Positions 1 through 64,000 of a stretch of 64,000 bases of DNA are shown piece after piece. The notes beneath the pieces are model-generated. The model was not told where the DNA came from and did not search any database. It worked only from the letters and a program-made list of their open reading frames with translations. The position numbers and the translations under genes were made by a program. The stretch's first letter is position 1. The number at the start of each line of letters is the position of its first letter. The DNA is taken from positions 5,722,001 through 5,786,000 of the forward strand of contig OX387201.1 in the NCBI GenBank assembly GCA_947561715.1, written 5' to 3'. This stretch comes from Ascidia mentula. Lineage: Eukaryota; Chordata; Ascidiacea; Phlebobranchia; Ascidiidae.

Positions 1-398
1 AACATAATTGACAGTATTGTTTTCATTGTTACAAGTGTTGGCTTTCTTGTAAAATTTATTCTTTTCAATTCATGAAGTTTACTGATACAAGTATTGAATC
101 CAAGTTTTTAAATGCAACAAATTTGGAGTTTGTAAATTTAAACACAAAAGCCAAAGCTGATATGCTTCTATACAATATTTGTAACGTTTCGAACAGGAAT
201 GCGACCATCGTCAGTGCTCTTTGAGAATGAGCTTTAACAAAGAGAGCGCTGCGGTAGACAGGCAACTAAGCAAGCAACTTAACGCAAAGTACGTCACCAA
301 GTTAAAAAACGAATTGCGTGATAGCAGGGACAAGGGTCAAAAAGGGAAAAGAAAAAGGGGCGTTATATATAAGCTCGATGGTTGCAACCTTTTTCCAG

Positions 399-2654
399 GA
401 CAGTGAAAATCTGAGAAGCGAACATAAGTGTTTTGTTCACAGCCAACTGCCATTATCGAAACATCATACACTAGACAGCCATAGTACAGTTATGAGTGGC
501 AACAGCAAGTACGAATGCAACCAACCACATGTACCGGAAATGAGAATATTCAGAAACAGGATGAAAACGTTTAGAGGTTGGCCGAACCAAATTGACCTTG
601 ATCCACACGATATAGCAGAAGCCGGATTTTTCTATCTGGGAAGCAGCGACCGGGTAAAATGCTTCTACTGCAATGGAAATTTGCATGGTTGGGCTGAAAA
701 CCACGACCCGTGGGAGGAACACGCGAAGTGGTTTCCAACGTAAGTGACCGGATGTTGTGTATGCCACCTTTAATAGATTGTCGGCAATAGAGTGTCTATA
801 GGCTTAATGTACAAATACTTTCATCTGTGAACCGAGTTGATATTTCGTTTTCACATTTTAATTTTACCAATACGTCGTGGTGGTTACCTAACGTCCATAG
901 CGGCCTATACCCATGCAAAGGTTAGCCTGGTTGAACCTCCCGTCTTTTGCGATCTTCCGGAATTTTTTTTTGCACCAGAGGGGTACTTGTCTGCGAGGAA
1001 CTCATTTTTTTTTGTCTGTGGCTACGCCAAATGCGCAAGAGGAGCGACGCAGCGCTCAATTGCTCTCGCGCTCAACCCGTTCAAACAAGGTGTATTGAAT
1101 GCGCTTCGCTCAATCGCTCCGTCCGTGTTTTTTTACGCAAAAGGAGCGACGCAGCGCTCAGTTGCTCTCGCGCTCAACCCGTTCAAACAAGGTGTATTGA
1201 ATACGCTTCGCTCAATCGCTCCGTTTGTTTTTTTTTACGCAAAAGCAGCGACGCAGCGCTCATTCGCTCTCGCGCTCAATATGTTCGAATAAGGTTTTAG
1301 TTGTGCGTCTATTTTAAGTTTGTCACATTGCATTAGATAAATGACAAACATTTGAAGATAAGTGCTTGACATAGGTTTTAAAGCAGTTTTAGGTGTAGAC
1401 AATCCACATTGCATGCAGTGTAATGCAGTCCAACACACTTTATCATTTCTTGTGTTTTTCTCCGATTCCATCGCAAACGACATGCTGTTCAAGAGAATTT
1501 CGCGAATTTTTAGATGTGTCACGAAATTATTTTCTACTGCAATAACGGCTCACCACTAAAGCCCAAAATTCCTCTCACTGGTTTCACTAAATGGGCGTCT
1601 CTTTAATAAACGAACTAAAATGATGATAAAACGTACGTACATACAATCAGTAAACACCAATAAAAAAAACCTTATACTTTTTATTCGTTTGCGACACTCA
1701 AAACAACCGCACAGCACGACGCCCATCTCATGACTACCTGGGTCATTCAGAAAGCACCTCTTTGCACCGGCCAATCAACCAATCAACGGTTTACATCAAT
1801 GGAGCGTTACGGGATGCTGCAAACATAGAAAAACGACTATAGTGTAAAACTAAAGTGCAAGAAAAGATGGAAAACAAAAGCACAGTGCGATGTGATGTGC
1901 GCATATAAGTAATAAAGAGTGATTTAAATAAACAACGCAGGTGAACAAAGAAAGCATAAAGAAAAGAATTAGTGCCGTGTGTCGTGTGTCGTGTGTCGTT
2001 TTCGCCACAGATGTTTGTTTATTTTACCACGTTTTTTTAGTCAATCAAGAATTACCAAACCTCACATGTAAACACTTTCGAATTATGTATTGGATTGGGA
2101 TGTTCCAATTCGTCTCACTTCCGGCCAATCCGATTCGCTTCCGGTCGCACATGTTGGTTTAATTCGAAGTTTTTGGTTCTTTCAGTTGTGGATACGTGAT
2201 CAGAATGAAAGGCCCAAGTTTCATAAGAAGAGTTTTGGAAAATGCTGAACACCCTAACCCCCGCCCCAGCAGACCCGTAACACAACGTGTTAATCATGGA
2301 CAGGAATCATTCCCATTGTTTAAAAGGTTAGTGTTATTCGTACAAGCAATAAGCCAATAATGATCATTTAGGTGCAGTTGTGTACGTTGTGTTGACCAAT
2401 CAGGTCTCATCCGTTTTTGACATTTATTCGTTTTTCATCTAATATCACTGCATTTATTAAGGGGCTTTGGTGCAACAAACAAAACATCACAGCAAATAAG
2501 TTCCAGATTGGACAAATTTACACCAAAACGACCCCCAAGGATGCAAATAGACTCTGGAAATGGCAACTGTGTGCTCATGCAACTCAACTTCACTGGACTT
2601 GTGCTAATTTTCTTGTTCTTCGCTGTGATTTTTATCTGTTGCAAATTTATGTAA
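399..2654 (+). CDS. BIR-domain protein with C-terminal tail anchor (no RING)
   Basis: Three exons fit in phase: about 399-739, 2186-2326 and 2462-2654. With the in-frame ATG at 492 the product is 193 residues. The upstream in-frame ATG at 378 or an exon left of the window are alternatives, because a possible acceptor ends at 398. Exon 1 encodes a BIR domain with zinc ligands spaced C-x2-C-x16-H-x6-C. The last Cys is supplied by exon 2, as in the neighbouring IAP genes. Exon 2 gives the usual post-BIR CGYVIRMKG segment and a Pro/Arg-rich linker. Exon 3 ends in LNFTGLVLIFLFFAVIFI, then five residues and a stop, which has the form of a single-pass tail anchor. There is no UBA or RING. An AATAAA lies at 2907. 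BIR domains of this type bind caspases or IAP antagonists. Membrane anchoring is inference from the hydrophobic tail. Confidence 0.72.
744..2152 (+). other. Intron of the BIR-tail-anchor gene; no other gene seen
   Basis: This stretch lies between the BIR exon (donor gtaagt at 740) and the post-BIR exon (acceptor ttcag ending at 2185). It holds the tandem hairpin repeat described separately and a short run of GTGTC-type repeats near 1975-2005. I see no convincing exon in it. Confidence 0.6.
1041..1292. repeat. Tandem repeat, about 101-103 bp unit, about 2.5 copies, hairpin-forming
   Basis: Units begin at 1041, 1142 and 1245. Each starts with GGAGCGACGCAGCGCTCA (GCAGCGA in the third copy) and the first two end with TCGCTCCGT plus a T-rich run and ACGCAAAA. 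The start and end of a unit are partly complementary (GGAGCGA versus TCGCTCC), so each unit can fold on itself. The long open frames through it come from the repeat and are not treated as genes. Confidence 0.85.
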
Positions 2655-3287
2655 TGTTATAATTGTTTGTGTCGTTAGTATTGGAAGGGCTGTATTTATA
2701 AATGTGTATTGAGTTTCAATATTGTAGTCCAACAGTCGAAACGTCTGCTCCATGAACTTCTCGACTGTTGCATTGGGTATTTTGTTTACATTTAAGATAT
2801 ACGAAACCGTCAGTTTTGTTCCTAAATGTATTGATTTCGTTTCAAACAGAAAACTTTTATGTTGAAAAGTATATACGAAAACGTTTACTGTTGATACAAG
2901 GAAAAGAATAAAGAAACAATGTAAACAAACACAGCATAACAGAACCTGAGTACCTCGAATATTTCCTAATACAATACATGTAGGTAAGAGTTAGCAACTT
3001 AACAACAAGCAGCAATTCATTGACGGTAAAACTTGACAATTTTGTCGATGTTTGTGCGACAAATAGGACAAGATCGAAGAGCAGGGGCGCAAACCGAACA
3101 ACAGCAAATATGTCCACAACCCATCAACACACAGTCACTGTTGGCGTCCAGGCAAATTTTACACATTTGCTCTTGTTTAATCTCTTCCATCAGGCGCTTC
3201 GAATCCTCACCAATCTGAGGTGAATTGACTTCATTGCCGTAAACAAGGTTTTTGCTTTCGTTAATCGCCACAAGTCCACTTTTTTCA
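2153..3287. repeat. Duplicated block, copy A
   Basis: This block matches 6346-7408 at high but not perfect identity by eye. It runs from just before the post-BIR exon acceptor, through the tail-anchor exon on the plus strand, to the RING exon on the minus strand. Copy A has 75 bp inside the tail-anchor exon that copy B lacks, an in-frame difference of 25 codons. Similarity stops abruptly inside the RING-bearing exon, at about 3287 against 7408. Confidence 0.85.
3017..3285 (-). pseudogene. Orphan IAP RING exon (duplicate of the 7136-7826 exon)
   Basis: The reverse strand encodes the C-terminal IAP RING with CKICLDANSDCVLMGCGH and the end FYRQ-stop, almost identical to the RING of the complete gene at 7136-8574. 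Its 5' part is cut off at the duplication edge. Reading upstream from the conserved frame, a stop appears before any good acceptor. The minus-strand poly(A) signal kept by copy B (TTTATT on the plus strand at 7003) reads TTTACT here at 2884. It is probably a leftover, although it sits downstream of and on the same strand as the BIR-UBA gene at 4254-5774 and could be tested as an alternative 3' exon. Confidence 0.65.
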
Positions 3288-3289
3288 AG

Positions 3290-4253
3290 TGGTCAAGTTC
3301 TGTTGTCTGCTTTTCCGAAAAGCAAAAAATTGTAATTTAACGATCTTTACCCATGCGCCCACCGCAGTGAGCAGTAATGAACACTGTCTCGATAAAACCT
3401 GTAAAGTTTGTCTTGATAAAATCTGGTAAATTTTTTGCGTTCCCATGCCATGTGGTTACGTGTGCTGTTGCGTGAAATATGCCTCCGCTTTGGGTCAGTG
3501 TCCCATCTTTCGAGCTCGCATGGAAAGCATCTCCATAGAAAGTTTTATAGTTAGTGAAAAATTAACTTTCAGCGACATTAAGCTCGAGAAAGTTCATGCA
3601 AATAAAGTTTTTTAAACAAACAGTGCATCAGCAAAAACTGAAAGTTATAGACTGCTAGGCCTATATACGCCGTATTAAAGGAATTTACATTTAAATCATT
3701 TAAAAGTGATTAGAAAAGTTTGAGTGATTTGCACAAAGGCAAACCAAGAAATGTGACCGCGTGTAGCATTGTTGTTTAATATTGCGCATGGACAAAATAA
3801 CTTTTCACTTGTTGCGCATACACTTTTATGATTTCCATGTATGTGTTGGCCGTAATCATTATGAGGCTTCACAGTCTAGCAGGATCAGCTCCTTTTCCGT
3901 ATATTTGTTTTCATTGTATCTGTATGGTCCTGCTTCTTGGAAACGCTACATGTTTCTCTTGAAGTAAACTTCTGCTAGTTTGTAACGGTTATCTAAACTG
4001 GGCAACGCATTTGCAATTACACATGTTTGATGAAAAAAAGTCTGATTTGATTTCTGTTTTTGCATGTTTTTATTTTATTTTACTAATCAACGTACATGTC
4101 GAAACAATTAATTTTCATACTATGTAATGCAAGTAAGCGGACTAATGGGTGCAGTAGGATACAGCAGCAACACAGTGGAATTTAGGCATCTGTACTCAGG
4201 CACATGACGTCGGTGTATTGCACATCTCAGCATGTGTTCTAGTTTTTGATCGT
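3290..4253. other. Intergenic stretch, nothing recognised
   Basis: The sequence is AT-rich with only short open frames lacking family resemblance. It separates the orphan RING exon from the 3' end of the BIR-UBA-tail-anchor gene. Confidence 0.5.
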
Positions 4254-5774
4254 TTACCATAACCCGCCTTGATTCCAAGCAATGCCAAGCAGAAACAAAC
4301 AAATAAGAGAACAGAAAAGTCCAGTTTCATTGAGTTGTAACTGCATATTAAAGCTGTTTTCAGTGTTTGGGCGCCTAATTCGTTTTGGTCGCTTGGGGCG
4401 CCTTTGCACAGCTAGTGGGGCGCCGGTGTTTCTCGGGGTGTTGTCTGGACGACTTGTACTAGTTTCATTGACACTTATACGGACTGTCTTGTAATCAAGG
4501 AGATCCACCACAAGCATTTCAAGAGATGTGTAAAATTGTCCACTTTCTCGAAATTTTCTAAACAAAGCAATTTATGTTAAATGGTATGGCATGAGCCCAG
4601 CATCATCAGAGAGGTCGCCAAGGCTGGCTGCAGTAGCATTTACTTCTGTACTTTGTTTATGAGGGGGCTTGATTGCATTGCATTTATTTCACCACAGTGG
4701 TATTGGTAATATACACTTGTATTAAACACACTGTTTCAGATGTACTTAATTGTAAACTTCAGTTTTTGACGCACAAGCCATTTTGTTGAATACGAAATGG
4801 ACGCTAGCAATTGAACAAAACAATAAAATAGCTTCCTTACTTTTCCACGAAGCCTTGACTGTTGGCTTTCATTTGTTGCAAACAAAGTCAGTGTAAACTT
4901 ACCTTTGTGTTACATTGGAAATTAATGACTCTTCGAATCCCATGTTCCTAGCTTGAACCTCAATCCTATGAGAGAGTTCTTCCAATTCTTCTGTTATGTC
5001 GGATTGTGGAGGTGTTGATTATGTAGGTAGTGCTACAGGAATGGTATTCCTCTGGTCATTCAAGGCTTGGTGGCGTCTTCGAATTCTTGCTACGAATTTG
5101 GGACCTTTATTTTTCAAAAGGTATCCACATCTGTAAAAAACATTTCGGCTTTTATTTGAGTTTTGAAAGTATTTATTATTTTGCTATACTGATGGCAAAG
5201 GTACATTTTTATTCCAGCTCATTCCTGGTAGTGTCTACTGTTTATGATCTTGCGTAAAATCATACATCAGATAATTCCAACTTGGTGACACAATGTAGAA
5301 ATAAAATTTGAAAAGCTAATCTGGAAGTCGAGACAGGAGGCGTATACTCAACGAATGATATGGAAGTAAGCTTATGACCCAACAATATCAAAACGACACA
5401 CCAATACTAATTACATTTAAAGGCCTCCTATATGTGACTGATTGATCTGTACCATCTTTGCCATATAAATGAACGTTAATACCATATACCCAATAAGATT
5501 ACATAACTAAAGCAATATTAATGTACGTAGGATGGTTCTTTGCGTGCTGTTCCCACGGATCATCGTCATGTTCCCAACTATGCTTCCAGTTGCAATAGAA
5601 GCAGTGAGCTTCACTATTGCTTCCGAGGTAGTAAAACCCGGCACTTGCCAGCTGACGGGGAGTGGTGACCCTGATTCCGTTCGGCCAATTTCTGAAAGTT
5701 TTGATTCTTTCCCTGAAATTTCTCATTTCTCGAATTCGAGGTTCGTTTACCTCGTACATCGTTTTTAAATTGTC
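4254..5774 (-). CDS. BIR-UBA protein with C-terminal tail anchor; in-frame stop in exon 2
   Basis: Three exons match in phase: 5774-5527, 5130-4903 and 4557-4254. The first visible Met is at 5759. Exon 1 carries a BIR with CFYC and WEQHAKNHPT, and exon 2 supplies the final Cys (TCGYLLKNKG). Exons 2 and 3 carry a UBA-like domain as in XIAP (MGFEESLISNV, then FYTSLEMLVVDLLDY). Exon 3 ends with a basic stretch (RRPKRPKRIRRP) and LNETGLFCSLICLFLLGIAW before the stop, a probable tail anchor in place of RING. Oddities: a TAA in frame at 5021-5019 separates the post-BIR part from the UBA, and the position matching XIAP Trp323 is Asn. Either this is a decaying gene or allele, or my exon 2 borders hide a small intron. 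Confidence 0.6.
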
Positions 5775-6345
5775 CTAATAGCAAGCTACAACGTTGTACA
5801 ACACAGAAGGTTAAAAATTACGCGAGTATGTAACACACAGGTCCTGTCACGAGTTGTTTCGTTCACATAAATACGAAACACTTTTCACTGCATGAAAAGA
5901 CTTTTCGACGCCTCCAGCAAACAGTAACAATCACTACAATCCATGTTGAGCGGAACGACAACGAAGCAGAATGCAAAAAGGGGATGCAAGCAGGTACTTT
6001 TATACTCGACCGACAACGACTCCAGAAAAAGGGCAAACGGTACCACCGGCACCAGAAAAGGGCAAACGGTACCACGCGGGGTTTCCCCGAAAATTTTACC
6101 AGGGAAACTAGATTGCAGTATGGTAATTAACACTGACACCAGAAAAACGGGTTCTCGGACTGCGAATTCTACCCTCCATTCTATTACTTTGATGTTTCTT
6201 CGTAAATTTCTCCGAGAAGAAATCTCTTTTTTATCAGTGATCCTCTAGTTTGTTGTTCATAAGCGCAGCAGATTTTTTGTGCAAAATATAATATTTTCAT
6301 TTGACATATTTTGAAGTTCGTTAATTATGTAATCTGACACGATAT
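5775..6345. other. Spacer between the minus-strand BIR gene and duplicated block copy B
   Basis: This is the 5' flank of the minus-strand BIR-UBA gene. It holds a near-exact direct repeat (6022-6075) and no BIR exon on the plus strand that could feed the orphan exons at 6377-6778. Any 5' exon or promoter of the minus-strand gene may lie here, but I cannot fix one. Confidence 0.45.
6022..6075. repeat. Short direct repeat, two units 30 bp apart
   Basis: The string GGGCAAACGGTACCAC, preceded by CCAGAAAA, occurs at 6022-6046 and again at 6052-6075 with one base difference in the A run. A further CACCAGAAAAACGGG lies near 6137. Placement upstream of the minus-strand BIR gene would suit a regulatory element, but nothing else supports that. 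Confidence 0.6.
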
Positions 6346-7408
6346 TGGTTTAATTGGAAGTTTTTGGTTCTTTCAGTTGTGGATACGTGATCAGAATGAA
6401 AGGCCCAGGTTTCATAAGAACAGTTTTGGAAAATGCTGAACACCCTAACCTCCGCCCAAGCAGGCCTGTAACACAACATGTCAACCATGGACAGGAATCA
6501 TTCCCATTGTTTAAAAGGTTAGTGTTGATCGTACAAGCAATGAGCCAATAATGATCAGTTGGGTGCAGTTCTGTACGTTGTGTTGCCCTATCAGATCTCA
6601 TCCGTTTTTGACATGTGTACGTTTATTCGTTTTTCATCTAATATCACTACATTTATTAAGGGGCTTAGGTGCAGACTCTGGAAATGGAAACTGTGTGCTC
6701 ATGCAACTCAACTCTACTGGACTTGTACTAATTTTCTTGTTCTTTGCTGTGATTTTTATCTGTTACAAATTTATGTAATGTTATGCTTTAGTGTAATTGG
6801 AACGGCTGAAGTTCTAAAAGTGTATTGAGTTGCTATATTTTAGGGCAACAACCTAAACATCTTTATCATGAACTTCTCGACTATTGCATTGGGTATTTTG
6901 TTTGTATTGAAGATTTACAAAACCGTCTAATATGTTCCTTAGTGTATTGAGTTCGTTTTAAGCAGAAAACTATTGTGTTGAAAAGTAATATATACGGAAA
7001 CGTTTATTGTTGATACAAAGAAAAAAGTATAAAAACATTGTAAATAAACACAACATAAAAGAACCTGAGTACCTCGAATATTTCCTAATACAATACATGT
7101 AGGTAAGAGTTTGCAACTTAACAACAAGCAACAATTCATTGACGATAAAACTTGACAATTTTGTCGATCTTTGTGCGACAAATAGGACAAGATCGAAGAG
7201 CAGGGGCGCAAACCGAACAACAGCAAATATGCCCACAACCCATCAACACACAGTCGCTGTTGGCGTCCAGGCAAATTTTACACATTTGCTCTTGTTTAAT
7301 CTCTTCCACCTGACGCTTCGAATCCTCACCAATCTGAGGTGAATTGGCTTCATTGCCGTAAACAAGGTTTTTGCTTTCGTTAATCGCCACAAGTCCACTT
7401 TTTTGTGA
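6346..7408. repeat. Duplicated block, copy B
   Basis: Counterpart of 2153-3287. The plus strand holds the post-BIR and tail-anchor exons, and the minus strand holds the RING end of the complete IAP gene. The plus-strand AATAAA of copy A (2907) is not conserved here (AAGTATAAAA), while the minus-strand signal is intact at 7003-7008. Confidence 0.85.
6377..6778 (+). pseudogene. Orphan post-BIR and tail-anchor exons (copy B)
   Basis: Exon-like pieces lie at 6377-6517 (CGYVIRMKGPGF through SFPLFKR, ttcag acceptor and gttagt donor) and 6661-6778 (ending LNSTGLVLIFLFFAVIFICYKFM-stop). Both stay open and their phases agree, so the coding sequence looks kept. However, no BIR exon precedes them on the plus strand within the block or its left flank. 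They are probably a partial duplicate. An alternative is that they serve as distant 3' exons of the plus-strand gene starting near 399. Confidence 0.6.
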
Positions 7409-8574
7409 CGTCTCGTCGAAATCTTGCGTGGGATTTTCGAAAGGATCTTGATCCATTTCCTCGTTGGAGGTTTGAGCTTCCGTGAACGCCTGGATCGCAC
7501 TCACTAATTCCATAAGTGACGAATATTCTGAACCGTCCGATTCAAGTTTAAATCGCACCACAGCTTTTACTGCCGATTCTTCGAATCCAAAACAAAAAGA
7601 TTCTTTTACAATTTCCGTTTGCAATGCTCTTGACAGTAGAGTTTGTTGTGATTCTGCTTCATTGCTACAAACAGTTTGTACCCTTGCTTGCTTCGCCACA
7701 GCCTGTAAGGTATCGCATGAGGTTCGTGATTGTTTTGGAGCGTCGAAAGGGCGCTTGATGTCGGGGTATTGGCTTGCGACGGAAGTGACGTATTCCATTC
7801 CTTTCGATTTAAGCACGAATTCGCAACTGTGAAAAAGGCACGAATACATTAAAACCTTATAAAAGTGAAATGTGTTTCAAATGTAAGTTTAGATTTGTTC
7901 TTAAAGTATTGGAATTAGGGTGAAATGAATACTAAAGTACTTACTGGGGATACCACTTCGCGTGTTCGAACCAAGGGTCATCGTTGTGTGACCAATGCTG
8001 CAACCCTCCATTGCAGTAAAAACACTTCACTCTGTCACTTTCTCCCAGGTAAAAAAAACCGGCTTCTGCGATATGTTTAGGACTTGCTTTGATGTGGTTT
8101 GGCCAGTTACGGAGAAACGTCATAATCCTTGGCTGGAATTTTGTCATGTGAGCACTACACGGTTGACTGCACTCGAACAAAGTCCTAAAAAAAGATGGCA
8201 TGTTTAAGAACAATAAGGAAAGCGCATCTAGAAGTTTTAGTCAGGGCGTTTACGACGTTTTTACTATAGAGTGAAATATTACAACAAGTTTCTTTAACAT
8301 TACTTACTGGTTTTGTAATTGGGAGGAGTGTCCACAGGGATTTTGAATGTTCTGACTGTTCTGTTTTCTGCCAAACAAAAGCAAATAAATATGTTACTTG
8401 GTTATATAAGTGGCACAAATCCATGTATAGAATATGTTGTTTTGTAGCAACTACAGTTTACAGTTGATAAACTGTTTATATTCATGTTAAATACACTTAC
8501 CTTGTTAGGTGGTGTCTTGTTTCAAAGTTGCTTGATGCGAAATGAACTGCTTGTATGCTTTGATGCGGCGACAT
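7136..8574 (-). CDS. IAP protein: BIR-UBA-RING E3 ligase
   Basis: Four exons close in phase: 8574-8501, 8367-8308, 8184-7945 and 7826-7136, giving 354 residues from ATG 8574. Residues about 60-135 form one BIR (GFFYLGESDRVKCFYC, C-x2-C-x16-H-x6-C, last Cys from exon 4). The middle has a UBA-like segment (FGFEESAVKAV, then YSSLMELVSAIQAF), and the C-terminus has a RING (CKICLD, CGHICCCSVC, CPICR) ending FYRQ. IAPs of this layout bind caspases or antagonist peptides through the BIR and ubiquitinate targets through the RING. The BIR keeps the acidic residue before DPW and the Trp of the peptide groove. The tail lies in duplicated block copy B. A minus-strand AATAAA lies at 7003-7008. Confidence 0.9.
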
Positions 8575-10651
8575 AGCAGCTAGTATATCCAAAATGCCTA
8601 TGTACACTCCTCCTGTTGTTAGTCTACAGTAGCTTCGGTTAGTGACAAACCGTCTGACACGTTCTGCTTTATAGACGCTTCTTTCGGACGATTGAACGGG
8701 GATTCCCCTGGTAGTGTTTTGCGTGGCGTAATGCTGGGTTGTTCTCTAGGGGCTTTTCTCGATGATTCCTCCGAAATATCCCCAGCTACGTCATCGCCAT
8801 ATTTTAATTAGAAATCCTGGCTTGGTTTTTAGAAGTGAAACTGCAAGTTTTTTCGAAAAAAAACAACTAGATTTTTACGTGTTGGATAGAATATTTTGTC
8901 GATAAATGCCAGATTTTATTTCCTCCGTGTAGCGTGTTGTACTGATAATCAAAAAATACGACAAAGAATAATCTATTGTCGCAATAATATCAACACGGAC
9001 CTACTTAAAACCGACTTCCCAACACCAATGTTCTTTTCCATATGAAGGTGGTTTCCACATTACAATAAATGACGTCATAGCATAGGCAAACTCATACCCA
9101 TTCTGCATAACCTGATGAAACAACAAATTTCACTTGACATGTAATCTTTATTTCGTCGCATGGCGCAACGAACATCATGTCGATTTACAGCTGATGGTAT
9201 ATCAATTTCCTGGAAGGCGCATATTGAATAAATGTTTGTACGTTTCAGTTTTGTCTTTTAAACCGTACGTTTTCGTCAGTTTCATTGTTGTTATATCATA
9301 CTTTTCGTTAAATCTTAACCGTTTTCTTGTTGTCACTACCGAGTCACCATCCACTTATCGCAACCCTTCTGTCAATTCCCAGGAAGTCGCAATCCTTAGT
9401 GGTAAAGTACCATTTGGTAATAACAAACCCCACAGCGACAATAAGCTAAACTTGTATTAACTTGCAACACGCACAGAAACTGCGCACTGTTGACGTGGTG
9501 TTCAAATTATGTTGTAAAGCCGTAACGCAATGACTGGTGACTAATTGGCATGTGATTTGATTGATCACCACAAAGGCTTTCACCATGATGGTTTCATTCT
9601 CTTTTATTTGATCGTTGGCATTTCCTTAGGGCCTTTGTTTGTAAGGTGAAGATCTTCAATGATACAATTCAATTGGGTATTCTGTAAAATCTATATTGTC
9701 ATAAGGCTCCCCGCGAAAGACTACTTCACCATTTAGGGTATTATAAGCGTATCTGTATTTCATTTGTGATAGACGTACAGGCAAAATATTGATTTGAATG
9801 AAAAACTAGGTATAAAGTAAAACTTAACAGAAAAACAATTTACACTTATCACCGATTTTCTAAATCACAGGTTGAAGAAATCATGATTCATTTTACAATT
9901 CCAGGCATAAGGAATTGAGTTTTGTATGACGCCATCCTGGTTTCGCCCTGACGCAATCGTATCCTATTGACCACTCTATGGTATCCCAAATCACCAGTTC
10001 CGCGGATTTTTTTTGCAGCCTAGCTTTAATAGGCGTTTTTTTCTAAGAATTTGAGTGAATTCGTGGGGCAAGGCACAAAAGCTATTCATTCTTTTGGACA
10101 AATTCTTTTTCGTGGAGTTCATTTATTTTACTTAGTTTATGCAATACTTCGTTAACAACAATTGTCTCAAATTTTTTTTCCAATAATATTTCAATTACAT
10201 GATAGTAATAAACTCATCATAGTAATAAAAAAGTGTTTCTACATATTTCTACGTCATTGAAAAAAAGCTTGTGGCACATTAGTAGCTCTTTTACGTAGTT
10301 TTGATTTCCAAAATAACTAAAAACTCATCGTGCATGCAGTTTGTAACAAGACGATAAACATACCAGTATATCCGAAAGCAATGTCAATATTTCGTCCGCT
10401 GTTCATCTACGTATTTAAAAACGTTTTTCTTATGAGCTTACTGGGTCATGATTATTACTGCAGCCCGCTGATTATTATTGGCTAATTGGCATCTTACGTA
10501 TTTTTATGTATAGCACATTTTGCGGTCGGGTGCTTGGCAATATAAAAGCGTATAAATGACACTTGTTTTATTAAGCAACATATGTATAAAATCACATTGT
10601 CAAATTGGTACAAGCCTTTTAAGCAGCACTATAAATGAGAGCCGTATCTTG
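8575..10651. other. Intergenic region between the two complete IAP genes
   Basis: The right part is 3' flank of the 10652-12233 gene, including a minus-strand AATAAA within TGTTTTATTAAG near 10565. The left part is 5' flank of the 7136-8574 gene. The rest is AT-rich with no recognisable exon, tRNA or transposon ends. Confidence 0.5.
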
Positions 10652-12233
10652 TCAGCGATAAAACTTAAATATTTTCACCATCTTGTCTCGGCATATCGGG
10701 CACAACTTTATGCCGGATGCGCATTCCAGGCAGCAACACATATGACGACAATTCATCAAAACACAATTTATCGGTCGGTCGAGACAAATCTTGCAGAGAT
10801 TTTCCTCTTGCAGGTCGGCAAGCCTCTCTTGGTGCAAATGATCATTCACCTCGAAAGAGTTTGAGCTGGGCCTGCCCCCAACGCAAGCGGAACTTTTTAC
10901 AACTTTCTGTTTCGGGCTGTTGATTCCGTTCACAGGGACGATCGTCGTTTGTTGCTGACGGGGAATAAAATTTTGTGTCGGGACGGGTTCTTCCGGGGAC
11001 ATCCGCATCTTTTCAAAACGCATTGTGGTGTTAGACGATAGATTCTTTGTTGATATTTCTTGGCTTTTCGTTGCTTCCTCCTCGTAGTTGACAAGCGCTC
11101 CCACCAATTCCTCAGCACTCTCGAACCATTTCTGTGTCGCCATAAATTTTCTACAAAAGAAGTCCAAAGTTGCCAAATTTTTTACAAGTACGTTATGTTA
11201 TGGGGCTAATCATGCAAACATCGTTGGAAAAAAGATAGAAAAAGGACAAATAAACAGGCTCATTTAGCTCCCATTCCGTACATAAGTTTCTAAATATCCC
11301 ATTGAAATACCTTCTTCCAACTTCCAGAATGTCTTTCTTCTCAAACCCAAGCATTTTAACATCTTCTGTGATCGAGGAGGAAAGCCATTGATCAATCAAG
11401 TCCTTGGAGATAAACAATTCTTCCTTGGGTGTTTCTAAGCGAAGTAACTTGGGTCTTTGAAGATCGGGAAAGGCTTTTTTTACATCTTCGACGTAGTCCG
11501 AGCCCTTGCATCGCAACACGTACTCACACCTGCGAAGTCAGAAGACGATCGTTTGGAACTCTTTTGACTCCCAAAAATGTTGAAACAAACGTTGATACTT
11601 ACTCAGGAAACCACTTTGCATGTTCGAACCAAGGGTTATCGTTTCTGCTCCAGTCCATCAGACCTCCGTTGCAGCAGAAGCATTTAACTTTGTCTCCCAC
11701 TTTTAAGTAGAAAAATCCGGCAGAAGCTATTTGAACAGCAGTGGCCGCAACCAGGTGCGACGGCCAGGAAAGAAACGTTCGAATTCGAGCTTGAAACGTT
11801 GCCATGTTGGGGTGGGCTGTGTTTTTCCTGTATTCAAATAAAATTATATTTGATACAACTTTTTATAAACTGTTTCGTGCTGAGTTGTATATCGTCTTCA
11901 AGCATACAATAATGATTGGAGTGGATTGATCATACGCAACATTTTTGCAAAAACCGATTAGATGACATATAAGTAGACACAAACTTACCCATCGTAGCGA
12001 TTTTTGCATTTTGCACTGCAATTCAATTCCTTTCTCAGCCTAAAAACAAATTGCATTCTTGCATAAAGCAAAATAGCAGAGAATTCCTCATCAATAGATA
12101 TGGTATATGTGCGACAGCTTTTGCTTGAAACAAAAATGCACTTTTGCACCAACCTGGTCTCAATGTTGTTCTTGCGATCACTTGAATCCATTCCAAATTG
12201 AACTTTACTTGCATGCCATCGTTGCTGATTCAT
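10652..12233 (-). CDS. IAP protein: BIR-UBA-RING E3 ligase, second complete copy
   Basis: Five exons fit in phase: 12233-12154, 12039-11989, 11827-11603, 11529-11311 and 11150-10652, giving 357 residues. The BIR spans about residues 50-120 (GFFYLKVGDKVKCFCC, FEHAKWFPEC, last Cys from exon 4). The UBA crosses the exon 4/5 junction (MLGFEKKDILEVGRRKF, then FESAEELVGALVNYEEE). The RING is C-terminal (CKICLDRPINC, CRHMCCCLEC, CPICRDKM) and ends KFYR. Intron positions match the 7136-8574 gene at the BIR-Cys and UBA borders except for one extra intron within the UBA, so the two are paralogues. The role is probably caspase or antagonist binding plus ubiquitin transfer. It may be cytosolic, since no signal or membrane segment is seen. 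Confidence 0.9.
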
Positions 12234-13375
12234 AGACCGTATTTATCGTTGCACATTTGGTTTAGGTCTTTTGCAGAGGTTCCTCTCTCGAATGGTGCAA
12301 TACTTGTTGACATCTAGGGAAAGTCCCTGGTATTCTCACAAAATATTCTACGGCATCAATCAATAGGTATTAAAGGAAAGATTATCCAATATGTCGTGTT
12401 TTGGCTTGGTCAACCAAGTCGTGACATAAAAGTCATTTTTACAAAAATTGGGCAAAAACACCGTTTGTCCCAGCAATAAAAACTCTCTAGCACCAAAAGT
12501 GCAACCCAATAAAGCCACTACCTTTTGTAAATTAACCAACCAAAACACACAAGAAAGTAACAAAAAATGTTAAAATATCGACATAAACTTGTATATTTTG
12601 AAATACATTGAGTAAATATCTGGTGGGTAATGTTGGATGAAGCTTGTCTTACGTCACAATCGCGTGCTCGTCAATGCATGACGTTATGAAAAAAACCTTG
12701 TGTGATTACTGGTCACTTCACATTGTTGTCTGGTTACTTTTTATGCGCGTGGTTTTGTGTATCAGTGAAACAGCCTCGATTTTTGTACAATAAGTGTTAA
12801 CCATGCATAAGATTAAGCTTTCAATTATTATGTAAAATAAAACTGGATGATTTTAACTTGTTTCAGACTCAGTTGTGTTTTTATCACTTCATGTTTGTTT
12901 CTGCGTAGTGCCATGTTATGTCCTTGGCTATCTGGTATTGGCAGTCGTGTGCGTATACGATTTTTTTGTACTGTTTTTTGCCCTTGTCTATCTGGTATTT
13001 TTTACTAGAGCACTTATTTATGGAATACCTACCATTAAAATTTTATACAATCCATAATTTAGTAATGATGATGTTCAGCACAACTTTCAAACCTATTTTT
13101 GCTTGTGATGTAACATCTCTTTTTTAACTACTTTTCCGAAAATTTACTGTTAATCCCCCCCAATCAAAACGTGCAAAAAACAAACTTTCTAATCTGGCAA
13201 GCACACAAATTATTTAATGTGATTAGTTTTTACAATAAGCGATATAAGCCATCGTATTTAAAATCAACCTAATTATCTTTAAATTTAATAATAAGTATTT
13301 TTAGGTTTTCCAAACAAAATTTGTAGGCATTTTAAATCCGCTGCAGTTACATTAAAGCTTTTAAGCACTCAGGAC
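12234..13375. other. Intergenic region between IAP and sorting nexin genes
   Basis: This is a divergent spacer holding the upstream flanks of both genes. The short open frames, some hydrophobic near 12900-13100, lack start context and family similarity. No promoter motif is clear enough to call. Confidence 0.45.
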
Positions 13376-16300
13376 ATGACTGAGCAAGCAAGTGTGCTGT
13401 ACAACTTTGATGGACTAACTGAGAATGGGGAGATATCACTTGTGGAAGGTGAAACTATAAAAATCCTAAATAAAAACATTGGAGATGGATGGTGGGAGGG
13501 TGAAGCAAGTGGTGGAAGAGTAGGCCTCTTTCCAGAGGCCTATGTCCAACTCATTGTTGTTCCTGTGCCCGATGATGTAAGTTACCTGCTTTACATTGCA
13601 CTTAAACATTTTATAGTATCTGGGATAGTTGTGAAAACAGTTTCATCCTTATTTCCCAAAGCTGCAAGCCTTGTGCTTAGGCATTACTAAATAGTAAATA
13701 TGAAGAGATGGACTCAAAAAGTTTATTGTGTGCAAATACTCCAGAGAACAAAATTTATACATATTTACATTGTTGAGAACATCAACAAAGTGAGACTTTT
13801 TGAAATTACTAAAAATTTTATTCAGCATTGCCAGAAAACTTTTTATAAATGTGCCAGTGTGTATGACTGGTTGTAACAAATTCAGGTTATATTTATAAAA
13901 AAAATTATTTACTATGTATATATATGTACTTGTTTCTTTTGTACTATTATAACTTTTTACCATGCCACAAACCCACACTTTCCATCATGTAGAATTAATA
14001 TTGACATACAATTATCCCAAAGCTGCCAGCATTTTGTTTGACTTGACTATCTGTGTATAAAAATAACACTGCATTTAATGACATAGCTGTCACATGACAA
14101 TGGGATATGCTTGTCATAGTTTGATTAATTGTCCATCTACCTGGTCCTTCCATGACTTGAATTGTGTCCCGCGACGGAAACCGGTACTGCTTTGCACTGA
14201 TGACTGTCCAAAATAGTGCTGTTTAATTGCTTCCTGCAAAATGTGATTTGTCACCACGCAGTACGCACATGATAAATAGGTTTACGTCATAAAAACTTGA
14301 ACTGTTGCTATTTTATGACTTCGTTTTTGATGTGAAAATCTTTGACAGTTATGTTTACATAATCATATTTAAATGTAGGAACTCTTCGTCCTCGACATTC
14401 ACTTTTTAGTCAACAAAGCCTTTCAGTCATTTAGATAAATGTTTCATTTTCTATACATTTTGGTACAATTCTTCTGACAAGAAATTGCGAACTTAACTGT
14501 TAGATTTACCTTTATTTTCAGAATGCATTAAACACACCCCGTTACGCTGATGTGCCTCCAGAGGTCTTTGATCAACAACAGAGTTACAACCAGTCCGGAC
14601 AACGTAGCCCAGCAGCAAACAATGTTAACTATCCCACCAACTACAATAACACACAGAACAACTACAATGATGATGATGCATGGTCAGAAGACTGGGACGA
14701 TTCCTCCACTGTTGCTACTACTGTTGTACCGGTATGTTGCTTCCAGTCGAAAAAAAAAACAATATTGCCTAATATACAATTGTCAGACATGATTTGGCTG
14801 AATGTCCCTGGTCATATTGTATTTGAACCACAAAAGGTTTTCACATTACATAAGCTGGACTAAGTATAGAGGCAAATGGTGTTGGGGGCACTAATAAACA
14901 TGATTGTTTCATTTAGATGCATGCTGGTGCAGCAAGGCAATATGGTAATGAGGCACAGGATGTATCTTCGATCAACTCAGTTGAAAGTAGATCCTCCAAG
15001 GTGTCGGGCTCGGTTAGCAAGAACTTCAACAGGTTTTCTTCCTTTGTAAAACATGGTGGTGAAAGTTATATGTTGGGCAAAGCTGATGCAAGGGTACGAC
15101 AAGTCGACCAGGTAACTTTGTTACTTTGCTTGACGAAAGATTAGGCTTGTCGATTGTATTTTTATTCCTTAGTCATGAATTCTCAAGCAACTAATTAGAA
15201 TAATGTAAAATTTATTGTTGCATTTTTTGTTTAGTTTTAAGCTGTTGATTAGTAAACTAGGGTTTAAACAGTATATAGTTTATGTTGTTATTGCCAGTTC
15301 ATATTGCATGCAAAGTATACACTTTTAATTCTACCTCATTCAGGTTCGAATCGAAGTGGATGGTGAAGGCCCCAAGTGGCAGTATAGTGAACACATATTC
15401 ACCTGTACCATTGGTCAACCTAAGCAACAAAGTAAAATGAAAGGTAAAAGATGGTGACAGAGACAAATCACAAACTCCAGCGATATTAGTGACGTCATTA
15501 AGCATGCAGGCACTTTCAAAACTCTGTGTTTTGTTGATTAGTGCCTCTTACCAAAGTAAACAAATGAGTTTCAAGCTATAACTATTAAGTAGTGTCATCA
15601 CAGCACAAATGTCACTTGGAACTATATCTGTACAACTGTACAAAAGGGATATTTCCCAAATTTATGTTTTGTAATAATCTACGAACAATGACTAGTTTGG
15701 TACACATAATAAATTTTGTTAACAGGTTTGAAGAAATTTGTGTGTTATAACTTGACACCGAGTGACACAGCTGTCACTGTTGAAAGAAGATACAAACACT
15801 TTGACTGGTTGTACGACCGCTTAGTGCAAAGATATCCAATGGTTGCTGTACCAAGACTACCTGATAAACAGGCCTCAGGCAGATTTGAAGAGGATTTCAT
15901 TGAAGGCAGAATGGCAAGACTAAAGTTATGGGTGGGTGACATCAATTACTTGTTTAAACTTATCACAAAGACAAAAAAATGGAACAAAATTGTGTTATTA
16001 GTGTGGTATGTTGTGCAGGACATCCTATTGTCAATGTGTGTGGGCACAACTCCTTCTCCGAAATTGCATGACTGTTGTTATGTGCAGCAGTTTTACCTTG
16101 CACTCCTACACAGCTGAATAAAAGTTATGCACCCACAGCTTTATACAAATTTACATTGCACTCTTTTGCAGTTAATAAATCATTACATAAATCAAAAACT
16201 GCCTAAAAACATTTCTGTCACAAAATAAAAAAAGGTTCAGAATTAAAAAAAAAATTATGTACATGTTACATGTAAGTATAAACCTGCTTAGATTGGCCCT

Positions 16301-19300
16301 AAAAGGTATTGATGTTTGTAACTACAATTTATGTCAAAGTTCACAATGATTTAGTTCAAATGCTGTGGTTTTGTTTGATCAAATCTTAGCAATTTAGTTT
16401 AGATTAAATATTGGTGATTTTGTTTAGTTCTAGAAATCGAATTGAAACTTTCCTGTGTGAAAGTAATATTTTTTGTTTGTAATTTTTTCCAAGGTTGCTT
16501 ATATTTGTCGCCACCCAGTGTTATCAAAGTCTCAACTTTTCCGCAACTTTCTCACGTTAACCGAACAAAAAGCATGGAAAATGAGCAAAAGGCAAGCAGA
16601 AAAAGACGATCTGTCCTCGGCGAACTTTTTTCTTACTGTTGCATTGCCCCCTGCTATCACCTCTGTTACAGATGCTGATGGTCCCTTGGACTTGTTCAAG
16701 AAATTTGCAAAAAGTCAGTATTATTTCTTTGCTTGTGCAATGGTTTGCACAGCTTTACATTTTTTTAGAGTAACTCTATATGTTCAACATTTTTGTAGCT
16801 ATAATAGCAAATTTTGTGACTTTGCTGTAACTTAGTGTTGCTTATCAAACAGATTACTCTTTATTTGAGTTTGACATTCTGAAAAAATCTTAAACCAAAT
16901 CTGGTGTGTGTTGCTACAGTTATCAATTTTGATGAAAAATTTTGTGCTCAGCAATGGACGACGGTGTGTCCCAGTTTTCGACTTGTGCCCAGTCTTTGTC
17001 AAACAAACACGTGGGCATATTTAAAAGGGAATATCAGTCCTTCGGCAAGTCAATCACATCGGTTGCCGCCGCTTTCAACCTCCACCAGACAACTGACAAC
17101 AAAACGCTCACGAATGCAATGAAAGCAGCAGGTACAGCGGCTTGCACCGCATCGTATATTTATTTTTGGGTTGTGTTTCCCGTTAGCGCAATGACGCTTA
17201 TTGCCAGCACGCTAATTGTGCGCTTGCGACAATGTAAGGTCTATCACCTCTGCGCATATTGCTGACTCATTAATGTGCGCAGTCAGAGTAATTTTTTACA
17301 AAAGTTGTCTGTGATGCAACACTATAAAGCTCAACTAACACAAACTGCCCACGTTAGCATTTTTGTGCGCAGTCAAATCCATCTTACAATCGCCTTGTAG
17401 CGCAGAGCACTTGCCGACAGCCAGACTTGGATGCCGAAGGCTGTTTTGGCTTGTGCAATGTAGTCATTCATCCGCGCCCATAACGATCAGTGTTGTTTCA
17501 AATCGCCTTTTTTGTGGATGTGATTAACCACGTCATCATAATATTGGCCGTGTGCTTCCTCGCCTAACTTTTTTGACCCAATAAATGCTAAACTGACGCC
17601 CACAACCATACCTACTTGGCTGCAAAAACTATTGTTGTGACAAAACACTCGCATGACCAGCTAGAGCAGTGGTTCCCAACCTGGGGGTCGCGACCCCTAA
17701 GGGGGTCGCGGGAAGGCTATCTGTGGGTCGCGACATATATGTGATGTTTTCATAACTTGTTACAACACATACCGGTAGGCTACAACTAGTTGGGCCTACT
17801 ATCGCTTTGTCTTGTCAGGGACGATAAGCAGTAGGCTATGTGCCACTAACATTGTGCACAGGCATTGTCATTGAAACATCACAGCAATTATTGTTATCAA
17901 CAATGAAAGTATCAAAAAGCAGTTTAGGGCGTTCAGTTGTAAGTAGCAGTGAGATATCAAGGTGCAGTGTTTTTCTTTAACTCTGGTCATGGAGAAGAAG
18001 CGTAAATATGTTGAAGAATATTTGAAGTTTGGATTTACCCGCATAATCTGCACTTGCACTGAAAAGCCTCCGTGTGTCTTGTGCAACGTGGTGCAGTGCT
18101 GAATCAAGCCGTCTAAATTAAACCGCCATTTACACACCATGCACCCCCAACACGTGAAAAAAAGATTAGGAATTCTTCAAACGTCATGAAGCCGGTTTGA
18201 AACGTCAGAGATTTGACTTGGGAGGTAGTTTTCAGATTTTAGCGTTGTCAAATACTCAACCTCGGATTTCAAACGTGGCTATGAAGTTGCAAGTCAGCCG
18301 TCTTATGGAGCAAAGTGATTGCCAATAAATGATATACTGTAAAATGCACTTTGATTGATATTGCTGTTGGAAAAAAAATGGTGGGGGTCGCAAGTTAGTT
18401 TAAATCAATATAGGGGGTCACCAACCACAAAAGGTTGGGAACCACTGAGCTAGAGCGAGTGTCACGTGACGCAGGTCTCCGAAAATCCCCGAATTCCTTC
18501 TAAGGATTGCCTCTTTTTCCTGTGAGTCATGCGTTTCCCTTGTAATTGTCCTCATGGAAGCGAGCGCTGGAAACCGCCACGGTTTGGTTTTCCTGAAAGA
18601 AATGTGGGCACAGGCACATTTACCAAATTCGGTTAAAATTTTTCGATATTGCGCCTGATTTCAACACATGTCTGATCGAATTCTTCCACAGTTCGTTTGT
18701 TTTGACACCAGGAAACGACACATTGCGTTTAGAAAGGCAACAAACCATATGTTGATTAAAAGACATTAATACATAAAAGACAAATGAACGACGAAAACCC
18801 GTGTCGTTCATTGTCAGTGGTACTGGAGTAATCTCCACATAATATTTTTCCCATTACCCAGACAGTCGTAACATTTCCATTTTCTTGAGTTCTACGAGTT
18901 CTGAAGAGTAGCTGTCAGAACTTTGTCCAGCGACGTCTTTGTGTACAGTTGTCGGCCATGAAATATATGCTTCGAGATTTGTACATCATTGAGGGAACGG
19001 GCACTTTTATTTCCCATACATGACAAAGGCACTTTCCTGACCTATGTGTGGATAGGACCTCAGCAAATACTAGCTAAATATTTCCTTCACGCTCTTCCAA
19101 TTTGCCGCGAATTTTATGTACATAAGAACCATGCTTTGCACCAGTACAAATACTTTTAGATCCCTTTGTTGAAACATTGGGCATCAAAACATGTTTCAAA
19201 CTTGCGGTCAATTTTAGAGAACTTATGTCGGCCTGGCGAGTGCTCACAAAATACCCCTTATTCCCAAGTTTGACTTCTAAAAATTAAGGCAAACCTTCAC

Positions 19301-21514
19301 CTAAACCTCCCTTTTTACAACCAGGCCAGTCGTACAACCGGGTCGGTGAGTTGTTTGCCGTCCAACCCAAAGAAGACCTCCACAATGTGATCGACTCTAT
19401 GTGGCTGTACAAGGGATTGTTGGAAACCCTGCCAGACGTGTGGCATGTAAGTATGACCATATAGTTACACAGAGTGGTATGCAATGTATGTTTTCACTGG
19501 TACTGGTCCTAGTTTCGATCTAATTGTAATAAAGTGGGTAATTTCCACGTTTAGTTGAACCCCGATTTTCGAAAACCTCGTTTCAAAGCTGGGGTCATTT
19601 GTTAAATCTTTTCTCCCGGCACAATTATGCGTACACTTCATTGACCCAACTTTCGCCTGCTATACAGTTTGACTTCCTCAATGTATTGGTGCAGCATACA
19701 ACCTAGTATCGAACCATGTGAATAATTGAGAAAACGCAAGACACTATAGTTTAATTGTGGTCGAAGAACAGATTAATTGAATTGCAATATGCCAGACAGC
19801 AACAAAGCTATGGTCGTTTGCATCAAACGTTTTAAAGCCATTGTTATATGCTGGCGTAACATAGAACTGTGGTATAAAAGGGTGCACCTGTTTGTTTGAA
19901 TATAACATAAAATTTTTAGCTTACATTTTGTATACCCAGCCCCTGTTTCGGTCACCTTGGCTGTGGTAAACGGCTGAGGACTCGTGGCGTAGGTTTAGGC
20001 GCAAGCCTGTGTTTGGTTCAAGTAAATAATGCTCGAAACGACTATGTAAGTACACCTGACAACAGTATGTATGATCGCCTCTCTATATAATCTCCAGATT
20101 TGTGGATAAATAACCTCTTGCATCGGTGGTTAAAGTACCATTAAGATTAAACATGCGATTTTGAAACAAATGAGAAGATGATTGTTTTTTTATATTTGCA
20201 ATGTACTGGAAGTTGTCAGAAAATCCTAATTGGCGCCTGTAGTAATACTAATCTGGAAATATATTGGTAATATTACTCTTGACATGTTGCGGTCAACAAC
20301 ACAATTGTAGAAAGTTACAAATAGCAAGATTTTCCACATAAAGCTGACGCTTTGTTGACGGTGGCGAATCAGCGGTTTAACCGCAGTCCAAACAAATTGG
20401 AAATGTCACAAAACCAAAAAGAAATTCACGAGTTCGGAAATGGGAAGGAAATCCCCGATTTGTTGACAGACATGTTCCGAAACTTCTCAGTCTCTGGTGG
20501 CTCAATCCATATGTTTAACAAATGTCGATAAGAGAATTTGCATAGCTTCTGGAAAAAGTAACTACGTCATAATGTCTCTTTAACACATCACGAACACAGT
20601 TGCGAGTTCCTCTTGTACCACGAAAGCTGTAAATTCACCCTACGCCCGCAGCAAGTTGCAATAACCCACATACGAAAATTTACTACCAGGTTCAACGAAC
20701 TGGTATAGTTTTGCCGGGGGTATAGAGCGGTGTTTTACTCTGCGGGATGGCGGCTTTGTGTGGCTCGGTATAGAGTTACGGCATTGGCGTTTGTTTGTTT
20801 TATAGGGAAACGCTCATTGTGTCACGAAGTATTCGCCGTTATAGCCGGGAAGTGGGTGTGACGCTTTTTCGCTTTGAAACGGTTACCGTTCTGTTGAGCT
20901 GTAACCGCCGACACATTGGGTTTATGTTCTTGCCTTAACATGAACATTTTTCGTGATACGCGGTGTTGTTTGGGTCTTTAGTCATGCTCAACGGGTAGTG
21001 ACGTGACAAATTGACCCTTGTACGAAACAATCTAATACACAGTTTTTTCCCGTAAGCGTAGGCCTGAAGGTCAAACAGTATGCAAAAATCAACATATTTG
21101 TAAAACTAAAGTACATGTGCGATATAGCGACGAACTGTTCGCCATTCACGAAGCTATCGCGTAACGAGAAAACAGTTCTTTTGGAAGAATTTCAATCGTT
21201 TTATCCTGCAATGTAACGCAGTTCCTTCACATACGCAGATTCAAACAGGAGCCATGCGCAAAGTACGCGAGTGCAAAAAGCTAAAAGAGGAAGGAAAGAT
21301 GACGGACGTGGACCTGGGAGCCGTAACGGAACGCGCCGACCGCGTGGTGTGCTGCATGCGCGCCGAAATCGCGCACTTCCACAAAGAACGGATTCGCGAC
21401 TTCGCCATTTCACAGCGCGATCTCCTGCGGAAACAGGCCGAATTTTTTGAAAGCGTGGCAGGGGAACTGCGTTCAGCACTGGGGTCATTTGATGAGTTGG
21501 ATCTCGATTCTTGA
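13376..21514 (+). CDS. SNX9/18/33-like: SH3-PX-BAR sorting nexin (SNX9/18/33 family)
   Basis: Nine exons close in phase: 13376-13576, 14522-14731, 14917-15111, 15344-15443, 15726-15931, 16494-16713, 16952-17131, 19325-19446 and 21239-21514. The product is 569 residues, close to vertebrate members (about 575-630). Residues 1-62 are an SH3 domain (ALYDF-like VLYNFDG, GWWEGE, GLFPEAYV). Residues about 65-200 are a low-complexity acidic linker (DDDAWSEDWDD). Residues about 203-345 are a PX domain (RRYKHFDWLYDRL, VPRLPDKQ). The rest is the BAR domain (AMDDGV-like MDDGVSQF, LFAVQPKEDLHNV, AEIAHFHKERIRDF). The family couples membrane curvature, phosphoinositides and dynamin/N-WASP in endocytosis. 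Which of the three vertebrate paralogues it matches cannot be told here. A hAT element sits in intron 7. Confidence 0.92.
17667..18447. mobile_element. Degenerate hAT DNA transposon with BED-finger remnant
   Basis: The ends CAGTGGTTCCCAACC and GGTTGGGAACCACTG are inverted repeats, flanked by identical 8-bp copies AGCTAGAG at 17659-17666 and 18448-18455, the target-site hallmark of hAT elements. The element is only 781 bp. From about 17989 the plus strand reads like the start of a ZBED5-type hAT transposase: KRKYVEEYLKFGFT, then a BED-like C-x2-C and a HLHTMH cluster, with a stop between them. The catalytic domain is absent, so this is an internally deleted, non-autonomous copy. It lies inside the 17131-19325 intron of the sorting nexin gene. 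Confidence 0.92.
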
Positions 21515-23726
21515 TCTTGGCACGATGTTTCATCGAAGCAGAGGCGCCTTCGGGCTTACTGGACTCCCAAAAAGCGACGACAGCAACCACGCATATGGCG
21601 GAGCAGCAAACGACGCTAAACCTGTCCACCAAGGACAGTATGTGCACTTTCTTTTCTCGCATCGAGATCGGGTTTCTCCCAACCTATGGTGATTTTAAAA
21701 TGCCTTTTCTTCTGTGTATATTCATATCACGTGTCAGTTTGTGTATGTTTAGTCGCAGGCACTTTTATGTATAGTATTCTGTCTGCCTCCTCGGCTTGTT
21801 AAACTTGTGGTGAAATCCTGTTCCGTAACCTTGCACCAGTGACGAACTTAAATACTACGCAAAAACGCATTAAGTTTTGGGATGGAGCCATTTATCGACG
21901 ATAAAAACGTATGGTGATATAGTACAGTAGTTGTTTTTTAATTCCAACTGGTAGAGACTTTTCTTTCGGCGAAAACAATACTATTTTTCACTTTGAAACA
22001 CTGAGCCGAAGTTAGCGCGAAACTACCTTACGACGCAACTGTGACCTAATTTGTAAATGAAGGATCGAACCTTACGCGTCCACAATTGAAATTATACGCC
22101 TTGGTATTTCAGTAGCAATCCAGTATCAGACTAAACAAAACAGATTGGTGTCTAAAAACAACGAGGCGCTTGTTTATACTTGTTCTCAAGACGCGTTCGT
22201 CTGTTTACCCTTTTCTGGCGTTTAAATGTAAAAAACTGCACTTTAACAATAACAAGTGCGTTGTTTAGCTCAGGGCTTCCCTGACGTTTTGCTCACGTTT
22301 CACATTAATATTTGGATGTTTTATTGCAGCAAGTTAATTGTAATATAATGTCTAAAAACCTCTCAGGAGGCCGCACCAAATGAAATAATACATGCTGTAC
22401 TTTGAGTGTCGTTGACTTACTGCAAACCATAAAATTCGGCCCGATACCAACGGCATGGGAAGTCCGTGTCAACCTGACAATCTACACACAACAAAAACAC
22501 CATTTTCACCGTTTATCCGACCCCACCTTCATACATGTCAAATGATACAGATTTTCAGTATTCCTAATGTTTGTATTGCAAGCAAAATGCTCAACATAAT
22601 TACGATAACTAGTTCAACATGCAAGTTTCCGCCAGTCTTCTCTTTCCACTGCTGGCCTTGGTTTCACTTGTAATCGAAATTTTATCGGCGCCTGCAAGGT
22701 TGAAATTTAATCGCATGCAATTCTTTGTTTATTTTTTATGTGACTCTATTTATTGTGAATTGACGCGGCAAAAGTTGTAAATTTTACTTGAACTACAAAA
22801 TTGTGAACCTATGGTGTTGTCCCTCCAGAAGGTTGGAGCAAAGCTTGTCAGTTTTCTCGCATCTAAGTCGCGTTGCTCTCATTAAAACCATCATTTTAAC
22901 AGTTCTATTTACGTTTACTCTCACCCAACCACGGTTTCACGAAGCTTGATATGAAAGCTTGTTACCTGGTCCTTCCGAGCAGCAATCAAGTATATTAAAA
23001 TCTCACATGTACAGTCGGGATTCACAAATACGTCACTCAAGACATCAGTCTGTGGACAAGCTTCCAATAATATGTTGTCAGTTGTGTTTTTTTTACAAAT
23101 TTCTGGCGTATGGTTTTCGTCCGCGAATTGCAATCAAATGTTTTGCGCGTAGTTTTTTATTTTCTATCCTTCCGTCGCCCCTGTCACCTTATCTTATTTC
23201 TCCTTACAACACCTTTACTGATCACACGTTTTACGCAAATAAAGTCTTACATCTGATCACATGACGTCACACTTCTGACGTCAGTGTCGGGGTTTGTTTG
23301 CGTGTGGCGGTTGTAGTACGTCTTGTATCACGTGAACTTTAGCGCTGTGCATATATGCCAAGTGCATTTCTCCTATGTCTGCCGTGAAAAGCTTTTTTGG
23401 CTCTATCTAGCGGTCATTTTATTTCACAAAGTTTGGACACTTTTGGCGTGGCATCTTTAACTGCACAAAACCGAGATAAATTACAAACAGTCAATTTGCC
23501 CCAGGTAACCGTTCGGTAAATCATTTAAATCAAACAATTTGTTTATAAAGTGCGGAGCTGTAGCAAGCAGTGATCGAGTGTAAGTGCAATGTGACGAAGT
23601 GCATTTGGCGCTATTAACGTTTGTTTGATCTGTTTTTAAGTCTTAAAGCGTGCATAAAAAAGTAGGGTTTGCGGCCCAACACGCAAACAACTAAATGCAA
23701 TTAAACATGAAAACGTTATAGCGACA
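21515..23726. other. Convergent 3' flanks of sorting nexin and the 411-residue gene
   Basis: This holds the 3' UTR of the sorting nexin and the downstream flank of the minus-strand gene ending at 23727. A plus-strand AATAAA lies at about 23239 (GCAAATAAAGTC), which is rather far for the sorting nexin. No further coding exon or repeat is evident. Confidence 0.45.
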
Positions 23727-26700
23727 TCACAGTTCCCACTCAGGGTGGATCTTGAAGTCACGTGGCACGGGTGCTCTGGGCAAAACGTACATTGACCTGG
23801 TGTTGTCCACACGTCCACGGTACGAGTAGACCTAAAAAGGTATTGTGTAAAGAGGAAGTATTTGCTCAGCAGGGCTACGGTTTGTGTGTGCTTTTATTTA
23901 CAAGTGTTGGTAAACTAAAACCGGTTAAAAGATTAGTTACGTCGATTTTTGTAAAGTTGTGATGTCAACGAAACAGCATTTTTTCGTACGTACCGGCATG
24001 TGATGCCATGTTTGGAATTCTCTGTGATGAACTCTGGTTTCAGGAGTGAGCAGACGAAGATGCTTCCGGCGAGCAGCTTTTAACAGATTCTTGATGTTGT
24101 CGTCGATCGTCTCGTGTCGAACCACACCGCTCTGGCGCGCCTGGCCCCTACAAACGCAATGGTTATCACTCAGATCGCGTTAGCAAACAGATGGTACACA
24201 TACAAAAACTTGAGTGTGTGAATGAAGAGTGCGTTGGATGGCAAGTAAGTTAATTTTTACGTTTCACCAACACATCAATATGCCCAATTCAAGTTTTATT
24301 TTTCCTCGGCCATAAGACAGAGCACTGCCTTACCCGGTATGAGCATTTTCGTGGATTGTCACTGAAATTAAAGTTATTAGTAAAAGTGAACGAAAAAAGA
24401 CAGTTGGGTATATTTAAGTGTGTTCGTGAGATACATTCTAATTTTAGGAAAAGGTGGTCCGCCAAGAGGCCGTAAACAATATCAAGAAACGAACAAAATG
24501 AAAATATAACTCCTTTATATACCGAAAAATTGTGAACTCATTAGGTTGACATAAAATTATGAGACAATTATTGAGCAGATATCATTTTATTTTTTTTAAG
24601 CTTACTTGTTTTCTTGCAGAGCTTTCAAAATAGCCATTAATCGGGCATCGGATTGGCCGTGGACGTTAGATGTTGGTCGGTAACCGGTGGAACCTTCCAG
24701 AAGTTTGGTACCGGCGAGAGATGTAAAGAACTTTATGGCCGTGCGACGATCTGTGCAAATAAATTTCCTGTTTATGCTACACAAGTGCCATTATATCTTT
24801 TTGAGTGTCCTCTATCCATGTTAAGTGTATCCTATGCTTTATTTGGCAAATACACCCCCAGAAAAGAGTCGGTCTTATGTACATGACACTAGCCCACTTG
24901 GTGCATACTCTGTCTGAATATACATCATATGGGCGGTTTAACCGTCTCACGTTGGAATATTTAGTCAGCACTCACTGTTACACAATATTTTACCAGTTTC
25001 AGTTGCAGTCTTGAGCCATTCCAATACAGCTTTTTTGGCATTTGGCTCAAGTGTGTTGGATAAGATGCGATCAACTTCCGATCGGTGTGTTTGTCGTAGA
25101 ACCTGTAGCGAAAAGTCTGGACGTAACTTTCATCAGCACCAACCGCATGCAATATTTTGTAAACTTGTAGTAGGTTTAAATAATCTTACTTGATTTGCTA
25201 ATCTCTCTTTTCCAGGGTTGTCTTTCAGCCACCGTTTTGCCGCCGAAAATGTTCGAGGCTCCAATGGCTTTGCACTGAATGAAAGTCGAGGAACTGAAGA
25301 AAACATGTTTTTAAATTGACGGAATACCAATGGCGAAAAATTCACAAGCTATTGTGTTATGAATCCGTTGCATGATTCTCGCAAACAACCACGTTGTCCC
25401 TCGTTTGTTCACGCACATATTTGCACAATGTAAACTGAGTTGTTTATCAAAAACACAAAATGCCTATTTTTATGTGATTGAACGAAAAATCATTGGAGTT
25501 GAAGATGATGGTCAAGCGCTAACCGTAACAGTCATGAAATCCAAACGAAAATCCTTTGAGACTCCTTAGTGCACTCACGTGTGGTAATCTTGCCCTCGCC
25601 AAACTTTTTGAGCATCTCCTCCTTCTTAAGCACCTCCTGCATGTGTTCCTGTTGCTCGGACTGGATAGGTTTGAACTTGCCCTGTGGCGGCGCGTGGTGA
25701 GTGGTCTGAGTGAGGCCGTGCTGGTGACTGTACACACACCACGTTGTTTTTAAAGTTAATGCCTTCCTTGAAACGTCCATGTTGTTACAGTACCAATATA
25801 GCGAGTGGTTTCAAGGAACGAAAACAAATGTAAATAAAGTTGTATTGAAATAAGTGTGCAACTATTCCACGCGCTGTACAGTATTTACCCAGTGGAAGCT
25901 CTCGTTGGATCTTTACGCATTTCTTCGATCAAACGGACTTCGCGAGTTGTTGGTCGACCATCCTCAGAATATCTGCTGGGAACTCTCCAACTCATAAAAG
26001 CCTGAGTAGACAGCGTACAAAATCATTACCCATTATAGCAAGAAAATCACGTTTACTGTTTTTACGTAGAACGAAAACATTACGCGCAGGTACTGAACTG
26101 GTTCGTTTCTGCAAGACTTGACACAAGTTCGTACCTTGGCATGCGGTGCCAACTCCATGTTGAGCAGAAATTGCTTGAATTGTATTGCAGCGGCACAGTC
26201 TTAACGAAATTTTGTTCAACCTATTTGCTGCTTATAACAGAAAAGATTTGGATTGCACCAAGCACTGCTTTTTATTGACCTAAACAGCTGGCACTTTGAT
26301 ATACAACGGCATCATTAATAATCCTTACTTGTCGCCAATTAACGGCTTCCGTGCGGGAACGTTACCGGCACTAATGGCAATATTATCTCGACTGGCGAAT
26401 GGAGCCTTTCCACGCGCATTCTTTGGGCGAGAGGCAACAAAGGCCCGGAGGATAACGATTGCCTCAAGGACGAGCGAACAAAGGGCGCAAAAGGCGGCAC
26501 AGTGAGTGGTTATATGTTATTACGCGCAAGACATGGACGGCGAGTGATACGCGATCCCTCACAAACAGGGTCGTTGTAACCCCGATATGAAAACTGGTGG
26601 CCCGTTGCATGAGCTTTGAGCGCTGTGTTAATGTCCTGCACACGAGGAAAAAGGTACGGGTATGGTGTCTTTCGTACGAGGTTAAGTCGGAAAAACAGCG

Positions 26701-27021
26701 TTGCAATGTTTTGTTCAAATCACAAAACAAGGTAAATTATCTCACCTTGCTCGGCTGAGGGTTATTCCTCCCTTCAAGCGGATGCTCCAGGGGAAGCTGG
26801 ACTCGCGAACTCTCCATTTTGCTTCTCCTGCTTGCGCTACCGTCCTGCGCCCGCTTCTTGCCCAGGTAAGAAATTGATTCGCTCCAGTCGCGTCCGTACG
26901 TGCTGTTGCATGGGAAGATGTTGTTACTGGTGTCGGTGTGCACAGCTTTAATTATTTTCGAGGCGAATTGCCCGGGCGGCACTTCAGTCGAAAGCACCAT
27001 GCGTTGCGCTTCGAGCGCCAT
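23727..27021 (-). CDS. Unrecognised 411-residue protein, nine coding exons
   Basis: Nine exons with good splice sites close in phase: 27021-26746, 26420-26329, 25990-25889, 25727-25579, 25293-25190, 25102-24994, 24750-24606, 24147-23994 and 23831-23727. The product starts MALEAQRMVLSTEV and ends FKIHPEWEL. I do not recognise the family. It is soluble by eye, with no signal or membrane segment. It is basic and Pro-rich in the first third, has a short charged helix (QEHMQEVLKKEEMLKKFGEG) in the middle, and has helical stretches near residues 240-350 (AKKAVLEWLKTA, ARLMAILKALQEN, NIKNLLKAARRKHLRLL). An acceptor just upstream of the ATG (27031) implies a non-coding 5' exon. Function is unknown. 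The consistent phasing over eight introns makes a real conserved gene very likely. Confidence 0.8.
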
Positions 27022-28363
27022 GGTTTTCACTAAACCGATTTATGGAATTGGGATGCTGATAAAACTAAAATGCCGTTTTAAATTTGCTTCAGTGCACTAT
27101 GACGTAAAAACCTCCTCTGGGTATTGAGTGCATCAGACTGTTGGTCTTTTAACGAACCCGTTTGCTACTCACACCCACATAACTGCTACACCAATATCAC
27201 ATTAATTAATTAGCACACCCAGCTGCAAATTTAACCTCTTAGACATGCGGAAACAGTATCTCAATTACGTCTGAGCTACCCTTCAGTACGCACCGCGGAT
27301 CTCCTGTCACGTCTACATACGCTGCATGTCTTGTCTTACCGGCGCCAAGCTAAACTCTTTCTTTATTGGCAAGTTCTTTATATCTCCTAAATTCTGCAAG
27401 TCCTCCTGCTTTCGTGTTAACAAAGGTACAATGGTACTTCAGCCTGTTGGACACAAAGCCCACAAATTCATCATTCACAGCCTATGACGCTCTCAAGGAA
27501 CTTGATGTCCCGACAACCAGCGCTATAACCAAGTAGTCGTTAAAACTATGGCTCCCCATAAAAAGTCACGTTTTTAAGTTTATTTAGTCGTTTCAACCTC
27601 GTTCAAAATGATATTTACGTTTTATGTTTACTCAATAACACCGCAAGATTTGTACCAAGTTTGAATTCACCTATCCTATAAAATAACCTGGTGGTGTGCG
27701 CATTAACGTGCGTTAGCTTTTGTTTATTTCGATGGATTTATCCGACAAAATCGAGATATTCCTTGACATCTATGCTTCGTGTCGAAACGCATCAAGTCAA
27801 CTGACCCTGTGTGGGGGAATTGTTCGGTATACGCGATGAAGATTCACCTGTCGCAGCATATCAGTTACGCCCCCTTTTCAAATTCATAAACCGTCCGCAA
27901 ACGAAAGGCGCATCGCGCAAGCCACAACAATACACAACCAGCAAATAAAACCAACCCTTCTCGCGCAAACAATGCTGAACCTGAGCTACCTTCGCCATCC
28001 GAGACTGAATGGTTTTACGTGAGAGTGTAAACGTATAGGATACTGGCTTGGTTATTTATTGCATTGGTATTTTTGCAACCCTACCTCATGTGCATGTTTT
28101 GTTGGAAAACGTAGTCAGTGGGTTTGACTAAAGGTAATAAATAAAAAAACCATGTACCACATATGTACCCGCTATAACTCTAACGTTTCGCTGCACTGAG
28201 AAGCAAAGCCTATATATGCATACGTTATGCGGTGTTTGCTTGGTTAAAGTACGAAAATTGTTCGTTTGGGCCAAATTTTATCTGTTAATATGAGTCACTT
28301 TTTTACATCACGGAATCCCGCTGACCAAAGCGAACAAACAAAGCAACAATAAACAATACTTAC

Positions 28364-28770
28364 AGAATGTGAAGTCCAGTTCTGACGGCAGACCTCCTTC
28401 AACGGACAGCAATCTCAACGAATGTTCCCGCATGCCGACTTGCCCACGAAGCGCGCATTAACTTTACCGTGTTTTCTTTTGAGACCCCATTCACGGGTAC
28501 AATGGTGAGCTCGTCGACTCGCACGGAAATCCATGTTTCGGGCCGCCTTCGATGCCACGCGTCGCCCCCTGACAAAGCGAGCAACACGGGCGACGAATTT
28601 GTGCGAAGGTGACCTGTGATCCCAGATTGCTTTGTCGTAATAATGATTAAGTTGTAATATTTGTTGAGATTTCAAAAATGCATGATGATTTCTTGAAAAC
28701 AATATTTCTTGTTTGTTCAGGAATTCGGGCACTTTACAACGTTGAATGCGGGGTTGCGCAACCAACAACT
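28364..28770 (-). other. Possible non-coding first exon of the 411-residue gene
   Basis: On the minus strand a good donor (CATTCT followed by gtaagtat) ends an exon at 28364. The next downstream acceptor on this strand that fits is at 27031, just before the start codon of the unknown gene. The 5' limit is not visible. The open frames crossing it do not continue through the splice, so it would be untranslated. Confidence 0.3.
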
Positions 28771-29811
28771 CACCGGCAATTATATGTTTTTTGTTGAACT
28801 TTACATTTTTCGTTGTTTTGACATCATTTTTATTAGAGGCATGTTTTGGACAAAATTTTGCGCCAAATTTATATGATTGGAAATATTGCTCTCTTCAACG
28901 ATAAAATAGTGTTACATGGTTCGGACCTAAAGTGACGGTTTCTAAGAATTATACATAGGACATTTGCATTCTCCTTGCATTTTTACCTGCAAAAATCAAA
29001 ATGCTCTTGAATCAGAGCGCTGTTTGTTGGGAGAACACAGACACACAATTGGCGTTTTACGTACAAGGGCGAATTGAACAGGAAACCCAAAACTTTACGC
29101 AAAGGAAGCTTTCCAGTTATATTAGGACTCACATTGTTTCCGTAGCGACGTGGCAGTGCTCGATTGTCCTTTCGCTTTCAGCCAATCAAATGCAAAGTTT
29201 GGACAAAATTTTTACAACGTGGTGCCGACGACGGCACCGTGACGTCAGTTGCAACCATTCCTGTTGGTTTTTTTGAGGTTGGAATGTTTTCTCTGGAGGA
29301 TTTTTGTACTGCAATGTCTGCGGTATATGAAATGACATATAATTGCACAAAAAGGACCGCGTGTCGTTTAAAAATATCATAAAAATCAAAGTTAGCTAAA
29401 ATAACGTGCGTTTGAAAAAATGCTAAATGCCGGTTTGGTACCAGAAATAGACACCAAGAGATTCAATCGTATTACTTTTATTAATTGTTTAAAAGTCATT
29501 GCTGTCTATTGATGCGAATTACTTAAATAAGGTACAGGAAGTTTCCTGTTGCCTAAAACATATGGAAAAATATCTTGCGTTGGTCGGTATGCCGAAACTA
29601 ATGAACATATCCAACAAATATAATTTTACATTGAACAGAGAACGCAATAGTTTCATGGCACGTAGATTGGAGCCCAATAACACAGACCACTATTTCATGA
29701 TAGACTTTAAACCAATTTATTTAGGCATAAAAATTCAGATAGAGTTTTCGACAATAAATGTTCAGCGTCTTTGTCTATGCCCACCCGTTTTTCCAATTAT
29801 TTTTTTCTCCA

Positions 29812-29925
29812 CAAAGAGATTCGAACCCAGGTACCCTCACCACGAATTTCGTTGATAGATTTTCGTCTTGGTATATCTAAGTCGGACGTCTTGGCCTATG
29901 TTGCTAATCGCTCGCCCCTTTTTAT
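29812..29925 (-). repeat. tRNA-derived SINE candidate
   Basis: On the minus strand, TAGCAACATAGG (about 29895-29906) resembles a Pol III A box. GGGTTCGAATCTC (29817-29829) is a near-perfect B box about 65-70 bp further on. It does not fold as a functional tRNA by eye. Its family and 3' end are not defined. Confidence 0.4.
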
Positions 29926-31975
29926 CAATTAACAACGACCATTGTCCAGTGACAGTGCGACACCTAACGGTTGTTCTTACATCAGATTCTTGTTTTTTAT
30001 ACTTTACAAATTGTACACGATTTTTCGCAACCACCTAACTTCCTTTAAAAAATCGAAACCTCGCCGCTTGCCATCATTGACTGACTTTGTAGCTCTTTGC
30101 CCACGAGAATGCTTTATTACTCACGGTACGAGATGATATTTGCTTCTACCTGGTACCGTAGGTAACAAGGCAGCATCGAGAAGCAACGACACAGTCATCT
30201 TTCCACTCTGTGACCCAACAAAATCCTAACAAGGCCCTAAACCTTTCGTGCCTATGCACCGGGTCGAGTTGAACGCTTATAATCAACGGGTTGCAGGGAC
30301 TCAAGCACTTCTTTTTCCACACCACGTCAGCGCTTGAATCCATAGGATGCAAAGTGCTTGTCGATTCGGCCGGTCGCCAAACGCTTTATAGCATCACTAG
30401 GGCGGAAATGAATTCGCCTGCGATACTTCTATTTTCATTTCTTGGCCAGCGACTGAATATTTTCCGCTGTCCCGCGAACGACCGGTGGAGTCCTGGTAGA
30501 GCCAAGCAGGCAGCGCGGTAACTTTCGAGGACCGGAAGCAATAGGGCTTGGCGACGTCGTGTACTAGTCCGCCGCATATTCGCACTGCGTCATTCTGCCC
30601 TATTTGGCGGAAAATCGCGGCATATGCACTTGTTGAACGGTGATACACTGGTACTAAAGACTACTGTTGTACGCTGCTGTACGAACAAATGTCTTTCCCG
30701 TTTCGTGCAACTTGTTCATTACACCTGCTAGGCTACAGCTTGCTGATATTATGTTTATTGGGTTTGTTCATTACATGTGTTCACCGTCTTCAAAAAAATT
30801 TCTTTAGCAGAAACCCGCATCTATAATTTTGATAAAATAACTAATTAACTCCGCCGCTCAATGAATGCCAATGTTTAAAAATAAGTGTCAAGTCTTTACC
30901 ATGGTGTAATTAATAATGACCTGTCAACTAAAGAATTTATTGCTAATACGTTAAAACTGGACCAACCAACACACTTGCATCGCTCAATGAAAGTGCATTG
31001 GATGGTGAATTTCCGCACTTTCCAGGCGATGAATGGGAGTCACGTCTTGCCATTCAATCCCCCCATCTCGCTGGCGCACAAGGAAACAGATTGTCAGCAT
31101 AAGTTTGTCGGCAGCCTATTAGTATTCCAGTAATCAGGTTGGAGACTTACTGGCGCTATTTAAAAACGTGTTTCAATACCATAATGTGTTTAAAACAAGA
31201 TCGTATCGCATTTGGCTTCCAGTCAAGATTCGTGTATGACGACCGAAACGTGGATCAAATAAACAGTTCTTTTTGCCGGAAGAGCTTTAAAGTTGGATGA
31301 AGGTTCATGGCTTAAACTCAAAGAGAATCTTTCAATTTTTCATTTTTGTTGGCAACTAAGTAAAGTTTTAGAACATTCTTATGCTCAAATATGCCGCCCG
31401 ATGCACACAAACAACCTGTACAAGCAAAGCATAAATACTCAATAGAACACTTGCCAAGTATGTTCTGTATCTCTTGAGCAGACATGTATGTTTCAACATT
31501 TCCAATACTTTTCATTTTTATTCCGTTACACAGAACGTACCTGATTCCAAACTATAAAATATTTGACTGGTGTTCAAGTTTTTTCGAACTTCTGTATGTT
31601 CAGATCTTAAAAGTAGATAGCAATCTGAGGCTGAACATAAGCATGTCGCAGAGGTGACGACAGTCACGTGACCTCACATTCACAAGTCTTGTTCGTACCA
31701 TTTTTGTACTTTCTTGCTCTAAGTAAACCCATTGTATCTTCCGACACGTTTGAGTCTATATCTCTCTACAGCAACATTCTTATTTATAAATCTTATACAA
31801 CAAATCCGAACACGTCGTTGGACACAATGAGCAATGCTGAATACTATTTTTCTCCTCTCATAGCTTTACTTCGTGTCATTTACGCTGCTCACCATAAACC
31901 AACAGGCATTTTTACTGAAGGCGTGAATTAGCGTAATAGCATGACTAGCTACTGAAGCTATACTCATGGCGTCTG

Positions 31976-32075
31976 GGGCGCTCTGGCCTAAGTGGCCACA
32001 CTTACGGACAGTTGTGCAAATACAGTCGCGGGAACCCGGCCTTTTTGAACAACCGGCTTCGATCCTTTGACAAAT
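31976..32075 (+). repeat. tRNA-derived SINE candidate
   Basis: On the plus strand, TGGCCTAAGTGG (31984-31995) fits the A box and GGCTTCGATCC (about 32054-32064) fits the B box with one change. Spacing is slightly longer than in a tRNA and no clean cloverleaf forms, so a degraded SINE head is more likely than a tRNA gene. Confidence 0.4.
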
Positions 32076-35000
32076 TTGTTGATTTCTTACTTCTATTAAG
32101 AGAAATAACACACACAATCGATTTTATATTAGTGAGTAACAGCTATTTGTGCAGATACCGCGTCGTACGTCAAAGTTAAACTGAAACAATGATAGGTACC
32201 AGGAACCAAAATAGTTGGCGGCAGTGCAAATTTCGGCTGTACTGCTTGTGCGATGCATAACAAATCCAACACTTTACATCTCGCCATATCTTACACACGT
32301 GCGTCCAAAAGGATTAAGATAATTTTTTAGACAAAGTGCAAAACCATACACCGAAGTTAAACATTTTTTCACAGTTAGTAATGTAAACTTTCTTGTTCAG
32401 CCCTTATACTTAAACCTACCTTTCAAATGACACCTCCAATGCAACACGTGGCTGCATGTGGGACCAAAACTGAGTTGAGCTGATCGCTCCTAATACCAGA
32501 GTGAAGCGCAAAAGACAATCGCCTCAGCAAATACTTCCTCTAAATTGGAAGGCGCAGGAAGAGGCATGTCGCTATGAGTCACTTTCTTCGATGGAAACCA
32601 TGAAGCAGCCGGTGATACCATGCCTGATACCATGCTTGCTCAAAAACACAACATTTCCTAATGCTCTGTCTGATGCGTACTGATGCATGCTTGATGCAAT
32701 GAATATAATAGTTTATGTTGGCAGTAATGTATAGGCTTAGTGTGATACTAAATACCATAAGTGCGTTAATAAAGGCTGGTAATAACTCTTCTGTGTGTGG
32801 TGTAACAGCTTTGCAAAAATTTCACAACACCAGGAAATTTTAAATTAAGATGAAGCCTTTAAAATACAATTCTATCGTATATGCATTCTGTACAACAAAA
32901 TTAATTGTTTTATTTATTCTGATTCACAATGCGCGTTGCAACTATCTTTATTGACTATATTTACGACAAACGCATCCCTATTTCTATGTCACATTGATTC
33001 AACTTTTTCCCGCAAGGGGCGGTACAGGGCAAACTTGAATCGCCCAATATGCGCTTGTGTCTGAACAACGAGGAAACAAAATGTAGCGTAAATTGCCTTA
33101 AATGGGATTTTTATATTTTGGGCTAAGATGACATCATTTTCACGTACTTTTAAATGTATCTTTTTTATTTTCTCTTATTCCAAGCGCATATTGCCAGAAT
33201 ACATGTTGTACCACATTTAATAGCAATCCCAGCTTTTGTCACCTATCAAAGCAGCCTGTCTTACCGCTTTAGCAACAACATGTGTCAATGTATTTAGCTT
33301 GAATGCTAATTAGTTGCCCTTCGGCCTCGCAGGTTGGGAATAGTCAGCAGTAGCGTTGTTACTCGTTGAACTTGTTTACAACGTATGTCGCTGATGCGCA
33401 ATCCTATTCCGCATTAGCGCTTCGGGATTTTGTGGTTTTGGTGACGTGAGGTTGTTTGGCCGACGTGCAGGCTGGGGAACGAACATGCCTGGATGCGTTA
33501 CAGACGCACTTCCCAGCTGACAAAAGAGCAGTCGGCTATTTTTGTAGGAAACACTGTGTTCCAGCTGTGGCAGATATTGAGACGATACAACGTCCCTCGC
33601 GCGTTGGATTGGCAAAACCTAAATAGCGAGATGGAGCGATTTCGCGCAAAACTGCGGGTCGAGTTTCTCCCATAAAAGGTAACGACGGAGATTCCGACTA
33701 AAGCCTAGGTCGCGCACAGCAACGAAGGCGACAGACCGCGCGCGTGTAAAAGTTGCATGCACGTAAAACCACAGCGCGGGTGTCGCTGTTACTCCCTATG
33801 AAGTTTAGCAATGCCTAAGTAACAGTATCGCTTACTGTCTCTTAAAAAACGAATTACTTTTTCTGCAGTTATTTCATTGCACAGATAGAGTTGCAGATCA
33901 GTTTTCCGCAACAGACCTCACACAGACAGGTGGAAAATCAAAATATATAAAAACAGTTCAATCGTATCGTATCGCTATTAGGCCTATATCGCGGCGGGCG
34001 CGTTATTCTGTCAACGCGGCATTAATGAGTGTTCGTGAAAGTCAATAGCACGCCGGTATTTGAATACGAAAAGTCAAGTGCGTACGATTCTTGTTCTTTA
34101 AGGTTCAGTTGGGATAAATGACACTTTTAGGATCGACTTATTTCATCGTACCTCCCAAACCCCCAATTGACATACCACTAATGTGGGACGAAATTCGAGC
34201 TTCGAATCCAAATTGTTACTTCGCGGTGTCGGCGGCGTGAATTCCACGTACTATTTTGCGCACCGCTGATATTTGCTGACGGGTAGACTATTGAGACGCA
34301 GGATTTATGCGTCACATAACTACAAAAGTTTTGGTTCCAACGATCGCTTGTAAGGGAGGTCGGCATTGGGTGTCAAGGTATATAATTGTTCGTCGTATTT
34401 GCCGTTTGTTGATGTGAAACGTGAATTATGAATCTGACGTTCTTCAGGTGAAAAACAACAAATATACACCTTTTGTTTAAAAAAGATTGTATTTTCTGAC
34501 GTGAAGTACGTGAGTATTTAAAGTTAGATTCACAAGTATATAGCAATCAGCGATTTATCTACTAAATACCTTAAAAATTAAGGCTGTAACTACTGCGAAT
34601 AGATTGTTGCTGCGCCTAAAAAAGTTAAAATACATCGTCGAAATGACATCACTGCAGTTTTAAGTGCAAGTTCCTAAGATTTCCACCAGGGGAGTTGTGT
34701 GGTCACAGGAGAGATTAAAGAGCGCAAATTTTGGCATGTCGATAAATTAGCGATTATTTGGCTAATGCGACCAGAAAGGGATTTCGTGCTATGTAATAGA
34801 CTCCTGGTTTCCTGTTTACGAGCTTCCACACAAGCGCAAGGGACTTTTTTGGTTAGTGCTTTAATGTCGATTGTTGTGTGGAACAAGGCAAATATGTGAG
34901 TTACATCAATCAAAACATTGTGGTAGTGAAAACAGTCCGATCCATTAAATTTGCGGAGATTTGGTCACAAACCAATTTGTTTGGTCATAAACCAAGGCCA

Positions 35001-37064
35001 GGTATTCCCAATTTGGCGTAAAGTGCTCACGAATACATGTAAGGCTGTTTCCAAAAATCTATACATCTCAATCCTCGCCAAGCGATTGAAGATGCCAAAA
35101 TAAAAGGATCACGTTTTTTTACGCAAGTCGGCGATCCTTGGTTGAAGATAACCATTTAAGGTAGTTACGTTTCGAGAACGCTTCGATTGAACAAACACCG
35201 ACGCAACTTCCAATCAGCGCCGTTGCGGCGTGTGCCGCGCACAAAGTTGCAACTTACGCCTGGAAGCGTCGATTGTTGCCGCAACAAACTACCAGTTAAT
35301 TTCATTGAAATTTTTCCCAGCGAAGATCCATATTTAGCTCCAAACAGTGCTAAACATAGCGACCTGTCACTTGAAACATGATGAACGTAGGATAAGGCGA
35401 CATAAGGTGTTTGTTCTTGCCGGTAAGAGCCTTTCGAAGCCATCATGTGCGCTGTATGATATGTGCTCGTGACGTAGAAAGACTGTTTGTTGTGAATCCA
35501 GCCACAGTTGTAACAGAAAGAGCACTGTCGTGCTATCTAAAGGCGTTGTATTTTGGTGAACCGAAATAATGAGTAAGGGATGGAAATTGTGATAGTCGAA
35601 TGTTTTATGAAACAGTCAGATTGAAAATACTCAGTGGTAAGAAAGAATATCGGTTAGTTTGCATTGCCAGGTGATAATGGCAGTTAATATGCGAATTGGG
35701 TAATAATTTTTTACGTATGGAGAAGATATCTAGATATTGTTTGCCAAGTTTGGATGACAGATTACTGTATTCACCAGCTATAGACGAATGCGCATTAACC
35801 CGCGTTGGTATTGAAAGATAATTGAATTATCAAATTGACCATGCGGTCACTTGGCCTGTGCTGATCCTTAGAATAAATCTGCAACCTAAGACCACCCCTT
35901 GGGACTAACCTTCTGCAGGTTATGACCTCGTTTTGCGGGTCAGCCAGGTCTGAAATTATCCCATAGAGCGAGCCTGTGGTGACGTCGAAGTAGGGTGCTC
36001 AAACAATCCTCGCAGTGTCCCAGTCGCGAGTAAACGCGTCCCGGTTCGCACTAAGAGGCCTTCGTTTGCCGCAAACACGCGCACAATGGCGAGTTCTTTG
36101 GCGCGGGGCGATCAGAGATTCGGTGTCAGTTCTTACAGATGCAGAAGTGATTCGTGGTTGCGGAGGTTGGTAGCACGCGCTGCATGAGAGATGGTTAAGC
36201 ACTGGGGACCGGTTGCTGCGTGATGAAAAGGGGCACGCAGAATCGTTTGAACTTAAGTGTTTATTGCTTTAATGCAGTAAACTATATATAACATCTCACA
36301 GAAAGTAATTCGTGTGATACCTAATTCCATTCATAAAGTAAACGTGCCGCCGCTTAGACTAATCAATTTTGACACAAAATCCACAGGCTTGTTAAAAACG
36401 AGACAAACGTGCGCGTAACCGCGCAGACCGAAGTAATATTGACGAATCAACACAGCGAGTTTGTGTTTGTCTTCGCTTGCGCCAGGCAAAATTCTCCAAA
36501 TCGGCGACTGAAAGTCAAGGCTGAACAAAGAACGCTAGTACAGTGTTTAATGGCAGAAAGGGTGACGTGCGTTTATATGATGTGCAGTGACTGGCGCTCC
36601 GCGGGTCGGGATTAAAATCCAGTCGCTTAAAAGTTGGTAAAAAGGGTTTCCAGCTGAAAGAACTCGTTGAAGGAATGCTTTTGTAAGTGATTTTCTGCGA
36701 CAAGGACAGAATGCGCTCCGAGCTAATTTTGCGCTCTAATAATTTGAGTAAATTTCTCGGCACGAATCAAACGCTTAGAAAAGTTCTGTGAGGTAGCTGA
36801 TTACGTGACCTTTATTTTAAAGTTAGATATGCAGTTTCGCCAGATCATCACATATTATCCAATCTTCTACCACCCGTCACAGAGCTTTAGATGCAGGTTT
36901 GCTGATCATACAAAAACAACCAGTTTGTAGGAGTGTCTGGGCGTAGACGGTGGCCTAGACAAGCCCACCACACCGTGCTTGTTGTGATCACGGGACTTCA
37001 AACGTCAACACAAGTGCGTGGCTGTGGTTTTCTTACTGCTAGGACCCTTGGTCTCAGTAGCGAC

Positions 37065-43319
<6,255 letters not shown>

Positions 43320-44821
43320 CAAGTCTTTGAAGCGTTCCTTTCATTGTTGAAATGCATTCTGTGTGCTGGGCCAAGAGTTATTTCGCTGGGCGATGGCTTA
43401 AAGGTGTCCAAACAAAGTTAATACCGAACCAAGTGCGCATGTGCTTTGTGTGACGATGTACTACAAGCCCAAAACCACATTTACTTTGTAGTTATATTTA
43501 TTTTCATATTTGCGCAAAGAGGTTTATTTGGCAACATGTGGTGTTGAAATGCAAAATAAATACTTTTCCAATAGAAATGCAAAAAGTCCAATATTTTTTT
43601 TGTTTTGTAGTATGTAAAAAAGATTGAATCACAAGGTACAGATGTCAAATAGGTAATGCTTACTGGCTACACATAGAAATAAGCCATCATCAGTAACAAT
43701 CTTTCAATAGTTTTGTTTCTGTGACCAATCTTCAGAAAACATAAACTATCACATATTTCGATCGACATCAAAACCTATATCGCTACTTCTTAGTTGGCGT
43801 CTTTTGTTTGCAACGAAGTGATACGGACAGTGGCGCAGCCGGCCCGAGATTTGGCAAAGGTTAACTGCCTTATGGATTCGGGCCAGAAATAGTCCCTCCC
43901 CTGCTACACTCGGATGCTCCTAATTCGTTTGCAGCACACCAAACTTTTAAGTCAGTTTAAGAATTAAAAAGAAACAACAGGTGGTCCTGGTTAGGTGAAC
44001 AAATTGCTTTGATTCGGGGCTACTGTTATTTCCGAACGGTGTTTTTTAATTGGTGTCATTAAGGAAATTGCAGTGGTAGTCTTTGACATTTTTAAATCAA
44101 ATTTCCCGCGGCGCACCTGAACCCGCTTCACGGTACACAGTTCGAGAAACCCTGCTTTTAGATGTCCAATGTATGCATGCTGTCACCAAGCGTACATATT
44201 TATTTGTTTTGTTTTACGTTATATGTCGCTAGTGAGCGATAGTATTGAGACAACGCTGTTGTCAATCCCCAATGGAAATAAGTTCGGCAGAAGTAAACAG
44301 GGTAATCCGACAGATGGAAGCGCCATTCGGGAGATGTGTTCGGTTCCGACACTGTGCTGTATTATAAAAAATAGATCAGAAGAACATCAGTGGAGAACTG
44401 TCAAGATTGTAAGTAGTTGGTACATGACGAAGGTATGTTATTTTATTTTGTAGATTGTCAGAAAATTTAGTACGATGTGTTGTATTGATAACCTAGCTAG
44501 AAATATAGTATTGTTGTACTTAACGCAGGCAGATTTCAAACAGTACGGCCATGAACCAAACTCATAACCTAACTGCCATCAACTGTAAACTCATCAAATT
44601 TTGCTGCTTCAACATTTTGGACGTTTGAAATTACATGTAAAAAAAACAGGGCATGGAAACTTTTACATTTGTTCAAAATAAATAGTATGTAAATTGAAAC
44701 ATGTGATTTTATCAGTTATGATATAGGTATTGGGATATCATTTTATTAAAATAAGGTAATTACTGTGTATGTGATGGAAACTGCTTGGTCATCACAAATA
44801 TTTTTTACATTGCTTTCTCAG
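43320..44821. other. Photomedin 3' UTR and XK-related gene 5' region
   Basis: The left part is 3' UTR with an AATAAA near 43555. The right part precedes an acceptor at 44821, so at least one untranslated exon of the XK-related gene should lie here or further left. A GC-richer patch near 44110-44160 could be its promoter. No other gene is seen. Confidence 0.45.
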
Positions 44822-44822
44822 A

Positions 44823-47800
44823 ATGAATGACCAGCAGGAATCTGCAACTAAATCTCAACCTGCTAAACATGAAGATTTGCAAAAGATCACCGGCCAAAAG
44901 TCTCTCACTTCAATGTCTTCATATGAGTCGGATTCAGGAGTTATAAACCGGATGCCAAATATGACAACCCAGTATGAACAGACCCATTTTCTAAAAAAGT
45001 CTGACGATGATGACGATACTTCGCTAAGATCCACACCTGCTGGTGAAGCTTTGCTTACTGGTGAATCCCCACTCGAACAAAATGGTTTGAAAAACAATCA
45101 GAGTATGGATCGAAGCTATCCACACCGGTAATATAAATTCCTACAAATATATATATTTCGCCTGTCTACACTTCAAACAAACGACTTAGATTAATTGCAG
45201 GAATTGTTAGAAAATCTATTACTATGCCTTTGTTGGCCATTAAGAAAAAAGGGGTTCAAAGTATACAAACTTTCACGTTTTAATTGTTATAATTTTGTTT
45301 CATTGAAATAGTTAAATTAGCTCTGTTGTCTAGTCCACGAAATGTGTATATAACTTAAAACAACTGCATTCATAATAAACCAGATTTGGTACTTCACAGA
45401 TGTGAGGAAATTTCTTTATTGAACAAGGAAGTCAACAGTAAAGAACCAGAGGATAATGGCAAGTGGTGTTTATGCCAATTTTCAAAGTTATCAAACTTGA
45501 TTGGTGATTTTTTTGTTTGGTTTTAGGCTATGGAAATGATGAAATTGATGCTGTACCAACAAGGTCGGAGAGAAAACTTTCCAAAGACAGTCAAATTCCA
45601 AGTAAATATGCCACTAAGGATTTTTTTAAGAAAAGCTCGGTGATACTTTAAACAGGATTTGTTTCTTTTAGATAAGATTACACCGCAGGTAACACCTTCT
45701 GAATCTTCAAACCCTTCTCATGTGGAAGACAATCAGGTATTTATATTTTTTTGTGTTTAATTGACAGTCCTGTAGAAGATATGGAATTGTGTTAATGGAT
45801 ATAAGATGTGGAAAAATATAATTTGTTTATATTTTAGGACAACCTATGCTGCCAAACCTTCTTTGCTCTATTTGAATGGAAAAAAATTCTTGAGAAGTTT
45901 TCTGCTGTAGACATATTTTTTGCATCAGGTACGGGTATATTGTTTACAAGTAGTTATATTGTTAAAAGGTAAAACGTTTCACAATATTTTCTAGTTAGTT
46001 AGTCATGCTGGAAATGTAATGCACCTTTATGTCAAAAAACTGCATTGATTAGACTTAAGGAATTTTGGGCTGTTATGATGTCATGTTTTGGCATAAGTTG
46101 TTATGCAACGAGACAAATGTGTATGACATGTCTGTGCAGATCCATTTCGGTACATAAATTATTGAATAATGTTGGGTTTTATACAAAGAGAGGGGACAAC
46201 AGTACACTGACAGTTTAGCTGCAGGCTGTGTAGTTAATCAAAAACACTGCTGTGCCAATTAATGCCGTCATGTTGCATTAACCCCCAATATTACATTTTA
46301 CATTGTTTTGGTATTGCTGGAACATGGTTATCCTATATGGGACTAAAAATGCACAAAATATAATAAAGTGACATTGGTGGTTGTCTAGACGTTTAACATA
46401 TGCTTTCTGTTTACAGTTTCTGTTGGATTTTATATTTTTGACATTGTGACCGACATACTTAACGCCTACTCTTACTATGACAAGCAATCAGAAAACAAAG
46501 ATAATCTTCTCTACTTTTGGTTGACGGCTGTGTTGATTGTTGTGCCTTCAATAATATCACAAGTGAGTCCATGGAAAATGCTTAACTGCTATTGTCGTAT
46601 TGGTAATGCATGACTGGAACATAAATAATTGATGAGTCTAGCCGTAGTGTGTCCTAGCATTTCTGTGCAATTGATAAGATCTCAAGGAAGCTACCAAGAT
46701 ATTCTGCACACACAATTCCTTGAAAAGTCCTTGATTTCAACATTTGCTTTTCATGAAATTAAATTTTTCAACTGTCATTTGTAACACATGTCGGGGTAAA
46801 TAATAATTACATTACCATGATGACTCATTAAACCAATTAATGAAAATGTGGTATGTTGTTAATTACTTTGATGAACATTTAAAATGACAAACTTTTTGTT
46901 TGCACACGACTGGTCATTGTGATTGCAAATATATTTATTGATCTGTATTTAAAAGGCATTTTCCCTTTGGTGGGAGGCAGAAGACGAGACACTTATTCGA
47001 AAACAACGCCAAGAACAAGGAAGGAACCAAGGCCATTCTTTTTGCTACTGGTTCTTAATTGCCCAAATGCACATATTTCAAATTGCCCCCTTGTTTAGGT
47101 AAGTTGTGTTATTTGTAAACTAGATGTTTTTACTTGTCATTTGAAACAAAGGCAAATTCAGCCTGATCTTTTCAACTCTATTTATTTTATTTTTTGTACA
47201 AAATAACAATTAAAAAAAATTACCTTCATCAGGCCCATTTTTAAATTATATTGAAATTATTGTAAATGTCTAACTCTACTTTTGTCGGAACATCATTTTC
47301 GTTAAACTTATTTATCACAAACCTAAAGGCAATAGATGGTCCTTTTCAACATAGATGGTCCTTCTGTCTGTGTGGTACTATTGCAGACTCATCAAGAAAA
47401 TTAAGACCACATAATATGTATTGATTTTAGTTGAAACCCGGGTTCACAGAGAACAATCACTCTATGCTTTTGTTAATACTTGTGCATGTGGATTAATCTC
47501 TGATATTTAAACAGATACCTACGTGCCACATATTTCGGATTGAAGTCTCGTATTGAAGAACAAAAGAAAAACACTCATAAAGAAATCTTCTACGATAATA
47601 AAGTAAAATATACCTGTTTAGGCATTGTAACCATGCATAGAATGAAATAACAGAATTAAAATTTATTGTTGACAGTCAGTTACTTATGTTGGTATTCATA
47701 GTGTCTCCATTGCATTTTTTATTTATTAAGTTTTATAAAACAGCTTACAACCATAAAATAATAAGTTTGACAGTCAAACCCAAAGTCTCCATTGCATTTT

Positions 47801-50800
47801 TCATCCACATGTCTGCACGCTTTAAATCATTTGGTGGCACAAATCATGCAACAACTCATTTTGTGGTGTAGGTTTGCTGCAACAGCATGCAGTGATTTTA
47901 ATTACGAAACACTTTCTTTTGCAGTGGAAATATGAATACTGTGATGTCAGCTTCCTGCGCTTGTTTGAATCTTTTCTGGAGTCAGCCCCTCAACTGGTTC
48001 TGCAGATCTATATTATGGTCACTACAAGGCAAACACCATTTATTACAGGTTGGTCACCAATTTGTGACATGTTAGTTACCAATTAAACGATATTGCATTA
48101 CATGCCCGATACTGATAGCGGTGTGTTAATGTTCGTTGTTAAGCTAATGATTATGTTTTACCAAACTTATGCACCAAAATTTGAAGTTTAGTTGTTGTCA
48201 TGTATGTTTGGAATCACAACTTTGGTTATGATTTATTTTATCCATGTAAACACCAACCCAATTGAAAAATGGTACTTGTTTTGTTAAACAATTTTTTGTT
48301 TGTCTGAAGCTTACACAATTTTTTGTCTTTGAAAAACCTTTAAAACAATTCCTATTCCTGAAAACAAAGGTTGTTTAATGAAGGGCTTCTTAGTCCATAC
48401 AAATTTCATAACATTCCTGGAACCTTTTCTGGCTGATATTAAGACATAGCATGTTTTGGAAAACCTGTTCATATTTCTTTATACTGCTTCTGTTTCACAG
48501 TAATGTCATGCCTTGGCTCGTGGGGGGGATTGTCGATGGCTTTTTTGAGTTTTCAGCGTGCCCTGAGAAACTCACGAAAAGACAAAAAGCAAATTTCCAT
48601 TGTTGGCAGCATTTTTCTTGTTCTCTACAGATCTTGTACTATTTTGTCTAGGGTAAGTGAAAAATAAAGTGCTAAATAAGTTTTATAAAGATACCATGTT
48701 AGTTTGGTTGTCCTGGTGCTTGTTTATGGCTACATCTTGATGTGAAACTTTGATTTCTTCTGCAGGTTTTTGCACTAGCTCTCCTGCTAAATGTCCATAT
48801 TTGGGCATGGCTGGGTCTTTTTATTGTCCACTGGGGCCTAATGACCGGTTGGATCATTCTACAGGGAACCAACTTTTGTCAGTCAAAAGTGAAAGAAATT
48901 GTTTATGACATAGTAATTGGGTAAGTGTTTAATTTCCTGCATAAAATGAACCCGGTTTGGTGACCAATGACCTTTATAACTACACCCTTATTTTTGCTAA
49001 TTTCAAATTCAGTTGCTGATTAGTAATGCTGTTAATTTATTACAATGTTAAAACTGGTAAGGACACTATTCAAGATTTAATGTGTGGTTTGTTCCAATAA
49101 TAGCTGTCTTTTAATCATGGATTTTCACAGTGTTTGCTAGTAAACAGGATTTATTCTCCTATAGCCTGTCTTTGATTTGAAAACATGTGAATAACTAAAT
49201 CAATATTTTTACTACCTTTGTATTAACTAACACTTTTAAGTACATTTCAAAACTGATGTTTTATGATACTAGACCTTTAAGGCTTTGTAGTAACGCACCA
49301 GAAACACTCATAACTGCTAATTCCAGTGTTATATTGCTTTTTCAGGTTTTGCTACAACTTTGCATACCTCAATGTGACTGGCAAACGAAGCAACAAGTAC
49401 CGCATGACAGTTTTCTACATCGTAATGTTGATAGAAAACTGTGTGTGTGCTGGTATTTGGATGAAATATCGTCATGGTGGTGGAAGTTTAATTGACGCCC
49501 TTATGGGAAGCAGTCTGGTAAAATATGGAGAAGAATTCTTGACCCAAGATGTAGCTCTGACAATTGTTGTCCTTATTCCTTCAAGTTTTATTCTTGGTAT
49601 ACTTTTCATGTTGCTTTACTATACGTTTTTCCATCCTACTACCGGTGACTTGCCTTGCTGCAAAGAGGGCCAAGAAACAACCAAAGAGGAGAGCGAAGTT
49701 GAAACGGCTCCAAACAATTCTTGCGTGGAAATGCGGACCCACAGCGTTCGCACTTACCGGAAAAGCGAAACATTCCGCTCCTGGCCGAGCGGAAGTGTTA
49801 ACCTGGATGAGACCTCGGGCCAAGCAAGGCCAGCGCGTCCAAAATCTGAAGTGATCGAAAGTAGCGCTTCCTCTTTATTCGACGAACCGAAGCCAGCGCA
49901 AACTGTGGCAACGACGCAACCCGTGGAGGTAAATTCATCTTACAGTTCCTGTTACTCGCTTAGACATGACGATGTGACGACCTTCAATCGTGGCACAACA
50001 GGACAGGCCATTGTTGCTTATTCCACACAAATACGCGACTCTGGTGAGACGACAGTTTATCCACAAAAAGGGGTGGTCACACACACACAGGAAAACGAAG
50101 TAAAGCGTTTGAAAGTCGAACTTCTTATCCAGGAGAAAAAGAGACAAAAGCGAGAGCTTGAAAAAACGCTCATGCAACTAAGTTTGAAACCACACTCGTC
50201 ACCGCAAGCCACTAAGTCTCCACAATCCCCCACTGAGGAATTGTTTAACAGAAAAGAAAGAGCGAAACTGTTGGCAGTCACAGAACCGTCGTCGTCTTAT
50301 TCGAGACCTTCGAGTCGTCAATCGCTGCTATCGTCACCTGTAGCCGTGCCTATGTCTGATCGGCCAATGTCTTCAGTGACGGAAAGACCTGTCAAGAAAC
50401 CACTGCCGCCATCGCCTCTCACGCACAGCAGCAATGAAACAAAGCTCAGTTTCACAAACCAGCCTTCTGCCTGTCATTCCTCTCCCAGCTCAAGAACTTT
50501 AGCTTTTCACCGAAAGCGTTTAAACAGCGAAGAAACAAATTTACAATCAACCAGTATGTTTAATATGGGCGCTATGCCAGCGAAGTGTGGAACTTTTCCA
50601 AGGTGCTCCAGACGTCAAGACCTCAGTACGCCGAGCCGATCCGCGCAGAGCAGTACATTGAAGACCATTCGTGAAAACAAATTAACCATGCATTCCTCTG
50701 GCGGCAGTCGAGATTATAGCGCGTCTTTGTCAAACATAGCAATCAAACAACAACTAGGGGGTAGTTTAAAAAAGACCAAGGTACCTCGTGCTATGAGCTT

Positions 50801-50849
50801 TACTGTTTCCAAAAATGAGCAAGTAATATCCATAGAAAGTACGCTATGA
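44823..50849 (+). CDS. XKR4/6/7-like: XK-related membrane protein with long cytoplasmic tail
   Basis: Twelve coding exons close in phase: 44823-45127, 45400-45458, 45527-45601, 45672-45736, 45838-45928, 46417-46562, 46956-47098, 47515-47602, 47925-48048, 48501-48652, 48766-48920 and 49346-50849. The product is 968 residues. Residues about 1-165 are a polar N-terminal region. Several membrane segments follow (VDIFFASVSVGFYIFDIVTD, FWLTAVLIVVPSII, FLIAQMHIFQIAPLFRYL) with the family motif ESAPQLVLQIYIM and later DVALTIVVLIPSSFILGIL. The last about 400 residues are a Ser/Pro-rich cytoplasmic tail with a charged helix (ENEVKRLKVELLIQEKKRQK). XKR proteins include plasma-membrane lipid scramblases, but members differ and activity cannot be assumed. 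Intron 2 has a GC donor. Confidence 0.9.
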
Positions 50850-52434
50850 ACTAAGGTTTAATGAAGTTAGATTTGTTGTTAATTGCTCTCCAAACCTAAT
50901 GGTGTCTTAACTTACTTGATAGTGTTGCCATTACTGTTAACAATGTATGACACTGCAACATTAAAAAGTAATTCTTAGATTTTAAAACTAAACTGTGCAA
51001 TTGTCCAATGCAGTAATGGCATTTAAAACTTGTTTTCCATTTGCGAAACAATTGGAGGTTTGTGGTGTTCTATTGTGCAATTTGTTTGCGACCTGCACAG
51101 TATTACCAGCACAATACATCGTAGTAACAGATCTTATGGATGGTTTAGGCAATATGTTGTTACACTGTGGGATTGTGGGTATTATTGTGGCAACAGCTGC
51201 TTCTGTATGTGTACTATTGCCATGGCATTTTTATTTTACCGAACAACCCTCATAATTTTACTAATTGTTTTATGTGTATTGTTTTTTTACTATCATCACT
51301 GTTCAGCCATAATTTCTCCATCTGTGTTTTGTATTGTAACAGTTCCACATGTGTAACTAAAAGGCGTAACTTTGTGCACATCAACAAAACATGTATTATA
51401 GTCATACAAAAAGTGGTGGCATTAGAAAGGTTATTGTTAATACATTGACAATCCCAATTACACAACTATTTATTAAAAAGGTGAAATGACAACTAAGGGT
51501 GCTTATGATTTCTGGCAAGTTTGTAAGACTTTTACACCTGCCATGCTTTTGTTCAATCTATTGTTTTTCCTTGTAACATGCGAAATGACTTTTCAAGCTA
51601 TCATGATTAAACAAAATAGTACAGCTGCATAACACCTGTAATTTAAATCTGCACTGTTGTGTATAAAATATAAAAGTTTGAACAAGCTTATTTTTTATAT
51701 GATGGCTGTCAAAAGTTAGTTGGAACATTATCTAATAAATACGGCAATTTAAGTTGTACATTTCCACGGAGCCCAGATGTTTGTCAAACCAGTATTTCCA
51801 CATTTGTGTTCCAGGGTGAATAACAAAAATGTAATCAAGTCATTTTATGGATAAATATTTTTAGGTGATAAATTGGAAAGATGTTCTCGGGCTTTGCTTG
51901 CACAATATTTAGTTTTTGATTTGGTTTGAGCTACAGGGTCAGAAAAATTGGTGTTTTTTGCTGACTATTTGAAAAGGTCTTCATAGTTGATTATGACGTA
52001 TAAAAGCCCAAAATATGCACTATTAGATTTGCTAAATATATCATGACAAAATTACACAAAATAAGGACAATATTGTTCTTGTATAATTATGCTACGTATT
52101 TTTAACATCTTTTGTCAAATGTGTATATTCTTCATTCTTAGATATGTTGTTTAGGTGGCAGATAAACAATTGTTTTTTGCTTGATTATAATTTTGTCCGC
52201 CAACAAATGTGTAATATGGAACACGCGTGACTACACAACGGTTGCTGCACCCTCAATTTAAAGATCTTATTAAACTGACAAACTTTATACCTAAAAATGT
52301 TAGCCTTGCTTTGCTAAACAGTTTCTACACTTGGAATAAAAGTTTATTACTATTGTTAATCTTTCCGGTTACCAGAAATTTGAAAAACCAATTTACAGCA
52401 ACAGAAAATCCAGTGATAATTTCATATATTGTTT
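50850..52434. other. Convergent 3' flanks of XK-related gene and COX6B
   Basis: AT-rich sequence with several possible poly(A) signals on the plus strand (for example TAATAAATA near 51735). The hydrophobic open frames around 51000-51450 have no splice links or family resemblance and are read as UTR. Confidence 0.5.
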
Positions 52435-52690
52435 AAAGCTTGCCAGGGAAAACTCCTTCTTCCCTCCACGAGTCGAACCTTTCAACCCACTCACTGGGAC
52501 AGAGTGATTGATAGCACAGTTTGAAATAATCGCACTGGTTGGTATCTTTTCCCTTTTCGGACATAATGGTGTTGCATCTATGAAAATCCACGTAGTCCTG
52601 GAAGCAGTGGCGAGCCTGATTTGTTTGCGGAAATCGCGGATCAAATGGCGCTGTGCGAAAGAACTTGATTCTTTCCTCCATTGAAGCCAT
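52433..52690 (-). CDS. COX6B: Cytochrome c oxidase subunit 6B
   Basis: A single uninterrupted frame of 85 residues starts MASMEERIKFFRTAPFDPRF and ends EGVFPGKL. It has the CX9C (CFQDYVDFHRC) and CX10C (CDYFKLCYQSLC) pairs that form two disulphides in the intermembrane space, where this nuclear-encoded subunit bridges the two complex IV monomers. Length matches the family (about 86). The gene is intronless here. It is convergent with the XK-related gene and divergent from RIC8. Confidence 0.97.
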   Translation of the reverse strand: MASMEERIKFFRTAPFDPRFPQTNQARHCFQDYVDFHRCNTIMSEKGKDTNQCDYFKLCYQSLCPSEWVERFDSWREEGVFPGKL

Positions 52691-53701
52691 TATCGTTAAC
52701 TTTCAGTTTGCACAGCTTATCAAAAATAACTTTGTATTTGGTTCTCGTACGTGACTGTTGTCTCTCGAAAAATAAACCAAGGTGAATTATATTTACTGCT
52801 GTCGCGTGTCGTGTGTCGTGTGTCGCGAAGTACGAAGTTATGATTATAAAAAGTCATGCAAGTTTTTGGGCCAATGGAATTGTATTAATACAACTGGGTT
52901 TTGGTAGATTGCTAAATTAACTATTGTAAACTCGCTATAGAATTTACCACAGTGCAATTGTTAATTATTGGGTTGTATTAAAGTTACCAAAGCATTCCAT
53001 ACTCACATTAAAACGAATATAAATTTCACTGAGGCAGAAAGAAATAATTTAGATGTTGCGTATTGTATTGGGACAGGATACCGAGTCCCCCCCCCCCCTT
53101 TTGCCTTTTTGGCCTTTTCACGCTTTAGTAGTTATCGTCGTGTTTACGTTTTACGTACTTGTCCTGATAAAGGTTGGTTGGATAACGACTGAAACGTGAT
53201 GCGACCAAAAGAGCTTTGAATTTATTGAACAGAGTACAGAAGGTCATTCGTTAGATTCGTTACCTACCTGGCTCACCAGCTGTAGCGTCAATATATAAAA
53301 AAAAATCCTCACAACTTTCGTAGGTTGAATAAACTATTATAGCTGTGGGTAAACAGAAAATTTACCTACTGTATTAATGCGTGGAACAAGTTGACATAAA
53401 CATTAATCTCGGTTGCGTGCGAGAGTTGTGCTTATCAGATTAAATCACATGGATACTATGACAAGGCGATTTTGACGCAAGATTATTTTACGAATGTTGG
53501 TTAAAACGTTTTGAAACGATATAAATACACTGAGAAATGCTATACGTTTATAAGAAACTGCCATCAACGTGCGAACAGGTATCATTTTCCAAGTGAAATG
53601 TTTAAATGAACAAAGATAGTCACTTGATGGCGCTAGTGTGATTGTATGTTTATTCCAGAAGAGAAGAGGTTGGACACTGGGCAGAAGAGGAGTAAGTAGA
53701 A
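52691..53701. other. COX6B-RIC8 divergent intergenic region
   Basis: This holds the upstream flanks of both genes, a GTGTC-type short repeat near 52801-52825 similar to the one near 1975-2005, a run of 13-14 C at about 53087-53099, and one copy of the CTGAxxAAG...GAAACGT repeat at about 53160-53240. No extra gene is seen. Confidence 0.5.
53160..53240 (+). repeat. Dispersed repeat tail with CTGATAAAG...CTGAAACGT motif
   Basis: CCTGATAAAGGTTGG is followed within about 35 bases by ACTGAAACGTGATGCGACC and then AAGAGC, the same order as in the inverted repeat at 58916-59133. It is short and degraded, and the parent element is not identifiable by eye. Confidence 0.4.
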
Positions 53702-56310
53702 ATGGACTTTGCCAGTGCTGCGTTAAACGAAATACTAACCGGAGATGCCAACCGAGTTTCATCATTACTGAAGAACTACATCAAAGCTGTAAGTTTATCT
53801 GCTCAGTTAGATATGCACCACATTGGAAAGTTTGTTTTTGTGCGGAGGATTTTGTTTCGGCGATCGTTCATTGCGCGGTCGATCGCAACGTTTTTTCGTA
53901 TGTTAATGCATTGGCTAATTAAAATTGCGCGGATTATCGGTAAATTTTCGCAAAAGTGCGCGGGGGATATTTTTTTCCAGTCTGGGATATGCACAGTTCA
54001 CATTTTTTGTACAAACAAAATAGCTTCTACTCAGTGGTTCTGATTCAACAGTACCAAACCACACTGCAAAATTACATATATAAGCCTGCATGATTTCTTC
54101 TTACATCATTTTTGTCTTTTTAGCTGCAAGATAACCCCCAGTTCCAGGAAAATGAAGGACAAACCAGAGAGGTGGCGCCTGCTTAGAAATCCTTGTATAC
54201 ATTTGCTTTTCTATCCCATCTCTTTTTTTAGGAGCTTGCCAAGGCAATCATTGACACTTTGTGTTCAAATGTAGAAGAAGTCCCTTACATTGGAGAAGCA
54301 GTGGAAACTATAAGATTTCTTTCACGAGACAAACACGTTGTGTCTCAGGTTCTAATTACAAAGCAAGCCAAAAATCTACTTCTCAATCTTGCCCAATTGC
54401 CTGCAAATAGAGGTATGTTGTATGGCAAACTATTAGTTGACAATCATACATAAATCTGTTGTTACGTAGGTATGTCATTGATGTCACATGATAGTCAAGA
54501 ATTGGAACTGAATGCTAGCAAGTGTTTGAGCAATGTTATATATCTATCAATGGATGCAACGGTAATTTTAGTGGTTGTTTTAACTTTCACAACTTCATGA
54601 TGTTGCTTTTTCAGGAATTATGCAAAAATGCTTCTTTCATCAAGGCGTTAGTACAGAAAAGTTATTCACACAAAAATCACACCCCAAATCAGAATGCTGT
54701 AACTTTAAAACTATTGTTTCTTGTTTCTGCATTAAATCCTGTTGGGCGTAAGATGATTACAGATGAATTTGATGGCCGCAAAAGTGTTCTCAGTTTCTTA
54801 CAATATGTTCTTCAGAACTCCAAAAGTACCAGGTTAACTTGTGTTTCTGTTGATGTTGTTTGGAACCTGTTCATTCCCTAGTTTGCATTTAATAATTATA
54901 GTAAAGCATTATATTTGTGAAATTATAGTAAAGAACTGAATGAAGAGGAGACAACCCTGTGCATTGAACTACTTCGAGTCCTTTTTAACTTAAACATGGA
55001 CTTGAGACGTGCAAAGATTTACGCTGAAGTATTTCACTTCGTTTTCTAATGGAGGATAAAAAAAGTAACCGATTGTTTGTTCTCAGAAAGAAATTGAGGA
55101 ACTTAACGTAACGATGGAGTGTTGTAGAAATATTCTTTTATCATCCAGCTCCAATCCAGCATTAACGGAAGGCCTTCACTGGTAGATTAGTAATCAAATA
55201 ATAAATGTTATTCATCTCGTTAACATGATGTTTCTTGCAGCTCTGCAGGAAATGCAATCTACAGCATTCCACCCTCATGTATGTCCATAGAAAAGCTGCT
55301 GCTCTCTGTGCCAAACACCGATGGTAATGAAATATCAATGAAGCCAGTTATGGTGTTGGTAGATATTTTGAGGCGGAAGGTTATGAATGTAAGTAGTTGA
55401 ACTTAAAAAACAAGAAAACGAAACCATCGTGCTTTTCTTTTAGAGTGAAATAGCCACCGAAGTTCTTCAACCAATCTTGGCACTGCTAAGTGATCTATGT
55501 CGCTGTTCAAGTTTGATTCGGAGACATTTAAAAGATGTAATGATATTGTGTTTCCTGAAGTAAAGTTCTGTTAGATTTTATCACTTCATTGCAGTTAATA
55601 TTACCACCACGCAAAGACTTTAGACACAGGCCAGAGGAGGGTTTGACGTTTCGGAATAAGCTCATCAAGCTCTTTACTCATACCAATACCAGTGTCAAGC
55701 ATGGTGTTGCAGATTTTTTATTTGTATTATGCAAAGAAAATGGTAAGTTCACTTCTATTACTAGACAATTACGCACAAGTCTAACAGTTTTGTTGCAGTT
55801 GATCGATTTGTGAAGTACACTGGATATGGCAATGCAGCGGGGTTGCTTGCAACTCGCGGTTTGTTAGCGGGGGGCAGAGGTGAAACTGTGTATTCAGATA
55901 CAGATTCAGACAGCGACACAGAAGAGTACAAAGTGGCCAGTTCGAAGTAAGTTCATGTTCGGTTTCTTACTTGACCAGCACTGTGACATCGCATTACCAT
56001 ATTTTTAACCACACCGAACACCAGAATAAACCCTGTGACTGGTCATGTACCACCCCCTGTTCGAAACCCATTAGAGGGAATGACAGAGGAGCAGAAAGAG
56101 TATTTGGCAGCACAGCTTGCATGTGACATATCTAAACTATCAAGGTAAGCTAAAATGTCTAAAATATGATTACACAAGCAATGTTAACCCTACACTTACA
56201 GCAGTGACAGTGTTATTCAACCGATGGGTATAGCTGCAGATGGCTCCCTTATTCCTTTGCAACAGAAAGTTCATGAAATGAAGTTAAGAGAGGAACGTGA
56301 TTCTGATTAA
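53702..56310 (+). CDS. RIC8A-like: RIC8 (synembryn), G-alpha chaperone and exchange factor
   Basis: Thirteen exons close in phase: 53702-53788, 54124-54171, 54232-54412, 54470-54561, 54615-54832, 54929-55028, 55087-55181, 55241-55388, 55444-55536, 55595-55742, 55799-55946, 56025-56144 and 56202-56310. The product is 528 residues against about 530 in vertebrates. The body is an all-helical armadillo-like fold. Diagnostic pieces are [36 protein letters not shown], an acidic stretch ([13 protein letters not shown]) like the casein-kinase-2 region of RIC8A, and the C-terminal [19 protein letters not shown]8 folds nascent G-alpha subunits and promotes nucleotide exchange in the cytosol. AATAAA lies near 56536. 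Confidence 0.95.
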
Positions 56311-56622
56311 ATATGCTTAGGTTCTTATTTTCAACTGTACTGTGATGTTTCTGTGCCACTGCCTGTTGTGATTAATGCTCTTCCATTGCCAGAAAAATTT
56401 TTGTTTGTTGATCATGTTATACGTGAACATGCTTTATTATGGGATGTTTTCAACGGACACATCTTTACATAAGTAAAATCAGTGCAAAACCCATTGTGCT
56501 CATGCACACCATCACTTTATGAGATAATAGTTGTCAATAAAACAAATCAAATGAAATGAAGGCGTTTGCTTCAGGGAATCCTCTTGTGTTCTATGATTGC
56601 AAAATTAACTAAAACAAAAACT
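56311..56622. other. Shared 3' flank of RIC8 and SF3B5
   Basis: Convergent 3' UTRs. The plus strand has an AATAAA near 56536 (GTCAATAAAAC) for RIC8. Nothing else is seen. Confidence 0.55.
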
Positions 56623-56942
56623 TCAGTCCACATTTGGTCGGTCAGGTGGAGGCCCACATGGCTGGAACATTTTATCCAACAGATTAAACCGCACTCTGGC
56701 CTTTGACTCATTCTCCGCAATTGCGATGTAAGTCAAAAGATCATGATGACCTGCGTAAATCAAAAATAATTCAACTTTTCTGTTAGAAATCCGCCGCTAA
56801 TTACCATACCCAGGTATGATGCAAGAGTGTCTCTGTGCTGGTTGGTCATCCACTCCCATTTGGTGGTATCAGAATGCCCTGTGCCAACATACTTTGACTG
56901 CAGGTGCTCCATTTGGGAGAAAATATTATAACGGTCACCCAT
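56623..56942 (-). CDS. SF3B5: Splicing factor 3B subunit 5
   Basis: Two exons, 56942-56810 and 56750-56623, give 86 residues, the same length as human SF3B5. The product starts MGDRYNIFSQMEHLQSKYVG and continues with SDTTKWEWMTNQHRDTLASY, then ESKARVRFNLLDKMFQPCGP, an almost continuous match to the family. It is a small core subunit of SF3b in the U2 snRNP, which recognises the branch site. The single 59-bp intron splits the gene after SYLG. Confidence 0.97.
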
Positions 56943-63256
<6,314 letters not shown>

Positions 63257-63572
63257 CAGTTTTAAGATCCAGTAAAAGTGTAGTTGCTGAACGTTACTGA
63301 AATTGTTCTAATTAACAGCAAAACAGCTTTCTTATTTTCCTGTCATCCGTAATGAGCACACATTAGACGATCACTGAAATTTCTTGAACTGCAGTTTATT
63401 GTTACATCATAATGTGGTATTTTAGTAGAAAATGTACAAATTTTTTAACACATGTATTGTGGTTAATTATTCCAAACACCAGTGCAACATGGCAAATGAC
63501 TTTTGCTATCAGACTATGTATCCCCCATTGAGGGAAAAGGGCCATAATATAAGGCAATAAAGTACATCATGA
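63257..63572. other. Convergent 3' UTRs of TTLL1 and the FKBP gene
   Basis: A plus-strand AATAAA at about 63556 probably ends TTLL1 and lies within 20 bp of the FKBP stop codon on the other strand, so the two 3' ends overlap or nearly do. Confidence 0.55.
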
Positions 63573-63701
63573 TTATTGAAAGCCGAGAAGTTCCACATCA
63601 AAAATCAGTGTGGCGTTAGGTGGTATTACACCCGCTGCCCCTTTGGAACCATAGGCATAGTCTGGTGAGCAAGTCAACCTTGCCCTTTCACCTTTGGACA
63701 T
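63573..63701 (-). CDS. FKBP1-like: FKBP12-type prolyl isomerase, last coding exon
   Basis: One minus-strand exon encodes [18 protein letters not shown] through [14 protein letters not shown]-stop. This matches the C-terminal 42 residues of FKBP1A/B, including the [13 protein letters not shown] and FDVELL pieces that line the FK506/peptidyl-prolyl site. An acceptor (taatgcag) directly precedes ATG, at the same point (before the Met-Ser) where vertebrate FKBP1 genes have an intron. The upstream exons must lie beyond the right edge. I found none convincing in 63702-64000. Confidence 0.93.
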
Positions 63702-64000
63702 CTGCATTAAAAGAATTTTGTTTCAGTGAAAAATGGTTTGTCAAAGTCAGACAAGACTTCATTAATCCTCCCTTGAGAAAGATTAAATAATCATATTGGT
63801 ATACACCATCTGACTGCACACGAAAATCGACATGCGAATGCCTAAACATAAAATAATTAGCAGAAAGACATGTTATTGTTTTCATTGCAAGCAGGATTAG
63901 GGGTTGCGCATGTGATGTGCCCACGCAATAAGATTTAGTCTTGCACGCCAAAGATCTTATCCGGAACTGCCATATTCTGCAGATTGGGTTTTTGCAGTGT
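63702..64000 (-). other. Intron of the FKBP gene up to the window edge
   Basis: The sequence upstream of the FKBP last exon shows no match to the earlier FKBP12 exons (such as DGKKFDSS or QEVIRGWEEG), so it is read as intron. Confidence 0.5.

Follow-up and report, generated by a model that had tools for sequence, protein, structure and literature searches.

IAPs are usually viewed as soluble inhibitors or ligases. BRUCE/BIRC6, a giant ubiquitin-conjugating protein with a single BIR, associates with membranes, and we know of no terminal anchor in it. In bivalves, IAPs have undergone tandem expansion with both gain and loss of domains, and BIR proteins without a RING occur, as described in the available sections of the report (PMC7831173). 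The transmembrane segments named in the legends of a study on the tunicate Botryllus schlosseri belong, in the text at hand, to Bax and AIF1 (PMC4889877). A C-terminal tail anchor is described, in the accessible part of a further report, for Drosophila Hid, an apoptosis regulator that gathers its partners on the membrane (PMC12803136). A search of the open-access literature, covering mostly titles and the beginnings of abstracts, returned no BIR protein that ends in a membrane segment.

We analyzed a stretch of 64,000 nucleotides from Ascidia mentula (C69:5722001-5786000, hereafter the window) and searched the 196 Mb genome for relatives of its genes. The COX1 gene of this genome, on contig C79, contains 18 AGA/AGG codons within its open frame. 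Translated as glycine under the ascidian mitochondrial code, they agree with sites such as GGFGNW and GAGTGW, where other COX1 proteins have glycine, and so mark the organism as a tunicate. The reading that we consider fairly probable is that the locus belongs to a tandem family of tail-anchored IAP-type proteins, which would have originated by loss of the RING, insert into a membrane via the tail, and act as scaffolds or decoys without ligase function.

Structure of the window gene and its predicted anchor

The spliced conceptual translation of three plus-strand exons (Table 1) gives a product of 193 residues, composed of a single BIR, a linker, and a strongly hydrophobic segment followed by four residues and the stop. 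The protein begins with MSGNSKY in exon 1 and terminates with ...VLMQLNFTGLVLIFLFFAVIFICCKFM-stop in exon 3. The joins 739/2186 and 2326/2462 lie exactly where the initial annotation had placed them; both introns have GT..AG borders, and the exon phases match. The fourth zinc ligand of the C-C-H-C BIR set comes from exon 2, and the Pfam BIR score of 84.3 bits, which identifies the product as an IAP/BIR family member, is reached after joining this exon. Pfam detected no UBA in the plus-strand gene of the window and no RING in the spliced products of this and the two further lineages described below, none of which thereby qualifies as an XIAP/cIAP-type E3. Intron 1 houses a 102-base tandem repeat of 2.4 copies (window 1034-1279).

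Table 1. Features of the BIR-tail gene and its neighbors, in window coordinates.
Feature	Position	Strand	Basis
TATA-like element of the BIR-tail gene	364..373	+	TATATA ahead of ATG in 6/6 complete copies
Exon 1, likely start codon and BIR as far as the fourth zinc ligand	492..739	+	Pfam BIR; six complete cluster copies
Exon 2, final BIR cysteine and linker	2186..2326	+	Splice sites kept in 10/10 copies; pN/pS 0.47
Exon 3, basic linker, hydrophobic segment and stop	2462..2654	+	At least ten copies, open, plus strand; pN/pS 0.28
Predicted transmembrane tail anchor LNFTGLVLIFLFFAVIFIC	2583..2639	+	Octanol-scale sum -15.1, four residues after
Poly-A signal AATAAA	2907..2912	+	AATAAA or ATTAAA after the stop in 10/10 copies
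Orphan RING exon, convergent to the tail exon	3017..3292	-	Map
Second lineage: BIR 5759-5527, exon 2 (first part of UBA) 5130-4903, exon 3 4557-4254	4254..5759	-	Intact twin; UBA profile
Orphan exons 2 (6377-6517) and 3 (6661-6778), same family	6377..6778	+	No upstream BIR exon of this type found
BIR-UBA-RING gene, convergent neighbor, RING-bearing sister group	7136..8183	-	Pfam BIR and RING; map

The anchor was judged by hydropathy only, using 19-residue windows on the Wimley-White octanol scale. The C-terminal sums range from -8.9 to -15.1 across all three lineages. The best window lying wholly upstream of the tail window reaches +1.59 in the window gene, and the third type has a single weak upstream window (-1.14). 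In one protein taken from each lineage, no window in the first 60 residues falls below 0, for which reason a GPI signal or a secreted protein was ruled out. Tail-anchored proteins are recognized by a single hydrophobic segment no more than about 30 residues from the C-terminus and by the lack of a signal peptide, a sequence pattern that the family shows. The window gene (copy g6 of the family described below) and copy g4 also have an in-frame ATG 114 bases upstream of the assumed start, at window position 378. The residues that it would add are not hydrophobic (best window +3.79 in g6), and it sits 8 bases past TATATA, ahead of the transcription start expected from the TATA-to-start distance rule.

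Among the 803 window ORFs of at least 40 residues, three end with a sum of -12.9 or lower and at most eight residues after it, two of which are the plus-strand tail exon and its copy at 6661-6778. Relaxing the cut-off to -8 within the last 45 residues lets 87 of the 803 ORFs pass, so that little can be concluded from hydropathy by itself. This applies most of all to the second lineage, whose two intact genes have tails of -8.9 and -10.4, not more hydrophobic than about one in ten ORF ends of the window. In each of the three lineages, the long forms have a basic stretch upstream of the hydrophobic segment, which before an anchor is a mark of a cytosolic N-terminus; five of the ten copies on the plus strand lack this stretch.

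Copies of the tail exon and two further lineages

A genome-wide search with the tail protein at E up to 10, in which ten candidates were scored, gave at least ten matches, and all tail exons among the matches listed are open and lie on the plus strand at C69:5.691-5.729 Mb. Ten copies were mapped, comprising six complete BIR-to-tail genes (g1-g6), two copies with the second half of the BIR only, and two pairs of exons 2 and 3 without a BIR. The half BIRs (C69:5707612-5707757 and 5718278-5718423) stand behind an unrelated open stretch (ELDGFDSSCVTV...), which is perhaps a new exon or a product of decay. All ten copies retain the intron 1 acceptor as well as the donor and acceptor of intron 2, and the first donor is intact in each of the eight copies having it. 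Exon 3 is shorter by 75 bases in five of the ten, in frame and with the basic linker missing. TATATA precedes the ATG by 126–128 bases in five of the six complete genes and by 95 in g2, where the rest of the upstream region differs from that of the other complete copies. The hexamer AATAAA or ATTAAA follows the stop of every copy by 129–277 nt, which is weak evidence by itself in A+T-rich DNA.

The initial annotation had listed three related tails in the window. Relatives do exist, but two of the three sit in defective copies. The segment 6661-6778 belongs to the orphan pair, ahead of which no BIR exon of this type was found. The tail at 4254-4557 belongs to a minus-strand gene of the second lineage with an in-frame stop in exon 2, although this gene has an intact twin at C69:5698480-5699985. 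The LN-x-TGL start is common to the three window tails, but other relatives read LNFSGL, LNGNGL, or FNCYGS. With the three tails as queries, nothing better than E 0.7 was found outside the cluster among the matches listed, and an NCBIfam search returned nothing. Four BIR loci elsewhere, scanned by pattern, revealed no convincing tail. This is a weak control because one locus (L043) is an element-type BIR, another (L041) has a hydrophobic ORF close to an exon-2-like piece, and the four make up only a small fraction of the 132 BIR matches in the genome.

Two further lineages combine a BIR, a UBA, and a hydrophobic end. The second type is complete at C69:5680480-5681936 and C69:5698480-5699985, with exon 3 carrying the remainder of the UBA together with the hydrophobic end, and the third type is complete at C69:5685340-5686467, its sole gene. 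Their BIRs score 71 and 78.6 bits, respectively, with Pfam. A second-lineage BIR exon in two frames, followed by exon 2, was also observed at C69:5671213-5671959, with no tail match downstream. A profile of the UBA region, built from four rows (two second-type, one third-type, and one from the RING-type gene), matches XIAP (2kna, 3.1e-8) and cIAP1 (3t6p, 5.2e-6) and nothing more up to E 1, and Pfam UBA_BIRC2-3 stays below its cut-off with E 0.008 and 0.0097. Among the tail-bearing genes, an XIAP/cIAP-type UBA is thus recognized in the second and third lineages only. When the tail alignments were compared with 2000 shuffles that preserve segment composition, 6 were as good for the window and second lineages, 28 for the window and third, and none for the second and third, the last score coming largely from the UBA part. 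These genes thus run on into a hydrophobic end at the point where XIAP-like genes proceed to the RING.

RING-type neighbors and the IBM pocket

A convergent RING-bearing gene or remnant stands opposite many of the tail genes, and the window gene faces the orphan RING exon. Nearby RING pieces lie on the opposite strand or, on the plus strand, are broken by a stop. Same-strand splicing of the window gene to a RING was rejected, the plus-strand RING-like piece at 3391-3531 being interrupted by such a stop; this piece looks like the convergent neighbor of the inverted second-lineage gene. Farther along the window, SH3 and PX domain exons adjoin the cluster (13295-16114, perhaps a sorting-nexin gene), and an ORF for an XK-related protein lies at 49314-50846. 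Some XK-related scramblases are caspase targets.

For the BIR tree, 36 BIR stretches were taken from the cluster and eight other loci. Eight shorter than 55 residues, including the two half BIRs, were dropped, leaving 11 RING-type, 10 tail-bearing, and 7 from elsewhere. "RING-type" denotes a BIR that is followed by a RING exon or its remnant, and at least 4 of the 11 have downstream stops, frame breaks, or a degenerate RING. One branch separates the 10 tail-bearing BIRs from the 11 RING-type BIRs (support 83/87, 82% of 200 bootstrap trees), a moderate support that is raised by near-copies. Near-identical BIR ORFs are also dispersed on several contigs (L001-L008 on C69, C71, C2, and C70, and further places). 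In seven of these eight loci as read (all but L004), the ORF beside the BIR resembles what we take to be a DNA-packaging ATPase, as in polinton-/adintovirus-like elements.

The positions L307, W310, acidic 314, and W323 (XIAP numbers), which we take to form the IBM pocket of type II BIRs, were checked on the alignment to cIAP1 BIR3. All four are kept in 11 of 11 RING-type BIRs versus 3 of 10 tail-bearing BIRs (g1, g2, and g5). The window gene has His and the third type Lys at 314, g3 has Arg at 323, and the second type has lost positions 307 and 323. Judged from these residues, caspase or IBM binding may have been lost in tail-bearing BIRs, and a pocket kept in only three of ten argues against simple caspase inhibition for most members. 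Together with the tandem expansion, this contrast with the RING-type BIRs would suit anchored BIRs that no longer bind caspases or IBM proteins and serve as platforms for immune adaptors in the manner of type I BIRs. Such platforms are a form of the tail-anchored scaffold and not exclusive of it; given the intact pocket of three copies, we regard them as conceivable, if rather doubtful.

Constraint on the tail, origin, and comparison with known systems

The ratio pN/pS was derived from pairwise-summed Nei-Gojobori counts, in which the pairs are not independent. It amounts to 0.38 over the six complete genes and 0.34 for their exon 1; over the ten copies it is 0.47 in exon 2, 0.28 in exon 3, and 0.19 in the last 34 residues of exon 3. 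Counted by site, 9 of 14 variants in these 34 codons are synonymous against 24% expected (p 0.0015), or 8 of 14 (p 0.0075) with one two-step codon taken as a replacement. By this measure, the tail evolves as a protein under purifying selection. The divergence among copies is 9% in intron 2, 12% in the 3' flank, and 29% in the last 150 bases of intron 1, and part of the likeness therefore reflects recent ancestry or conversion. Gene conversion between tandem copies could keep the tails alike, but neither it nor recent ancestry explains the bias to silent change. The lone intact pair of the second lineage gives 0.52, a weak sign, and the third lineage consists of one gene only.

These values bear on the view that the genes are decaying duplicates, producing no stable protein with both BIR and tail, and that the tails are alike through recent duplication. 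The cluster is indeed rich in broken pieces, such as the two half-BIR copies, the two orphan exon pairs, the second-lineage gene with a stop, RING exons that are orphaned or degenerate, and RING-type genes disrupted by stops or broken frames. However, each of the six complete copies has an uninterrupted reading frame and intact sites, replacement differences amount to 6% versus 17% for silent ones, and the sole change to Ser within GLVLIFLFFAVIFI sits in an orphan copy; we consider decay an improbable account of the family. Hydrophobic protein ends can also serve as degrons. Real proteins might accordingly carry a degradation signal, or the buried helix of a short BIR-only inhibitor, at their hydrophobic end, and RING-less BIR proteins are known from the hard clam, in the portion of the study available (PMC7831173). 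We find this unlikely in view of the sums of -8.9 to -15.1 with which the proteins of each lineage end and the basic stretch of the long forms, even though half of the plus-strand copies do without the latter.

The initial annotation had proposed a BIR protein with a membrane anchor in place of the RING. The gene structure and complete layouts, the tail exons conserved in at least ten copies and apparently under purifying selection, and the single tree group apart from the RING-type BIRs all support this proposal, as do the two additional lineages, which keep an XIAP/cIAP-type UBA and have a hydrophobic end at the place of the RING; membrane insertion is what these sequences predict. The simplest account is that a tail anchor replaced the RING once, in an XIAP-like gene, and that diversification followed. 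On this account, the RING exon of an XIAP-like BIR-UBA-RING gene would have disappeared and a hydrophobic exon would have been acquired at the end. The resulting protein, without a hydrophobic N-terminus, would be inserted post-translationally via its tail, leaving the BIR on the cytosolic side. A very hydrophobic tail with a weakly charged end favors the ER over the mitochondrion, and because both features are seen here, the ER would be the likelier target membrane. As a scaffold or decoy without ligase function, the protein might retain BIR ligands (caspases, IBM proteins, or signaling adaptors) at the membrane, and the UBA-bearing lineages might retain ubiquitin-tagged complexes as well. 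The anchored proteins would thereby limit or localize the soluble BIR-RING paralogs. Only tentatively do we extend this to a full scenario, in which a single replacement of the RING by a tail anchor gave rise to nine predicted complete genes in three lineages that have largely left the pocket behind and form platforms opposing or steering their BIR-RING neighbors.

If true, a natural family that fixes the BIR to a membrane and dispenses with the ligase would represent a new means of placing the control of cell death or immunity on an organelle. It would occur in the sister group of vertebrates, at a locus where anchored relatives adjoin RING-bearing ones. The proteins resemble XIAP and cIAP1/2 (BIRC4 and BIRC2/3) in the BIR, which matches solved structures, and, in two lineages, in the UBA. 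They differ from them in having a single BIR and a C-terminal hydrophobic segment instead of the RING. The single BIR and the predicted membrane association recall BRUCE/BIRC6, which is unlike them in its giant size and ubiquitin-conjugating function. Tandem expansion, gain and loss of domains, and BIRs without a RING are shared with RING-less bivalve IAPs, but that report, in the sections available, classifies architectures by BIR and RING copies, and the word "transmembrane" does not occur in its main text (PMC7831173). BsIAP7 of Botryllus schlosseri is likewise a tunicate BIR protein, but combines the BIR with a RING, according to the available text (PMC4889877). Hid, as presented in the accessible part of its report, is an IAP antagonist with an anchor (PMC12803136), whereas here the predicted anchor is on the BIR protein itself.
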